From Alphaproteobacteria bacterium (GTDB lineage Bacteria > Pseudomonadota > Alphaproteobacteria > CAAHEQ01 > UBA3637), in contig JAFYHG010000015.1 of the NCBI GenBank assembly GCA_017539265.1, forward strand, positions 1 to 60,083: a stretch of DNA of 60,083 nt, read 5' to 3'. The translations under genes were made by a program, and so were the position numbers. Shown here in pieces: positions 1-60,083 of this stretch (its first letter is position 1; each line of letters opens with the position of its first letter). The notes below the pieces were generated by a model. That model worked only from the letters and a program-made list of their open reading frames with translations, did not search any database and was not told where the DNA came from.

Positions 1-2
1 CT

Positions 3-212
3 GATGCTGAATCAGCTGCTAAAGCTTATGCTTCCAGCGTTGCTGCTGATGCTGAATCAGCTGCTAAAGCTTATGCTTCCAGCGTTGCTGCTGATGCTGA
101 ATCAGCTGCTAAAGCTTATGCTTCCGATGCTGCTGCTACAGCCGAATCGAATGCTAAAGCTTATGCTTCCAGTGCTGCTGCTACAGCTGAATCAGCTGCT
201 AAAGCTTATGCT
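3..212 (+). repeat. 45-bp coding repeat array 1 of the autotransporter
   Basis: Tandem 45-bp units starting at 3, 48, 93, 138 and 183, each coding 15 residues (D/T-A-E-S-A/N-A-K-A-Y-A-S-S/D-V/A-A-A). The first two units are identical and the later ones differ by a few bases. The array runs off the left edge, so its copy number is unknown. Length variation by slipped pairing is likely. Confidence 0.9.
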
Positions 213-1505
213 GATGGTAGAATCGGTGATTTGGATGATAGCAGGTGGGGTAGTGACAAGACCGTCGGTGAAGTTGTCAAAAATATCGCAGATACCGTTG
301 GTACACAAGATGATAGTGACGATTGGGATGAGGCATTTTCTGAAGATACAACCATCATGGCTGCTATCCTAGACAATAAAGATGCTCTTGATGTTTTGAA
401 TGGTGACGAAGAAACAGAAGGTTCTGTGAAGAAAGCCCAAGCTGATGCTGAAGCCTATGCTTCCAGTGCTGCTGCTGCTGCTCAATCGAATGCTGAAGCT
501 TATGCTTCCAGTGCTGCTGCTGCTGCTGAATCGAATGCTAAGGCCTATGCTTCCGAAGCTGCTGCTACAGCTGAATCGAATGCTAAAGCTTATGCTTCCA
601 GTGCTGCTGCTACAGCTCAATCGAATGCTGAAGCCTATGCTTCCAGTGCCGCTGCTGCTGCTGAAAGTGCTGCAAAAGCCTATACAAACACTGTGGCCGA
701 AGGTATCAACAACAATATCGGTGATATGGGCGACTTACCAGTAGAAGGAACATTGGTTGAAAATATCGTTGCCAATGCGGAAGAAAATGCACGAATCGCC
801 GATGAATTGATTGGTGAAGAAGATTTGGCTGATTTGGCTGACTTGGATTACTTCAAGACCAATTTGTCCGCGGCTGCTACAACTCAAACTGTGGCTGAAA
901 CGATGGCTAACTTGCATAGCAACTTGACAGCTACAGTCGGTTCAACATCTGATGTTGCAGGCTTGACCGGTAGCTATCTGGCTGATGAAGGTTCGACAAT
1001 CGCCGATCACTTGGATGCAGTCAACCAAGCTTTGGAAAATACTCTCGGTACAACCGAAGATCTGCAAGAAGCTTTCCAAGGAAAATACTTCCAAAAGGAT
1101 GCCGAAAGTGGTTCAGACCAGGCTGACGATCAACCGACATTGGCTGACGCTTTGACCAACTTGAACGACAATCTGGATGCAGCCCTCAATGCGCAAACCG
1201 AAGCTTTGAACGATGCTCAAGCAGCGAACAATGCTGAATTTGCTCGTATCGATCGCAAGATCCACAAATTGGAAACCAAGATGGAAAAAGGCTTAGCTGC
1301 CAACGCCGCTTTGGCCGGTTTGGTACCGCTGGATCACGTCCACAAAACGCAAATCAGTGCGGCTTTGGGCGGATACTCGAACAACCAAGCTTTGGCTGTC
1401 GGTGCATTCCACTACTTGAACAACCGGACATTGTTGAATGCTGGTGCTGCTTATGGTGGCAACGACAGTATTTCTTACAAGATCGGTGTGACATTTGGAT
1501 TCTAA
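3..1505 (+). CDS. Trimeric autotransporter adhesin (YadA-like), 3' part
   Basis: The reading frame is open from the left window edge, so this is the C-terminal part of a longer gene; the 5' end and signal peptide are outside. The visible protein has two Ala-rich arrays of 15-residue units (AESNAKAYASSAAAT type), a spacer with the segment WGSDKTVGEVV, and a mixed stalk. It ends in a coiled-coil segment (RIDRKIHKLETKMEKG) followed by a YadA anchor domain of about 75 residues with four beta strands and a terminal Phe (GVTFGF). In this family the C-terminal domain trimerises to form a 12-strand outer-membrane barrel through which the stalk is exported; stalks mediate adhesion. The repeats are almost pure A/S/E/N/K/Y and should form a trimeric coiled coil. 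A strong terminator follows. Ligand unknown. Confidence 0.88.
   Translation, partial: DAESAAKAYASSVAADAESAAKAYASSVAADAESAAKAYASDAAATAESNAKAYASSAAATAESAAKAYADGRIGDLDDSRWGSDKTVGEVVKNIADTVGTQDDSDDWDEAFSEDTTIMAAILDNKDALDVLNGDEETEGSVKKAQADAEAYASSAAAAAQSNAEAYASSAAAAAESNAKAYASEAAATAESNAKAYASSAAATAQSNAEAYASSAAAAAESAAKAYTNTVAEGINNNIGDMGDLPVEGTLVENIVANAEENARIADELIGEEDLADLADLDYFKTNLSAAATTQTVAETMANLHSNLTATVGSTSDVAGLTGSYLADEGSTIADHLDAVNQALENTLGTTEDLQEAFQGKYFQKDAESGSDQADDQPTLADALTNLNDNLDAALNAQTEALNDAQAANNAEFARIDRKIHKLETKMEKGLAANAALAGLVPLDHVHKTQISAALGGYSNNQALAVGAFHYLNNRTLLNAGAAYGGNDSISYKIGVTFGF
435..689 (+). repeat. 45-bp coding repeat array 2 of the autotransporter
   Basis: A second, more diverged block of the same 15-residue unit (AQSNAEAYASSAAAA and variants), about 5.5 copies, separated from array 1 by a non-repetitive spacer of about 220 bp. 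It stays in frame with the adhesin. Confidence 0.88.
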
Positions 1506-1523
1506 TTCCAAATTCCATAATTG

Positions 1524-1554
1524 GAGAGGCGTTTTTTAACGCCTCTCTTTTTTT
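1524..1554 (+). terminator. Rho-independent terminator after the autotransporter
   Basis: A 10-bp GC-rich stem (gagaggcgtt/aacgcctctc) with a TTTT loop is followed by a run of seven T residues, 18 nt after the stop codon. Confidence 0.9.
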
Positions 1555-1576
1555 ATCCAAAATCGCAATAAAGTGC

Positions 1577-1605
1577 TTGACTTTTCGTTTATTCTGTGCT
1601 TGAAT
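1577..1605 (+). promoter_or_regulatory. Putative promoter of the OmpH-like gene
   Basis: TTGACT, 17-nt spacer, TTGAAT, lying between the adhesin terminator and the OmpH-like gene. The -10 match is only moderate. An AGGAG ribosome site follows at about 1628. Confidence 0.5.
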
Positions 1606-1639
1606 GGCAACATCAATTTTTTAACACAGGAGATTTCTT

Positions 1640-2101
1640 ATGAAAAAAATATATACTATCGGAATTGGCGCTTTGGTTATCGTTTTAATTGCGGTCATGT
1701 TCTTATGTCCGTGCGAATCTAAAATCGCCGTGGTGAACGTCAACCAAGTTGTACGGGCTTATCCGAAATTGTCCCTCGTCCAACGTGAAAATAGCCTGAA
1801 AATCGGGGAATTATCACAATGGATCGATGCAGCACAGAAACAAATCGATGCCGAAAAAGACAATACTAAAAAAGCCGCTTTGATTAAACAAACACAAACT
1901 GTGGCACAACAGAAAAAAGCCGCTATTCAACAAGAATATGCTCAAAAGACAGTTGAACTTGACAAAGAAATTACCGAAATCATCACACAAGTAGCCAAGA
2001 AAAACGGTTACAAAGTTGTCTTTTCCAAAACTTCCGTTATATCCGGTGGTATTGATATTACCGACAAGGTCTTGGAAAAGTTTAAAGAAGAAAAGAAATA
2101 A
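1640..2101 (+). CDS. OmpH/Skp-family periplasmic chaperone-like protein
   Basis: A 153-residue protein with an N-terminal hydrophobic segment (residues 8-24) and a C-P-C motif, then the OmpH/Skp pattern: a short beta segment (KIAVVNVNQVV), a long charged helical hairpin (residues 48-110), and a closing segment (NGYKVVFSKTSVISGGIDITDKVLE). Skp-family proteins are trimeric holdases that carry unfolded outer-membrane proteins through the periplasm; that function is inferred from the family. The membrane segment lacks a clear signal-peptidase I site, so it may stay anchored. It sits directly after an outer-membrane adhesin gene but has its own promoter and terminator. Start chosen for the AGGAG box 7-8 nt upstream. 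Confidence 0.8.
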   Translation: MKKIYTIGIGALVIVLIAVMFLCPCESKIAVVNVNQVVRAYPKLSLVQRENSLKIGELSQWIDAAQKQIDAEKDNTKKAALIKQTQTVAQQKKAAIQQEYAQKTVELDKEITEIITQVAKKNGYKVVFSKTSVISGGIDITDKVLEKFKEEKK

Positions 2102-2119
2102 TTTTCATTTTTCTCTCCG

Positions 2120-2144
2120 GCCCCGAATTTTCGGGGCTTTTTTT
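2120..2144 (+). terminator. Rho-independent terminator after the OmpH-like gene
   Basis: An 8-bp stem (gccccgaa/ttcggggc), TT loop and seven T residues, 18 nt after the stop codon. Confidence 0.9.
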
Positions 2145-2146
2145 CT

Positions 2147-2174
2147 TGCTTTTTTTTAAAAAGCGTTTTATCAT
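2147..2174 (+). promoter_or_regulatory. Putative promoter giving a leaderless transcript
   Basis: TTGCTT, 16-nt spacer, TATCAT, then exactly 6 nt to the ATG of the CtrA-like gene. There is no Shine-Dalgarno sequence, so transcription would start at or next to the A of the ATG. The promoter begins just after the preceding T tract. Confidence 0.5.
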
Positions 2175-2180
2175 CGCACT

Positions 2181-2858
2181 ATGCACGTTTTATTAATCGA
2201 CAGAAAACCATCCATCAATCAGGGAATTGCCTTTTTCTTTAAAAGCAAGGGGTGGGTTGTTGATACGGCTTTTTCGGGTGAAGAAGGCGCAGAATTAGCA
2301 CGCCTATATGATTACGATCTGATTTTGTCGGACTTACTGCTTAGCGATATTACCGGCGCCGAAGTCATCAAAAAAATACGAAATGTCGGGATTAAAACAC
2401 CGATTACCATTATATCGGGTAGTGTCCCCGTCAGTCAAAAAATCAACTGTTTTAATTTAGGGGCCGATGATTTTATCGTTCGCCCATGCGACAGGAACGA
2501 ATTAATGGCCAGAATCCAAGCCATTGTCCGGCGTGCCAAGGGCTATGCCAATTCCGTCATTAAAATCGGGCAAATGACGGTCAATTTGGATACAAAAATC
2601 ATTACTATTGCGGGTGCCACATTGAAACTGACAAAAAAAGAATATGCTTTGTTGGAATTACTGGCGTTGCGGCAAAATATGACCGTCAGCAAAGAGCAAT
2701 TATTAAACCACCTTTACGGTGCAATGGATGAACCGGATATTAAAATTCTGGACGTATTCCTATTCCGGATACGCAATAAAATCGACAAAATTTCAAACGG
2801 TAAAAAATATATCCAAACCGTTTGGGGGCGTGGATATATTTTAAAAGAGAGTGAATAA
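2181..2858 (+). CDS. CtrA-like OmpR-family response regulator with altered receiver pocket
   Basis: 225 residues: receiver domain (1-115) and winged-helix DNA-binding domain (about 125-223). Similarity to the alphaproteobacterial cell-cycle master regulator CtrA is clear through the whole length: ARLYDYDLILSD, ARIQAIVRRAKGYANSVI, NHLYGAMDEPDIKILDVF and TVWGRGYILKE. The phospho-acceptor Asp (D51) and the Ser of the switch (S79) are kept. The N-terminal acidic pair, Glu-Asp in CtrA, is D7-R8 followed by K9, and the invariant Lys of the KP motif is Arg (R101, RPC). Mg binding and phosphorylation are therefore probably changed. The C-terminus (KESE) lacks the small hydrophobic tail seen in ClpXP-degraded CtrA proteins. 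It could be a paralogue of a normal CtrA encoded elsewhere or the only one; this window cannot tell. Confidence 0.85.
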   Translation: MHVLLIDRKPSINQGIAFFFKSKGWVVDTAFSGEEGAELARLYDYDLILSDLLLSDITGAEVIKKIRNVGIKTPITIISGSVPVSQKINCFNLGADDFIVRPCDRNELMARIQAIVRRAKGYANSVIKIGQMTVNLDTKIITIAGATLKLTKKEYALLELLALRQNMTVSKEQLLNHLYGAMDEPDIKILDVFLFRIRNKIDKISNGKKYIQTVWGRGYILKESE

Positions 2859-2861
2859 ATC

Positions 2862-3317
2862 TTATTCCCTAACCCTTTGTTGAACGGGAATAACCTTCCA
2901 ACTTTTATCCCCATGGGCAATTTGACGCGGAGTTTCATTTTCCGGACGAACATATACCCAACGGGAAACCTCGGTCGAACCGATTTGATTATTTTCGGTA
3001 CATGCATCACGAACCGAAGGATACCCTTGCGTATGGCAAATAATTTCGGTATCTTGTTTGTTCTCTTTTGTGCCTTCATAATGGCCGGCAATTTTTGATC
3101 TTGCCAAAAATTCGGCCGTCGGGGTATGAATCGCGCAACAATGGCACTCATCACTGATAAATTCACCATTGCTTTTACGGCCCGAAATCAACATTCCGTT
3201 TATAATAATACCTGCAAAAGCTCCACCATAAACTTTAGGGGAAAATAATTCGGTATGTCCGATTTGTTGCCCATCTTTGAAAAATGTTTTCGTTGTATAC
3301 AAATATATGTCTTGCAT
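2862..3317 (-). CDS. Conserved-looking hypothetical protein
   Basis: 151 residues, no signal peptide or membrane segment, and I do not recognise the family. A strong AGGAGG site 8 nt before the ATG supports translation. Visible features are a His/Cys cluster (ECHCCAIHTP, around residues 57-66) and two further Cys residues (ICHTQGYPSVRDACTE). The cluster could bind a metal or form disulfides; this is only inference. It is convergent with the CtrA-like gene, the two stop codons being a few bases apart, with no terminator between. Confidence 0.65.
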   Translation of the reverse strand: MQDIYLYTTKTFFKDGQQIGHTELFSPKVYGGAFAGIIINGMLISGRKSNGEFISDECHCCAIHTPTAEFLARSKIAGHYEGTKENKQDTEIICHTQGYPSVRDACTENNQIGSTEVSRWVYVRPENETPRQIAHGDKSWKVIPVQQRVRE

Positions 3318-3490
3318 TAAGGATCCTCCTTGTTAAAAATTTCCCCTCGAACCCCAAGGTATCTTATTTTATTTGCTTTGTCAAGCGAAAAGATAAAAAA
3401 AATAGAACTTCCCCGAAATTGCAGAAAAAGATTGATTTTTTCTTTTTTTTGCGCTTTAATAGAGCATATTCATCACAAGGGAGGTTTGTT

Positions 3491-4447
3491 ATGGTTCGCC
3501 AAAAAATAGAAGAATCCGTTCCGGTACAAGAATTAAAAACGCCGGTATTTGAATCCGTTAAGCATCTGGGAAGACCCATTTTAATCGTATTGCTGTCATT
3601 TTTTTGTATTTTTGTCGGTGTGTTAATTTATCAACTCACCACACCGGTTGAAGATTTAACTTTATCCCCCAAAAAGCAAACAACACTGATTAAGGAAAAC
3701 GCAAAAAAGAGTGCGAAAAGCAGTGCGCTATTTCAACCTCATAAACCGGTCCAATCGATCTTAAGGGTTGAGAACACATCCTCTCCAAAAATTCAAGAAA
3801 GCGTTCCCACTCCTGTGCCTCAACCCCAAGAAGTCCCGCCGCCCCCCGAACCCGAGGTTCAAGGTGATGCCCCCGTGACGCCATCAGCACCACCCGAAAC
3901 ACCGGTGGTTGAACCGGTTATATCGAAGCCGGCTGAGCCCTTATTAAGCCTGGAAAACACCTTACAGTTAAGGGATCATCTGGCGCAAGGCCAATCGTGC
4001 CTTGAAGATTTAAAAATCCTCATGAAAAATAACCTGCCCAATCGGGAAGATAAAGACCGCCTAATCGAAAAATTAATGCCCGTATGCACGGTGCGTTCTG
4101 TTTTTCAAGGGATAGAAGATACTTTTTACAAAAACCGCAAAAAGGCTTTAATGACCTACTATCGCTTAAATAACCCGACGTGGCTAGCCTATTTAAAAAC
4201 TTTTGGATCCAGTTTGGTTGATATTCGGAAACTCAACCCCTCCAAAGAAAAACCGAAAGACATGATTTCTTCGGCACAAAATGCGCTTGTGATGAAAAAT
4301 TTATCTGAGGCCCTGCAAAAAATTCAAAAATTACCACCCGAAATTCGTTCAGAGTTTAACGACTTTATCGGACAAGCACAAACTTATTTGGCCGCACAAA
4401 AAGAAGTTGAAAACTTAATTCTCTCATTTGGTCGGAAAGGAGAATAA
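3491..4447 (+). CDS. Short mitofilin/Mic60-like inner-membrane protein
   Basis: 318 residues from the ATG preceded by GGGAGG; the frame is open further upstream but without a ribosome site. Order: cytoplasmic N-terminus (1-28), one transmembrane helix (29-49), Pro-rich linker (about 104-150), and a helical C-terminal domain (155-316). The last domain has the layout of the mitofilin signature of alphaproteobacterial Mic60: LENTLQLRDHLAQG, a VDIRKLNP segment, SAQNALVMKNLSEALQKIQKLP, and a closing amphipathic helix. The next gene is hemY-like, and mic60-hemY adjacency is the known alphaproteobacterial arrangement. The long coiled coil normally found between membrane helix and signature is missing, replaced by the Pro-rich linker, and hemC/hemD are not upstream. 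Role in inner-membrane shaping or envelope contact sites is inferred. Confidence 0.7.
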   Translation: MVRQKIEESVPVQELKTPVFESVKHLGRPILIVLLSFFCIFVGVLIYQLTTPVEDLTLSPKKQTTLIKENAKKSAKSSALFQPHKPVQSILRVENTSSPKIQESVPTPVPQPQEVPPPPEPEVQGDAPVTPSAPPETPVVEPVISKPAEPLLSLENTLQLRDHLAQGQSCLEDLKILMKNNLPNREDKDRLIEKLMPVCTVRSVFQGIEDTFYKNRKKALMTYYRLNNPTWLAYLKTFGSSLVDIRKLNPSKEKPKDMISSAQNALVMKNLSEALQKIQKLPPEIRSEFNDFIGQAQTYLAAQKEVENLILSFGRKGE

Positions 4448-4448
4448 T

Positions 4449-5633
4449 ATGATTAAATTTATCTTTATTCTGATTAGTATTTTTACCGTCGGATTTTTTA
4501 TCGTCAAGGATACCTGGATGGTAACCCTTCAAGGATTCGGATATGAATTGAAAGCGTCCGTTCTCATCCTGATTGTAGGGGCATTTTTGCTCTTTTATCT
4601 GATACATCTGCTTAAAAAACCGTTCGGTTGGTGGGGCCGGTGTCAAAACTGGTTTGCAAAAAGAAAACAGGATCAAAAAGAAGCATTTTTGTTGTTGGCG
4701 CTTAAAACCGTTTTGGATAAGAATAGCGAATCCGTTAAACAATTATTAAAACAAAAAAACAAATTTTTTGACAGGAAATCGGATGAAAATTATATTCTGG
4801 AAGCCTTATTCAATCCGACACCACATACATTTGAACAACTGATTCATCGGGAAAACACGGAACTGGCCGGTATCAAGGGACTTTTGGATTATGCCCAAGA
4901 AGACGGCAACTGGACAGAAGCCGGCAGACTCCTGCAAAAAGCCGCCGAAAAGTATGAAAAAGAGCCTTGGGTTTGGGATTCCTTATGGACGGTTCAAATT
5001 CTTCAAAATGATTGGTATGAAGCCTTAAATACATTGGAACGCTTGAAAGCACAGGGACAAGTTGACAAGGCCGAATATGCCAAACGCAAATCTTTATTGC
5101 TGTTAAAATTAGGTCGGGTTGCTGAAGCCTACAAACTGAACCCTGATAATCAGGCGATTATTTTGGCCTATGCCCGAAGTGAACCCCAAAAAGCCGACAA
5201 GTTAATTCGTCATCTCTGGTCCAAGGAACCTTGCATGGATGCCTTTAATATCTATTGGCAAACAATTGCGACGGAAAAACCATCTAAACAAACTAAGGCC
5301 ATCGATAAACTGGTTCGGGAAAATCCCAAACATCGCTTATCCTTGTGGGTTTTGATTGAAACGGCCATTAAACAGGAATCGTGGGGACCGGCCAAAGGGT
5401 ATTTATCGGACTACTTGGCAATGTATCCTCTTACGACGCAAATTGCACACCTGATGGCTGAGGTCGAACGCCAAGGCTGGCATCATCTGGAAGAAGCCCA
5501 AAAATGGGAATTAAAGGCGTTGGAAGCCCCATCTGAAAAGGGCTGGATTTGTTCTTCCTGCGGTCACCGGACAGATACCTGGGAAATTGTATGTCCGGCC
5601 TGTAATGCTTTCGGTGAAGTTATTGGGAAATAG
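4449..5633 (+). CDS. HemY-like TPR membrane protein with C-terminal zinc ribbon
   Basis: 394 residues. Two N-terminal transmembrane helices (about 3-20 and 32-54) are followed by a basic stretch and a long array of TPR-like helices: the HemY_N plus TPR layout. The C-terminus carries a CxxC...CxxC ribbon (WICSSCGHR ... IVCPACNAF), similar in placement to the rubredoxin-type domain of LapB. The gene starts 2 nt after the mitofilin-like stop with a GGAAAGGAG site inside the upstream gene, so the two are one operon. Despite its name HemY of this type is not a proven haem enzyme; a scaffold role at the inner membrane is the safer reading. No haem biosynthesis gene is near. Confidence 0.78.
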   Translation: MIKFIFILISIFTVGFFIVKDTWMVTLQGFGYELKASVLILIVGAFLLFYLIHLLKKPFGWWGRCQNWFAKRKQDQKEAFLLLALKTVLDKNSESVKQLLKQKNKFFDRKSDENYILEALFNPTPHTFEQLIHRENTELAGIKGLLDYAQEDGNWTEAGRLLQKAAEKYEKEPWVWDSLWTVQILQNDWYEALNTLERLKAQGQVDKAEYAKRKSLLLLKLGRVAEAYKLNPDNQAIILAYARSEPQKADKLIRHLWSKEPCMDAFNIYWQTIATEKPSKQTKAIDKLVRENPKHRLSLWVLIETAIKQESWGPAKGYLSDYLAMYPLTTQIAHLMAEVERQGWHHLEEAQKWELKALEAPSEKGWICSSCGHRTDTWEIVCPACNAFGEVIGK

Positions 5634-5659
5634 ATTTTAATTAGAAAAAGGAGGTCCAA

Positions 5660-7066
5660 ATGGTATTTTCGGACAAAATTCATATGGAAGCGGAAAACAT
5701 GGCCGAATCCCTCATTCACTTTAATGAAATGAGAAAAAAAGCAAAAGAGATTGATCTGGAATCTTTGGATAAACCCGCACCCCAAAATTCGGGACATATA
5801 TCCAAAACGGAAGCCGTCTTGGCGCGCTATCCGGAACCGGCCCAAGAAACCGATTCCGAACGGGAATATCGCAACCAGCAAATTGAATATGAACAGGGAC
5901 CTTTTTTTGAAGCAAATAAAGCCTTAGCAAAATCGATCAATGCATTATCAAAATATAATTTTACAAACACTGTTTTGGCAGCGGCCTGTAATTTTACGGA
6001 AATGGCTGAAAAACATCCCCGTTCCGGTTTTATCAGGGAATTTGGCCCGTTAATTGAGGAAGAATTACAGGCCGCCCATACCCAACCGTCTTTAAGGTTG
6101 GCCGCATTTACCACCTCTTATTTTTGGAAGGAGGCGAATTGGGCTCATCTGATATCCGCCGTTCCGCCCACAACAACGAAAGGGGAATTAGTTGAATTTT
6201 TTGCTCAACCGCTCTACTCCGACCCCGGTAAAAGGGTAATTGACGTATTACCCGACAGAATAACAATGGGCATTATTCGTGCCACAGGGAAAAAGGAAAA
6301 CGAAAGCATTCCGTTGGATTTCAAAAAAGAGAGACCCTTTATTTCTATAAACGAGGGTGTCAGATTAGTTACCTCAATCACGGAACTGTCAAAACAAAAT
6401 TTCACAAACCGAATTTTAACTTCAACCTCTTATTTTGGTCTTGTTTTAGTTAATCCTTTTAACACCGTCCGCACTATAAGTGATTTTGGTCGGGGTTTAT
6501 ATCAGGAACTAAAAGAAAATCCCGATAAACCGTCTCAAAAACTGGTAACACTGATGACCGAAAAACGACTCGAGGATGAGGATATCAAGGCATTAACAAC
6601 CGCTGTTACCCCCAAAACAACTAAAGAAGAATTATCCGAGTTTTTCAAGGCTCGAGAAAGATGGACAACGGGCCTTAGGATGATTGATTATTTGAATCAT
6701 CACATTGTTATGGAAATGGGGCGTTTTCTCCCTGAACAAGACAAATTGGATTTATGGTCTATAAAGCCCGAAATGGTTTATGATTTCAATGTTGGCGGTT
6801 CTTTAAGGAAATTTTCACCGGAATCCCAAAAGAAAATTTTGGATACCGTACCGGATTCTGACAGACGAAAAGAAATTGAAGAAAATATGAAGCATAAATT
6901 AATGGGATTGCATATTTCTGTCGGTTTAATGGGGGGCGGAAATGTAGATACAGATACACTTGATATCTATGGAAAATTCCCAACCATCCGCAAACGGCGT
7001 ATTTGCTCACACGCGGATAACCGTAAATTCTTTTCAGAGCACGAACATTTCCGCAGCGCCTATTGA
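5660..7066 (+). CDS. Hypothetical protein with internal duplication
   Basis: 468 residues with a strong AAGGAGG site 7 nt before the ATG; I recognise no family. There is no signal peptide or membrane helix. Two halves are related: residues about 82-210 (INALSKYNFTNTVLAAACNF ... AVPPTTTKGELVEFF ... KRVIDVLPDRITMGIIR) and about 231-360 (ITELSKQNFTNRILTSTSYF ... AVTPKTTKEELSEFF ... LRMIDYLNHHIVMEMGR). The C-terminal tail (about 425-468) is rich in Gly, His, Arg and Lys. A soluble helical repeat protein is likely. It follows hemY by 26 nt and may be co-transcribed with it. Confidence 0.75.
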   Translation: MVFSDKIHMEAENMAESLIHFNEMRKKAKEIDLESLDKPAPQNSGHISKTEAVLARYPEPAQETDSEREYRNQQIEYEQGPFFEANKALAKSINALSKYNFTNTVLAAACNFTEMAEKHPRSGFIREFGPLIEEELQAAHTQPSLRLAAFTTSYFWKEANWAHLISAVPPTTTKGELVEFFAQPLYSDPGKRVIDVLPDRITMGIIRATGKKENESIPLDFKKERPFISINEGVRLVTSITELSKQNFTNRILTSTSYFGLVLVNPFNTVRTISDFGRGLYQELKENPDKPSQKLVTLMTEKRLEDEDIKALTTAVTPKTTKEELSEFFKARERWTTGLRMIDYLNHHIVMEMGRFLPEQDKLDLWSIKPEMVYDFNVGGSLRKFSPESQKKILDTVPDSDRRKEIEENMKHKLMGLHISVGLMGGGNVDTDTLDIYGKFPTIRKRRICSHADNRKFFSEHEHFRSAY

Positions 7067-7092
7067 CAAAAACCGTTTTCCTCCCCTTATAG
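7063..7092 (+). promoter_or_regulatory. Putative promoter of the YgiW/BOF gene
   Basis: TTGACA, 18-nt spacer, TTATAG. The -35 box overlaps the stop codon of the preceding gene. Confidence 0.5.
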
Positions 7093-7122
7093 ATTAAACT
7101 TTAATCAAAAAGGGAGGAAACA

Positions 7123-7464
7123 ATGAAACTTGAAAAAATATTAACCATCTGTGGGGCAAGTTTATTTGTCGGGGTAGCTTTGGCTGCCTTCATCGATGAT
7201 CACGGCCCTGTATCAACGGTTGCAGAAGCCCTCAAAATGCGGGATGATACCCCCGTTATATTAGAGGGTAAAATTACGCGCCGCCTTAAAAAGGATACCT
7301 ATCAATTTACCGATTCCACCGGCTCTATTACCATTGAAATCGATAGAAAAGATTGGAACGGTGTCGATGTTCGCCCGACGGATACCGTCCGGATCCAAGG
7401 GGAAATCGATAAAGATTGGCTAGACACAACGATTGATGTTCACTCAATCAAAATCGTTCCTTAA
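7123..7464 (+). CDS. YgiW/YdeI-family periplasmic OB-fold protein
   Basis: 113 residues: an N-terminal signal segment (hydrophobic 8-22) then one bacterial OB-fold (BOF) domain, with family features VAEALKMRDDTPVILEGKI, YQFTDSTGSITIEID, DTVRIQGEID and the ending DVHSIKIV. Family members (YgiW, YdeI, NirD-like stress proteins) are small periplasmic proteins linked to envelope, peroxide or metal stress; the ligand is not established. AGGGAGG site 6-8 nt before the ATG. Confidence 0.85.
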   Translation: MKLEKILTICGASLFVGVALAAFIDDHGPVSTVAEALKMRDDTPVILEGKITRRLKKDTYQFTDSTGSITIEIDRKDWNGVDVRPTDTVRIQGEIDKDWLDTTIDVHSIKIVP

Positions 7465-7568
7465 AAAACATTTTCTTTTACGTTGGACGGGCTCTGTCTT
7501 CAAAAAATACTTTACTTCCGGAATAAGTTATGGTACGGTAGTCTTATCATTCTAAAAGGAGATATTTT

Positions 7569-8021
7569 ATGCTTATCCAAAAAGAAGAAATGGACAAATA
7601 TTACAATCGTAAATCCTTCGCTGTTGATGAAATGGGACAAAAGCAAGGGGCTTATACGGAATACTATGATAACGGCCAATTGGCCTGTGAAGCAACCTAT
7701 CGGAACGACAGACTAAACGGCTCGTGCCGGCGCTATCACAGGAATGGTCAACTGTGCACCGAATGCACTTATCGCTGCGGAAAAATGACGGGGGCTTATA
7801 CAGAATATTATGATGACGGGAAACCCCATGTTAAGTGCTTTTACAAAGGGGGATTAAAAGACGGTCTGTATGAAGAATATGCCCAAGATGGCGGTCTATT
7901 AGAAAAGAAGGTTTTCCAAAACGGGGAAGAATTGACCGGTAAAAAGGCCATAGAATACCTAAAAAAATGGACCGCCGAACAGGCCAAGCGAAAAACCTCT
8001 GCCCGTCATCCCGAAAGATAA
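7569..8021 (+). CDS. MORN-repeat (YwqK-like) protein
   Basis: 150 residues with about four MORN_2-type repeats of 22-23 residues (GAYTEYYDNGQLACEATY, GSCRRYHRNGQLCTECTY, GAYTEYYDDGKPHVKCFY, GLYEEYAQDGGLLEKKVF). Each forms a beta hairpin in the family. Proteins of this kind are often annotated as YwqK-family antitoxin-like proteins, but no toxin gene is adjacent and I infer no such role. No signal peptide is visible, so it is probably cytoplasmic. An AAAAGGAG site precedes the ATG. The C-terminal tail is Lys/Arg-rich. Confidence 0.8.
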   Translation: MLIQKEEMDKYYNRKSFAVDEMGQKQGAYTEYYDNGQLACEATYRNDRLNGSCRRYHRNGQLCTECTYRCGKMTGAYTEYYDDGKPHVKCFYKGGLKDGLYEEYAQDGGLLEKKVFQNGEELTGKKAIEYLKKWTAEQAKRKTSARHPER

Positions 8022-8040
8022 TTTTTTTATCATAAATAGG

Positions 8041-8069
8041 TTGACTTTTTGGGAAAAATCTCTTAGCCT
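8041..8069 (+). promoter_or_regulatory. Putative promoter of the lgt operon
   Basis: TTGACT, 17-nt spacer, TAGCCT; the -10 is weak, the -35 strong. It lies 27 nt before the lgt start. Confidence 0.4.
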
Positions 8070-8095
8070 TATCTTGTCTTATTTATGAAAGGAAA

Positions 8096-8929
8096 ATGAT
8101 GTATTCCGGTATTGCTTTCCCCGATATTGACCCGATTGCTTTTCAACTGGGTTTTATTGCTATTCGGTGGTATTCTTTGGCCTACATTTTTGGCCTGATC
8201 GGTGCTTGGGGCTTGGCACGTAAAATGTCCCGCGTGGGGCAAAGCCCTTTTACCGTCCTTAAAATAGATGATTTTTTGGTCTGGGCAACCTTCGGCATTA
8301 TCATCGGAGGACGATTGGGATACGTGCTGTTTTATAATTTAAGATATTTCTTGGAATTTCCCCTACATATTTTTGCTCTGTGGGAAGGCGGTATGTCTTT
8401 CCACGGCGGTCTGTTGGGCGTAATTATTGCAACGCTTTTGTTCGCATGGAAAAAGCAGGTCCCTGCCCTTGCCATCGGTGATATCATTGCATGTGTAACA
8501 CCCATCGGTTTGCTTTTAGGAAGATTGGCTAACTTTATCAATGGCGAACTTTACGGACGGGTCAGCCACGCCGTCCCCTGGGTCATGGTTTTCCCGGGCG
8601 GTGGTCCCGAACCCCGTCACCCCAGCCAACTGTATGAAGCCGCCTGTGAAGGATTGATTTTGTTTATTATTTTAAATGGCCTATGGTGGTTTGTCCCCAA
8701 ATACCGCAACCGAACCGGTTTTTTAAGCGGCCTGTTTTTTGTTTTATATGGTCTGTTCCGGTTTGGTCTTGAATTTTTCAGAGAGCCCGACGCCCATTTA
8801 GGCTTTATTTGGGAAAAACTTTCCATGGGGCAATTACTGTGCTTACCGATGATTTTGTTTGGCCTTTGGCTCATTTTAAAAAGCCGGCCGACCGTCATCC
8901 TAAAAAAAGCGGAAAGGCAGAATAGATGA
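8096..8929 (+). CDS. lgt: Prolipoprotein diacylglyceryl transferase
   Basis: 277 residues, seven predicted membrane helices, inner membrane. Lgt moves the diacylglyceryl group from phosphatidylglycerol to the lipobox Cys of prolipoproteins. Signature segments are present: RLGYVLFYN, MSFHGGLLG (catalytic His region), RLANFINGELYGR (Lgt signature) and PRHPSQLYEA. Length is normal. It starts a run of overlapping genes: its last 4 nt (ATGA) contain the start of the DUF2062 gene. Substrates in this window include Pal and several small lipoproteins. Confidence 0.97.
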   Translation: MMYSGIAFPDIDPIAFQLGFIAIRWYSLAYIFGLIGAWGLARKMSRVGQSPFTVLKIDDFLVWATFGIIIGGRLGYVLFYNLRYFLEFPLHIFALWEGGMSFHGGLLGVIIATLLFAWKKQVPALAIGDIIACVTPIGLLLGRLANFINGELYGRVSHAVPWVMVFPGGGPEPRHPSQLYEAACEGLILFIILNGLWWFVPKYRNRTGFLSGLFFVLYGLFRFGLEFFREPDAHLGFIWEKLSMGQLLCLPMILFGLWLILKSRPTVILKKAERQNR

Positions 8930-9498
8930 AAAATAAAAACTATTCTTACTGGGAACGCATAAAACGACTTTTGAAAATGAAGTTGATTATCCCCCTTATC
9001 CGCTCCCCACATCCGCCGGAATACAAAGCACGCGGTGTGTCGGTCGGTCTGGCCTGGGCAATGACACCCCTTGTCGGGATACAAATGTGGGCGGTATTTA
9101 TGACCTGGCTCGGGGCAAAAAAAATGTTTAAATGGAATTTTTCTCTTCCGCTTGGACTCGCTTGGACATGGGTTACAAACGTCTTTACAATGATCCCCTG
9201 CTATTATATTTTCTATGTAACGGGGCAACTGATGCGCTGGGATATCCAAAATATCGGCGGATATGCCAAATTATCACAAATCCTGCACAATACTTTTCTA
9301 AGCGATTTGGGATTTTGGGATAAATGGGGCTTATTTTTTAAACTCTTACTGCAAGATTACGGCGTTTCTATGATGATCGGATGTTTACCGTGGCTTATCG
9401 GCGTATCGGTGGCGGGGTATTATCTGACACTGAAATTCGAACAAAAAAGACTTGCCCGAAAAATGCACCGTCTGCAACTGGGAAAGGGAAAAGCATGA
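8926..9498 (+). CDS. DUF2062 membrane protein
   Basis: 190 residues matching the DUF2062 pattern of alphaproteobacteria: a basic N-terminus (RIKRLLKMKLIIPLIRSPHPP), the stretch ARGVSVGLAWAMTPLVGIQM, and three membrane helices, with a basic C-terminal tail. Function of the family is unknown. It overlaps lgt by 4 nt and pgeF by 4 nt, so translation is coupled. Confidence 0.85.
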   Translation: MKNKNYSYWERIKRLLKMKLIIPLIRSPHPPEYKARGVSVGLAWAMTPLVGIQMWAVFMTWLGAKKMFKWNFSLPLGLAWTWVTNVFTMIPCYYIFYVTGQLMRWDIQNIGGYAKLSQILHNTFLSDLGFWDKWGLFFKLLLQDYGVSMMIGCLPWLIGVSVAGYYLTLKFEQKRLARKMHRLQLGKGKA

Positions 9499-10127
9499 AA
9501 CAGGTATCAAATTTGACCTCTCTGGATTTTATCGACCATGCTTTTTATGATGCAACGGATTTTCAAAATGATCCCGACCCGATTTTTATGAATCAGGTTC
9601 ATTCGGCAGATGCCCTATTCTTGACAGAAAAGCCCCTGACACCCCCGTCGGTAGATGCCTTGATTACAAAAACCCCCGGATTAAACTTAACCGTTAAGAC
9701 AGCCGATTGCGCACCGGTATTATTGGCTGACCCGACATCAAAAATGATTGCCGCCGTTCACGCCGGTTGGAAAGGCGCTTTTCAAGGCATTTTGGAAGCC
9801 ACCGTTTTAGAAATGGTAAATTGCGGGGCAAATATTAAAACCATTCAGGCCGGCATCGGCCCCCATATTCAGCTGCCTTCTTTTGAAATAGGACCGGATA
9901 CAAAAGCACTTTTTCCAAAAACGGAAGAACAATTTTTTATATCCCAAGCGGATAAACTCTTTTTTGATTTCGATGCGTATGTTATTCATCGTTTAAAACG
10001 AGCAGGCATTCGATCAATCGAATCGGTTGGGGATGACACCTATCCCGATCCCCTTTATTTCAGCTATCGCCGTAACCCTTCGGATAAAGGACGGCAATTC
10101 AGTTCAATCAGCATCAAAGGAGGTTAA
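9495..10127 (+). CDS. pgeF: PgeF/YfiH laccase-domain purine nucleoside phosphorylase-like protein
   Basis: 210 residues from the ATG overlapping the DUF2062 stop, with GGAAAGGG upstream. Zn ligands of the family are visible: His in NQVHSADAL, Cys in TADCAPVLLAD, His in VHAGWKGAF. YfiH/PgeF proteins have been linked both to purine nucleoside phosphorylation/deamination and to peptidoglycan editing (removal of wrong L-Ser muropeptides). The position next to lgt is common in alphaproteobacteria. Slightly shorter than usual at the N-terminus. Confidence 0.92.
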   Translation: MKQVSNLTSLDFIDHAFYDATDFQNDPDPIFMNQVHSADALFLTEKPLTPPSVDALITKTPGLNLTVKTADCAPVLLADPTSKMIAAVHAGWKGAFQGILEATVLEMVNCGANIKTIQAGIGPHIQLPSFEIGPDTKALFPKTEEQFFISQADKLFFDFDAYVIHRLKRAGIRSIESVGDDTYPDPLYFSYRRNPSDKGRQFSSISIKGG

Positions 10128-10129
10128 AT

Positions 10130-11044
10130 ATGCTTACAATCAACGATATCGAATTCATTATTCCCTGCGGCGGGAAAAGTACCCGCAACTATCCCCATTC
10201 CAAGGGTGTCCCTCATAAGGCTTTACTCCCATTCGGTGACATCCGTTTAATTGATTATTTGTTAAAAGATATCCTTCATATGGGCGGCCGACACATTACG
10301 ATTGTGTGCTCTAATCAAGCGGTTATTGATGCCTTTAAAGAAGCCCTGGCCATTGATACAAAAACGGAAGAAAAATTAAGAAATGCCGGCCGAATCAGCA
10401 TTGCGGATGCTCTTAAAAGCACATTCTTACCACCCGATATTGATTTAAAATACACCATTCAGGATAAGCCCATCGGAACGGCCCATGTATTAGGCCTTGC
10501 CCATCGGCTGTCCCCCGATCGCCATGCCATGATGGCTTTTCCGGATGATGTGATGGTTTCAAAAGATCCGGATAATTCACATTTAAAGCGTATGGTTGAT
10601 GCCTTTTTAAATAATCCGAAAGAATTTTTACTCACCGGCATTGAAAAGGAAGACGTCAGCAATAACGCCATTATTCACAACAATCGCTTGATTGAAAAAC
10701 CCAAAGTTTTCTATAACCACATTGCCGGTTTTTCACCCTATATGTTCCCCAAAGAAATGCTTGATTTCGTCATGCATCAGGTTGATACTTACGAACAAAC
10801 GGGGAAACTGCCCGATAACCTGCCGATGGCGGAATGGGTGTATGTAGACGGCATTAATCAATTTTTGGACGCCCACCCCAATGAAGGTTGGACGGTTAAA
10901 ATGTTTATGAAAAGCCCTGATGATTTATTAATGGATACCGGCAACCTTCCCATGTATCAGGAAGCAGAACTTTATGCCCTCTTAAAGTTATCGCAATTTA
11001 AGGATAAACTACGCAAAATGGCATTGGACTTACTCAATGAATAA
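10130..11044 (+). CDS. Sugar-phosphate nucleotidyltransferase-like protein
   Basis: 304 residues with a GT-A nucleotidyltransferase fold of GalU/RfbA type. The N-terminal loop IIPCGGKSTRNYPHSKGVPHK corresponds to the G-x-G-T-R...P..K motif but is unusual (CGGKSTR plus a small insertion). Further family signs: KPIGTAHVLGLA, FPDDVMVS (metal-binding Asp), LLTGIEKEDVSN and IEKPKV. It should join a sugar 1-phosphate to a nucleotide, but sugar and nucleotide cannot be told. It sits 2 nt after pgeF and overlaps the next gene by 8 nt. It could be a divergent GalU or a sugar sensor. Confidence 0.75.
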   Translation: MLTINDIEFIIPCGGKSTRNYPHSKGVPHKALLPFGDIRLIDYLLKDILHMGGRHITIVCSNQAVIDAFKEALAIDTKTEEKLRNAGRISIADALKSTFLPPDIDLKYTIQDKPIGTAHVLGLAHRLSPDRHAMMAFPDDVMVSKDPDNSHLKRMVDAFLNNPKEFLLTGIEKEDVSNNAIIHNNRLIEKPKVFYNHIAGFSPYMFPKEMLDFVMHQVDTYEQTGKLPDNLPMAEWVYVDGINQFLDAHPNEGWTVKMFMKSPDDLLMDTGNLPMYQEAELYALLKLSQFKDKLRKMALDLLNE

Positions 11045-11588
11045 CAGGTATGTTTACTTACTCGGACTCGTTTTTTTAGCGGCGTGTCAAGCGCCGCCGA
11101 ATGCCCCGTTTCAGGTAACAAACTATAAAAACATACCGCCCTTATTTTTACCGGTTGGGGAAATTAAGGTAGAAAATCAAACAACCCGCTATACAGAACT
11201 GCCGCATTTGGAAACGCGTATTCCCGTTATGCCGGTTTCTGCTTTATCGGAAGCTCTCTCTAATCGCTTTGCTCCCCAATATCCCGCCACGGATACAACG
11301 GCAACTTTTATCATTCGGGAAGCCGATTTAACCCAAAAATCGAAAGAAACTGATCACTGGTATGTTTGGGATAACGTGGAATACCTGCTGACTTATAAGG
11401 TTGATATTATCTACGCCAAAGGCTCACAAGTTCTGGAACAACAACAATTTTCCGGTTGGGAAAAACAATCACTCCCTCAAAAAAGTTCGCTTGCCCAAAA
11501 AGAACGCGTTTGGGAAAAAATGATCAATGCCATGATTCAAAAATCTGCCGATAAAATAGAGGCCGATAAACCCACAAAATCGGAGTGA
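11037..11588 (+). CDS. Small outer-membrane lipoprotein, unknown
   Basis: 183 residues with a lipoprotein signal: hydrophobic stretch and lipobox LAAC, Cys at residue 17. The mature part is a mixed alpha/beta domain with many Thr and Glu residues, and no family is recognised with certainty. The phrase VENQTTRYTELPHLETRIPVMPVSALSEALSNRF suggests a periplasmic envelope protein. It overlaps the nucleotidyltransferase gene (8 nt) and comEC (GTGA). Confidence 0.8.
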   Translation: MNNRYVYLLGLVFLAACQAPPNAPFQVTNYKNIPPLFLPVGEIKVENQTTRYTELPHLETRIPVMPVSALSEALSNRFAPQYPATDTTATFIIREADLTQKSKETDHWYVWDNVEYLLTYKVDIIYAKGSQVLEQQQFSGWEKQSLPQKSSLAQKERVWEKMINAMIQKSADKIEADKPTKSE

Positions 11589-13480
11589 TATTTTTGCCTA
11601 AATCCCTCCTCTCCACAGAATATAAATCTTTATCCGATTTTTTCGCCGTTGCTTTTATCATCGGTATACTTGCTTCGTTTTCGGGATTAAACCTGCCTTA
11701 TTTTATTTTGGCCCCGATTTTGATTGCTCTAACAATTTTTCTTATTCAAAAACGCGGTCAAATTTTTAAGCCTATCGCTCTCTTACTTACCATGGGATTA
11801 TTGGGTATGGGTGCTGCTCACTATCGAACGGAGCAAATTTCAAATCCTGTTTTGCAAGAACCGCTTTACGGGGCAGAAATTATCGGAATAGTGCAAAATA
11901 TTGTCCACTTGCCCGATTATCAAAAAATTACCATTGATAACATACATATTTTAAATAATGCGTTTAGCGCTACTCCTAAAAGCCTGCGCCTTAATTATTC
12001 GAACACACCCCAACACCTTAAAATAGGAGATATCATTCGTTTAAGGGCTGATATCCGGCCACCCCACAGGCCCGTTTTCCCTGGGGCCTATAATGAAGCC
12101 CGCACTCTTTATTTTGAAGGAATTGGCGGTGTCGGGAAAATTTATAAAATTTTATCCGTTCAACAGGCATCTTCCGGTTTTCAAAACAGGATTGAAGAAA
12201 TTCGTACCCGAATCAGCCAACGTTTAAATGAAGTTCTACCCGACGAACCTGCCCGAATCGCCATTCCGCTCAGCATCGGGGATCAACACGTCATTCCCAA
12301 GGAACTCTACGATATGTTTCGTTCGGCCGGTATTGTTCATATTCTGTCCATATCGGGATTTCATTTAAGCTTATTAGCTGCCTTTGTATTCTTTGTCGTG
12401 CGGGGACTACTCGCTTTCTTCCCGTTTATTGCCGAACGGATTTCACCTAAAAAAACGGCGGCTATTCTGGCCTTAATTGCCGTTATGGGATATATTTTAA
12501 TTTCGGGTATGCAGATACCGGCCATTCGCTCATTCATTATGATTGCCTTCGTCCTGACCGCAATTTTGTTTGATCGGACAGCCTTTTCCATTCGTTCCCT
12601 CTCCATAGCCGCCCTGGCCATTTTATTTTATCGACCCGAATTTATCTTTAATATCGGATTTCAACGGTCTTTTACGGCTGTTTTGATTTTAATCACCCTT
12701 TACCAACCGTTTGAAAAACACTTTTTAAACAAATTAAAATCATCAAGCATCGGCAAGTTCATCCGCCTCTTTTTAGGTATCGCAATGGCCAGTTGCTTTA
12801 TCACTTGTGCGACCACACCTCTGACACTCTTTCATTTTAATCAATATGCACCTTATGGTATTTTGGGAAATGTTTTAACAGGTCTTATTTTATCGTTCTG
12901 GGTTATGCCCCTTTTGTTTTTAGGTCTTTTACTTATGCCTCTCGGCATGGACGCCTTCTGTTTCAAAGCCGCCGGCATCGGGATCAGTTATATCACGGCC
13001 ATTTGCGATAAAATCCAACATTGGCCGAATGCTTTTATACGTGTACCCGCGTTTGATACAGATTCTTTATGTCTGATGATATTGGGAATTATTTTAATAT
13101 GCATGATGAAAACAAGGTTAAAAGGAATCGGAATTCTTATTTGCCTGGCAGGCATTATCTTAGGCATTTTAGAACCTCGCGCCGACCTTTTTATCGGAGA
13201 TAAAGGTCAAACGGTAGCCATTCGAAAAGAAAACGGTCTTCAATTTTTAAGTGCTAAACCGCATTCCCAAACAACAAAAATATGGCTGATCAAAAATGGG
13301 GAAGAACCTTTCTTTGAAACACCGTCCCAGTTTCCCCCCAACCTTATTCACATCAAAGGGAAAAAAATTTCTTTAACCTGGGAAACGTGCGAAAAGGCAG
13401 ATTTATGCATGCATCAATTCCCCAAGGATCAAACATACCTGATTTATATTTCCGACAAAATAAGGATTAAAACACCTTGA
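11585..13480 (+). CDS. comEC: ComEC/Rec2-family DNA-uptake channel, without metallo-beta-lactamase domain
   Basis: 631 residues from a GTG that overlaps the previous stop (GTGA). N-terminal membrane helices and an OB-like DUF4131 region (residues about 90-190, LKIGDIIRLRADIRPPHRPVFPGAYNEAR) are followed by the Competence domain, with the hallmark GIVHILSISGFHLSLLAAFVF and about eight helices (residues 215-500). The C-terminal 100 residues are only a remnant with no HxHxDH zinc motif; this shortened form is usual in alphaproteobacteria. The protein imports single-stranded DNA across the inner membrane during transformation. The window also has a pilin gene, but no other competence gene is visible. 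Confidence 0.93.
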   Translation: MIFLPKSLLSTEYKSLSDFFAVAFIIGILASFSGLNLPYFILAPILIALTIFLIQKRGQIFKPIALLLTMGLLGMGAAHYRTEQISNPVLQEPLYGAEIIGIVQNIVHLPDYQKITIDNIHILNNAFSATPKSLRLNYSNTPQHLKIGDIIRLRADIRPPHRPVFPGAYNEARTLYFEGIGGVGKIYKILSVQQASSGFQNRIEEIRTRISQRLNEVLPDEPARIAIPLSIGDQHVIPKELYDMFRSAGIVHILSISGFHLSLLAAFVFFVVRGLLAFFPFIAERISPKKTAAILALIAVMGYILISGMQIPAIRSFIMIAFVLTAILFDRTAFSIRSLSIAALAILFYRPEFIFNIGFQRSFTAVLILITLYQPFEKHFLNKLKSSSIGKFIRLFLGIAMASCFITCATTPLTLFHFNQYAPYGILGNVLTGLILSFWVMPLLFLGLLLMPLGMDAFCFKAAGIGISYITAICDKIQHWPNAFIRVPAFDTDSLCLMILGIILICMMKTRLKGIGILICLAGIILGILEPRADLFIGDKGQTVAIRKENGLQFLSAKPHSQTTKIWLIKNGEEPFFETPSQFPPNLIHIKGKKISLTWETCEKADLCMHQFPKDQTYLIYISDKIRIKTP

Positions 13481-13512
13481 TTTTTTCCCAAAATAAAAGT
13501 ATGATGCCTGGC

Positions 13513-13758
13513 ATGAAAAAATTATGTTGTCTTTTTATTTTACTGTTATCGGCATGTGCCTTTACCCCAAAAACAGGGCAAGAATTGGTCGGGCAAAAAA
13601 AAGCCGTTGTCAAAAAAAGTTTGGGAACACCCATCGTCTCCCGAACGGAAAACCCGAATAAAATTTGGTCCTATCGGATTGGAGAATGCTCTTTACTTGT
13701 CTATTTTGATAAAGAAGATACGGTCCAATTTATAGACCATTCGGGGAATTGCCCCTAA
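13513..13758 (+). CDS. Small lipoprotein
   Basis: 81 residues from the ATG giving MKKLCCLFILLLSAC, a clean lipoprotein signal (lipobox LSAC, Cys at 15). Earlier in-frame starts at 13477, 13501 and 13504 only add residues before the signal. The mature part (VKKSLGTPIVSRTENPNKIWSYRIGECSLLVYFDKEDTVQFI) resembles the small BamE/SmpA-like fold, but this is only a pattern likeness. Follows comEC closely and is convergent with acyP; the stops are adjacent. Confidence 0.7.
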   Translation: MKKLCCLFILLLSACAFTPKTGQELVGQKKAVVKKSLGTPIVSRTENPNKIWSYRIGECSLLVYFDKEDTVQFIDHSGNCP

Positions 13759-13759
13759 A

Positions 13760-14047
13760 TCATACAGATGCCTCATTTACAAACACCCCTTTTTGAATAG
13801 GGGGCACAAAAGCGTCCGGCACGGATACCGGTTCAATTTTATCCACACGGGCAAACAAAGGGCCTTTTTGACAGAGAGATAAAAACATATCCGTATTCTG
13901 ATCGGGCCCTTCTGCCAAAATTTCAACAGAACCGTTAGACCGATTACGCACCCAACCGGATAAGTCCAAATCATTTGCTTTACGACAGGCCCATGCCCGA
14001 AATCCGACCCCTTGTACACGCCCGAAAATACGAATATGTATCAGCAT
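13760..14047 (-). CDS. acyP: Acylphosphatase
   Basis: 95 residues, normal family length. The conserved phosphate-binding loop GRVQGVGFR (catalytic Arg) and the GWVRNRSNGSVEI segment (catalytic Asn) are intact. It hydrolyses acyl phosphates such as acetyl phosphate and carbamoyl phosphate. Start and the upstream AsmA stop overlap (TAATG), so the two are coupled. The presence of an ADP-forming acyl-CoA synthetase in the same window is consistent with acyl-phosphate/thioester metabolism but is not direct linkage. Confidence 0.95.
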   Translation of the reverse strand: MLIHIRIFGRVQGVGFRAWACRKANDLDLSGWVRNRSNGSVEILAEGPDQNTDMFLSLCQKGPLFARVDKIEPVSVPDAFVPPIQKGVFVNEASV

Positions 14048-16266
14048 TACTGCAGCGCTTGCGTCAAGGATTCCAGTAATTGCTGCTTTAACTGTTCCTT
14101 TGTTGTTTTAGGCTTCTTTTCCGGCTCTTCCGCAGCCACCGGTTCAGGCAACATCTGTAATTTCTTGGCTTCGGTCTTTGATTGACCTTTGGATTTACGC
14201 CCTAACACCTTTGCACAGGCTTGATAAGGTGTGAACGTTTCTTGATCCAAGAAGCCCTTAATAGCCTCTGTTGTATCGGCTTCAAACCTCACATTAGGTA
14301 TATTTCCGATAACGCGCACGGAACGTCTTGCCGCATTTAAAATCTTATCCACAGCAGCTTGCTTAACCTGATAAAGCACCGGTCGCAAAGATAAACTAAT
14401 CCACAAATCCGTTAAGCGAATATCACCGCCAATCATGAAACCGACATGCGGTGTTTCCAAAGCGATATTATTTTGTGCCTTAATTTCTCCGTTTTGAATT
14501 TTGACCTTAACCACACCGCATAACAGTTCATTTACCTGATCAGCAGTCGAATAACTGACCGAACGTTTTTTGCGACCACCCAAAACTTCCACAATATCGT
14601 TATTAAAGAATTGATCCATAATCACACCCTGGGGAATTTCAACCTCTAAATTCCCATTTAAAGAAGATATAATTTTATGTGTTGTATCACCCGTGGCCTT
14701 TACATCAACACTAAAATCCATCACGGCATCTTTAACAACATCATTAAGCGTTTTTACATTATTTAAGTCAAAATTACTTCCTGTCATTTTTAAGGCAAAT
14801 TTTTGTCCGTTATTGGAATCGGCTACCATATTTGCCACAATATCCCCACCCAATACACTAAAGCGGAAACCGTTTGTTGTTAAGACACCGTCCTTAACGG
14901 AAACAACTCCGTTTTTACCCAAGTATCCGACAATTTGATCCGTTACCTGCAAATGCGGCATAGAAACGGAAAATACACCGTCAAAGGACTTCAAAAAGTT
15001 AAGCGGCACGGGAATATTCGGAATGCTTATATTCTTCTTTTTTTGCGCAGTTGTCGGTGCCTGATAGGCTGCCTCTTTTGTTTGCAACATATCCTGCAGG
15101 TTAAAATATTCCGAATAGATATTAAGTGCTATATCCGGGCGAGTTTTTCCCAAGACAACTTTACCCGCCAATTGCACATCTGACCGACCGGCCTGATAGA
15201 GGAATTTTTTCAAAACAACTTCCGTTTTCGTAAGGTCAAATTCCAAATCGGCGTTAAACGGTTGAATACCCCAAACCTGTCCCAACGTCCAATCGGCCAA
15301 AGCAATTTTTCCCTTCATCCCAATTTCCGGTTGCCGTGTTAAAGAATCTAACGTTCCCGTAAAGTTTGCTTTTAACTTATTTCCACCCAGTGAAAGATTT
15401 AATTTCGTCAAATCAAATTTGGATAAATCTCCTTGCAATACGGTGGACAAAACGAACGGTTGTGCCGGTATAGCCGCATTTCTGATACCAAGTTCTTCAA
15501 GTGTTTGCTTTAAACTGGTCCCGCTGATTTCCGCATTTAACAATAATTTTTTAAATGTTGTTGTATCTCCGATACTACCTTCTAACTTAACGGTCGAACC
15601 GATACCGACAACCTCTATATTAAACACATAATCGGGCTCTTTTTTCATAAATTTCAACACATCATCAACCCTTGCCGTTATTTTAAACGGCATTTCGTTC
15701 CAAACAACCGTTAAGGATAGCACCGTCAACTGCTTGAACGAAAAATCGGAAACATCCAGTTTGTAATTTTTATCCCCATTTTTATAGGCAACCGTTACAT
15801 TCTTAGCCGAAATACTATCCACACGTGTTTGCCACTCAGATTCTTTCTTTGCTTCCTGCTTGGGTTGAGCTTGTTTTTTACCGACTTCAATTGTCCAGTT
15901 ATTACGGGCTCCTTGTTGAATCAAATTTAAGTGAATCGTTCCGGCTTTAACTTCTTGAACCTCAATTCGCTTAGAAAACAAGGGGGCAATAGCCATCGTT
16001 GCTTCGGCCGAATCAATTGAAATCAAGGGGTCTTCCTCTGAAAACTTTTCGGGGTTTGCAATTTTGATATTATTGATTTTAACGGTCGGAATCATTGACA
16101 TTTTCAATTCCATATGGCCGATCGTGACGGGGCGTCCCAAAGTTTCGGACACTTTTTCGGTAATATATTCCCGATAGGAATTTAAATCAAAAGTCATCAA
16201 GAAAATAACCACGGCAATAATTGCCAAAACAATCAAACCCAACAGGAACAAAAGAAATTTTTTCAT
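14047..16266 (-). CDS. AsmA-family envelope protein
   Basis: 739 residues: N-terminal membrane anchor (residues 4-26), then the AsmA N-terminal motif (FDLNSYREYITEKVSETLGRPVTIGHMELKMSMIPTVKINNIKIAN) and a long beta-rich periplasmic region ending in an AsmA_2-type C-terminal domain (residues about 510-660). A Lys/Glu-rich tail follows. AsmA-like proteins are bridge-like or anchored periplasmic proteins thought to take part in phospholipid transport and outer-membrane homeostasis. AAGGGG ribosome site. Lies between rluC-like and acyP genes with spacings of 1 nt or overlap. Confidence 0.9.
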   Translation of the reverse strand: MKKFLLFLLGLIVLAIIAVVIFLMTFDLNSYREYITEKVSETLGRPVTIGHMELKMSMIPTVKINNIKIANPEKFSEEDPLISIDSAEATMAIAPLFSKRIEVQEVKAGTIHLNLIQQGARNNWTIEVGKKQAQPKQEAKKESEWQTRVDSISAKNVTVAYKNGDKNYKLDVSDFSFKQLTVLSLTVVWNEMPFKITARVDDVLKFMKKEPDYVFNIEVVGIGSTVKLEGSIGDTTTFKKLLLNAEISGTSLKQTLEELGIRNAAIPAQPFVLSTVLQGDLSKFDLTKLNLSLGGNKLKANFTGTLDSLTRQPEIGMKGKIALADWTLGQVWGIQPFNADLEFDLTKTEVVLKKFLYQAGRSDVQLAGKVVLGKTRPDIALNIYSEYFNLQDMLQTKEAAYQAPTTAQKKKNISIPNIPVPLNFLKSFDGVFSVSMPHLQVTDQIVGYLGKNGVVSVKDGVLTTNGFRFSVLGGDIVANMVADSNNGQKFALKMTGSNFDLNNVKTLNDVVKDAVMDFSVDVKATGDTTHKIISSLNGNLEVEIPQGVIMDQFFNNDIVEVLGGRKKRSVSYSTADQVNELLCGVVKVKIQNGEIKAQNNIALETPHVGFMIGGDIRLTDLWISLSLRPVLYQVKQAAVDKILNAARRSVRVIGNIPNVRFEADTTEAIKGFLDQETFTPYQACAKVLGRKSKGQSKTEAKKLQMLPEPVAAEEPEKKPKTTKEQLKQQLLESLTQALQ

Positions 16267-16267
16267 C

Positions 16268-17254
16268 TCATAACCCCTTTACAAAATAATCGATCGAATT
16301 ACTCACTTCCTTGACATTAAAGCCTAAAAAAGAGAAAGTGTCAAGCATATGTTTTGGTAATTCCGCATAAATTTCCAAATTTCCGGCTTTGGGATGCGGG
16401 ATCCTGATACCTCGAGCATGTAAGTGCAATTTTTTATTGTTTTCTATCCCGACGGCAAAAGACCGTTCCCCTCCATACTTTCCGTCCCCGATAATAGGTG
16501 TATTTAAGGCCTCTGCCGCATGAACGCGCAATTGATGAGTGCGTCCTGTTAAGGGGGATAATTCCAACCAACTGGCTTTTTTACCCAAGGAATCCACCAC
16601 ACGATAGAGTGTTATCGCCTTTTGACCGTTATCAAAATCGATTCGCATTTGTTCCCCGCCTTTGGCACCGGACATTTTAGATAACGGCGCGTCAATTTTA
16701 CCCGCAGACATTTTTGGTTTTCCGACCACAACCGCCCAATAAACTTTATGGGCATCCCGCGACCGAAAGGCTTCGGCTAACTTTGCCGCAGCATTGGCTG
16801 TCCGCCCCAACACCAAAACACCGCTGGTATCTTTATCCAATCGATGAACAAGATGCGGTTTTTCCGCCTTTTCAAAACGTAAAGCATCCAACATCCCGTC
16901 AATGTGCCATTCGGTTTTGGATCCGCCCTGAACAGCTAATCCTGCCGGTTTATTTAAGACAATAACCTCATCATCCTTATAAATCACCAACGATTTCATA
17001 AACTCAATATCCGCCTTGGATAAATCACGCGGCAGATCGGATTTGGGCGAAACGCTTAGAGGCGGCACCCGAATTTCATCGCCTGCAAATAAATGTTGCG
17101 ATGTTTCGGCTTTTTTGCCGTTTACCCGAATATTTTTCCCCCGAAGTAAGCGTTGTAACTGTCCGTTTTTCAGGTCCGGATAGTGACGCATAAACCACCG
17201 ATCCACCCGAATATCATTGTCTTCCGATTTAACTTTTATAAATTGAACTGCCAT
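16268..17254 (-). CDS. RluC/RluD-family 23S rRNA pseudouridine synthase
   Basis: 328 residues: S4 RNA-binding domain (about 18-70, DRWFMRHYPDLKNGQLQRLLRGKNIRVNG) and the RluA-type catalytic domain with the active-site Asp in HRLDKDTSGVLVLGRT, plus GRTHQLRVHAAE and GDGKYGG. It isomerises uridine to pseudouridine in 23S rRNA; the RluC layout is the best fit (SAKGGEQMRID segment), but RluD cannot be excluded. First of the genes after rarA; AGGGG ribosome site. Confidence 0.9.
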   Translation of the reverse strand: MAVQFIKVKSEDNDIRVDRWFMRHYPDLKNGQLQRLLRGKNIRVNGKKAETSQHLFAGDEIRVPPLSVSPKSDLPRDLSKADIEFMKSLVIYKDDEVIVLNKPAGLAVQGGSKTEWHIDGMLDALRFEKAEKPHLVHRLDKDTSGVLVLGRTANAAAKLAEAFRSRDAHKVYWAVVVGKPKMSAGKIDAPLSKMSGAKGGEQMRIDFDNGQKAITLYRVVDSLGKKASWLELSPLTGRTHQLRVHAAEALNTPIIGDGKYGGERSFAVGIENNKKLHLHARGIRIPHPKAGNLEIYAELPKHMLDTFSFLGFNVKEVSNSIDYFVKGL

Positions 17255-17297
17255 CTGAAACCCCTGCCTCTACTTTTCACATACTCCGCCTAAAAAA

Positions 17298-18596
17298 TCA
17301 AGATTTCTTTTGAATTTTTTGGCGAAGTCCTTCCCAATAATCCAACCGTTTTTTAATTTCCCGTTCATATCCCCGTTCATTCGGACGATAAAAAGTCCTA
17401 CGCCCCATCTCATCGGGGAAATAGTTTTGTCCGGAAAAACTGTCCGGCGTATCGGGGTCATATTGGTATCCTTTATTATAGCCTAGCTCTTTCATCATTT
17501 TAGTCGGTGCATTTAAAATATGCATCGGCGGCATTAAAGTTGCCGTTTCTTGCGCCACCGCACGCACGGCATTCCAAGCCACTTCTGCGCTGTTAGATTT
17601 AGGTGCCGTTGCTAAATAAATAACCAATCCCGCCACGGCCAAATCCCCTTCGGGGGATCCCAACCGTTCATAGGTATCCCATGCCGAATGCGCTTGAACC
17701 AAAGCCCCCGGATCGGCCATGCCGACATCTTCACTGGCAAATCGGGTCAAGCGCCGTAAGATATACTTCATATCTTCACCTGCCACCACCATACGCGCCA
17801 GCCAATAAAGGCCCGCATCCGGATCCGATCCGCGCAAGGATTTATGAAGGGCCGAAATCAAATTATAATGCCCTTCCCGATCTTTATCATAATTGGGCAG
17901 ACGCCGTTGTAACAATTGCTCCAAAGAATCCTTATCCAAAATTTCATCCGGGAGGGCATATTGAAATACGCTTTCAATCAAGTTGATAAAGTACCGTCCG
18001 TCCCCATCTGCAAGGGCTTTTAAATAATTTTTACCCACCTCATCCAAGGGAATAGGATGTCCCATAATTTCCTCGGCTTTATTCAAAATTTTGTTAAGGG
18101 CATCATCCGAAAGCCTATTCATAACAAAGACTTTACAGCGACTCAGCAAAGCACCATTAAGTTCAAAAGACGGATTTTCCGTCGTCGCGCCAACCAATAT
18201 AACCGTACCATCCTCTACATATGGCAAAAAGCCGTCTTGTTGCGACCGATTAAAACGATGAATTTCATCAACGAATAATAATGTTCCTTGCCCCATCCGA
18301 CGACGGGTGGTAGCCTCTTGAAAAACCTTACGCAAATCCGCTACCCCCGAAAAAACAGCAGAGAGTGCTTCAAAGTGCAAATTTGTTTCTTGGGCCAAAA
18401 TGCGGGCCACGGTTGTTTTACCGCACCCCGGCGGTCCCCATAGGATGAATGAGGCCATTTTGCCCGACTTAATCATCCGCGCAAGGGGGCCTTTCTCACC
18501 CAACAAATGATCCTGTCCCACCACATCAGAAAGGCTTTGTGGCCGCATCCTGTCGGCCAGGGGCTTATCTGTTAATTTTTCAAATAAAGTACTCAT
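17298..18596 (-). CDS. rarA: Replication-associated recombination protein RarA (MgsA)
   Basis: 432 residues, clamp-loader-like AAA+ ATPase. PLADRMRPQSLSDVVGQDHLLG, Walker A GPPGCGKTT, Walker B FVDEIHRFNRSQQDG, sensor region GATTENPSFELNGALLSRC, and the MgsA C-terminal tetramerisation domain (SLRGSDPDAGLYWLARM, PEGDLAVAGLVIYLATAPKSN). It acts at stalled replication forks. The ATG lies 6 nt after a -10 box and lacks a ribosome site, so a leaderless transcript is likely. Confidence 0.96.
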   Translation of the reverse strand: MSTLFEKLTDKPLADRMRPQSLSDVVGQDHLLGEKGPLARMIKSGKMASFILWGPPGCGKTTVARILAQETNLHFEALSAVFSGVADLRKVFQEATTRRRMGQGTLLFVDEIHRFNRSQQDGFLPYVEDGTVILVGATTENPSFELNGALLSRCKVFVMNRLSDDALNKILNKAEEIMGHPIPLDEVGKNYLKALADGDGRYFINLIESVFQYALPDEILDKDSLEQLLQRRLPNYDKDREGHYNLISALHKSLRGSDPDAGLYWLARMVVAGEDMKYILRRLTRFASEDVGMADPGALVQAHSAWDTYERLGSPEGDLAVAGLVIYLATAPKSNSAEVAWNAVRAVAQETATLMPPMHILNAPTKMMKELGYNKGYQYDPDTPDSFSGQNYFPDEMGRRTFYRPNERGYEREIKKRLDYWEGLRQKIQKKS

Positions 18597-18602
18597 GGAG
18601 TA

Positions 18603-18631
18603 AAGATAGCATATTTTTCCCCAAACTGCAA
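18603..18631 (-). promoter_or_regulatory. Putative rarA promoter, leaderless
   Basis: On the minus strand: TTGCAG, 17-nt spacer, TATCTT, then 6 nt to the ATG of rarA. Confidence 0.5.
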
Positions 18632-18680
18632 ATAAAAAGAATTGGAAAGAATGCTAATCACCTACTCAATATCCACATCA

Positions 18681-18705
18681 AAAAAACACCGCCCAACCGG
18701 GCGGT
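18681..18705 (-). terminator. Terminator after the pilin gene
   Basis: A 7-bp stem (accgccc/gggcggt) with a 4-nt loop. In the minus direction it is followed by G then six T residues; a T-rich run also follows on the plus strand, so it may act both ways. Confidence 0.8.
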
Positions 18706-18736
18706 ATTTTTTTCATATACGATAAAAATTTAACAT

Positions 18737-19528
18737 TTAATGCTCGCAATAAAAATACTTTTTGCCCGTTCCGGGATTGGTATATTCGACCGCGATCCGC
18801 CCATCACCAACAGCAAGTTCTGCAGCATAGATAGTATCACAGACATCTTGTGCTTCTGCCTGGGTTCGGGCACAACCTTGTTGTGGTTCTCCAAAGTAGG
18901 GGGCTTCTACCAAAATATATCCGTTTTCACAGCTACCTTTTTCCCATTCATCATAATCAACAGTCGGCCCTGTACTTGAGGCCACTGATCCGCCACCTGT
19001 GGAACTGCTGGCGCTACTGCTGACCTTATCACCCGCAGCCCCCAACATGTCTAAATTATACATTAAATAAAGGTTATTTTTCCCTTCATTACATTCACCG
19101 GGCTTTAAATCCTTCTGATACACCGCCGGTTCTTCAGATTCCATGGTAATCGCACGTAATGTTGTACTTTTCCCGACTGCTCGAATCAGGTTTTCGCACA
19201 CCGGCTTTTCAACCCCTCGAATAGTCAAGGCAAACTGTTGAGTGAAATCTATAGCTTTACTATCGAATGTCCCACCCGGCACCTCATCAAAGTCTGCAAA
19301 TTCGGATAAATCCGCATCATTAATCGCCTTTCCCGCATTTAGTGTAGTTACAACCGTATAGGCCCGCTTGGTTGCACCATCCAAAATTTCATTGGCACGA
19401 TATTTATTCATACCATAAATATAACCAAAAATACCCCCAACCGTCAACACACCGATAATGGCCAACACCCCTAGCATTTCAACCATTGACCGACCGCTTT
19501 CGCCATTATTTAAAGCTCTTAATTTCAT
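18737..19528 (-). CDS. Type IV pilin-like protein with large C-terminal domain
   Basis: 263 residues. The N-terminus shows a class III signal: short basic leader ending G12, then RSMVEMLGVLAIIGVLTVGG with Glu at +5, followed by the hydrophobic helix. Prepilin peptidase would cut after G12. The globular part contains several Cys residues (around 110, 145, 200, 210-260), a Ser/Gly-rich linker (SSSASSSTGGGS) and an acidic C-terminal subdomain ending FYCEH. The +1 Arg is unlike the Phe of classical pilins. No pilus assembly genes are in the window, so the machinery must lie elsewhere. It could be a minor pilin or adhesin. Confidence 0.85.
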   Translation of the reverse strand: MKLRALNNGESGRSMVEMLGVLAIIGVLTVGGIFGYIYGMNKYRANEILDGATKRAYTVVTTLNAGKAINDADLSEFADFDEVPGGTFDSKAIDFTQQFALTIRGVEKPVCENLIRAVGKSTTLRAITMESEEPAVYQKDLKPGECNEGKNNLYLMYNLDMLGAAGDKVSSSASSSTGGGSVASSTGPTVDYDEWEKGSCENGYILVEAPYFGEPQQGCARTQAEAQDVCDTIYAAELAVGDGRIAVEYTNPGTGKKYFYCEH

Positions 19529-19580
19529 TTTTTACTCCCTATATTACTCCACCTAATACATATTTCCTTATCACAAAAAG

Positions 19581-19594
19581 GACAGAACTGTCAA
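19581..19594 (-). promoter_or_regulatory. Pilin -35 region embedded in a palindrome
   Basis: A perfect 12-bp palindrome (gacagaactgtc with 2-nt centre) at 19581-19592 overlaps TTGACA on the minus strand (19594-19589). A -10 is unclear (TAAGGA with 18-nt spacing is weak). The palindrome looks like an operator for a dimeric regulator. Confidence 0.4.
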
Positions 19595-19621
19595 GAAAAA
19601 TTTATTAAAATTTCAAATACC

Positions 19622-20239
19622 TTAAATCTTTCCGTCAATTTCGGAAAAATTTTGTATCAAAGAAAGCTTTCTTTGAACACTCGCACTTTGAAGGGTGCGC
19701 CTTAAAGCCAAGCGTGCCAACGGGTGATACTTTGCGTTCTCCTGTAAGGATGATAAAGCCATCAAAGACGTCATATCAATTTCGGCTTCCGATAGATTTT
19801 GGCATTTTTCAATAATATAGTTTTGTATGGTTTCAGGAATTCGGGCATCCCCGGTTGCATAAAAAAGTCCCCATAATGTATCTAAATTTTCGGGTGTTTT
19901 GATCTGACGCATATTCAGGTATGGTTTCAATCTATACCCGGCATCCGCCATATTTTTATTAACACGTTCGGTTAATTTTTTCATAGAGACAGAAAGGGGC
20001 ATTTGCCTGAATTGACCGATAAGAGTACGTCGCTTTGTCATCAATCCCCCGACAAACCCCGAAATTAAGGGAATACTTGCCGGATTTTTGTCCAAAAAAT
20101 TCTGATCGGATAAAGATTGCAACATTGTTTTTGCTTCATACAAATCCGGATGTAGATAGTATTGCTCAATATCCGAAGTAGAAAAAGCCCACACCGGCAG
20201 GGAAAACAACACAAATATCGCTAAAATAACTTGACGCAT
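19622..20239 (-). CDS. Exported hypothetical protein
   Basis: 205 residues with a signal peptide (MRQVILAIFVLFSLPVWA, cut after WAFS or AFA-like site). The mature protein is helical and soluble (LHPDLYEAKTMLQSLSDQNF, SLMALSSLQENAKYHPLARLALRRTLQ); the repeated helices suggest a HEAT/TPR-like fold. No family recognised. AGGAG ribosome site 8 nt upstream. Transcribed divergently from the next gene and in the same direction as the pilin, but with about 90 nt between. Confidence 0.7.
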   Translation of the reverse strand: MRQVILAIFVLFSLPVWAFSTSDIEQYYLHPDLYEAKTMLQSLSDQNFLDKNPASIPLISGFVGGLMTKRRTLIGQFRQMPLSVSMKKLTERVNKNMADAGYRLKPYLNMRQIKTPENLDTLWGLFYATGDARIPETIQNYIIEKCQNLSEAEIDMTSLMALSSLQENAKYHPLARLALRRTLQSASVQRKLSLIQNFSEIDGKI

Positions 20240-20312
20240 ATAAATCTCCTTTCATAAACCACTTTTGTGGCATACCACAGAATGTACAAAATGTAAAGCA
20301 TAATTTTAAAAC

Positions 20313-20340
20313 TTGCTTTTTTCCCGAATTATGATAAAAT
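20313..20340 (+). promoter_or_regulatory. Putative promoter of the 20359 gene
   Basis: TTGCTT, 16-nt spacer, TAAAAT, 18 nt before the ATG. Confidence 0.45.
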
Positions 20341-20358
20341 AACACATGGAGGATAGAA

Positions 20359-21435
20359 ATGTCGTCTTGGGAAAAAACTCTTTTAAATGCTTCCTTATCA
20401 TCCCTGTTAGTAACGGGGTGTGCGTATAACCGCGCCTGTCAAACCTTCCATGCCCGAACGGTTTCGTTGGAAGAAGTATCCCGATATTACTCATTTATCC
20501 GTCCCAAATCCAAAACCGGCGTGCAACGTTATAAATCAGACCTAAGCTTCGTTATGGAATGTGCTAGAAAAGAAAAAAAGAAATTTTTCTTATTTGATGG
20601 AACAACTTATCCGACGGATGAAACGGCTTTTGGACAATTGGATGCCTTAATTAAGGCTCGCAAAGCAGGGAAAAGCAAATATACCTTTAACGGCGAAGAA
20701 AAAGCGGCTTGCTCATACTATACATCCATGGAACAAATGGAAATTTTCGGGAATTTATGGGAGGAAGTGCGCTCACCCCAATCAGAAGAAACAAAAATGA
20801 TGTTAAGAGAATATACAAATCGGATGTTCACTCGCAAAGACTTCTCTCACTTCGTTCTAAACAGATTGTACCAGTTGTGTCGAGTCAGCGGCTATCCCGA
20901 AATTCAAGATGTCAGAAAAGATCATTCGATAATCGGAAGTGTTATTGCAGGTGCCAAGGGTAAACCTATTTCATATTATTTACCGACCTTTGTCGGACAA
21001 CCGACAATTAATCTTGCCCCGGATACAAATGGCGTTGTTTATGATGACATCGTATGCGAATTACCCCATGCATTCAGGAATAATAATAATGTATTCGGGG
21101 AAATAGCTCACTTCCTGGCCGACGGCATTAAAGATCTTATTACTCTCAATAGTCCGGGCTTCGGGGTAACCGCCCAAAAGAAAAATTATAAAAACCCCAT
21201 GCGCATGGAATATGATGCCCATAAAATTATCGAACCTCTTATTAAGAAATATCTGTTTTCACCGCAAATGTCTTTAACAGATTTTTACCATGAAATTGAA
21301 AAAGCGCGAGCTCAATCGGGGAATACATATCTGTTAACCCCGTCGGCAAAAAGAGCCTTAAAAGAAAAACCGACGGAAAAAGGCAGTATTATGGCCCCTA
21401 TTTTCGGATACGACAGAAAAATTCCGGAAAAATAA
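20359..21435 (+). CDS. Hypothetical, possible lipoprotein with degenerate zincin-like motif
   Basis: 358 residues; GGAGG site before the ATG. The N-terminus has a hydrophobic stretch ending VTGC (Cys at 21), a possible lipobox. The central region GVVYDDIVCELPHAFRNNNN resembles the HELxH helix of some metalloproteases, but the first His is Cys (CELPH). Other His/Glu residues follow (FGEIAHFLAD, YDAHKIIEP). I do not recognise the family. If zinc is bound, Cys would replace a His ligand; an inactive relative is equally possible. Convergent with the MBL hydrolase gene, 2 nt between. Confidence 0.6.
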   Translation: MSSWEKTLLNASLSSLLVTGCAYNRACQTFHARTVSLEEVSRYYSFIRPKSKTGVQRYKSDLSFVMECARKEKKKFFLFDGTTYPTDETAFGQLDALIKARKAGKSKYTFNGEEKAACSYYTSMEQMEIFGNLWEEVRSPQSEETKMMLREYTNRMFTRKDFSHFVLNRLYQLCRVSGYPEIQDVRKDHSIIGSVIAGAKGKPISYYLPTFVGQPTINLAPDTNGVVYDDIVCELPHAFRNNNNVFGEIAHFLADGIKDLITLNSPGFGVTAQKKNYKNPMRMEYDAHKIIEPLIKKYLFSPQMSLTDFYHEIEKARAQSGNTYLLTPSAKRALKEKPTEKGSIMAPIFGYDRKIPEK

Positions 21436-21437
21436 AA

Positions 21438-22196
21438 TCAGACCTCTATTTCCATTAAATCATAGGCCGGTCGAATGTGCGGCGGCAATGTGGCACACAA
21501 TTTATCATAATCCATTCGGGATCCCATATGTGTCAGATACACCCGTTCGGGGCGAATACGATCTATCCATTCCAAAGCCGTATCCAAATTGATATGCTTA
21601 TCATTTTTAATTGGCGTCACAACCCCTAATATCCAAACCTTAATCCCTTTAAGGGCTTCAAACCCTTTTTCTTCCATCGAAATCACATCTGTTGAATACG
21701 CCACATTCCCGATGCGATACCCCATTGAATCACTTTCCCCATGTTTTTGGGGAATGGGTAAAATCTCCAAATTTTCAATTTGAAATTTTTGATAAGGTTT
21801 AACAATATGCAAATCAAAAATGGATTTTTGATGAGCATTCGGCTGAAAAAGATACTCAAGCATATTTTTAAAATGCGGAACAGCTGTTTTAGCCATATAG
21901 ACGGGTAAATCACCGGTTTTCTCACTGATATCGGCGCGCAAATCATCTGCTCCGCCCATATGGTCATAATGCTCATGCGTGTAAAGAACAGCTTTCAAAT
22001 CCGGATTTCCCGCCGAAAGAAGTTGCAGGCGCACCTCCGGCCCCGAATCGATCAGGATATTCGTTCCCTGCTCACGAATAAGCAAAGAACTGCGCAAACG
22101 AAAATTTTTAGGATTAGACGGTTCACAATCCCCATATCCGCGACTGAGAGACGGAACACCATAAGAAGGACCGCAACCTAAAATTTTAATTTGCAT
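21438..22196 (-). CDS. PhnP-like MBL-fold metal-dependent hydrolase
   Basis: 252 residues with the metallo-beta-lactamase fold. GCGPSYGVPSLS at the N-terminus, metal motif THEHYDHMGGADDLR, ILPIPQKHGESDSMGYRIG, YSTDVISM and LTHMGSRMDYD. This subgroup is related to PhnP (cyclic ribose phosphate phosphodiesterase); the substrate in this operon is unknown. Its place after tatD is conserved in alphaproteobacteria. Overlaps tatD by 11 nt. Confidence 0.9.
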   Translation of the reverse strand: MQIKILGCGPSYGVPSLSRGYGDCEPSNPKNFRLRSSLLIREQGTNILIDSGPEVRLQLLSAGNPDLKAVLYTHEHYDHMGGADDLRADISEKTGDLPVYMAKTAVPHFKNMLEYLFQPNAHQKSIFDLHIVKPYQKFQIENLEILPIPQKHGESDSMGYRIGNVAYSTDVISMEEKGFEALKGIKVWILGVVTPIKNDKHINLDTALEWIDRIRPERVYLTHMGSRMDYDKLCATLPPHIRPAYDLMEIEV

Positions 22197-22971
22197 CTGA
22201 TACCTCCGAAATTTGGAACAGTTGATAATAATTTTGCGTTGTTATCCGCTCAATTTCAAGAACGGGCAAGGACTTAATTTCGGCTAATTTCTCTGCCGTT
22301 TTAACAACAAAAGCAGGTTCATTTTCCTTTCCCCGATACGGCACCGGTGCCAAATACGGGGAATCTGTTTCGATCAAAAGTCTGTCCAAGGGAACATCTT
22401 GAAAAACAGCGCGCAATTCATCGGCGGATTTAAAAGTAATGACGCCCGATGCCGATAGGTATAGCCCCATTCGTAGAGCCAAATCGGCCAACCTCTTTGA
22501 CCCCGTAAAACAATGAAGGACCGCCCCATATTTTAAAAGCCCCGTCCGATCTGCCGACTCCAAAATGGAAAGGGTATCTTCTTCGGCATCACGGGTATGG
22601 ATAATCACGGGTTTTTGAAGTGTATGAGCCAGTTCAATCTGGGCCTCAAAGGCATGACATTGTTCTTTTTTTGTATCGGGGGCATAGTGGTAATCCAAAC
22701 CGCATTCCCCCACTGCCACCACACGATTATTTTGTTGAAAAATTTGGTTCAGAGCCGGATAAATTTTATCCCAACTTACTGCGTATTCGGGGTGCAATCC
22801 TATTGCCCCATCAATTTGCGGATATTGTTTCAAAAGGCTTACCAAAACGGGATAATCTTTGGGCTCACAAGCAACCGATAGCATCCGATGAACTCCTACC
22901 GCTTCTGCCCGCGATAAAAGCCCCTTTAAATCCCCCTCTTCAAAACCAATATGGCAATGGCTGTCGATCAT
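22186..22971 (-). CDS. tatD: TatD-family metal-dependent DNase
   Basis: 261 residues, TIM barrel. MIDSHCHIGFE (metal-binding His pair), GECGLDYHYAPD, VIIHTRDAEED, VLHCFTGS, IETDSPYLAPVPYRGKENEPAFV are the family's metal sites in order. TatD enzymes are 3'-5' exonucleases or deoxyribonucleases used in DNA repair and quality control. The ATG overlaps the holB stop by 4 nt; in many alphaproteobacteria metG lies between these two genes and here it is absent. Confidence 0.93.
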   Translation of the reverse strand: MIDSHCHIGFEEGDLKGLLSRAEAVGVHRMLSVACEPKDYPVLVSLLKQYPQIDGAIGLHPEYAVSWDKIYPALNQIFQQNNRVVAVGECGLDYHYAPDTKKEQCHAFEAQIELAHTLQKPVIIHTRDAEEDTLSILESADRTGLLKYGAVLHCFTGSKRLADLALRMGLYLSASGVITFKSADELRAVFQDVPLDRLLIETDSPYLAPVPYRGKENEPAFVVKTAEKLAEIKSLPVLEIERITTQNYYQLFQISEVSDAN

Positions 22972-23912
22972 GATAGGGCCTCGGAAACCTTAAAAATAAT
23001 GCTCTGCAGAACTTCTTTTTTATCCAAATAAATCCGATCAATATCCCGAAACAGCCCTTCGGCCTCCTGATATAAATCCATATAATCTTCCGCCATAAAA
23101 GGCGATACGGCCACGGCCGAACGGGCTTCTTGATAAATTCGGCTTAAGATAAATTTTTTCGCTAAATAGAAACTTTCATCATTTTCGGTCACACCGGCCA
23201 CAAAAGATTTAACGGCTTCAACAGATACAGCCGGTTGCAACAAAGATACTAATTCTTGATACAGATTAACCCCATCATTATCACAAATCATTTGTGCCAG
23301 CCCCATTGATCCTTCGGATAAAGCCACAATGGTTTCAACGGATCCTAAACCGGGATAAAGTTCCTTTATTTTATCGCTTAGTTCCCGCTCTGATAGCGGT
23401 TTTAACCTGATTTTCCGACACCGTGATTTGATGGTCGGCAAAATACGCCCCATATTACGACACAAAAGGAAAATAATACTGCGTTCCGATGGTTCCTCCA
23501 ATGCTTTCAACAACGCATTAGCCGCATTTTCGTTCATTTTATCTGCAGGACTTATAATCAAAATCCGCCATTTATCCGGTGCCGTTTTTAAACTTAAAAA
23601 TTGAATACCGGTCCGAATATCATCAACGGTAATTTCCTGTTTATGCGCAAAATCAGCAGCCTCATCAATTGCTTTACCGGCCAAGATATTTTTTTGAATT
23701 TCTTTTTTGGCTTCCTCGGTCAAACCGCATTCGATCCACTTTAAATCAGGATGAAACGCGGCAATATCTTTTAAATCCTGTTTTAGCAAATAGGAACAAA
23801 CTTCTTGAATAAATTGTTTTTGTTCGGTTTCAAAACCGCCGGTGATAAGCCATGATCCACCGATTTTACCCGCTTCTATCGATTTTTGAATTTGCTCAAA
23901 CGGCGTTTCCAT
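22968..23912 (-). CDS. holB: DNA polymerase III subunit delta'
   Basis: 314 residues. Clamp-loader fold without a functional P-loop (WLITGGFETEQKQFIQ), as expected for delta'. The characteristic stretch is AANALLKALEEPSERSIIFLLCR followed by LPTIKSRCRKIRLKPLSE. No zinc-binding Cys module is seen. Overlaps tmk by 17 nt and tatD by 4 nt. Confidence 0.92.
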   Translation of the reverse strand: METPFEQIQKSIEAGKIGGSWLITGGFETEQKQFIQEVCSYLLKQDLKDIAAFHPDLKWIECGLTEEAKKEIQKNILAGKAIDEAADFAHKQEITVDDIRTGIQFLSLKTAPDKWRILIISPADKMNENAANALLKALEEPSERSIIFLLCRNMGRILPTIKSRCRKIRLKPLSERELSDKIKELYPGLGSVETIVALSEGSMGLAQMICDNDGVNLYQELVSLLQPAVSVEAVKSFVAGVTENDESFYLAKKFILSRIYQEARSAVAVSPFMAEDYMDLYQEAEGLFRDIDRIYLDKKEVLQSIIFKVSEALS

Positions 23913-24546
23913 TTTGAACCTTTTTCATAACTAAATCAAGTATCTGCTGATGAATATCATCAATGGATCCGGTGGCGTCAATAACGGCATACCGCGGATT
24001 TTCCCGCGCCAAATTCAAAAAGCCTTGCCGCAAATTTTTATGGAAAGAAATATCCATCGATTCAAATCGTTTTTCCGTATTACCTGCCCGATCACAACTG
24101 CGTTTCAAACCGATAACGGGATCGATATCAAGGACAATCGTCAGATCCGGATAAAAATCCCCCGCAATTAAGTGATACACCGAATTAATGGCATCAATAA
24201 CTTCTTGTTTTTTGCCATAGCCATAGCCTTGATAGGCCAACGTACTATCCAAAAAACGGTCGCAAATAACCACTTTTCCTTCATTCATCGCCGGCAAAAT
24301 ACGTGCCATCAGGTGATTGCGGCGGGCCGCCATAAACAATAGCATCTCGGTTAACGAATCCCATCGCCCCTTATCCCCGTTCACAAGTAAATTGCGTATT
24401 TCCTCGGCCCCCGGACTTCCCCCAGGCTCCCGCGTCAACAGGGTAGATATTCCACGATTTTCCAAGGCGGCCGCCAACATCTTACATTGGGTTGACTTCC
24501 CTGTGCCTTCTCCGCCTTCAAAAGTGATAAAAAAGCCTTTTGTCAT
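23896..24546 (-). CDS. tmk: Thymidylate kinase
   Basis: 216 residues. P-loop FEGGEGTGKSTQ, LTREPGGSPGAEEIR, the CDRFLDSTLAYQGYG motif and the lid region IGLKRSCDRAGNTEKRFE. It makes dTDP from dTMP. Overlaps dacA by 4 nt. Confidence 0.97.
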   Translation of the reverse strand: MTKGFFITFEGGEGTGKSTQCKMLAAALENRGISTLLTREPGGSPGAEEIRNLLVNGDKGRWDSLTEMLLFMAARRNHLMARILPAMNEGKVVICDRFLDSTLAYQGYGYGKKQEVIDAINSVYHLIAGDFYPDLTIVLDIDPVIGLKRSCDRAGNTEKRFESMDISFHKNLRQGFLNLARENPRYAVIDATGSIDDIHQQILDLVMKKVQNGNAV

Positions 24547-25682
24547 TTACCCACCCATGATAAAACAACTGCTTTTAATTTACCGAAATAGCCAACCTTG
24601 GCAACATCCGTAACGGCGACTAAATCGGCCTGTTTAACCTGATTATCGGGACCACGTACAACAACAGAGCCTAATTTTTGACCCTTCCCAATCGGTGCTG
24701 TCACAGGGGTATTATACCGAATATCGGCTTTTACGTCCGGCGTACCGCCTTTGGGAACGGTTACAGATACATCACCCGAAATCGTAACGGCAACTTCTTT
24801 TTGCTGCCCAAGCCATACCGGTATCTTATCCACAATGTCACCCCCCTTATACATAGTGACATTTTCGAAAGAGCCCATTCCCCACCCGATCAAACGTTTG
24901 GATTCTTCCTTTCGCTCGGCCATGCTTTTCAGGCCGTTAATTACCATAATTAAACGCCGGCCGTCCGGTGTTTTAACCGATCCCGTTAAACCAAATCCCG
25001 AAACACTGGTATGACCGGTTTTAAGGCCGTCTGCCCCCGGCACATCATATAACAGTGGGTTACGATTCCCTTGATTAATGCCGTTATATTTAAAATTCCT
25101 TTCCGAATAAATCGGGTAATATTCAGGGAAATCCCGAATAAGGGCCCGTGCCAGTTTTGCCAAGTCAAAAGAGCTCATCTCATGTCCCGCTTCCGGAAGC
25201 CCCGTTGCATTTTTAAACGAAGAATTATTAAGACCTAAATCTTTGGCTTTACGGGTCATCAGGTCTGCAAAGGCCTCTTCAGAACCGGCAATTCCTTCCG
25301 CCGCCACGATACAGGCATCATTACCCGATTGAATAATAATACCGCGGATTAAATCCTTAATTTTAACGTGGTCATTGGGTTTTAAGAACATTGTCGAACT
25401 GCCGCTTTTTACGCCACCTTTACGCCATGCGTTTTCGGATACAACAAATTCCGTATCCAAAGTCAATTTTCCGGACTTTAATTGTTCAAATATCAGGTAG
25501 GCTGTCATCAATTTACTCATCGACGCGGGTGGCATAGCCACATCGGCATCTTTATTAAGCATCACATACCCCGTATCCGAATCCATCAACAAGGCATATT
25601 TGGCATTAGTCTCAAAAGCCTCGGCCGAAAAAGCACTCAAAATCGTTCCTGCCATTAACCCAACTACAATATATTTATTCAT
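24543..25682 (-). CDS. dacA: D-alanyl-D-alanine carboxypeptidase (PBP5/6 family)
   Basis: 379 residues. Signal peptide (cut near AFSAEAFE), the three serine-peptidase motifs SxxK (PASMSKLMTAY), SxN (QSGNDACIVAAEG) and KTG (DGLKTGHTSVSGFG), then the beta-rich PBP5 C-terminal domain (residues about 270-365) and an amphipathic tail for membrane attachment. It trims the terminal D-Ala from peptidoglycan pentapeptides. 10 nt downstream of rlpA. Confidence 0.95.
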   Translation of the reverse strand: MNKYIVVGLMAGTILSAFSAEAFETNAKYALLMDSDTGYVMLNKDADVAMPPASMSKLMTAYLIFEQLKSGKLTLDTEFVVSENAWRKGGVKSGSSTMFLKPNDHVKIKDLIRGIIIQSGNDACIVAAEGIAGSEEAFADLMTRKAKDLGLNNSSFKNATGLPEAGHEMSSFDLAKLARALIRDFPEYYPIYSERNFKYNGINQGNRNPLLYDVPGADGLKTGHTSVSGFGLTGSVKTPDGRRLIMVINGLKSMAERKEESKRLIGWGMGSFENVTMYKGGDIVDKIPVWLGQQKEVAVTISGDVSVTVPKGGTPDVKADIRYNTPVTAPIGKGQKLGSVVVRGPDNQVKQADLVAVTDVAKVGYFGKLKAVVLSWVGK

Positions 25683-25692
25683 GAAAAAACTC

Positions 25693-26634
25693 CTATTTTA
25701 CCTGTTTAATCCATGCATCCGAATAACCGGCTGATTTAACTTTATTCAATACAGCACGCGCCTCGGCTTCATTTTTGAACGGGCCGACATAGACCGTTGT
25801 AAAATTCCCTGATTGCGCCGTAGATACCGGGGCAAATTCACCTAAACGGGAAACAGCTTTATCCGCATTAGAGGACTTTCCGAACACACCGGCTTGAATC
25901 CGCCAATTACCCGTCGCCGCGGGAACAGGTTTAGCCTGAACAACCGGTTGCGGTTTTTGAATCGGTTTTTCAATTTCCGCAATCGGCTCCAATTCCGCTT
26001 CCTCAACTTTAGCCGCACCGTTATAAATAGGTGCCGGAGCCGTATCATCCGGTTTATAAATCGGTTCGGAAGATCCGACCGGAATCCGTTTTTCCAAAAT
26101 TTCGTCTTTATTGGGATCTTTATATTCTTCCAAGCCTTCTTTCAGGCGTCGACTTTCATCGGGTAAAATGTCAACCTGCACCAAAGTCGTGCCCGTTTCC
26201 GGCATTTCCAAGGCTTCGGCTGTTTTCCGCGACACATCAATCAAACGGTTATTGACGGCTGGTCCCCGATCATTCACACGCACAATTGCCGTATTTCCGT
26301 TTTCCAGATTTGTAATCCGGACAAGACTGGGTAGCGGTAAAGTTTTGTGTGCGGCAGTCATCTTTTCATCATCAAAGATTTCCCCGTTGGTTGTCAAGCG
26401 ATTTTGACTATCCCGCGAATACCAGGTTGCAACACCCTTTTCACTATAATTCATATCTTCTTTGGGCGTATAAAGAACCCCTTTAATCCGATACGGCGCA
26501 CCGACATAATACACGCTTTGTTCGGAAATATCATCATAATCACTGCCGGAACGAAACCAAAAACCGTTTTCGCTACACCCCGTCAGCATACAAGTTACAA
26601 AAGGCAAAGCCCATAATAATTTAATTTTCTGCAT
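25693..26634 (-). CDS. rlpA: RlpA septal ring lytic transglycosylase with SPOR domain
   Basis: 313 residues from the ATG giving MQKIKLLWALPFVTCMLTGC (lipobox LTGC); a GGAG site precedes it, and the longer frame starting at 26679 would bury the lipobox. Double-psi beta-barrel domain (residues 60-155): EKGVATWYSRDSQNRLTTNGE, MTAAHKTLPLPSLVRITNLENG, VRVNDRGPAVNNRLIDVSRKTAEAL, with the catalytic Asp. A Pro-rich linker leads to the SPOR domain (residues 240-313), which binds denuded glycan at the division site. Overlaps mltB by 14 nt. Confidence 0.94.
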   Translation of the reverse strand: MQKIKLLWALPFVTCMLTGCSENGFWFRSGSDYDDISEQSVYYVGAPYRIKGVLYTPKEDMNYSEKGVATWYSRDSQNRLTTNGEIFDDEKMTAAHKTLPLPSLVRITNLENGNTAIVRVNDRGPAVNNRLIDVSRKTAEALEMPETGTTLVQVDILPDESRRLKEGLEEYKDPNKDEILEKRIPVGSSEPIYKPDDTAPAPIYNGAAKVEEAELEPIAEIEKPIQKPQPVVQAKPVPAATGNWRIQAGVFGKSSNADKAVSRLGEFAPVSTAQSGNFTTVYVGPFKNEAEARAVLNKVKSAGYSDAWIKQVK

Positions 26635-27829
26635 TTTGACACTCCATTTGTTGTAATAATTCGAAACTGGGATACGCATCCGGCGTTAAGCCGTGATCCC
26701 GCTGATAAGCGGCAACCGCCTGCCGCGTTTTAGGACCGATTTGACCATCGGCTCCTTGGGTAGAATAACCTGCCTGAGTTAACTTCTCCTGCAGGCAAAT
26801 AATATCCTTTGTCTTAAACGGACGAAATTCCGGTGGCACTTTAATCGGCTCATACCTCTTTTCGATCACATCGGCAAGCATACCGACGGAAATCGCATAA
26901 AGACTCAACTTATTCCAACGCATAATAATTTTAAAGTTCGGATAAGTCAAAAAGACGGGACCGTTTTTCCCCATCGGCACATGCCATTCGGCCACCGTAT
27001 TTTTTTCCGAATCGGGGAATGATTGAATATGTCTGGGGCGGATTCCCAATTTTTCCCAATCGGCAACTGTTTTTTGCTCGTGCTTATGGATTCGGTGCCA
27101 ATCAAAATCATCCGGCACAATGACTTCCCGGCCCCAAGGCTCTTGCGCATTCCAGCCCATTTGATGTAAATAATTGGCGGCAGAAGAAAAAGCATCCGGC
27201 ATATTATTCACAATATCGCGCCGACCGTTTCCGTCTCCATCGACGGCATAGGCCAAAAAGGTTGTCGGCATAAATTGGAAATGGCCAAATCCACCATCCC
27301 AAGACCCTGTTTGCGGGGCAACATCTTTTTCATGTTGAACGATTTTCAGGTACCCGATAAGTTCACCGGTAAAAAACTTCCGCCGCCGCGGATGATAAGC
27401 CAACGATGCCAAAGAATCCAGCATATCCACACTACCCATAAATGATCCGTAATTTGTTTCCATTCCCCACAAAGCCAACAGATATTCCTTTGGCACCTCA
27501 TATTTTTCTTCTACTCTACCTAACCAAGTCTTATATTTATGGGCCATTTCACGCCCCGTTTTAATTCTTTCGGGACTTAACCGACGATTCGTGTAATCAT
27601 AAAAATTGGAAACATACTCGGGTTTTTGCGTATCCAATTTAATAACCCGCTCCAATAAATCCATATTTGGCAATGCTTTATCCAAAACCTTACGGCTGAT
27701 TCCGGCCTTTAAGGCCTCTTGATAAAAACCGCGTTTCCATGCATCAAAATCCGAATCGGCCCACGCGGCATGGATTTGAGCCCCTAATGCAAAAACGATA
27801 CAACATATTGATTTAAAAAATAATTTCAT
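26621..27829 (-). CDS. mltB: MltB-family lytic murein transglycosylase
   Basis: 402 residues. Signal peptide (cut after AWA), SLT fold with catalytic Glu in LLALWGMETNYG and the region DGGFGHFQFMPTTFLAYAVDGDGNGRRDI. A C-terminal peptidoglycan-binding domain (residues 335-398) carries GADGQIGPKTRQAVAAYQRDHG. It cleaves the MurNAc-GlcNAc bond, forming anhydroMurNAc. First gene of the operon with rlpA, dacA, tmk, holB, tatD and the MBL hydrolase. Confidence 0.95.
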   Translation of the reverse strand: MKLFFKSICCIVFALGAQIHAAWADSDFDAWKRGFYQEALKAGISRKVLDKALPNMDLLERVIKLDTQKPEYVSNFYDYTNRRLSPERIKTGREMAHKYKTWLGRVEEKYEVPKEYLLALWGMETNYGSFMGSVDMLDSLASLAYHPRRRKFFTGELIGYLKIVQHEKDVAPQTGSWDGGFGHFQFMPTTFLAYAVDGDGNGRRDIVNNMPDAFSSAANYLHQMGWNAQEPWGREVIVPDDFDWHRIHKHEQKTVADWEKLGIRPRHIQSFPDSEKNTVAEWHVPMGKNGPVFLTYPNFKIIMRWNKLSLYAISVGMLADVIEKRYEPIKVPPEFRPFKTKDIICLQEKLTQAGYSTQGADGQIGPKTRQAVAAYQRDHGLTPDAYPSFELLQQMECQNAEN

Positions 27830-27945
27830 AAAATATCCTTTGTTTTTTCTCTATCATAGCCTATTTTAAAGAAAAAATCACTTGATTTTTTTATTTTTTT
27901 TATGTAAAAATAGGGAAGCCAAAAAATTCGCCGTTATTTCAATGT

Positions 27946-27981
27946 GGAAAGGTGGCAGAGTGGTCTATGCAGGCGGTCTTG
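27946..27981 (+). pseudogene. Truncated 5' copy of tRNA-Ser
   Basis: The first 23 nt are identical to the tRNA-Ser that follows, and a few more bases match up to the anticodon loop. After that the sequence diverges, and the 3' half, variable arm and T arm are missing. It cannot fold as a tRNA. Confidence 0.75.
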
Positions 27982-28094
27982 GTCACAAAGTGGAACGGAG
28001 CGAAGCGTAGGACAAAATGGGCGCGGGATTGACAGCGTCAATACCGGAGACGGTTTTCAAAGGAAGCCAACTCTTTGAAAATTCAGGGTAAAAC

Positions 28095-28182
28095 GGAAAG
28101 GTGGCAGAGTGGTCTATTGCAACGGTCTTGAAAACCGTCGTACCGCAGGGTACCGTGAGTTCGAATCTCACCCTTTCCGCCA
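28095..28182 (+). tRNA. tRNA-Ser (anticodon UGA)
   Basis: 88 nt with encoded CCA. Acceptor stem ggaaagg/cctttcc, D arm with agagtgg, anticodon stem acggt/accgt around loop cttgaaa (TGA), long variable arm (cgtaccgcagggtacc) typical of class II tRNA, and T loop ttcgaat. Reads UCA and related Ser codons. It is followed 17 nt later by a GNAT gene. Confidence 0.96.
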
Positions 28183-28199
28183 ATTTAAAAGGATAAATA

Positions 28200-28757
28200 A
28201 TGAAAATAAAACTCCCGACACAGATTGAAACACCCAGATTGATTTTAAAAAAGCACACCTTGGATCCCTCTTATATCCAATTATGGGTTGATTCCATAAA
28301 CCAAAATTTAGGTTGGCTCAGTCAATTTTTGGCACATTTTAGTGAACCTATGACTTTCGAAAAAGAAAAAAACTTTATAGAAAGCGTATTAACGGAAGAA
28401 AAAGAAATAGGCTTTGGCATTTGGAACAAAGAAACAAATGAATTGATGGGTGGTATCGGGGCTTTTAATTTCGAAGAAAAAGACCGAAAATCAAGTATCG
28501 AATTAGGAATCATGTTATTTCAAAAATATGCGGGAAATGGCTATGCTCCCGAAGCCATGAAATTTTTGGAACAGGAATTATTTGCTGTCGGCGTGGACGG
28601 GGTAATGGCTAAAATTGATGAGAAAAACATCCGTTCCCGTCAAGCCGCACAAAAAGCAGGTTTTACATGGAATAATCAAGAAATGCGCGCTTCAAAAAAT
28701 GATGCCAATAAATTACTCCTTGTATATCGGAAACAAAAGAGCGATTCTCGTTCTTAA
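28200..28757 (+). CDS. RimJ/RimL-type GNAT acetyltransferase
   Basis: 185 residues with the GNAT fold: ETPRLILKKHTLDPSYI, WLSQFLAHF, GFGIWNKETNELMGGIGAFNF, SIELGIMLFQKYAGNGYAPEAMKFLEQ (acetyl-CoA loop, of the form G-N-G-Y-A), and NIRSRQAAQKAGF. RimJ/RimL-like enzymes acetylate protein N-termini or small amines; the substrate here is unknown. Located directly downstream of tRNA-Ser, with a weak AAGGA site. Confidence 0.88.
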   Translation: MKIKLPTQIETPRLILKKHTLDPSYIQLWVDSINQNLGWLSQFLAHFSEPMTFEKEKNFIESVLTEEKEIGFGIWNKETNELMGGIGAFNFEEKDRKSSIELGIMLFQKYAGNGYAPEAMKFLEQELFAVGVDGVMAKIDEKNIRSRQAAQKAGFTWNNQEMRASKNDANKLLLVYRKQKSDSRS

Positions 28758-28813
28758 AATTTTCTAAATACTTTTTCCTGACTTTTGGAATAAAAAACAA
28801 AAAATAATAACGC

Positions 28814-28842
28814 TTGACTTTATCCATAAAATGTGTTTTTCT
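28814..28842 (+). promoter_or_regulatory. Putative pal promoter
   Basis: TTGACT, 17-nt spacer, TTTTCT; strong -35, weak -10, about 50 nt before the pal start. Confidence 0.4.
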
Positions 28843-28894
28843 AGGGCTGTGCGGTTTATCCGTAAAATCAAAATAACGTGAAAGGGAAATGGAT

Positions 28895-29389
28895 ATGTTT
28901 AAAAAATTATTGGCAATTATTTGTGGGGCGGTCTTGTTATCGGCTTGTACATCAACCGAGGAAGGTGCTGATTTGTACGGTAATGCGGCTGGCGGTTGGA
29001 ATCCGGATGTTGATATTTCGGAATTGGCCGAGACGGGATTAACGAAAAAATTTAATAACGAAGTGACTCCTGTCGTATATTTCAGTCTCAATAGTTCGGA
29101 TCTGGATGCCACAGGCAAATCAACTTTGGCCGAACAAGCCGAATGGCTACGGAAAAATTCGCGGGCATTGGTTGTTATCGAAGGCAACTGTGACGAACGC
29201 GGCACAACCGAATATAACTTCGCATTGGGTGAACGGCGAGCCAACGCCGCCCGCCGGTACTTGATTGCAAATGGAATTGATGCCAAACGAATTCGGATTA
29301 TTTCCTATGGCAAAGAAAAACCGGTTGCTACAGGCTCTAACGAAGAAGCTTGGGCCAAAAACCGGAATGCAACAACGGTGGCCTATTAA
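28895..29389 (+). CDS. pal: Peptidoglycan-associated lipoprotein Pal
   Basis: 164 residues from the second ATG; AAAGGG is 8 nt upstream of it, versus 2 nt for the ATG at 28889. Lipoprotein signal with lipobox LSAC (Cys at 16), then an OmpA-like domain (residues 60-160): VYFSLNSSDL, IEGNCDERGTTEYNFALGERRA (peptidoglycan-binding Asp and Arg), RIRIISYGKEKP. Pal ties the outer membrane to peptidoglycan and works with the Tol system at division. tolB, normally just upstream in this class, is replaced by the acetyltransferase and tRNA here. Confidence 0.95.
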   Translation: MFKKLLAIICGAVLLSACTSTEEGADLYGNAAGGWNPDVDISELAETGLTKKFNNEVTPVVYFSLNSSDLDATGKSTLAEQAEWLRKNSRALVVIEGNCDERGTTEYNFALGERRANAARRYLIANGIDAKRIRIISYGKEKPVATGSNEEAWAKNRNATTVAY

Positions 29390-29410
29390 TAAAAAACACT
29401 TGCATAATGA

Positions 29411-29448
29411 AAAACTTCCCTGTAAAATGACAGGGAAGTTTTTTTTTT
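29411..29448 (+). terminator. Terminator between pal and cpoB
   Basis: A long stem (acttccctgt/acagggaagt, extended by A-T pairs) with a 6-nt loop and a run of T residues. Located only 16 nt before cpoB, so it probably lowers rather than abolishes readthrough. Confidence 0.85.
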
Positions 29449-29463
29449 AAAAGGGGAATCAAA

Positions 29464-30228
29464 ATGAAAAAAGCAGCATTTGTTTCTTTAATGTTTCTGG
29501 CCTTACCGGCGATGGCCGATTTACAAGCTGATATGATTAATGACCGTTTAGACCGATTGGATCGGGAAATGACCCTGATGCAAAAAAGAATTTACACCCC
29601 CACCGGTACCGTAGCTACGGGTGTGGATGGTTCCGCCCCGAATTTAAGTGAGGTCTACGCGCAATTGGAAGAACAAAATCAAACCATTTCGGATTTAACC
29701 CGTAAGGTTGAAGAACTGACCCATACGCAAGATGTTTTAAAAGAGCAACTGGAAAAAATGCGTGCCGATACGGACCTGCGGTTTGAAGAGCAAAAAGCCC
29801 CCACCCCTAAAAAAACGGACAAGAAACCCGAGGCAAAAAAACAAACGGATAAAGAGGCCTATGATGCCGCATATAATCTGCTGATTAAAGCCAAATACCC
29901 TGAGGCCGAAAAAGCCTTTACCGCCTTTTTAAAAGACTACCCCGATTCGACGCTAACCGGTAATGCGAATTATTGGCTGGGGGAAACATATTATGTGCGC
30001 GGTCAGTATGAGGTCGCTGCCGGTATTTTTTCGGATGGCCTGACAAAATATGAAAAAAGCACCAAGGCCCCTGACAATCTGTTAAAACTGGGCCTAACGA
30101 TGGCAAATTTAAATAAAAAGGATGAAGCCTGTGGCTTTTTTAAATTGATGCCCGAACAATTCCCAAAGGCCGCAACAACCCTAAAAACGCGTGCCGAGCA
30201 AGAGGCTAAGAAACTCGCGTGTCCGTAA
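29464..30228 (+). CDS. cpoB: Cell division coordinator CpoB (YbgF)
   Basis: 254 residues. Signal peptide cut after AMA, N-terminal coiled-coil (NDRLDRLDREMTLMQKRI, LEEQNQTISDLTRKVEELTHTQDVLKEQLEKMRAD) that trimerises in the family, a Lys/Glu linker, and TPR repeats (AYNLLIKAKYPEAEKAFTAF, GNANYWLGETYYVRGQYEVA, NLLKLGLTMANLNKKDEACG). CpoB links Tol-Pal with PBP1B. Overlaps tilS by 10 nt. Confidence 0.94.
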   Translation: MKKAAFVSLMFLALPAMADLQADMINDRLDRLDREMTLMQKRIYTPTGTVATGVDGSAPNLSEVYAQLEEQNQTISDLTRKVEELTHTQDVLKEQLEKMRADTDLRFEEQKAPTPKKTDKKPEAKKQTDKEAYDAAYNLLIKAKYPEAEKAFTAFLKDYPDSTLTGNANYWLGETYYVRGQYEVAAGIFSDGLTKYEKSTKAPDNLLKLGLTMANLNKKDEACGFFKLMPEQFPKAATTLKTRAEQEAKKLACP

Positions 30229-31454
30229 TTCAAGATACCTTAAAACACTACTTTGACCATCACCCCCTGTCCCCAAAAACAACAATTGGTGTGGCCGTGT
30301 CGGGTGGTGCGGACAGTTTGTGTCTGGCCCTATCTTTATCTGATTATGCTCAAAAAAATGGTCTGATTTTAAAGGCTGTTACCATTGATCATGGATTACG
30401 CCCCGAATCGGGAGCAGAGGCCCATTATGTGCATGACCTGATGACACAAATAAATGTGTCGCATACAACTCTACTTTGGAAGGGGCCTAAACCCAAAACC
30501 CGCATCGAAGAAAAAGCCCGCCAAAAACGATATGAATTGATGGAGGAATGGTGTCATAAAAACAAAATCCAACATTTATTTTTGGCACACCACATGGGGG
30601 ATCAGGCCGAAACTTTTTGGGCACGACTCACCCGCGGGAGCGGTCTGACCGGCCTTGCCGCCATGACTGAATATGCCCCATTAAACGGGATCAACTTGTG
30701 TCGGCCTTTTTTAAATCTTCCTAAAGAAAAATTGGAACAGGATTTACGCCACAGAAAAATTAAGTGGTGTGAAGACAGTATGAATACGGATGAATCTTAT
30801 GAACGAGTGCGCTGGCGGAATCGGCAGAAAACACTCTCCGAATGGGAATTAGAGCCTCAAAAAATCGGCCTCAGTTGCAGGCGTTTAGCACGGGCAGACA
30901 AAGCTCTTTCCTCTTATGCTGACCGTTTTTATACGGCCTTGGCGGACTTATCCCCTGAGGGGTATTTCACCATTCAGGAGCAAGCCTTTTCCACCCTGCC
31001 CGACGAAATTAAATTAAGGGTTCTCGTAAAAATTTTGACTTTTTTAGCACCGACTCGATTCCCTGTTTCCCTGGAAGCATTGGAGCGGTGGTTGAATGAC
31101 TATCCGAAATCCGCAACCTTGGGCGGTTGTATTCTGGTGCGGTCAAAAGGTCTGTTGTTTATCGCCCGCGAATCAAGAAATCTTAAAAAAAACATTGATA
31201 TCATGCCCCATCAAATCACAAAATGGAACGGTTTTTTGATTTTATCTTCCTGCCCCGTTCAATTGGCTTTAGGTAATACCGATAAAGATTTGCCTTTTGC
31301 CGTTCGCGGGGGCATTCCCGCCATTCATTCAAACACAAAACTTTCGCCCACTTTCATGACGGGATCAAAAAAAGAACTTGAAAAAAAATTCAATCTTGAG
31401 TATAAAGAGAAAAAATCTGAGGTTATTTTATTATCATTTGAGGGGAAAAAATAA
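30219..31454 (+). CDS. tilS: tRNA(Ile)-lysidine synthase
   Basis: 411 residues from a GTG start inside the cpoB end. PP-loop GVAVSGGADSLCLALSL, HGLRPESGAEAHYV, RIEEKARQKRYELM, LAHHMGDQAETFWARLTRGSGLTGLAAM and the DxxN segment (CEDSMNTDESYERVRWRN). It makes lysidine at C34 of tRNA-Ile(CAU) so it reads AUA. The C-terminal domain is shortened compared with E. coli. Ends directly before ftsH. Confidence 0.95.
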   Translation: MSVIQDTLKHYFDHHPLSPKTTIGVAVSGGADSLCLALSLSDYAQKNGLILKAVTIDHGLRPESGAEAHYVHDLMTQINVSHTTLLWKGPKPKTRIEEKARQKRYELMEEWCHKNKIQHLFLAHHMGDQAETFWARLTRGSGLTGLAAMTEYAPLNGINLCRPFLNLPKEKLEQDLRHRKIKWCEDSMNTDESYERVRWRNRQKTLSEWELEPQKIGLSCRRLARADKALSSYADRFYTALADLSPEGYFTIQEQAFSTLPDEIKLRVLVKILTFLAPTRFPVSLEALERWLNDYPKSATLGGCILVRSKGLLFIARESRNLKKNIDIMPHQITKWNGFLILSSCPVQLALGNTDKDLPFAVRGGIPAIHSNTKLSPTFMTGSKKELEKKFNLEYKEKKSEVILLSFEGKK

Positions 31455-33398
31455 ATGAATAAAAGTATATTTAAAAGTCTGTTTTTCTGGGTTGCTTTGT
31501 TTGGGATAGCAATATATCTCTTTGGATTAAGTACGCCGCCGATGACCTTACCGGACGTGCGTGAGATTACTTACTCCAATTTGGTATCGCATATTGAAAA
31601 GGATGAGGTTAAAACCGTCCAAATTCAAGGTCAAACCCTTACGGGCGAACTAAAAGACGGTAAGAAATTCGCTACTTTTACCCCCGCGGATTCCGGTATT
31701 GTGGCCCTACTTCAAAAGAACGGTGTTGAAATTAAGGCCGTTCCCATCCCCAAGGAGGGTACTAGTTTCGAGGACATCCTTGTTTCTCTCTTGCCGTTTC
31801 TTTTAATTATTGTAATTTGGTTTATCATGATGAAGCAAATGGCGGCCAGTAACGGCAAAGCACTCAGTTTCGGTAAGTCCAAGGCCCGATTGATGAACGG
31901 TAAAGATAAAGTCACCTTTACCGATGTTGCCGGTATTGAGGAGGCCAAACAGGAATTACAAGAAATTGTTGATTTCTTAAAAGCCCCCGCAAAATTCCAA
32001 CGCTTGGGCGGTAAGATCCCCAAAGGTGCCTTACTTGTCGGCCCTCCGGGAACGGGAAAAACCTTACTGGCCAAAGCAATCGCCGGTGAAGCGGATGTGC
32101 CTTTCTTTTCCATATCGGGATCCGATTTTGTGGAAATGTTTGTAGGTGTCGGGGCTTCCCGTGTTCGGGATATGTTTGAACAGGCCAAAAAGGCCGCACC
32201 CTGTATTGTCTTTGTGGACGAAATCGATGCCGTCGGTCGGCATCGGGGGGCAGGTCTCGGCGGCGGAAACGATGAACGCGAACAAACGCTAAACCAACTC
32301 TTGGTTGAAATGGATGGTTTCGAAGAAAACAGTGGCATTATCATCTTGGCCGCTACAAACCGACCGGATGTACTGGATCCCGCATTGTTAAGGCCCGGCC
32401 GTTTTGATCGACAAATTGTGGTATCCAATCCCGACATTCGCGGGCGTGAGCAAATTTTAAAGGTTCATGTTAAAAAAGTGCCTTTGGCCCCCGATGTCAA
32501 ATTGGAAGTCATTGCTCGCGGAACCCCCGGGTTTTCGGGTGCCGATTTGGCGAATTTGATTAACGAAGGTGCCCTTATGGCGGCACGGCGCAATAAAACC
32601 ATGGTTACCATGAAAGATCTGGAAGATGCCAAAGATAAAGTCATGATGGGATCGGAACGTAAATCCATGGTTATGGACGATGACGAAAAACGCATGACCG
32701 CTTATCATGAAGCCGGCCATGCCATCGTATCCCTGCATTTGCCGGAATCGGATCCGCTGCATAAGGTAACAATTATCCCTCGCGGACGGGCTTTAGGTGT
32801 GACAATGCAACTGCCCGAAAAAGATAAATATTCACAAAGTAAACTATACTTAACCTCGCGGCTCAGCATTCTATTTGCCGGTCGCGTAGCCGAGGAAATG
32901 ATTTTAGGCAAAGACAAAGTTTCCACCGGTGCCAGCAACGATATTCAAGTAGCAACCACCATCGCCCGCAAAATGGTAACCGAATGGGGATTTAGTGATT
33001 CTTTAGGTCCGATTGCATACGAAGAGCCCCAAGGCGAAGTCTTTTTGGGTTACGATATATCCAAGCGTAAAAACATGGCCGATGATACGGCTCTGCGCGT
33101 GGATAAAGAAATTCAAAAAATTATCGAAACGGCGTATCGTAAGACCAAAGAGATTTTGAAAAAATACAAATCTGAATTGGATATTTTGGCCAAGGGATTA
33201 GTGGATTACGAAACCCTGTCCGGGGATGAGATTCATGACCTGTTAAAAGGCAAAAAGATTCGTCAGGACGAAAAAAAGCCCGCCATTCCACCGCGTAAAA
33301 CGGTTCCGGATACCGGTGTTTTGACAATGGCTACCCCATCCCAACCGACGGTAAAGGCCAAAGCCCCTACCCGTAAAAAAGTAACCAAAGCAAAATAA
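31455..33398 (+). CDS. ftsH: ATP-dependent zinc metalloprotease FtsH
   Basis: 647 residues. Two membrane helices (5-25 and 103-122) around a periplasmic domain, AAA+ module with Walker [12 protein letters not shown], Walker [39 protein letters not shown], and the protease domain with HEAGH zinc motif. A basic, Pro-rich C-terminal tail follows. It degrades membrane and regulatory proteins such as LpxC and sigma32 in other species. The start lies immediately after the tilS stop; order tilS-ftsH is typical of the class. Confidence 0.98.
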
Positions 33399-33432
33399 CC
33401 GCTTTTAAGAACAGAAAAAACCGAAAAGAATC

Positions 33433-33461
33433 TTGACTTTTTCGGATAAATTCGCTATGAT
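33433..33461 (+). promoter_or_regulatory. Promoter of the GlyRS gene
   Basis: TTGACT, 17-nt spacer, TATGAT; a near-consensus sigma70-like promoter 31 nt before the ATG. Confidence 0.7.
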
Positions 33462-33492
33462 GCGCCTAAATAATTTATTTTAGGAGTATAAA

Positions 33493-34860
33493 ATGGCAGC
33501 CACAACAATGGATCAACTGGTATCGCTGTGCAAACGGCGGGGATTTATCTTTCAAAGCGCAGATATTTATGGCGGATTACAGGGTGTTTACGATTACGGC
33601 CCATTGGGTGTGGAATTAAAAAATAACCTAAAAGCTGCTTGGTGGCGCGCAATGGTCTATGAACGCGACGATGTGGAAGGCTTGGATGCCAGCATTCTGA
33701 CACATCAAAAGGTCTTACACTATTCGGGACACGAAGATACTTTTACCGACCCCTTGCAGGATTGCAAAAAGTGTAAGAATCGCTTCCGCGCTGACCACAT
33801 TAAGGATGGAAAGTGCCCAAATTGTGGGTCTACAGACCTGACAGAACCGCGGATGTTTAACTTGATGTTCAAAACAGCCATCGGCCCCGTAGAAGATTCG
33901 GGAAATTTTGCCTACCTACGCCCTGAAACGGCTCAGGCCATCTTTACCCAATTTAAGAACGTTGTTGATTCAACTTCCCGTAAGGCTCCCTTTGGTATCG
34001 CCCAAATCGGTAAGTCATTCCGAAACGAAATTACACCCCGCAACTTTATCTTTCGGGTACGTGAATTCGAACAAATGGAATTGGAATTTTTTGTCAAACC
34101 AGGAACAGATATGGAGTGGTTGGAAACTTGGAAAGAAAATCGCCTCAAATGGTGGGAAGAACAAGGTCTTGACTTAAGCAAAATGCACATTTTAACGGTT
34201 CCAAAAGAAGATTTGGCCCACTATTCAAAGGCTACCTATGATTTGGAATATCAATTCCCGCACGGACTCGAAGAACTGGAAGGTATCGCCGATCGTCAAG
34301 ATTTTGACTTGGGCAACCATACCCGCTATCAGGATGAATTGGCACTATCCGCAAAAGTCAATAAAAATTCGGATTCTTCTGCTAAATTAGCCCTCTTTGA
34401 CGATACTGATAAAAAATGGTATGTGCCGTTTGTTGTAGAACCTTCGGCCGGTGTAGATCGTGGCGTTTTGGCTGTCTTGACCGAAGCCTATACCGAGGAA
34501 ACCTTGCCCAGCGGGGAAACCAGAACTGTTTTAAAACTCAAAAAACATCTGGCACCGGTAAAGGTGGCCATTATTCCGCTAAAGCGCAATAATCCCGATA
34601 TTATGAAACTGGCTCACGAGATTAAGGCCAACCTCTTAAAAACCGGTATAGGACGCGTTATGCTGGAAGATTCTGGAAATATCGGTAAAGCCTATCGTCG
34701 GCATGATGAAATCGGAACACCGCTTTGCGTGACTGTCGATTTCGAAAGCATTGAAAAATCCCCCACCAGTGTCACTATTCGTAATCGTGACACCATGGCA
34801 CAAGAACGTATCAATGTTTCCGACCTACCGGCGTACTTAAAAGATTTCTTTTTGAAATAA
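33493..34860 (+). CDS. glyS: Glycyl-tRNA synthetase, single-chain (alpha2) type
   Basis: 455 residues, class II. Motif 1-2 regions: [27 protein letters not shown], a Cys4-type insertion ([22 protein letters not shown]), [47 protein letters not shown] (motif 2), and motif 3 [13 protein letters not shown]; then an anticodon-binding domain (residues 355-450, [11 protein letters not shown]). This is the alpha2 enzyme of Gram-positives, archaea and eukaryotes, not the alpha2beta2 GlyQ/GlyS pair usual in proteobacteria. TAGGAG site before the ATG. Confidence 0.95.
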
Positions 34861-34931
34861 GAATAGAACTCAAAATTTCCTTTTTCACCTCCTAAGTTAA
34901 TCAGTATACTAAATTATTGTGGGTATTAAAA

Positions 34932-35639
34932 TTATTCAGATATATCTTTTGGCCCTATAAAATCAACATACCACCCTTTGACAAATGGGTAAGATTTAAT
35001 CTTAGCTATATCATTTGTTCCAAAAACAAAAAGGGGTAAACTAGCATACTCTCCATAATTTTTTTCTAATTGATTAATATGTACAACGAATACCTTTTTC
35101 TTTGTGTTCAAATGCTGAAAATTTGGGAGAGAATTAGTTGTAATCCATCGACTATCCCCCCCTAAATTTCCGATTGATCTTTCCCTAATAGCAAGGGCAA
35201 TCTTATCTTTTGCAACTTTTGATAATGATCTTCCAGAAACCAAATGTACATCATCTCTCATAAAAATATCGTTTATCTCTTTTGAAGTTAAAACAGTTTG
35301 ATTACCCAGTATTTTTCTCTTTCTCGCTTCTTCGGATGAAATCGCTCCCTCACAACTAGAACAATCTGTCAATTCATGAAATCTTTTCCAATCATGTGCA
35401 GCCACAATATCATGATCCGTTGTTTCTTGAAGATCTAACTCTATATATTTAAAACCATTTTTTATAGAATTCAAAACTGCTTCTTTTGAATTTAAGACCT
35501 TTTGGCCTTTATACCCTCCCCCACCATGTGCAATAAGAATTGGGAATGGGGGATCCTCAAGTGGTTGAGATAAAACTCCTAAGGGGAAATAAATAATGAT
35601 AGCTATTATAAAATAATTAATGATCTTCTGAAACTTCAT
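34932..35639 (-). CDS. GDPD-like phosphodiesterase domain protein
   Basis: 235 residues. Signal peptide or anchor (MKFQKIINYFIIAIIIYFPLG), then the pattern of glycerophosphodiester phosphodiesterases: ILIAHGGGGY (H38; the usual HR is HG), FKYIELDLQETTDHDIVAAHDW (E67, D69, H82-D83). Conserved Glu of the N-terminal motif is less clear. The domain is shorter than a full GDPD barrel. An alternative start at 35651 adds four residues; I chose 35639 because GGGAAA lies 7 nt upstream. The gene overlaps the phosphoglycerol transferase, so the two should work together, perhaps removing phosphoglycerol or trimming polysaccharide. Activity is not assured. Confidence 0.72.
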   Translation of the reverse strand: MKFQKIINYFIIAIIIYFPLGVLSQPLEDPPFPILIAHGGGGYKGQKVLNSKEAVLNSIKNGFKYIELDLQETTDHDIVAAHDWKRFHELTDCSSCEGAISSEEARKRKILGNQTVLTSKEINDIFMRDDVHLVSGRSLSKVAKDKIALAIRERSIGNLGGDSRWITTNSLPNFQHLNTKKKVFVVHINQLEKNYGEYASLPLFVFGTNDIAKIKSYPFVKGWYVDFIGPKDISE

Positions 35640-37023
35640 ATTGTTTCCCATAAATCATATCAAAATAATCTTTTTGACTAGCCTCTAATTCTTGCTCAAA
35701 CTTTTTTGCTCCCAATTGTTCAACCAAAGTTGGTTCATCGCTCCAAAGTGAAACCCCTATACCCCATTTTCTGGGTAAAAGTTTAAATCCTGCACTTTCC
35801 AAAATAGTCGGTGCGAAATCAACTTGGGTAAATTCTTTTTTAATAACCCCCTTATTCAAAGGATTTGAACCATCCAATACCAGATTATAAATCTGTCTTC
35901 TAGGATATTTTTTCGCATTTTTTACTCTGAAGATCTCTGTTTTATCCAATCCCCAAGATAAATGATCTCCCACAAGATAAATAATAGTATTTTGATACCA
36001 AGGTTGCTTTTGACACCAACGAACAAAATCAAAAATTTGTTTATCTAGGCATTTAATGGCATCTCTACCATCCCCATATTTTTTTTCACAAAATGCTTCG
36101 GCTACGAATTCTTTTGGAGCATGAGAATTTCCCGTAATAAAATAAACAAAAAATGGGGCATCAGTTCTCTTTTTATTTAATGTTTCCTTAATAAAACGAA
36201 TTAATTCAGAATCCGGAATCCGGTAGCCTGAATCTTTTTGTAAATATCCCAATTTCTCTAATTCCTTTTTCCCAACGGAAACACTCATCGGGTGTCTCTC
36301 CAGAAACTTATCGTTACCTTCATCAGTACATTTTGCCCCCATAATAAAGTAAGTTTCCCAACCATACTGTGCCAATAAATCAGACAAACAAAAAGCATTC
36401 GGATATCCACCATATTCTTTCGTTTTAAATAAATTTGCAAATATCTTCCATATACTTGTTCCTCGAGGGATACCACAATTCATTGCGATAAATGCTGGTA
36501 TAGTTGGTACCATAATCTGCAGGTTATAATATCCATCAAAAACAATTCCTTCTTTTTTTAATTCTGTCAATTTCGGTATTAAATTTTCACCTCCTGTCAC
36601 ATCAGACCAGGTAAATAAATCCTCAATACTTTCCAAAGAAATCACAATGATATTTTTCTTTTTTTGCCCTTTAGGAAAAATAACGTGTGGTATTACATAC
36701 TCTTTTTTAAACAAGGATACATTCTCTTCTTTAGGGCTCGGATGATAATTAATAAAAAAAAGCGTAATACACCCAATTAGCATTAGAGGAAAAGCTATTT
36801 TCCAATATCGACATAATAAAAATGTTATAAGTAAAAATATAACACATCCCAATAATATCTCCTTCCAATATGGCATCAACGGACAGGAAAGTACTAATTG
36901 ATAATGGGATAAAATCAAAGCAATATCCACCCCATCCCATAAGGATGAAACCCCACAGTAAACACAAGCACAAAAAACTATTAACGTCATCAAAAGCCAA
37001 GAGAGATATTTTAATATTTTCAT
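35617..37023 (-). CDS. OpgB-like membrane phosphoglycerol transferase (sulfatase fold)
   Basis: 468 residues. Three or so N-terminal membrane helices, then a periplasmic alkaline-phosphatase/sulfatase domain. Metal and nucleophile region: NIIVISLESIEDLF, and MVPTIPAFIAMNCGIPRGTS, whose T..F/G..Cys-Gly-Ile-Pro layout matches the MdoB/OpgB group, with the Thr as likely nucleophile. The late metal motif is YLVGDHLSWG. OpgB moves phosphoglycerol from phosphatidylglycerol to periplasmic glucans; LtaS-type enzymes polymerise it. Here the substrate is presumably the product of the neighbouring glycosyltransferases. 1 nt after the large GT2 gene, overlapping the GDPD-like gene. Confidence 0.85.
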   Translation of the reverse strand: MKILKYLSWLLMTLIVFCACVYCGVSSLWDGVDIALILSHYQLVLSCPLMPYWKEILLGCVIFLLITFLLCRYWKIAFPLMLIGCITLFFINYHPSPKEENVSLFKKEYVIPHVIFPKGQKKKNIIVISLESIEDLFTWSDVTGGENLIPKLTELKKEGIVFDGYYNLQIMVPTIPAFIAMNCGIPRGTSIWKIFANLFKTKEYGGYPNAFCLSDLLAQYGWETYFIMGAKCTDEGNDKFLERHPMSVSVGKKELEKLGYLQKDSGYRIPDSELIRFIKETLNKKRTDAPFFVYFITGNSHAPKEFVAEAFCEKKYGDGRDAIKCLDKQIFDFVRWCQKQPWYQNTIIYLVGDHLSWGLDKTEIFRVKNAKKYPRRQIYNLVLDGSNPLNKGVIKKEFTQVDFAPTILESAGFKLLPRKWGIGVSLWSDEPTLVEQLGAKKFEQELEASQKDYFDMIYGKQYEVSEDH

Positions 37024-37024
37024 G

Positions 37025-40000
37025 TTAGTTTTTCCTTTTAAGAGAATGGTAAAGAAGTATTATTTCAAACCAATTACAAATTTTATCAACCCAATTTTTT
37101 CGACGATAAAACATTTCGGGTTGATAAATCAGATTCATAATCTTCGTCCATTGTTCTCTTGAATAATGAGATCTGATAAGTTCCCCTCTGTTATACAATT
37201 TAACTAATTCATGATAAACCCCTTGTACAGTTTTTTTCAAATTCTTTTGATCCGCTGTATCTATTGCCCACAAAAAACTTAAAACACCTTTGGCTATATT
37301 CAATTCAACAATATGTTTATTATAGGGATGCGTATCAAAAAAGTGACAATTAAGCCTAAATTCGTTTATCATTCTATCCAATTTATAACTCCGATTACTG
37401 GAGGAATCAGGATTAATACGATTATAGAGATAAAATGCTTGTTTCAAAATCATTATCCGCTTTGCATAATATAGTGTTTTTAAAAAGAATCCCAAATCCT
37501 GATAACTGGCCCTAGGAGTCTCATTATGTAAAATTCTGTTTTGTGACAAAAATAATCGTTTGTAAATAGTATTCCAAGTATTATGATAAGTCCATGTCAG
37601 AGATTCTTTCTGCGGATCAATGACGCGATTATAACCAAGGGGATCAACGATACTCATATAACAAATTGATTGTTCTTTTCTTGTTCCATTAACCTGATAA
37701 AAATCACTTTTTACAAAATCAAGATTAAATTCTTTAGCTTTTTGGTATAATACCTCATACATATTGGGTAAAATAGTATCATCCGGTTCCAAGATAGCAA
37801 CATACTCTCCAGAGGCTGCCTGAATTCCCACATTCATAGAATGTCCGTAACCTGTATTTTTTTTATCAATTATCTTGATTCGAGAATCCTGTCGTTGATA
37901 TTTTTTTAAAATTTCTAAAGAACCATCCGTTGAACCATCATTAACACAAATAATTTCTATATCTTGAAGGGTTTGATTAATCACACTCTGCATTGCTGCA
38001 TCTAAATATTTTGCCACATTATAAACAGGCATCACTACACTAACCTTTATTTGAGTTCGGGGTTGTTTTAGGTTTTGGATGATTATATTTGAATCAATAG
38101 GGCATTCCTTTTCAAAATTCTCGATACCTATAATTAATTTTCTTTTTGATAATTGCAATTTCTTAGACTGATAGTGATACTTACTCTCCTCATAAAACCA
38201 AGACAGAAAACTATTTTTACATCGTTCATAATTTTCTAATTTTTTTAATGTTTGTATCAAATGATATGTAGCATTAATCCATGATACAGCACCATTATCT
38301 AACGTTCTTTGTAAGGATTTAGAATGTATCCGATAAAATATCAATTCATCATTTAAGTATGAAATTTTTGAAGCGACAGAAAGAGCTGAATACACAAAGC
38401 ATAGATCATTAGAATTTTTGGTATCAGAGAACCATAGATTGCTTCCCCTAACTAAAGAGAGTTTAAACAATTTATCCCACGCCCACCCTACTGTCACCTG
38501 AAATAAATGCTCTGAAAAAAATGGGTCATTAATAGAAAAGGTATCGCTCCATAAATAATCCGTTTTTAAACTCCATAGCATTGATCTAACAACACTTCCT
38601 TTTATCTCTTTTGCCCGACAAATACAGATATCGGAATTTGTATCAATACACTTGCTATACAGTTTTTCCAGCATATTTAATTCAAAAAAATCATCCGAAT
38701 CCAGAAATGACAGGTACTCCCCTTTTGCAATTTTAAGGCCCTTATTTCGCGCTGCACCAGCCCCTTTATTTTCTTGTGTATAGACCTGAATCCGCCAATC
38801 TTTTTTCTCATACTCCTTACAAATAGATAAACTGCTGTCCGTAGAACCATCATCAATCAAAATAATCTCTATTTCTTTCAACGTTTGATTAACAACCGAA
38901 TCCAAACACTGCCGCAGATATTTTTCTACATTGTAAACGGGAATTATCACACTGACTTTAGGGTAATTAAGGACTCGTTCCACATCGATTAAAAACTTTT
39001 CCTTAAATTGTACCGCTATCTCAGAACTTTTTGATAAATACTTTTGAACCTCTTTTAAAAACTCCAAATCCGTAATTTCAAATAATCCGTCCCTTAAGCG
39101 CCATTTTAGTTCTTGTAAAAAGAATTCATCACATTTTTGAAGTAAAAAACGATCATTCACTTTTTTTAAATCATCATATATTGCGCAACAAACATTGATG
39201 ATATCTAAATTCATAGATGTATTTTTCCTTCTAGATTTTACCATAATGGAATCGGGATTATCTTTCCGATAGAAATACAGAGTATCCCATATAACACAAT
39301 ATCTTTTCGCATAATGGGCCACCATAAAATTCCAATAATTATCTTCCATCAGAAGACCTTTTGGAAATTTTATCTGATACTTTTGGATAAATTCTCGGCG
39401 AAAGAGCTTATTCCAAACATTTTGTGGCATCAATAGTGGGTCAATCGGATAAGACTCATTATGCATTCGCGTTTGAAACCAACTATTGAACTGCTTGTTA
39501 ACTTGTTCATCATTATCAAATGCCCTTGCATTACACATTGAAAAGTCCGCTTTATTTTGGATAAGGGCCTGATATAACTTTTCCAAATAAAGAGCATCCA
39601 CATAATCATCCGAATCCACAAATGCTATACACTCACCCTTTGCACATTCCATCCCAATATTTCGGGCTACTGACAGACCTCTATTCTCCCCTGTATAAAT
39701 CCGAATCCGCCAATCTTTTTTTGCATACTCTTTGCAAATAGCTAAACTGCTATCCGTTGAGCCATCATCAATCATAATAATCTCTATTTCTTTCAACGTC
39801 TGATTTACTACTGAATCCAAACATTGGCGCAGATATTTTCCCACGTTGTAGATGGGAATAATCACACTTACTTTTGGATAATTAAGGGCTCGCTCCACAT
39901 CTATTGAAAACTTCTTTCTAAATTGAATTGTTGCTTCATGACTTTTGGATAAATATTTTTGTACCTCTTTTAAAAACTCTACATCCGTTATTTTAAACAA

Positions 40001-40804
40001 TCCTGAGTTCAAGCGGCCCTCCACTTCCCTCAAAAAAAACTCATCGCATTTTTTAAGCAAAAAAGTGTTACTTACCTTTTTTAAATCATCATAAATAGCA
40101 CAACAGATCTTGATGATATCCCATTTATGCTTTGATTGAGAAACTAAAGACACCATAATCGAAGATAAATTATCTTTTCGATGAAAATAAAGAGTATCCC
40201 ATACAACACAATACTTTTTCGCATAATTAGCTATCATAAAATTCCAATAATTATCTTCTAAAAAAAGGCCTTCCGGAAATTTTATTCGATATTTTTGAAG
40301 AAAATTACGCCGGAAAAGCTTATTCCAAACATTGGGCGGCATCAATAATGGGTCAATCGGATAAGACTCATTATGCATTCGCGATTGGAACCAACTATCA
40401 TATTTCTTATTGGCTTGCATATCATTACCAAATGCTATTGCATTACACATAGAAAAATCTGCTTCATTTTGGGTAAGGGCCTGATATAATTTTTCCAAGT
40501 AACAAGGATCCACATAATCATCCGAATCTACAAATGCTATGCACTCTCCTTTAACATACTCCATTCCAACATTTCTGGCTTCTGAAAGCCCCTTATTTGT
40601 CTGATGAACAACAAATATTCTCGTATCCTTTTTCTCATACTCTCTGCAAATATCCAAACTACTGTCTGTTGACCCATCATCAATCAAAATAATCTCTATT
40701 TCTTTCAACGTCTGATTTACAACAGAATCCAAACATTGGCGTAAATACTTTTCTACATTATAGACAGGAATTATTACACTGACTATTGGCTTATTTTTTA
40801 GCAT
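37025..40804 (-). CDS. Four-domain family 2 glycosyltransferase
   Basis: 1259 residues containing four GT2 (GT-A) domains that start near residues 9, 310, 614 and 920. Each opens with VSVIIPVYNVEKYLRQCLDS or a close relative and continues with IDDGSTDSSL and a metal motif (VDSDDYVD in domains 1 and 2, LDSDDFFE in 3, EPDDT in 4). Domains 1 and 2 are nearly the same over about 300 residues, including MHNESYPIDPLLMP and NVWNKLFRR; domain 3 differs in its second half and domain 4 is the most distant. No membrane helix is evident, so it is cytoplasmic. Such multi-GT proteins build capsule or teichoic-type polymers in other bacteria. The last 14 nt of the next upstream gene overlap its start. Confidence 0.92.
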   Translation of the reverse strand: MLKNKPIVSVIIPVYNVEKYLRQCLDSVVNQTLKEIEIILIDDGSTDSSLDICREYEKKDTRIFVVHQTNKGLSEARNVGMEYVKGECIAFVDSDDYVDPCYLEKLYQALTQNEADFSMCNAIAFGNDMQANKKYDSWFQSRMHNESYPIDPLLMPPNVWNKLFRRNFLQKYRIKFPEGLFLEDNYWNFMIANYAKKYCVVWDTLYFHRKDNLSSIMVSLVSQSKHKWDIIKICCAIYDDLKKVSNTFLLKKCDEFFLREVEGRLNSGLFKITDVEFLKEVQKYLSKSHEATIQFRKKFSIDVERALNYPKVSVIIPIYNVGKYLRQCLDSVVNQTLKEIEIIMIDDGSTDSSLAICKEYAKKDWRIRIYTGENRGLSVARNIGMECAKGECIAFVDSDDYVDALYLEKLYQALIQNKADFSMCNARAFDNDEQVNKQFNSWFQTRMHNESYPIDPLLMPQNVWNKLFRREFIQKYQIKFPKGLLMEDNYWNFMVAHYAKRYCVIWDTLYFYRKDNPDSIMVKSRRKNTSMNLDIINVCCAIYDDLKKVNDRFLLQKCDEFFLQELKWRLRDGLFEITDLEFLKEVQKYLSKSSEIAVQFKEKFLIDVERVLNYPKVSVIIPVYNVEKYLRQCLDSVVNQTLKEIEIILIDDGSTDSSLSICKEYEKKDWRIQVYTQENKGAGAARNKGLKIAKGEYLSFLDSDDFFELNMLEKLYSKCIDTNSDICICRAKEIKGSVVRSMLWSLKTDYLWSDTFSINDPFFSEHLFQVTVGWAWDKLFKLSLVRGSNLWFSDTKNSNDLCFVYSALSVASKISYLNDELIFYRIHSKSLQRTLDNGAVSWINATYHLIQTLKKLENYERCKNSFLSWFYEESKYHYQSKKLQLSKRKLIIGIENFEKECPIDSNIIIQNLKQPRTQIKVSVVMPVYNVAKYLDAAMQSVINQTLQDIEIICVNDGSTDGSLEILKKYQRQDSRIKIIDKKNTGYGHSMNVGIQAASGEYVAILEPDDTILPNMYEVLYQKAKEFNLDFVKSDFYQVNGTRKEQSICYMSIVDPLGYNRVIDPQKESLTWTYHNTWNTIYKRLFLSQNRILHNETPRASYQDLGFFLKTLYYAKRIMILKQAFYLYNRINPDSSSNRSYKLDRMINEFRLNCHFFDTHPYNKHIVELNIAKGVLSFLWAIDTADQKNLKKTVQGVYHELVKLYNRGELIRSHYSREQWTKIMNLIYQPEMFYRRKNWVDKICNWFEIILLYHSLKRKN

Positions 40805-41735
40805 TCACTTCCCTCTCATCGCACAACTTAATACTATCCATGTTTAAATATTTGGTCATAAAAGGATTAATCGTTTTTAATTGAGATAAAAGCTTATAAG
40901 AATCAGCATCCAAAAATGAGGCAATATACTTAAAATGCTCGTATAATCTAATGTAGCTTAAATCAAACAACCGTCTTAGCCCTTTTTGTTGCGCAAATAA
41001 AATATTATCCATAATACCCCTTAACAAATCATTAATTTTTTTTGAGTTCCACTTTACTTCTTTGTGATACATTCTGTAACTATAAACAGGTAATTTTAAG
41101 ACATAAAATTTGCCCACTTTTTCTAATGCACGCACAAAAAAGGAAGGGTCTTCAAAACGAAGATAATCTGGAAAATATAATTGCTTCTCTGTAATAAAAT
41201 CTCTTTTATAAATAAAGCGATGATAACCATAGTCAAACTGATAATCAATAAATGAAATTAACTGATCCTTTTTAAATAAATATCCGGAATTATTTATATA
41301 CCCAAAATTTTGATACATTTTTTGGGATACATCATTATAATTTAAAAATTCCCCACCGCAAATATCAACTTTTTTCAATCTTGCGAAAGAATATAGTGTA
41401 AGTAAAGAGTTTTTAGAAAAATAGAAATCATCTGCATCTATAAATGCCACATATTCCCCTTTAGCAATCCTAATTCCACGATTACGCGCTGCACCCGCAC
41501 CTCTATTTTCCTGTGTATAAACCTGTATCCTTGAATCTTTTTCCGCATACTCTCTGCAAATATCCAAACTACTATCCGTGGAACCATCATCAATTAGGAT
41601 AATCTCTATCTCTTTAAGCGTTTGATTAACAACAGAATCCAAACATTCACGCAGATACTTTTCCACGTTATAGACGGGAATTATCACACTCACCTTTGGG
41701 GTAGTGAGCAAATTTTTTTTCTTCGTACAAATCAT
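40791..41735 (-). CDS. Family 2 glycosyltransferase
   Basis: About 314 residues from the ATG at 41735 (an earlier ATG at 41747 lies inside the -10 box). One GT2 domain: PKVSVIIPVYNVEKYLRECLDS, IDDGSTDSSL, and FIDADDF as the metal motif. The N-terminal 100 residues are almost the same as the GT2 domains of the next gene, so they arose by duplication, while the C-terminal 200 residues are different and likely set acceptor specificity. The first gene of the island. -10 box TATGGT ends about 8 nt before the ATG, with no ribosome site, suggesting a leaderless message. Confidence 0.88.
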   Translation of the reverse strand: MICTKKKNLLTTPKVSVIIPVYNVEKYLRECLDSVVNQTLKEIEIILIDDGSTDSSLDICREYAEKDSRIQVYTQENRGAGAARNRGIRIAKGEYVAFIDADDFYFSKNSLLTLYSFARLKKVDICGGEFLNYNDVSQKMYQNFGYINNSGYLFKKDQLISFIDYQFDYGYHRFIYKRDFITEKQLYFPDYLRFEDPSFFVRALEKVGKFYVLKLPVYSYRMYHKEVKWNSKKINDLLRGIMDNILFAQQKGLRRLFDLSYIRLYEHFKYIASFLDADSYKLLSQLKTINPFMTKYLNMDSIKLCDEREVNAKK

Positions 41736-41742
41736 GCCTATG

Positions 41743-41771
41743 ACCATACATCAAAATGCCCAATTTGTCAA
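41743..41771 (-). promoter_or_regulatory. Promoter of the glycosyltransferase island
   Basis: TTGACA, 17-nt spacer, TATGGT on the minus strand. Transcription would start near 41736, next to the ATG at 41735. Confidence 0.55.
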
Positions 41772-41825
41772 GGAAAAGAATACATCGGTATCAAAAATCC
41801 GCTAGTCCCAATATATTCAAATCAG

Positions 41826-41858
41826 CAAAAAAATCCCCCATCTGGACGGACGGGGGAT
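41826..41858 (-). terminator. Terminator after gap
   Basis: On the minus strand: a 7-bp stem (atccccc/gggggat) with a 12-nt loop followed by seven T residues. Confidence 0.85.
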
Positions 41859-41881
41859 AAAAACAAACAAAACTTGATGGA

Positions 41882-42970
<1,089 letters not shown>

Positions 42971-42997
42971 TTAAAATTAAAAAAAATCGTGTGAGGT

Positions 42998-43027
42998 ATC
43001 ATAGGCATATTTCACACAAAAAGTCAA
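42998..43027 (-). promoter_or_regulatory. Promoter of gap
   Basis: TTGACT, 18-nt spacer, TATGAT on the minus strand, about 45 nt before the ATG. Confidence 0.65.
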
Positions 43028-43100
43028 GAAAAATTTAGCTTCTCCTTTAAACACCAACAAAATCCCTTTATCTGTTCATCACTTTGGACCATCATACAAT

Positions 43101-43694
43101 TCACGTCAATTCCTCTAATTCTTCAGACTCCCCTTCCACCATCTCGCGAATTCCATCATAATCTTCCGGATCGGATGTCAATAATGCAACCGTTTTGGGA
43201 TACAGTTCCTTATCCGTATAGGCCAAAGCCTGTTCCGCAGAAATGAAACCGTCACAATATGCTTCTACGGCAATAACGTCTTTCAAATTACCGGAACGAA
43301 AGGCAATAAATTCCTCCATAACACCATGTAAATCCTCTTTTGTATATTCATCCGGAGGATCTAACCAAAGCACAACACCTTCCGGAAAAGCCTTCAATTT
43401 AATAAGGGCAGAAACAATTTGAACCAAGATGTCATAATAAAATTCTCTTTCTTGGTATGATTTACTTTTCTCATACAGATATATTAAGTCTTCCGGTGTG
43501 TTAGCCAATTTTATTTCATTTTCCAATGACTGCTCTTCAAAAGATTTTTCACATCCTTTTTTCAATTTTTTATAAATAGGCTTCCACTTTTTATAGAGTA
43601 GCTTCCACCCCAAAATAACAAAAAAAAGAACAGTCCAAAAAAGAAAAAGGAAAAGAAAACCGTGTAAAGATCCGTCAAAATCAACTTGCTTCAT
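43101..43694 (-). CDS. Membrane-anchored hypothetical protein
   Basis: 197 residues. One N-terminal membrane helix (residues 12-33), a strongly basic stretch (KKWKPIYKKLKKG), then an acidic helical domain ending EGESEELEELT. No family recognised. Good GAGGAG site 5-6 nt before the ATG. A hairpin with a T run lies between its likely promoter and the start (see 43711-43809), so expression may be attenuated. Confidence 0.65.
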   Translation of the reverse strand: MKQVDFDGSLHGFLFLFLFWTVLFFVILGWKLLYKKWKPIYKKLKKGCEKSFEEQSLENEIKLANTPEDLIYLYEKSKSYQEREFYYDILVQIVSALIKLKAFPEGVVLWLDPPDEYTKEDLHGVMEEFIAFRSGNLKDVIAVEAYCDGFISAEQALAYTDKELYPKTVALLTSDPEDYDGIREMVEGESEELEELT

Positions 43695-43710
43695 TTTCTC
43701 TCCTCAAAAA

Positions 43711-43809
43711 TAAAAAAGGAGGGCATATTGAGGGAGTGCCCTCCTGCCAATTCCGCTTATGAGACATAGGAAGACTAAATGTTAAACGGAACCGTATCGC
43801 CTTAGCGAC
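43711..43809 (-). ncRNA. Possible small RNA or attenuated leader
   Basis: Runs on the minus strand from a predicted start near 43809 to a Rho-independent terminator at 43745-43711 (stem aggagggca/tgccctcct, T run). The terminator lies before the ATG at 43694, so transcripts either stop as an RNA of about 100 nt or read through into the gene. Another internal hairpin (tcgctaaggcga) is near the 5' end. No riboswitch class is recognised. Confidence 0.4.
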
Positions 43810-43815
43810 GAAAAT

Positions 43816-43844
43816 GTTGTATCACATTTTTTTCGTTCTGTCAA
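43816..43844 (-). promoter_or_regulatory. Putative promoter upstream of the leader
   Basis: TTGACA, 17-nt spacer, TACAAC on the minus strand, directly after the end of the gene at 43878. Confidence 0.5.
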
Positions 43845-43877
43845 ATATTCTTTTATGCAACAGGCATAAACTTTAGT

Positions 43878-44531
43878 CTAGCTATATTGAAATGTTTCCA
43901 GAAATCCGCTGAGTCCCATATGGATGGTATAAAGATCCCGATTTTTTACTCTCTCTCTTTCTTCTGGCTTTAGTATATACCATGCATCCAAAGAATTTTC
44001 GATTCGACGATTACTGTTTTTCAACCGTTTTACTTCCAAAGAGCTCACTCCACAGGTTATTAAAGACAGGGCGCATACCGTTCCAAAGGTCATTGTTAAC
44101 GGATTTTTACGGGTTTTCTTATCCGCAAATGAAGTGGTTGCCATTCCACAACCAAGGCTTAATAGTGTAGCCCAACCGGCAATAATACCTATTTTCTTCA
44201 TTCGCTTAATCCACACTAAATTCTTATCATGTCGATTGGCTAGGCCCATCTGACCGTCAATGTCTTCCTTTTTTTCCTTTGACTCTTCCTTGTGTTTCTT
44301 TACCTCAAAATCACTTAGGTTCTTTTTCCCCTGGAATGCGATCTGTTGGTACCGAGATCCCCCTATATACCTACACATTACTCTTTCCTGAAGAGTTTCA
44401 CCCGGATATGTTGCCAAAGGCCGATAAAAGGAGGCGGTATTCGAATTAAACTGATAATCTGAAATTCGCTGATATCTTTCATCTAATTGTTCCTGTGTAA
44501 TCACGCGGGTTGAATACCTGTTACAAGCCAT
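43878..44531 (-). CDS. Hypothetical protein with two membrane helices
   Basis: 217 residues. A polar N-terminal half (Tyr/Arg/Gln-rich), a Lys/Glu stretch (KKHKEESKEKKEDID), two hydrophobic helices (about 112-130 and 144-164), then a charged tail ending GLSGFLETFQYS. No family recognised. It is 9 nt after a lipoprotein gene and probably co-transcribed. Ribosome site weak (AGGGAT). Confidence 0.6.
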   Translation of the reverse strand: MACNRYSTRVITQEQLDERYQRISDYQFNSNTASFYRPLATYPGETLQERVMCRYIGGSRYQQIAFQGKKNLSDFEVKKHKEESKEKKEDIDGQMGLANRHDKNLVWIKRMKKIGIIAGWATLLSLGCGMATTSFADKKTRKNPLTMTFGTVCALSLITCGVSSLEVKRLKNSNRRIENSLDAWYILKPEERERVKNRDLYTIHMGLSGFLETFQYS

Positions 44532-44540
44532 ATTTCATCC

Positions 44541-44816
44541 CTATTGCGCTGTATTTTGATTCATCAATGCCGACAAAATACCTTGGGCCAACTGTGTCGT
44601 AGCCGGTGTTTGTTCCTCAGGTGCCAAACAAGCGGCAAGCATCTTCTTAACTGTTGTCCGCATCGGCGATGCCAAAGCCGTCCCGTCTTGGACATAGGCC
44701 ATTGCTTTTGCTGTCAAACAAGACTGCATATCCGATTTTTCTTTCATAAACTCGGACTTATCCATACATCCTGCCAATAAGCCCAATAACGCAACACATA
44801 TATATTTTTTCATCAT
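44541..44816 (-). CDS. Small lipoprotein
   Basis: 91 residues, lipoprotein signal with lipobox LAGC (Cys near 17). The short mature part has two further Cys residues (MQSCLTAKAMAYV, KMLAACLAPEEQ) that could form a disulfide. GGAGG site 6-9 nt upstream of a doubled ATG. Family unknown. Confidence 0.7.
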   Translation of the reverse strand: MMKKYICVALLGLLAGCMDKSEFMKEKSDMQSCLTAKAMAYVQDGTALASPMRTTVKKMLAACLAPEEQTPATTQLAQGILSALMNQNTAQ

Positions 44817-44869
44817 AAAATACCTCCGTTGAAAATAGTATCAGATTTTATTTTTTTATGCAAGATATT

Positions 44870-45928
44870 TTATAAAATAATTCCGCCACCCAGAACACAA
44901 TCATCTTGGTAAAATACCATGGATTGCCCACGGGTCACGGCGCGTTGCGGCTCATCAAAAACAACTTTTACCCCCTTTTCGTCAGGAATCAAAGTTGCCC
45001 CGACAACCTTACCGGAAGAACGATATTTGACCATAGCCGGCATTGCCTCTTTTAATTCATCAATAATTCCGCCCCATACAACCTGATGGACAAGGGCAGA
45101 TTCAATAAAGGTATCCTTACTTGACCCGACAATTACTCGATTATGATCGGCATCAATATCCACCACAAACAACGGTTCGGGATACGCTATCCCCAACCCT
45201 TTTCTTTGACCGATTGTATAATTCCAAAATCCCTGATGTTTTCCCAGTACTTTCCCCGTGGTCAAAACAATATCCCCGACTTTCGGCTTTTGTTCCAACA
45301 AATCCGCATAATCACCGGCATAAAAATCTTGACTGTCGGCCTTTTCTGCTACGGCAAGCCCCCTTTCTTTTGCCATTTGTCGCACTTGTTCCTTAGTGTA
45401 TTCCCCTAGCGGGAATAAGGTTTGGGCCAATTGTTTCTGGGTCAATCGATAAAGGAAATAACTTTGATCTTTATGGGAATCCACACCCTTTTTAAGGATA
45501 AAATGCCCGTTTTTTTCCTCGATTTGGGCATAATGCCCCGTAGCAAAATAATCAAACTGAATCCCTTGTTTTCGGGCTTCTTCAGCCAATAATCCAAACT
45601 TCATCAACGTATTACACATCACGCACGGATTCGGGGTTAATCCCGATAAATAGGCCTCTTTAAAATATTTTAAAACCGTCTTTTTATAAGGTTCCGACAA
45701 ATCCAATATATGGGATTCTATCCCTTGGGATTCGGTCCACTTTTGAATATCTCGAATATCCTGCTTTTCCGAAGGGCCATAACAGGCATCCCCCGTTATA
45801 TGCGCCGGAATTGCCCCGTTATAAATGGACATTGATAAACCGATAACGTGATACCCTTGTTCCTTCAATAGAATCGCCGTTAAAGTTGAATCCACTCCCC
45901 CCGATAAACCGACCGCTACCGTTGTCAT
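44870..45928 (-). CDS. mnmA: tRNA-specific 2-thiouridylase
   Basis: 352 residues from the ATG that overlaps the antiporter stop by 4 nt; the longer frame to 46051 lies inside the antiporter gene and is rejected. PP-loop VAVGLSGGVDSTLTAILL, catalytic Cys in NPCVMCNTLMKFGLL, HKDQSYFLYRLTQKQL, and a second catalytic Cys expected near EPQRAVTRGQSMVFY. It thiolates U34 of tRNA-Lys, Glu and Gln. Confidence 0.94.
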   Translation of the reverse strand: MTTVAVGLSGGVDSTLTAILLKEQGYHVIGLSMSIYNGAIPAHITGDACYGPSEKQDIRDIQKWTESQGIESHILDLSEPYKKTVLKYFKEAYLSGLTPNPCVMCNTLMKFGLLAEEARKQGIQFDYFATGHYAQIEEKNGHFILKKGVDSHKDQSYFLYRLTQKQLAQTLFPLGEYTKEQVRQMAKERGLAVAEKADSQDFYAGDYADLLEQKPKVGDIVLTTGKVLGKHQGFWNYTIGQRKGLGIAYPEPLFVVDIDADHNRVIVGSSKDTFIESALVHQVVWGGIIDELKEAMPAMVKYRSSGKVVGATLIPDEKGVKVVFDEPQRAVTRGQSMVFYQDDCVLGGGIIL

Positions 45929-46842
45929 ATAAAAAGCCTCCAAACATACACCGCATAAGCCAATAAAAACAGAACTCCAATTCCTCTCGAAAACCTCTTT
46001 TTCCACAAGGCAATTCCAATCAAAGCCACCGTTGCTCCCATCATAACCCACAAATCCAGCCCCATTTTTTCCCGTATTTCAATCGGCATAAACACGGCCG
46101 TCAGGCCCAAAATAAACAAGGCATTATAAATATTACTACCCACAACATTCCCGAAAGCGACATCATTATGCTTATGTATGGCGGATATGATTGAAGTAAT
46201 CAACTCCGGTAAGCTTGTCCCCACAGCCACAATGGTAAGGCCTATCACTTTTTCCGAAATTTCCCATTCGCGTGCCAAAAGGCTCGCATTGGTAACCAAT
46301 AACTTCGCCCCCAACAAAGTTAAAGAAATACCGATAATCGTTTGCCCCAAGGCCATAATCGGCTTTCCACACTCATCGGGATTATTTTGTTCTTGTTGTT
46401 GTTTTTTATCTGAAAAATAAGAATACGCCACATAAATAAACAACGTACCCACCATAACAAACCCCATCAGATGGCCAATTCGGCCCAATAAAACGGCAAA
46501 AACCAATATCAGGGAAGACAAAGCCAAAAATGTTCCATCCCGCCGAAACGATTTCAAATCGACCTGAACGGGTGACAAAACAGCCGCCACCCCCAAAACC
46601 AATAAGATATTGGCAATATTGCTTCCCACTACATTTCCGACGGCAATCCCTTCGGATTTATCAAATACGGCCAGTAAACTTGTTATCAACTCAGGGGTAG
46701 AGGTCCCAAACCCTACCAAAGTTAAACCGATTAATAAAGGCGAAACGCCCAGGCGCTTTGCCAACTTAACTGACCCGTCTACCAACCAGTTACCGCCGTA
46801 AATCAAACAGATAAACCCAATAATTAACCAAACATAAACCAT
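45925..46842 (-). CDS. CaxA/YrbG-type calcium/sodium antiporter
   Basis: 305 residues from the ATG preceded by AAAGGA. Ten membrane helices in two inverted repeats; each half has the alpha-repeat motif (GFGTSTPELITSLLA and AVGTSLPELITSIISA), plus GNVVGSNIANILLVLG and GNVVGSNIYNALFILG. An acidic linker follows helix 5. It exchanges Ca or similar cations for Na across the inner membrane. Overlaps mnmA by 4 nt. Confidence 0.93.
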   Translation of the reverse strand: MVYVWLIIGFICLIYGGNWLVDGSVKLAKRLGVSPLLIGLTLVGFGTSTPELITSLLAVFDKSEGIAVGNVVGSNIANILLVLGVAAVLSPVQVDLKSFRRDGTFLALSSLILVFAVLLGRIGHLMGFVMVGTLFIYVAYSYFSDKKQQQEQNNPDECGKPIMALGQTIIGISLTLLGAKLLVTNASLLAREWEISEKVIGLTIVAVGTSLPELITSIISAIHKHNDVAFGNVVGSNIYNALFILGLTAVFMPIEIREKMGLDLWVMMGATVALIGIALWKKRFSRGIGVLFLLAYAVYVWRLFI

Positions 46843-46867
46843 AGATTGTCCTTTCTCTTTATGCGTT

Positions 46868-46896
46868 ATTATAGCGAAAAAATTCCCGTTCGGCAA
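46868..46896 (-). promoter_or_regulatory. Promoter of the antiporter-mnmA operon
   Basis: TTGCCG, 17-nt spacer, TATAAT on the minus strand. Confidence 0.6.
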
Positions 46897-46909
46897 GCGT
46901 TAAATTGTG

Positions 46910-46947
46910 ACAGAAATATGACAAAAAAAATACAGAAATATGACAAA
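46910..46947 (+). promoter_or_regulatory. Direct-repeat operator candidate upstream of the FadL-like gene
   Basis: Two identical 16-bp copies (acagaaatatgacaaa) start at 46910 and 46932, 22 bp apart, which is two helical turns. They lie in the divergent region between the antiporter and FadL-like genes, and the second copy reaches the likely -35 of the plus-strand promoter. Confidence 0.55.
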
Positions 46948-47032
46948 TTGCTCTTAAAATCATTATTTTCTTTCCATTTAGACCTTCTTCCGCTAAAAAG
47001 CCCTTGTTGATTAACAACCATAAGGAGTTTTA

Positions 47033-48259
47033 ATGAAACAACTTTTTAAAATATTAGCTTTATCATTTTTAGGCCTGACGGCAACCAAAACAGTGCATGC
47101 CGCCGGCTATCAATTAAATGAATATTCGACGACCAATATGGGCCGTTCATTTGCCGGTATCGGTGTCGCAGCAGACGATTTTTCGGCAATCGGTTACAAT
47201 CCGGCCGGTATGATTTTAAACAAAACAAATGGGATTCAAGGAAGTGCTTCTTGGGTGCGTATTCATTCCACTTTTAAGGGGAATGACGGTGCCGGCAGAT
47301 CCGGTCATGATCAAACAAGCATCAGCCGTGTTTTGCCCGCTTTTTTCACCCAATACCGTTTTAATGATGATCTGACGGCGGGAATCGGTCTTTATACACC
47401 GTTTGGTTTGGCAACCGATTACCCCAACGGTTGGTTTGGAGAACGCCACGGGGCTTTATCCGAAATTACCGTTGTTAACTTAAGTCCGGCTATTGCTTAT
47501 CGCTTGAACGAAATTTTTTCAGTCGGTGCTGCCATTAATTTACAATATGCAAAAGCCCACTTAACCAGTTCCATCAGTGATGTTCGCGGTGATGATACAG
47601 CAATGGGCTTTTCCGTCGGTTTAACGGCTGAACCCATGAAAGAATTGCGATTCGGTCTTTCTTTCCGCTCTAAAGTAACCCATGAACTAGAGGGGGATTT
47701 AAAAAGATTAACACACCCACAATTAGGTAATTTAACCGGTGATGTTGACGCTAATATTACGACCCCTGAAGTCGCTATCTTATCGGGTGCTTGGGACATG
47801 ACGGATAAATGGACTTTGTCAGGAACGGCCCGTTGGACCCGTTGGAAAAGATTTGATACCCTCAATATTAATTTAGATGTCAATACCCCTATGGGCCAAA
47901 CACACATGACATCTACAACTAAAGAGAAATGGCGTAATACCGGTTTCTTTGCATTGGGATTAGACTACAAAGCCACCGACAAATGGACGATTCGCGGTGG
48001 TGTCGGCTATGATATGACGGTTATCCGGACATCAGATCACAGAACTCCCCGTATTCCGGATGGTCGCAGGACAATGGGATCACTGGGCGTATCTTACAGT
48101 TATAAGAACGTGGAATTTGATGCCGGTTATACACATATTTTCATCGTTGGAGGTCATTCCAAGGGAACGGATAACCAAAATGCCGCTATCGGCCGTCCGA
48201 ATATCAAATATTCTTCGGATGCAAATATGTTAAGTCTGGGAATTCAGTATAAGTTTTAG
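47033..48259 (+). CDS. FadL/OmpP1-family outer-membrane transporter
   Basis: 408 residues. Signal peptide cut after VHAA, then GYQLNEYSTTNMGRSFAGIGVAADDFSAIGYNPAGM, the N-terminal plug pattern of FadL/TodX/OmpP1. The rest alternates beta strands (GLTAEPMKELRFGLSFRSKV, FEAGYTHIF-type) and ends in an aromatic residue (GIQYKF). It passes hydrophobic compounds, such as long-chain fatty acids, over the outer membrane; the substrate is not known here. AAGGAG site before the ATG. Confidence 0.93.
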   Translation: MKQLFKILALSFLGLTATKTVHAAGYQLNEYSTTNMGRSFAGIGVAADDFSAIGYNPAGMILNKTNGIQGSASWVRIHSTFKGNDGAGRSGHDQTSISRVLPAFFTQYRFNDDLTAGIGLYTPFGLATDYPNGWFGERHGALSEITVVNLSPAIAYRLNEIFSVGAAINLQYAKAHLTSSISDVRGDDTAMGFSVGLTAEPMKELRFGLSFRSKVTHELEGDLKRLTHPQLGNLTGDVDANITTPEVAILSGAWDMTDKWTLSGTARWTRWKRFDTLNINLDVNTPMGQTHMTSTTKEKWRNTGFFALGLDYKATDKWTIRGGVGYDMTVIRTSDHRTPRIPDGRRTMGSLGVSYSYKNVEFDAGYTHIFIVGGHSKGTDNQNAAIGRPNIKYSSDANMLSLGIQYKF

Positions 48260-48260
48260 T

Positions 48261-48295
48261 CAAAGTCCCGCTTTTGCGGGATTTTGATTTTTTTT
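48261..48295 (+). terminator. Terminator after the FadL-like gene
   Basis: An 11-bp stem (tcccgc/gcggga core with flanking A-T pairs), TTTT loop, then eight T residues. Confidence 0.88.
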
Positions 48296-48296
48296 C

Positions 48297-48325
48297 TTGC
48301 AATTCAATTTTTTTTTTGCTAGAAC
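48297..48325 (+). promoter_or_regulatory. Putative promoter of the Cys-rich DsbA-like gene
   Basis: TTGCAA, 17-nt spacer, TAGAAC, 32 nt before the ATG. Confidence 0.45.
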
Positions 48326-48357
48326 AAAAAAGTCAATTTTTTTGAAGGAGATTATTC

Positions 48358-49326
48358 ATGAATACAAAAAATCGTTCAACACCTGTTGTTGAGAAAAAAG
48401 AAGATAAATGCTGCTGCAACCAAAAAGAATGTGCTTGCGATTGCGGTTGCGAATGTGGTTGCTGCGGAACCGGAAAGACGATACTGCTTTGCGGAACTAT
48501 TTTAGTTTCTGCTCTCTTAATTGCCGGCTCTGTCTTTTTTAAACCCTGCGGTTGTGATGCTATAAAAGGAAGACATTTTCCCCCGCATCATGCAATGATG
48601 CAAATGAATAAAGGACCAAATCCAATACAAATGGAAAAAACCATGCGGGACTTTGTAGAGAAAAATCCGGAATTGTTGGCGAAATCTGTTGAAAAGTACT
48701 TTATGGAGCAAGAAGTTAAAGCGGCTAAAGCTGCCAAAGCTGCTGCTCAAAAAGCTGAACCGAACGAATATAAATTAGAAGATTTACCTAAAGCCGATGA
48801 AGCCTTAGTCAAGCAAATCATCGATGATAAGACAAACTATTCTTTGGGGAACAAAGACGGAAAATTTGTCATCATTGAATTCTTTGATTACAATTGCGGT
48901 TGGTGCAAAAGAACAAATAAGGGTTTAGAAGAAGCTATTGCCAAACCGGAAGGCAAGAACATTCGTTGGATCCCCATCGATACGCCGATTTTTGGTGAAG
49001 GCAGTGAAACAATTGCCCGCTACGTTTTGGCCGCCGGTGAACAAGGAAAGTATGCCGAAATGCATGCGGCAGTCGGGGCTGCAAAATCCCGTTTGGATGA
49101 AGCCGGTTTATTGGAACTTGCCAAAGGCTTGAAACTTGACACCAAGAAACTCACAGCCGATGCCAATAGCGATAAGATCAAAGGTAAACTGGAATCCAAT
49201 AATGAATTCAGACAAAAACTGAATATTCGGGGCGTTCCGATGGTGATTGTCGACGGTCGAATTCATGGCGGCGCTTTAATCGGTGATGCTTTGGATACCG
49301 TTGTTAAGATTTCATCTCAAAAATAA
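48358..49326 (+). CDS. DsbA-family thiol oxidoreductase with Cys-rich cytoplasmic head
   Basis: 322 residues. The N-terminal head has ten Cys in residues 18-36 (CCC...CxCxCxCxCxCC). A membrane helix (about 41-61) is followed by C-G-C, a helical segment with an Ala/Lys/Glu-rich stretch (119-133), and a DsbA/ScsC-like thioredoxin domain (residues 160-322). The active site is CGWC (180-183), with a cis-Pro at 294 in RGVPMVI. The domain resembles periplasmic Com1/ScsC-like disulfide isomerases or oxidases; the cysteine head would be cytoplasmic and could bind a metal or cluster. GGAG site before the ATG. Substrates unknown. Confidence 0.88.
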   Translation: MNTKNRSTPVVEKKEDKCCCNQKECACDCGCECGCCGTGKTILLCGTILVSALLIAGSVFFKPCGCDAIKGRHFPPHHAMMQMNKGPNPIQMEKTMRDFVEKNPELLAKSVEKYFMEQEVKAAKAAKAAAQKAEPNEYKLEDLPKADEALVKQIIDDKTNYSLGNKDGKFVIIEFFDYNCGWCKRTNKGLEEAIAKPEGKNIRWIPIDTPIFGEGSETIARYVLAAGEQGKYAEMHAAVGAAKSRLDEAGLLELAKGLKLDTKKLTADANSDKIKGKLESNNEFRQKLNIRGVPMVIVDGRIHGGALIGDALDTVVKISSQK

Positions 49327-49343
49327 GTATCAAATCTTAATCC

Positions 49344-49377
49344 GAAAGCCTCGAATTTTTTCGAGGCTTTCTTTTTT
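49344..49377 (+). terminator. Terminator after the DsbA-like gene
   Basis: A 12-bp stem (gaaagcctcgaa/ttcgaggctttc), TTTT loop, then six T residues. Confidence 0.88.
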
Positions 49378-49389
49378 CTCAAAATAAGA

Positions 49390-49418
49390 TTGCCTTTCAT
49401 CAAAATATTTGATATTCT
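49390..49418 (+). promoter_or_regulatory. Putative promoter of the histidine phosphatase gene
   Basis: TTGCCT, 17-nt spacer, TATTCT, 18 nt before the ATG. Confidence 0.5.
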
Positions 49419-49435
49419 GCGCCCAAGGAGAAGTT

Positions 49436-50026
49436 ATGATTTATTTAATCAGACACGGACAAACGGATTGGAACAAAGTTCACCGCATACAAGGGCAACT
49501 GGATATTCCCTTAAATAATACCGGCAGAAACGAAGCCCTCATATGCGGAAAGCAACTAGCTGCTTTATCCATAGATCAAATTATTTCATCGGATTTATCG
49601 CGTACCCAAGAAACCGCCCGCATTATCGGCGATATTTTATCGCTTTCCCCAACCACTGACCCCAGATTAAGAGAAGTCAACTGTGGCGATTTACAGGGCG
49701 TTCTGGTTAAAGATATACCCGATAAAACGTGGGATACTTTTAATCACGAAGCCCATAAGCTCCATGCCGAATCACTTGCCGATGTTTACAAGCGGGTTAA
49801 ATCATTCTTTGCCGATCTGGATACAACAAAAAACACACTGATTGTCACCCATGGGGGTGTAATTCGGATGACCTTGTATTTATCCCAAAACCCGCATTCA
49901 TTTAATCAAACAAAATTCGAAAATATAGCCCTTCCGTTTAAAATTAAGAATACGGCAATTTTTGCATGGGATGGGCAAGAACCTTTACACCCGCATCTTC
50001 CAAAATCTGAACATCCTGAATTTTAG
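49436..50026 (+). CDS. Histidine phosphatase family protein (phosphoglycerate mutase-like)
   Basis: 196 residues from the ATG preceded by AAGGAG; the longer frame to 49409 lacks a ribosome site. Catalytic RHG box LIRHGQTDWN, second Arg in SDLSRTQETARI, and catalytic His in VTHGGVIRM. Such enzymes are phosphatases of small phosphorylated metabolites or cobalamin intermediates; the substrate cannot be named. Convergent with the PBP activator gene. Confidence 0.9.
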   Translation: MIYLIRHGQTDWNKVHRIQGQLDIPLNNTGRNEALICGKQLAALSIDQIISSDLSRTQETARIIGDILSLSPTTDPRLREVNCGDLQGVLVKDIPDKTWDTFNHEAHKLHAESLADVYKRVKSFFADLDTTKNTLIVTHGGVIRMTLYLSQNPHSFNQTKFENIALPFKIKNTAIFAWDGQEPLHPHLPKSEHPEF

Positions 50027-50032
50027 ATACTT

Positions 50033-51235
50033 TTACATTGCCGGATAAGCAGGCGGACTTTCCTCAAAGAAATCAGGTGCAGGGCTTACCGTTTCCGATC
50101 GTCCGCCAGACGTTATTTGGAAAACGTCCAACAATCTTTCGTTCGTGCCATCTCTCTTAAGCCGGAATCGTCCGTTCACACCATTAAAACCGGTCGGATT
50201 TGATAAATTATGAGATGTCAAAGCCTGTTTTTCCGCCAAAACAGAAACCAATGAAACCGCGTCATACGCCAAAGCCGCTATTCGAGGCGGATTTTCACCA
50301 AAAGCTTCCCGATATCGACCGTTAAATACATCCGTTCTGGCCACAGGCGTTGCAGCAAAATACCCGCCGATTAATCCCCTGTCACGCGATCCCTGCCAAT
50401 TCGCTAATCCATAGAAAGAAACAACTTTCGGTGAAATATCATAATAAGCCAGCAACGATAAAATTTGTTGCAACCTTACTCCTTCTTCAAAAATTAGGAG
50501 TGCATCAAAATCCAATCGTTCTTCAATCGGTGTAGCCAAAATCGCCTTTTCGCGCTCGGTTAAATTTGTTTTTCTTGGATCTACCAATTTAGGTGAAATT
50601 TTTGTAATCACCCCCATAAAATCGGTTGTTTCCGGCTCATAAAGTGAAATGTGTTTCAATGTCATGTCGGGACAAGAATTAATTGCCTCACTTAACGTAT
50701 TCATGGTTAATTCCCCGGTTTTATCCTCGGGTCCGATAACGGCGATTTTACGTTCCCCTTTTTCGCACATAAAATTCACCAATCGTTCAATTTGATTCGG
50801 AATGAGAACACCCATTGTATAAACACCCGATTCCATCAATGAACTGTCTGTTGTAAATGAGATAATCGGGGCATCCGGCGATTCGGATTTTAAGGACTTT
50901 AATTCCTGTGCAAATACGGGGCCGATAACTACATCCGGTCCCTGGACACGCGCTTCATGCCAGGCCTCAACCACACCGTTTTCCGTTCCCTTAGTATCAA
51001 AGAACATTAGCTCTAACGGGCTTCCTTGCTGTTCTTGCAAAGCCATCATGGCACTGTTTCTGAAAGCCTCTCCCACATTTGCAGATTTCCCCGAAAGAGG
51101 CAATAACATCGCCGCTTTGGCTGATTTTTGAGAGGTCTCTTTTGTTTCCCATGGAAAGTATTCGACCCGTTTTGCCTGGCATCCCCACAAGACCAAACAC
51201 ACAAAACAAATATTTATTAAATTCTTTATCTTCAT
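50033..51235 (-). CDS. Penicillin-binding protein activator (LpoA-like lipoprotein)
   Basis: 400 residues. Lipobox LWGC (Cys at 19), then a type 1 periplasmic-binding fold: AMLLPLSGKSANVGEAFRNSAMMAL, VIGPVFAQELKSL, IISFTTDSS, KIAVIGPEDKTG and ALAYDAVSLVSVLAE. This group is annotated as PBP activator LpoA in alphaproteobacteria and always lies next to rsmI; activation of a peptidoglycan synthase is inferred. Divergent from rsmI with an overlapping promoter region. Confidence 0.85.
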   Translation of the reverse strand: MKIKNLINICFVCLVLWGCQAKRVEYFPWETKETSQKSAKAAMLLPLSGKSANVGEAFRNSAMMALQEQQGSPLELMFFDTKGTENGVVEAWHEARVQGPDVVIGPVFAQELKSLKSESPDAPIISFTTDSSLMESGVYTMGVLIPNQIERLVNFMCEKGERKIAVIGPEDKTGELTMNTLSEAINSCPDMTLKHISLYEPETTDFMGVITKISPKLVDPRKTNLTEREKAILATPIEERLDFDALLIFEEGVRLQQILSLLAYYDISPKVVSFYGLANWQGSRDRGLIGGYFAATPVARTDVFNGRYREAFGENPPRIAALAYDAVSLVSVLAEKQALTSHNLSNPTGFNGVNGRFRLKRDGTNERLLDVFQITSGGRSETVSPAPDFFEESPPAYPAM

Positions 51236-51240
51236 TTACA

Positions 51241-51290
51241 TTGCCCTTTTCGTTTTTATGTGTTATACTCCTTTTTATAAAAATTTTCAA
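51241..51290. promoter_or_regulatory. Overlapping divergent promoters of rsmI and the PBP activator
   Basis: Plus strand: TTGCCC (51241-51246), 17 nt, TATACT (51264-51269). Minus strand: TTGAAA (51290-51285), 17 nt, TATAAC (51267-51262). The two -10 boxes share four bases. Confidence 0.6.
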
Positions 51291-51312
51291 GTCCGAAATG
51301 AAAGGGAATTTT

Positions 51313-52137
51313 ATGCTGTATTTGGTATCAACTCCGATCGGGAATTTAGGCGATATATCCGAACGCGCCAAAGATGTTTTAAAAAGCGTGGATTTAGTCG
51401 CATGCGAGGATACAAGGACTAGCGGTCAACTCTTTTCTTTACTCGGGATTAAAGTCGCAGCCACCATTCCTTATCACGAACACAATGCCGACCAAATGCG
51501 GCCAAAATTACTGGATAAATTAAAACGGGGCGTCACAATAGCCTTAGTATCCGATGCCGGAACCCCCCTTATCTCCGACCCTGGCTATAAACTCGTTCGG
51601 GATTGTTACGAAAACGGGATTGTCGTTACCACCGTCCCCGGTGCCAACGCAGTTTTATCGGCCTTACAATTATCCGGCCTGCCGTCTAACGCGTTTTATT
51701 TTGCAGGTTTTTTATCCCCTAAATCCGGTGCCCGCAAAAAAGCCCTATCGGAACTTACATCTCTGCATGCAACGTTGATTATTTATGAAACACCCAACCG
51801 GCTTTTAGAAATGTTGGCGGACATTCGGGATATTTTGGGTAATCGTATGATGGCTGTTGTACGCGAAATCACCAAAAAGTTTGAAGAGGTCAAACGAGCC
51901 CCCGTTACAGACCTTATCGAAATTTATGAGCGTGATGGCCTTCCCAAGGGAGAATTGGTTTTGGTCATCGGGGAATCAGCCGAGCAAGAAACATTCAATG
52001 AGGCCCAAATCGATGATCTTATCCGAAAAAATCTGAAATCCCATACCCCGCGCGATACGGCTGAAATCGTGGCGGAGATCACGGGGATTCCCAAAAAACA
52101 AATCTATAAACGCGTGGTGAGTTTCAATGACAAGTAA
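51313..52137 (+). CDS. rsmI: 16S rRNA (cytidine1402-2'-O)-methyltransferase
   Basis: 274 residues from the ATG with AAAGGG 6 nt upstream; an in-frame ATG at 51298 is an alternative. MLYLVSTPIGNLGDISERA, ACEDTRTSG, HEHN, VSDAGTPLISDPGYKLV, TVPGANAVLSALQLSGLPSNAF and FYETPNR are the tetrapyrrole-methylase-like SAM-binding features. It modifies C1402 with RsmH. Overlaps yraN by 11 nt. Confidence 0.95.
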   Translation: MLYLVSTPIGNLGDISERAKDVLKSVDLVACEDTRTSGQLFSLLGIKVAATIPYHEHNADQMRPKLLDKLKRGVTIALVSDAGTPLISDPGYKLVRDCYENGIVVTTVPGANAVLSALQLSGLPSNAFYFAGFLSPKSGARKKALSELTSLHATLIIYETPNRLLEMLADIRDILGNRMMAVVREITKKFEEVKRAPVTDLIEIYERDGLPKGELVLVIGESAEQETFNEAQIDDLIRKNLKSHTPRDTAEIVAEITGIPKKQIYKRVVSFNDK

Positions 52138-52489
52138 TCATCATAAAGGGCATTTCATGGAAAAAATTGCCTGCCTCTTCCTGATGTTAAAGGGTTGGTG
52201 GCCGGTTAAAATGAATTTCGTTGTCGGTCGCGGTACCGGTGCCGGTGAAGTAGATTTAATCATGGTGCGCGGTAAGACCCTCATCTTTGTAGAAATCAAG
52301 TATCGCAAAACCTTAATACAGGCGATGGAGGCTATCTCCATCGAAAATCAGGTTCGGGTTGCCAAAACATCTGCCGTTTTTCTGGCGCGCTATCCCAAGT
52401 ATAAGAACTATCAAATCCGGTATGACGCCGTTTTAATGGCCCCCGGACGCCTTCCCAAACATTTACCGAATGCATGGAGTGTTCTGTGA
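52127..52489 (+). CDS. YraN/UPF0102 endonuclease-like protein
   Basis: 120 residues. The N-terminal HHKGHFMEKIACLFLMLKGW matches the family start, so I keep the upstream ATG that overlaps rsmI. Core GAGEVDLIMVRGKTLIFVEIKYRK has the Asp and Glu-x-Lys of the PD-(D/E)xK nuclease fold. Substrate and role in the rsmI operon are unknown. Overlaps the BON gene by 4 nt. Confidence 0.92.
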   Translation: MTSNHHKGHFMEKIACLFLMLKGWWPVKMNFVVGRGTGAGEVDLIMVRGKTLIFVEIKYRKTLIQAMEAISIENQVRVAKTSAVFLARYPKYKNYQIRYDAVLMAPGRLPKHLPNAWSVL

Positions 52490-53055
52490 AAAAAATCGTT
52501 CTTTTTTTCTGCTTACTCTTATGCGGTTGCCAATTTGCCGGCACGATTGTTAACGGCCTCCATCGCGTCTACACCATGGCTGCCGACGACCGCGTAGCCG
52601 CCGATGATTGGGCAGATGTCGGGATTAACATGGCGGTACGGGATGCACTTGGAAAAAAGAAAGCCACATTACTTATTGACGTAGAGGTAACAGTCTTTGA
52701 AGGTGCTGTCTTACTAACCGGCACGGTTCCCAAAGCTGAAGTTGTCAATGAAATTATGGAAGCTACATGGTCCGTAGATGGCGTTAAAAAAGTCTATAAC
52801 TATGTGCGTGTAGATGACACCCCAAAAATCATTGATACTACTGCCGAAGCGGCCAAAGCAACACAAATCAAGGCCCAACTAGCCATCACGGCCGGTATCA
52901 ATTCGTCCAACTATAAGCTTGTTTTAGAAAATAAAACGGTGTATTTAATGGGTATCTGTGCGGGTGAAGAAGAATATAAAAAGGTAGAAGCTGTTCTTAA
53001 AGATACCGACGGCGTGGATAAAATCATTTATCTCATGCGCCTGCCGATAGAATAA
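52486..53055 (+). CDS. BON-domain lipoprotein (OsmY/DolP-like)
   Basis: 189 residues from a GTG overlapping the yraN stop (GTGA); an ATG four codons earlier is an alternative. Lipobox CGC (Cys near 15), then two BON domains (about 50-105 and 115-180): VRDALGKKKATLLIDVEVTVFEGAVLLTGTV and IKAQLAITAGINSSNYKLVLENKTVYLMGIC. The layout matches DolP (YraP), an outer-membrane-associated lipoprotein needed for envelope integrity, which in E. coli also sits close to yraN and lpoA. Confidence 0.88.
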   Translation: MKKIVLFFCLLLCGCQFAGTIVNGLHRVYTMAADDRVAADDWADVGINMAVRDALGKKKATLLIDVEVTVFEGAVLLTGTVPKAEVVNEIMEATWSVDGVKKVYNYVRVDDTPKIIDTTAEAAKATQIKAQLAITAGINSSNYKLVLENKTVYLMGICAGEEEYKKVEAVLKDTDGVDKIIYLMRLPIE

Positions 53056-53070
53056 TTTCTATTTACAATC

Positions 53071-53103
53071 AAGAAACTCCCCTGCGAAACAGGGGAGTTT
53101 CTT
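53071..53103. terminator. Hairpin between convergent genes
   Basis: A perfect 14-bp stem (53071-53084 with 53090-53103, CTCCCC core) and CGAAA loop. No long T tract, but the AAGAAA/TTTCTT ends give a short T-rich exit in both directions. Confidence 0.7.
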
Positions 53104-53117
53104 AATGCTTGAAACCG

Positions 53118-55193
53118 TTATTTCAATAACATCTTGAAATCCACAACGACCGCACGGTTTTTCGTCACCAACACGGGGTTACCATCAATGGATTTGATTT
53201 CAGGAATATCCAAAACCAACTGTTGCACTTTGGCAAGAGTTTCTGCCAACGGTCCGACGGCTTTGGGTTCTTCCCCCCGCACACCGTTCAAGATTGTACC
53301 AACTTTTGTTTCCTTAATCATGGCATCAAAATCATTGGCCGGCAAGATCCGCATTGTCGTATCGCGCATCACTTCCGTATAGATACCGCCGGTTCCGAAA
53401 ATCATTACGCGACCGAAATTTTTATCCGAATTGACACCGATAATGGTTTCGGTAGCTTTAGTAATCATTTCTTGGATTAAGACGCTTGCGCCCTTCAACT
53501 GGAATTTGGCAATCGTTGCCGTTAAGGCATCAAAGGCTTCATTGAATTTCTCTTCGGAATCAATATTCAAATAAATTCCTTTCATTTCCGTCTTATGCAA
53601 AGCATCCGGTGCCGACAATTTTAACACCACAGGGAAGATTGTCTTGGCAAAAGCCAAAGCCGTTGCCTTATCCGTAAAGTTACCGCATTTCGGATAGTCA
53701 ATACCATAATGATCCATAATCAAGTTCATTGCAGATTGCGGTAAAGAAGCCAATCCTTGAGACACCGCATCGGCCACGGCCGCTTTGATTTCGGCAGGTA
53801 CTTCCTTCTTCTGAACGCTTACATCCGGCAATCCTTTAAATGCCATTTGCGCTTTCATCAAGCCCAGTAAGCGTACACAATCCGTCGGATAGTCATAGGT
53901 TAAAATCTTGGCTGCCTTCAACAATTCCACACCTTCCCGCACACGGCTACCGCCGATGAAGGAACAGAAAATGTTAATGTTCTTGAATTGAGGGGCCAAC
54001 TTGATGATGGCTTCGGCTGTTTCTTTGGGTTCTGTGGACATTTGCGGCGTCAACAAAACGATAATGTTTTTGTATTCACCGGATTCACACAGCACACGCA
54101 AGGCATTTTCATACCGATCGGCTTTGGCATCACCGACCACATCAATCGGGTTCCCGACAGAAGCTTCCGGTGTCAAAACGGCGCGCAGTTTCTCAATAGT
54201 GGCTTCCGACGGACGAGCCAAATCTAATTTAGCTTCTTCACACAAATCCGACGCCAACACGCCCACGCCACCGGCGTTTGTTAAGATACCGACCGAACCG
54301 CCAAAATCCGTATGGTTCACGTTTTGCAATAATTCCAAAGCCCCAAACAATTCACGGGTTGTGTAAACTTGAATAGCACCGCTGCGTTGCAGGGCAATTT
54401 CCAACACCCGATAGTTCGGTGCCAACGATCCCGTATGAGAAAGACTGGCGGCTTGGGCTTTGGATGATTTTCCCGGTTCCATAATCACGCAAGGTTTTGT
54501 CTTGGAAACTTCCTTCAGAACACGCAAAAATTCTTGCCCTTTCTTCAGGCCTTCCAAATAGAACACAAAGGCCTTTGTATTCGGGTCATGTTGAATGGCT
54601 TCCAAAAGGCTTGCTTCGTTCAAATCGGCCTTATTCCCGATGGAAATAAAGTGGGAAAAACCAATTCCTTTTTCTTCGGCCCAATCCAAAATCGCACTGC
54701 AATAAGCACCCGATTGCGAAATAAAGGCCACATTTCCTTTCAACGGAAAACACGGGGCAAACGATGCATTTAATTTATCAAAAGTGGAAATATGTCCCAA
54801 ACAGTTCGGTCCCAACAGGTTAATACCGGCATCCAAACATTTCTTGGCAATTGCTAATTCCAAATCTTTATGACCTGCTTCACCAAAACCGGCGGTAATA
54901 ATGCTGATGTTCTTGGCCCCATTGGCAATCGCGTCATCAACGGCCGCTTCACAAAAACGAGCCGGTACCAATAAAACGACCAAATCAATGGGTTCCGGAA
55001 TATCACGGGTGGAAGCAAAGCACTTTTTACCTTTTAATTCCTGACCGGCCAATTTCGGGTTCACCCCGTAAAGGTTACCCGTAAAGCCTGCATCAATTAG
55101 GTTTTTAAAAACCACCGCACCCAATTTGGATTCATCGGCCGAAACACCGACAACCGCAACGGATTTAGGATTAAAAAAAGTATTTAAACTCAT
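53118..55193 (-). CDS. ADP-forming acyl-CoA (acetyl-CoA) synthetase, fused alpha and beta parts
   Basis: 691 residues. CoA-binding Rossmann domain (1-125, FFNPKSVAVVGVSADESKLGAVVFKNL), two succinyl-CoA-ligase-like domains with the phospho-His in SLSHTGSLAP (near residue 257), and a C-terminal ATP-grasp domain (residues 475-690, KLSAPDALHKTEMKGIYLNI, GVNSDKNFGRVMIFGTGGIYTE). No acetyltransferase domain, so it is not a Pat protein. It makes ATP from acyl-CoA, ADP and phosphate (or the reverse). Strong own promoter. Substrate chain length unknown. Confidence 0.92.
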   Translation of the reverse strand: MSLNTFFNPKSVAVVGVSADESKLGAVVFKNLIDAGFTGNLYGVNPKLAGQELKGKKCFASTRDIPEPIDLVVLLVPARFCEAAVDDAIANGAKNISIITAGFGEAGHKDLELAIAKKCLDAGINLLGPNCLGHISTFDKLNASFAPCFPLKGNVAFISQSGAYCSAILDWAEEKGIGFSHFISIGNKADLNEASLLEAIQHDPNTKAFVFYLEGLKKGQEFLRVLKEVSKTKPCVIMEPGKSSKAQAASLSHTGSLAPNYRVLEIALQRSGAIQVYTTRELFGALELLQNVNHTDFGGSVGILTNAGGVGVLASDLCEEAKLDLARPSEATIEKLRAVLTPEASVGNPIDVVGDAKADRYENALRVLCESGEYKNIIVLLTPQMSTEPKETAEAIIKLAPQFKNINIFCSFIGGSRVREGVELLKAAKILTYDYPTDCVRLLGLMKAQMAFKGLPDVSVQKKEVPAEIKAAVADAVSQGLASLPQSAMNLIMDHYGIDYPKCGNFTDKATALAFAKTIFPVVLKLSAPDALHKTEMKGIYLNIDSEEKFNEAFDALTATIAKFQLKGASVLIQEMITKATETIIGVNSDKNFGRVMIFGTGGIYTEVMRDTTMRILPANDFDAMIKETKVGTILNGVRGEEPKAVGPLAETLAKVQQLVLDIPEIKSIDGNPVLVTKNRAVVVDFKMLLK

Positions 55194-55234
55194 AAAATTT
55201 TCCTTTCATCTACTGTTAAATTAAGATGCCGCGC

Positions 55235-55263
55235 ATTATAGGATTTTATCCATCCTTTGTCAA
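55235..55263 (-). promoter_or_regulatory. Consensus promoter of the acyl-CoA synthetase gene
   Basis: Exact sigma70 consensus on the minus strand: TTGACA, 17 nt, TATAAT. Confidence 0.8.
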
Positions 55264-55278
55264 GATAAAATTTAACAT

Positions 55279-55307
55279 TTGACAGATTTTGAAAACTATG
55301 ATATAAT
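55279..55307 (+). promoter_or_regulatory. Consensus promoter of the 55333 gene
   Basis: Exact sigma70 consensus on the plus strand: TTGACA, 17 nt, TATAAT, 25 nt before the ATG. Confidence 0.8.
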
Positions 55308-55332
55308 GCCCTTAGAAAACAGGAGGTTTATT

Positions 55333-55995
55333 ATGGCAGAAAGCATTCGTGAAGAAGACAAAAGATTAAAGGCACAAAAAGATTCCGAACGGGAAGACCT
55401 GCGGAAGAAAGAAGCCAAGGCTATGACCGACGAAGAAAAAATGGTCGAACGCGTAGCCGCCAAAGATAAGACCAGTAAAGATGAGGCTAAAAAGAAAGTT
55501 GCTCGCGCAGCTGTTAAAAAAGATACCGGTTACAGTGCCGAAGCATTGGCACAAGTAGGTGTTCGGGCTTTGGATGCCAAAGATCACATCGAAAAACCGT
55601 CCGAAATCGGAAAAACAGCCGAGGAACTGCAAAGACTCCGCGGTGAAGCCGTCCGGGATATGCTCGGTCGTATCCAGGATACAAAGGTCGCCGAAAATGT
55701 AATTAAGGCTGGCTTAAGTTCCAGACACATGTCTACGGGGGCATCGGGCCTCAACCAGGGCGCGCGCAAAGTTTTGGAAAACGATAGGGAAGTCGGTGGC
55801 GGTGCCGGTATGGAAGATATGCTAAAAGAGGCCGTCCTTTACGGTAACGGCTTAACTTTGACCGAGATCAAAGAGCTTAAAATGACGCCGACTCGTCTTA
55901 AAGAATTTGTGGCTGAACTAAAAGAGCACAAAAATTCCCCCACCAAAAAGGATTTACCTCCCGAAGTCGTTAAAAATGGACGCTTCAGTAGATAA
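55333..55995 (+). CDS. Highly charged hypothetical protein
   Basis: 220 residues from the ATG preceded by AGGAGG; the frame is open upstream across the promoter, which is rejected as coding. The first 70 residues are almost all Lys, Glu, Asp, Arg and Ala (coiled coil or disordered), followed by a helical domain (GKTAEELQRLRGEAVRDMLGRIQD). It ends VVKNGRFSR. No signal peptide, membrane helix or known family. The exact consensus promoter and strong ribosome site predict high expression. Confidence 0.75.
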   Translation: MAESIREEDKRLKAQKDSEREDLRKKEAKAMTDEEKMVERVAAKDKTSKDEAKKKVARAAVKKDTGYSAEALAQVGVRALDAKDHIEKPSEIGKTAEELQRLRGEAVRDMLGRIQDTKVAENVIKAGLSSRHMSTGASGLNQGARKVLENDREVGGGAGMEDMLKEAVLYGNGLTLTEIKELKMTPTRLKEFVAELKEHKNSPTKKDLPPEVVKNGRFSR

Positions 55996-56007
55996 TTCGA
56001 ACAAAAA

Positions 56008-56034
56008 AAATCCCTGTCCGAGCGACAGGGATTT
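56008..56034. terminator. Bidirectional terminator between convergent orphans
   Basis: An 11-bp stem (aaatccctgtc/gacagggattt) with a 5-nt loop, T-rich on both strands. Confidence 0.82.
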
Positions 56035-56049
56035 TTAATAGCTTAAAAC

Positions 56050-56646
56050 TTATTCATATGTATTCTGCCCTGTATAACGTCTCCCGTAAGGATTAATCCG
56101 AACGGCACCCGTTGCCTGCTTTCCGATCGAGTTCAACAAAGTTTTACTGTACCGATTGCGCTTCATAAATTTTTCTTTGGCTTCCCGATATTCGGGCGTT
56201 TCTCCGATAAAGGGTTCAAACATTTGAAATTCCTTTACCCTGTTATCGTGGGTTGTTGCCCCCAAACGCCTGCTGACGCTAATCATTCCTGCTGTTTTAA
56301 TCGCATCCGCATAGGTCCGTTTTTCTTCCAAATCCGTTGCTTTTTGATAGGCATCAATCACCCGCGGAGCCGCCGACATCAGCACAAAGTGAACCGTATT
56401 ACTGCCCCGTTCCAATAAAAGAGGTGTCAATCTTAATAGGGTTGTCGCTTGTTTCGGTAGACAAGTTGATTCACCCCTCGATACCGCCGACAAAAAATGA
56501 TTAACTTTTTGGGCTTCCCCAATTTTCAGGCCCCGCTCTTTTAATTCTTCGTTACTTAATCTTCCGATTTCGGCCAAAAAGGCCAAGGAAGACACAATTT
56601 CATCATTCGTAAACATCTTGCGTTTCGTAAATCTCCCGTTAATCAT
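56050..56646 (-). CDS. Hypothetical basic helical protein
   Basis: 198 residues from the ATG preceded by AAGGAGG; starting earlier would run through the promoter. Basic, helical and soluble (MINGRFTKRKMFTNDEIVSS, RLSNEELKERGLKIGEAQKVNHFL, TTLLRLTPLLLERGSNT) with an Arg/Tyr/Gly-rich tail (NPYGRRYTGQNTYE). No family recognised; nucleic-acid binding is possible from composition only. Confidence 0.7.
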   Translation of the reverse strand: MINGRFTKRKMFTNDEIVSSLAFLAEIGRLSNEELKERGLKIGEAQKVNHFLSAVSRGESTCLPKQATTLLRLTPLLLERGSNTVHFVLMSAAPRVIDAYQKATDLEEKRTYADAIKTAGMISVSRRLGATTHDNRVKEFQMFEPFIGETPEYREAKEKFMKRNRYSKTLLNSIGKQATGAVRINPYGRRYTGQNTYE

Positions 56647-56673
56647 GTTGAGCCTCCTTCCATTATTTAGTTC

Positions 56674-56702
56674 ATTATAGCACATTTTTCAAAAAAAGTC
56701 AA
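56674..56702 (-). promoter_or_regulatory. Promoter of the 56646 gene
   Basis: TTGACT, 17 nt, TATAAT on the minus strand; nearly consensus. Confidence 0.7.
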
Positions 56703-56711
56703 TGATACCCC

Positions 56712-56739
56712 TTGCAAGGCTAATAAATTGCACTATATT
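56712..56739 (+). promoter_or_regulatory. Putative htpG promoter
   Basis: TTGCAA, 16 nt, TATATT, 34 nt before the ATG. The -35 sits within ccttgcaagg; a heat-shock (RpoH) element was looked for and not clearly seen. Confidence 0.5.
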
Positions 56740-56773
56740 CTCAAAATAAAACTGTATGTAAGGAGAACAATTT

Positions 56774-58627
56774 ATGTCAGAAGAAAAAATAGAATTCCAG
56801 GCCGAAGTGGCCAAAGTCCTTGATATTGTGATTCATTCACTGTATTCCAATCATGAGATTTTCTTGCGTGAACTTATTTCCAACGCCTCGGACGCTTGTG
56901 ATAAGCTCAGGTACGCCCTTTTAACACATCCCGATTTAACCCCCAACACAGCTTTTAAAATCACGATTACACCGGATAAGAAAGCCAACACCTTAACCAT
57001 CACCGATAACGGTATCGGGATGAATAAAGAAGACCTCATTAACCACCTAGGCACAATTGCCCGTTCGGGTTCAAGCGAATTTATGAAATCCCTCACGGGT
57101 GATAAGCAAAAAGATATGGCCTTAATCGGTCAATTCGGGGTCGGTTTTTATGCTTCCTTCATGGTGGCCGATAAAGTCCAAGTTCAAACCCGCAAGGCCG
57201 GTGATAAAAGCGGCTGGCTCTGGGAATCGGATGGTCTCGGCTCTTTCACGATTAAAGAGGATAAAAAGGCCCCCCAAGGCACTTCCGTTATTTTATACCT
57301 TAAAAAAGACATGACGGATTATTTAGAACCTATTCGCATCCGGCATTTGGTTAAGCAATATTCCGACCATATTTCCCTGCCGATAGCCCTTGTCTCCGAC
57401 GGCAAAGAAGATGTAATTAACGCTGCCGGAGCCTTGTGGACGCGTTCCAAATCTGAAATTACCGAAACGCAGTATAAAGAATTTTATCAATCTGTTTCCC
57501 ATGCATTTGACGAGCCGTGGCTGACACTGCATTATCGGGCCGAAGGTGTTATCGATTATACGGCTTTGATGTTTATCCCGACCAAGCCGCCGTTTAACCT
57601 CTTCCAACCGGATCGAAAATCCGGCATTCAACTCTATACCAATCGGGTCTTTATTACCGATGACGTGCCGGATTTAATGCCTTATTTCCTGCGCTTTATG
57701 ACAGGCGTAATCGATACAAACGATTTACCCCTAAACGTCAGCCGTGAAATGCTTCAAAAAACGCCCGTAATGTCCAAAATTAAGAAAGGTATCGTGCATC
57801 GGATACTTGGGGAACTCAAAAAACGGGCCGAAAATCCGGAAGATTATAACAAATTCTGGGAAAATTTCGGAATCGTGTTCAAAGAAGGCCTGTATGAGCC
57901 GATTGATGAGCGCGATGAAGTAGCCGATCTCTGCCGTTTTCACACCACCGCCGACGATAAATTAATCGGTTTTGCCGACTATGTTACCCACATGAAGAAA
58001 GGGCAGGAAAATATCTATTATTTAACCGGTACCGATTTGGAAACCTTAAAAGTCAATCCGCAATTGGAAGGCTTTGCTTCCCGTGGGATAGAAGTCTTGC
58101 TTTTGACCGACCCGATTGACGAATTTTGGGTTCAAACTTATTCCGAATACAAGGGCAAAAAGATCGTATCTGTCATGCATGCGCGCGACGATATTGCAAA
58201 AATTAAACCCTCCGAAAAAGACGACACGCCATCCCTTGATAAAAAAGCTAGCGAGACTTTAACGAAAAAGATTAAGGAAATCTTAGGCGACTCGGTTGGC
58301 GAGGTCAAAGTAACAGACCGCTTGACAAAAAGCCCGATGGCCCTCATCACACCCGAGGGACAAATGAGCCTTAATTTGGAACGCCTGATGAAAGCACATG
58401 GGCAACAAACCAATTTCAACAGCCTTCGTGTATTGGAAATCAACGGCAAGCACCCGATTATTCGGCGACTATCGGAATTGTCGGACAAAGCCGAGCAGGC
58501 CGATTTAGTTTCCGATAGCATTTGGGTTCTGTTTGACGAAGCCCTGATTGCCGAAGGGGAGCCGATTAAAAATCCGGCCCTGTTTTCTGAACGCCTCGGT
58601 CGGTTTATTATGGGCGGACTTCAATGA
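56774..58627 (+). CDS. htpG: Molecular chaperone HtpG (Hsp90)
   Basis: 617 residues. GHKL ATPase domain: YSNHEIFLRELISNASDACDKLRY, TITDNGIGMNKEDLINHLGTIARSGS, GQFGVGFYASFMVADKV; middle domain with GVIDTNDLPLNVSREMLQ (conserved Arg for ATP hydrolysis); C-terminal dimerisation domain. Length normal. It overlaps the DUF488 gene by 4 nt (ATGA). Confidence 0.97.
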   Translation: MSEEKIEFQAEVAKVLDIVIHSLYSNHEIFLRELISNASDACDKLRYALLTHPDLTPNTAFKITITPDKKANTLTITDNGIGMNKEDLINHLGTIARSGSSEFMKSLTGDKQKDMALIGQFGVGFYASFMVADKVQVQTRKAGDKSGWLWESDGLGSFTIKEDKKAPQGTSVILYLKKDMTDYLEPIRIRHLVKQYSDHISLPIALVSDGKEDVINAAGALWTRSKSEITETQYKEFYQSVSHAFDEPWLTLHYRAEGVIDYTALMFIPTKPPFNLFQPDRKSGIQLYTNRVFITDDVPDLMPYFLRFMTGVIDTNDLPLNVSREMLQKTPVMSKIKKGIVHRILGELKKRAENPEDYNKFWENFGIVFKEGLYEPIDERDEVADLCRFHTTADDKLIGFADYVTHMKKGQENIYYLTGTDLETLKVNPQLEGFASRGIEVLLLTDPIDEFWVQTYSEYKGKKIVSVMHARDDIAKIKPSEKDDTPSLDKKASETLTKKIKEILGDSVGEVKVTDRLTKSPMALITPEGQMSLNLERLMKAHGQQTNFNSLRVLEINGKHPIIRRLSELSDKAEQADLVSDSIWVLFDEALIAEGEPIKNPALFSERLGRFIMGGLQ

Positions 58628-58983
58628 TTTATACGGGATACTTTGATCGACTGCCCGATTATCAAAAAGCCGGTCTTATCCCCGTTGATATCGGTGGCTA
58701 TTCCCCTACGGGATATACAGGGATCCGAGCATCAGAACTGGCCCCCAAAAAAGTCTGGTGGCAGGAATGGCATGACCGGCATTTAAGCAACGATTGGTAT
58801 CGCCAAAAGTATCAGGAAACGGTCTTAAACCTTTTAGATCCGCATGCGGAAGCGGAAAAGCTTCAATCTCTGGGCAAAGACGTTATTTTACTTTGCCGTG
58901 AAAAACCGCCTCAATTTTGTCATCGCCACTTAGTCGCCGAATGGTTTCAAAAAAGCGGTATCTGCGTTCGGGAATATGAATAA
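58624..58983 (+). CDS. DUF488-like protein
   Basis: 119 residues. The N-terminal MIYTGYFDRLPDYQ and the C-terminal VILLCREKPPQFCHRHLVAEWF agree with the DUF488 family (LxCxE...CHR). The conserved Cys/His segment may be catalytic, but no activity is known. It is translationally coupled to htpG. Confidence 0.82.
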   Translation: MIYTGYFDRLPDYQKAGLIPVDIGGYSPTGYTGIRASELAPKKVWWQEWHDRHLSNDWYRQKYQETVLNLLDPHAEAEKLQSLGKDVILLCREKPPQFCHRHLVAEWFQKSGICVREYE

Positions 58984-59001
58984 TCCCCCTTTCTAAAACA
59001 C

Positions 59002-59030
59002 TTGCCCCGATTATTTTTTTGTGTTAGGAT
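59002..59030 (+). promoter_or_regulatory. Putative promoter of the 59065 gene
   Basis: TTGCCC, 17 nt, TAGGAT, 34 nt before the ATG. Confidence 0.45.
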
Positions 59031-59064
59031 TACCTTATATCACTTCAACACGAAAGGAAAAAAT

Positions 59065-59856
59065 ATGAAAAAAATATGGCTATTTCTACTATTATTTATA
59101 CCTTCCATCACTTTTGCACAAGAAAAAGATTTCGTTGAACACTACATTAAAAGCAGATTTGAAATTGGTACCAACATCGCCGAATTGGAGCAGCGTTGGG
59201 GGCCAAATGGAGAAATCGATAAAATGAGTTCTGAATCTGTTTATACAGAATTCTGGGAAAGATATGCAAAAGGTCTTATTAGGGTAGTAAAAGAAGAAGG
59301 ATTAACCCGTAAGATAGAAATTTTAATGCTAAGACAAGACCCTCGTGCAGATGATCAAAAAGTTTGGATTGCCAAAGTATCATTAGTTGATAAATATGCA
59401 TCAAATCAAACACCACAAAGGACAGATACAATAATAACGCTTTTGATTAAAAACGTTCCTAATTCTAAAAAATTTCAGGTCATCGGTTGGGGACAAGCGT
59501 ATTTAAACGATCGGGAACAAGCAAAAAGCAATAGTGATATAAATGAATCCGATAATCCCCCTGCTTTTGAGGGAGAAATTGCTTCCCAAAATACTTTTTT
59601 GAAAGAATATGTCATTAAAAATCCTGATATCCGCCACAGATTGGAGGAATGTCCGAAACATACGACCTACAAGCCCTGTGTTATGTACGTCAGGAATACT
59701 TCTAGCAAAGAACAAATTGCCGAAGATTTTTTTGATGAGGCTGCCCATAAATCAGGTCGCGTACCCTATATCATCCGAATAGAAAATCAGAAATATGCAA
59801 AAACCATCATTCCCAAAGGAAGCGTTGCAGAGATTAAAATTCCACCGTTGCGGTAA
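59065..59856 (+). CDS. Exported hypothetical protein
   Basis: 263 residues from the ATG giving MKKIWLFLLLFIPSITFAQ, a signal peptide cut after TFA; AAAGGA is upstream. The mature part is a mixed fold with a Cys pair (LEECPKHTTYKPCVMYV), suggesting an extracytoplasmic disulfide. It ends SVAEIKIPPLR. No family recognised. Base composition is AT-richer than in the htpG region. Confidence 0.68.
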   Translation: MKKIWLFLLLFIPSITFAQEKDFVEHYIKSRFEIGTNIAELEQRWGPNGEIDKMSSESVYTEFWERYAKGLIRVVKEEGLTRKIEILMLRQDPRADDQKVWIAKVSLVDKYASNQTPQRTDTIITLLIKNVPNSKKFQVIGWGQAYLNDREQAKSNSDINESDNPPAFEGEIASQNTFLKEYVIKNPDIRHRLEECPKHTTYKPCVMYVRNTSSKEQIAEDFFDEAAHKSGRVPYIIRIENQKYAKTIIPKGSVAEIKIPPLR

Positions 59857-59878
59857 AATTTTCGGTGATTTACCATTC

Positions 59879-59906
59879 ATAAAAGCCACCAAATGGTGGC
59901 TTTTAT
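59879..59906 (+). terminator. Hairpin after the 59065 gene
   Basis: A 13-bp stem (ataaaagccacca/tggtggcttttat) with a 2-nt loop, the T-rich arm giving a possible terminator. It lies directly before a tRNA 3' fragment. Confidence 0.55.
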
Positions 59907-59909
59907 AAA

Positions 59910-59928
59910 TGGCGACTCCGGCAGGATT
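59910..59928 (-). pseudogene. Isolated tRNA 3' end fragment
   Basis: 19 nt identical to the 3' end (CCA, acceptor strand and part of the T arm, read on the minus strand) of the tRNA at the right edge; the T loop and everything beyond are different. Confidence 0.7.
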
Positions 59929-60060
59929 GTTCGCTACGCTCATCCCCAAGGGGACCGCCTATGGCGTCAGCTCATTTCATTCACGACCGAACTTACTTCG
60001 CAAGTTTAAATCTACGATTAACCAATTTATAAGGGTCACCAAAGGGTGACCATTTTAAAT

Positions 60061-60083
60061 TGGCGACTCCGGCAGGATTCGAA
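60061..60083 (-). tRNA. tRNA, 3' end only (minus strand, cut by the window edge)
   Basis: Read on the minus strand the last 23 nt are ttcgaat-cctgc-cggagtc-g-cca: T loop, T-stem strand, acceptor strand, discriminator G and encoded CCA. The acceptor 5' strand should be gactccg. The anticodon is outside, so the amino acid cannot be stated. Confidence 0.8.

Follow-up and report, generated by a model that had tools for sequence, protein, structure and literature searches.

A reduced Mic60 without coiled coil, encoded with hemY in an apparently heme-less and oxidase-less alphaproteobacterial family

Bacterial Mic60 is read as the precursor of cristae, and in Alphaproteobacteria its gene stands in a unit of the order hemC-(hemD)-mic60-hemY. 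The mitofilin domain consists of eight helices, along which the lipid-binding sites LBS1 and LBS2 follow in a described order (PMC12631773). LBS1 is the membrane-binding element of fungal Mic60, which the coiled coil is proposed to assist (PMC5460017). Loss of Mic60 is described as widespread in anaerobic eukaryotes without cristae, and the switch to mitofilin proteins that are not integral to the membrane has been called a singular event, exclusive to Euglenozoa (PMC12631773). Here, we report a Mic60 without coiled coil, kept together with hemY in a family that, from its genome sequences, is apparently both heme-less and oxidase-less.

The gene pair lies near the start of the window (the whole 60,083-nucleotide stretch analysed) and has the following parts:

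3477..3484, + strand: ribosome-binding site sequence of mic60, AAGGGAGG
3491..4447, + strand: mic60 without coiled coil (mitofilin-domain protein); ATG at 3491, stop codon at 4445-4447, 318 amino acids
3560..3640, + strand: N-terminal membrane helix of mic60, residues 24-50 (AlphaFold helix; hydropathy, 2.77 at residues 29-47)
3641..3940, + strand: Pro-rich unstructured linker of mic60, residues 51-150 (pLDDT mostly 47-70), at the site of the coiled coil in canonical Mic60
3941..4444, + strand: mitofilin domain of mic60, eight predicted helices within residues 154-315
3998..4000, + strand: Cys170 of mic60, first of a clade-specific cysteine pair (Phe or Tyr in most canonical Mic60)
4085..4087, + strand: Cys199 of mic60, partner of Cys170 in the pair (canonical Mic60 mostly has Ala here)
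4100..4171, + strand: helix alpha4 of mic60, LBS1 counterpart, with conserved Phe212 and a basic patch
4434..4442, + strand: ribosome-binding site sequence of hemY, GGAAAGGAG, within the 3' end of mic60
4449..5633, + strand: hemY, 394 amino acids, with a membrane N-terminus, a TPR region, and a C-terminal CxxC...CxxC ribbon

With alphaproteobacterial Mic60 (PF09731) the protein shares a C-terminal mitofilin domain, an N-terminal membrane helix (residues 24-50, by hydropathy and AlphaFold), a downstream hemY, and a prediction of eight helices; it differs in lacking the coiled coil, in its Pro-rich linker, in the cysteine pair and the basic LBS1, and in scoring under the Pfam cut-off. The mitochondrial Mic60 of MICOS (7pv1) is linked to it through a shared profile of the mitofilin domain, but the window system has no coiled-coil tetramer and its host no detected respiratory oxidase. 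Euglenozoan Mic34 and Mic40 (PMC12631773) are likewise divergent mitofilin proteins of reduced architecture and, like a signal-peptide branch in genus g3 of the host family only, have no membrane helix; they are eukaryotic, arose independently, and serve cristae, whereas the reduction described here is bacterial and stepwise.

Results

A direct scan of the protein against Pfam PF09731 and NCBIfam gave no mitofilin match, its score staying under the gathering score of PF09731, which is a threshold for detection and not a trait of the protein's anatomy, and the Pfam Mitofilin search over the host genome gave none either; PF09731 was matched by 2 of 25 host-family members (best, 4.7e-9). Profiles built from canonical Mic60 behaved differently. 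One made from 45 canonical alphaproteobacterial Mic60 C-termini and zero host-family sequences ranked the window protein first of 274 window open reading frames (53.5 bits; E = 2.4e-15), against a top score of 11.1 bits among 2000 shuffles. Profile A4 (ten canonical Mic60 plus four coiled-coil members of the host family) had one match only over the whole host genome, at 3962-4417 (E = 4.7e-14), and also matched the solved eukaryotic Mic60 mitofilin domain 7pv1 (E = 1.8e-10); a PDB sequence search with the host-family profile alone gave no match, nor did the viral contigs searched. Profile-profile alignment (hhalign) of the window family with Mic60 gave E = 6.3e-13 over 156 columns, and a second comparison was similar; the L030 row of the alignment used (A3) starts with one extra Met, with an expected effect of nil, as the matched columns are all C-terminal. 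The bridge homologue L022 (genome G020) matched the window protein at 2.6e-7 and Pfam Mitofilin at 36.5 bits, over the cut-off. The sequence-only reading of this DNA had assigned the C-terminal 160 or so residues to mitofilin and named a Pfam search as the check: the Pfam model stayed silent, the canonical profiles bore the assignment out. The outcome that this reading had named as refuting it, a missing profile match together with an unlike predicted fold, does not hold on the sequence side. Judged by its sequence, the gene at 3491-4447 is a reduced alphaproteobacterial Mic60 orthologue, not a canonical Mic60.

An AlphaFold2 model built on 25 homologues placed helices at residues 154-165, 171-179, 185-199, 204-227, 230-242, 255-267, 271-279, and 283-315, with pLDDT mostly 87-98 in the helix block. 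The model of canonical Mic60 L032 has a matching helix series of similar lengths, preceded by long helices at the coiled-coil site, and the eight helices follow in the same order in the two predictions. A PDB fold search with the window model returned generic helical bundles near the top and did not list 7pv1_D; since the control L032 model placed 7pv1_D no higher than rank 12 (Z of 7.1, with an rmsd of 2.1 over 53 residues), its absence for the window model says little.

Between residues 50 and 154, no helix was predicted by AlphaFold, and the linker (21% Pro) contains zero Pro-free 28-residue stretches. Heptad periodicity was scored on Pro-free 28-residue windows only, with a home-made measure that is not a published coiled-coil predictor: 43 of the 45 reference Mic60 have a linker with such a stretch and heptad periodicity (score, 3.6-6.6), and the membrane-anchored coiled-coil-less host-family members (n = 20) have no Pro-free 28-mer or score at most 2.9. 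Three g8 members, whose heptads lie in a stretch shorter than 28 residues that gives the score no window, were classed as coiled-coil because the heptads are visible. For the window protein, heptad score and AlphaFold model agree that the coiled coil is missing and a Pro-rich linker takes its place, as had been read from the letters. The term "minimal" used in that reading holds only in a relative sense: several other alphaproteobacterial Mic60 are equally short or shorter, mostly with heptads. References L149 and L164 likewise have no Pro-free 28-mer, and the coiled coil may be reduced elsewhere too. In another family of the class, the Mic60-like open reading frames L163 (genome G037) and L164 (genome G398) are independently shortened to 265 and 240 codons; G037, a congener of L164's genome, keeps heme-synthesis and oxidase genes.

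The proposed coupling to a hemY-like gene is secure: one base separates the mic60 stop from the hemY ATG, each gene has a good ribosome-binding site, and the downstream product matches Pfam HemY_N (34.3 bits; cut-off, 31) and a reference HemY profile (152 bits; E = 2e-45). It resembles HemY/TPR_hemY_coli (PF07219, TIGR00540) in the N-terminal match and the TPR region and differs in its C-terminal zinc-ribbon-like motif, which also occurs in most canonical alphaproteobacterial HemY of the comparison set, and in being retained where heme synthesis is undetected. HemY is encoded directly 3' of mic60 in the homologous loci examined, and this link is the sole constant of the neighbourhoods compared. 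Canonical genomes have hemC about one gene upstream of mic60 (by coordinates). Here, the loss of hemC and hemD read from the letters stands for hemC, which is missing from the host genome; for hemD, judged from neighbours only, it extends to the finding that neither a hemC nor a hemD-like gene lies beside the pair. The window pair has no conserved neighbours. In the coiled-coil clade the pair is divergent from mreB-mreC-type genes and followed by a SpoU methylase, and in g3 a PpiD/SurA-like foldase lies upstream; because neighbours vary between clades, they carry little functional weight. Upstream in the window are an open reading frame that resembles a trimeric autotransporter adhesin, having a membrane anchor of YadA type besides alanine-rich repeats (231-1505), and, between it and a response regulator (2181-2858), an OmpH/Skp-like periplasmic chaperone (1640-2101). 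The open reading frame at 5660-7066 (468 amino acids), 26 bases past hemY, matched nothing in Pfam, and the relatives compared had no homologue of it in their neighbourhoods.

In draft genomes, profile searches found HemC, ALAD (hemB), cytochrome bd, and heme-copper oxidase (COX1) in 0 of 33 host-family genomes; the same searches were positive in the same class (19, 19, 11, and 20 genomes, respectively). DsbB was likewise found in 0 of 33. ATP synthase subunit a occurs throughout the host family (f1), and many of its genomes have two a-subunit genes (those of the host on contigs C1 and C8), possibly reflecting a second, different ATPase. On this gene content, the host probably does not respire. 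Its family comprises small-genome bacteria in which mic60-hemY persists without detected heme synthesis or terminal oxidase. Two genomes sampled from two other families, G034 (81% complete) and G053 (87%), have none of the four heme and oxidase markers and keep a coiled-coil Mic60, so that respiration and the coiled coil seem to have been lost independently of each other.

Homologues of mic60 were found in 41 of 43 host-family genomes, including all of the good ones (27/27); the relatives identified are metagenome genomes of uncultured bacteria, among them one recovered from the abomasum of a roe deer. The hemY tree has two clades: the coiled-coil genera g5, g8, and g9, whose coiled coil is short (support, 99/96), and the members without coiled coil (100/100). 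Nested in the latter is a single branch (100/99) of six g3 members whose N-terminus resembles a signal peptide. On this tree, the coiled coil was lost on one branch, together with the appearance of the cysteine pair and the basic LBS1. The membrane helix of the coiled-coil-less clade (window residues 29-50) is well conserved over g1, g2, g4, and g6 in the pattern LC-[IV]-x-GG-x-LIH; its Cys and small residues suggest a helix-helix contact. The six g3 proteins (L020, L024, L025, L027, L104, and L105) are mitofilin-domain proteins of about 200-276 amino acids with hemY next to them, an apparent cleavable signal peptide (assigned by eye), and no further membrane helix; the anchor thus appears to have been replaced by a signal peptide in this branch.

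Cys170 and Cys199 occur as a pair in 26/26 coiled-coil-less sequences and in 0/53 others. In the AlphaFold model, Cys170 immediately precedes alpha2 and Cys199 closes alpha3; both sit at one end of the hairpin and should be close in space. The LBS1 helix, identified as alpha4 via helix order and alignment, has Phe as its aromatic residue (Phe212 in the window) in all 26 coiled-coil-less sequences, and its mean net charge is +3 in these against 0 in the others (p = 3.8e-9, uncorrected for shared ancestry). Since a single branch acquired both the basic charge and the cysteine pair, their correlation represents one event. In two close pairs of relatives, dN/dS was 0.06 and 0.09 for the mitofilin domain and 0.41 and 0.37 for the N-terminal half/linker, values that indicate purifying selection on the domain in these relatives.

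Discussion

We lean towards reading the reduced Mic60 as a tethered, periplasmic, membrane-binding envelope module that works with HemY and is not a crista shaper. Its domain would lie in the periplasm and bind phospholipid via the LBS1 helix (Phe212 plus the acquired basic patch), and a flexible tether of about 100 residues would let one basic mitofilin domain reach phospholipid from its inner-membrane anchor. The protein would act as a monovalent or weakly self-associating module instead of a rigid tetrameric scaffold. Since LBS1 binds lipid and the coiled coil is proposed to assist it, loss of the coiled coil alone plausibly spares binding and weakens shaping, by analogy with the fungal protein. 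Together, Mic60 and HemY might organise an inner-membrane domain or a contact between inner and outer membrane, not respiratory invaginations; the divergent mreB-mreC genes of the sister clade and the foldase of g3 count for such an envelope role. A disulfide between Cys170 and Cys199, which the model places at one end of the hairpin, may form and may staple or rigidify the domain; the absence of DsbB, the sole disulfide-forming oxidase sought, counts against it. As a broader and distinctly more tentative proposal, which we would not put at even chances, mitofilin domain and HemY could form an envelope module of ancient origin that at its core works independently of respiration, with coiled coil, anchor, and heme synthesis dispensable and the crista role added later.

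The mitofilin domain might instead be a shrinking accessory subunit that only stabilises or positions HemY, membrane binding being no longer its function. Its coupling to hemY across the examined loci would fit, as would the stepwise reduction in which the coiled coil went first and the membrane anchor apparently followed, but on such a subunit we would expect neither an LBS1 aromatic kept without exception, with basic charge going up and not down, nor strong purifying selection on the domain in two pairs, and we regard this account as unlikely. Persistence of canonical-type membrane shaping, with multivalency from the membrane helix or from clustering in place of the coiled coil, is less probable again. 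LBS1 is conserved and is the membrane-binding element in fungal Mic60 (PMC5460017), and euglenozoan Mic34 and Mic40, themselves not integral to the membrane, remodel the membranes of gammaproteobacteria when expressed there (PMC12631773); however, no known oligomerisation element is left here, and no terminal oxidase or heme synthesis was found for an invagination to serve. That an unrelated helical-bundle protein precedes hemY by chance was suggested by the protein's own lack of a Pfam or NCBIfam match and by fold searches with only generic bundles near the top; the family-independent profile refutes this in practice, as do the genome search, hhalign, and bridge homologues including L022, and we give it almost no credence.

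The family offers a natural series, graded from a coiled coil through a linker alone to an apparently soluble form, for testing which part of Mic60 binds and bends membranes. To the euglenozoan non-integral mitofilin proteins, the g3 branch would provide a parallel that arose independently in bacteria. Relevance to crista evolution, claimed from the sequence alone, is a reasonable link, but the host is probably non-respiring, so that membrane bending by this protein stays putative. A family that keeps Mic60-HemY without detected heme synthesis or oxidase challenges the view that the pair serves respiration or heme, and the ancestral job of Mic60 may have been independent of respiration.
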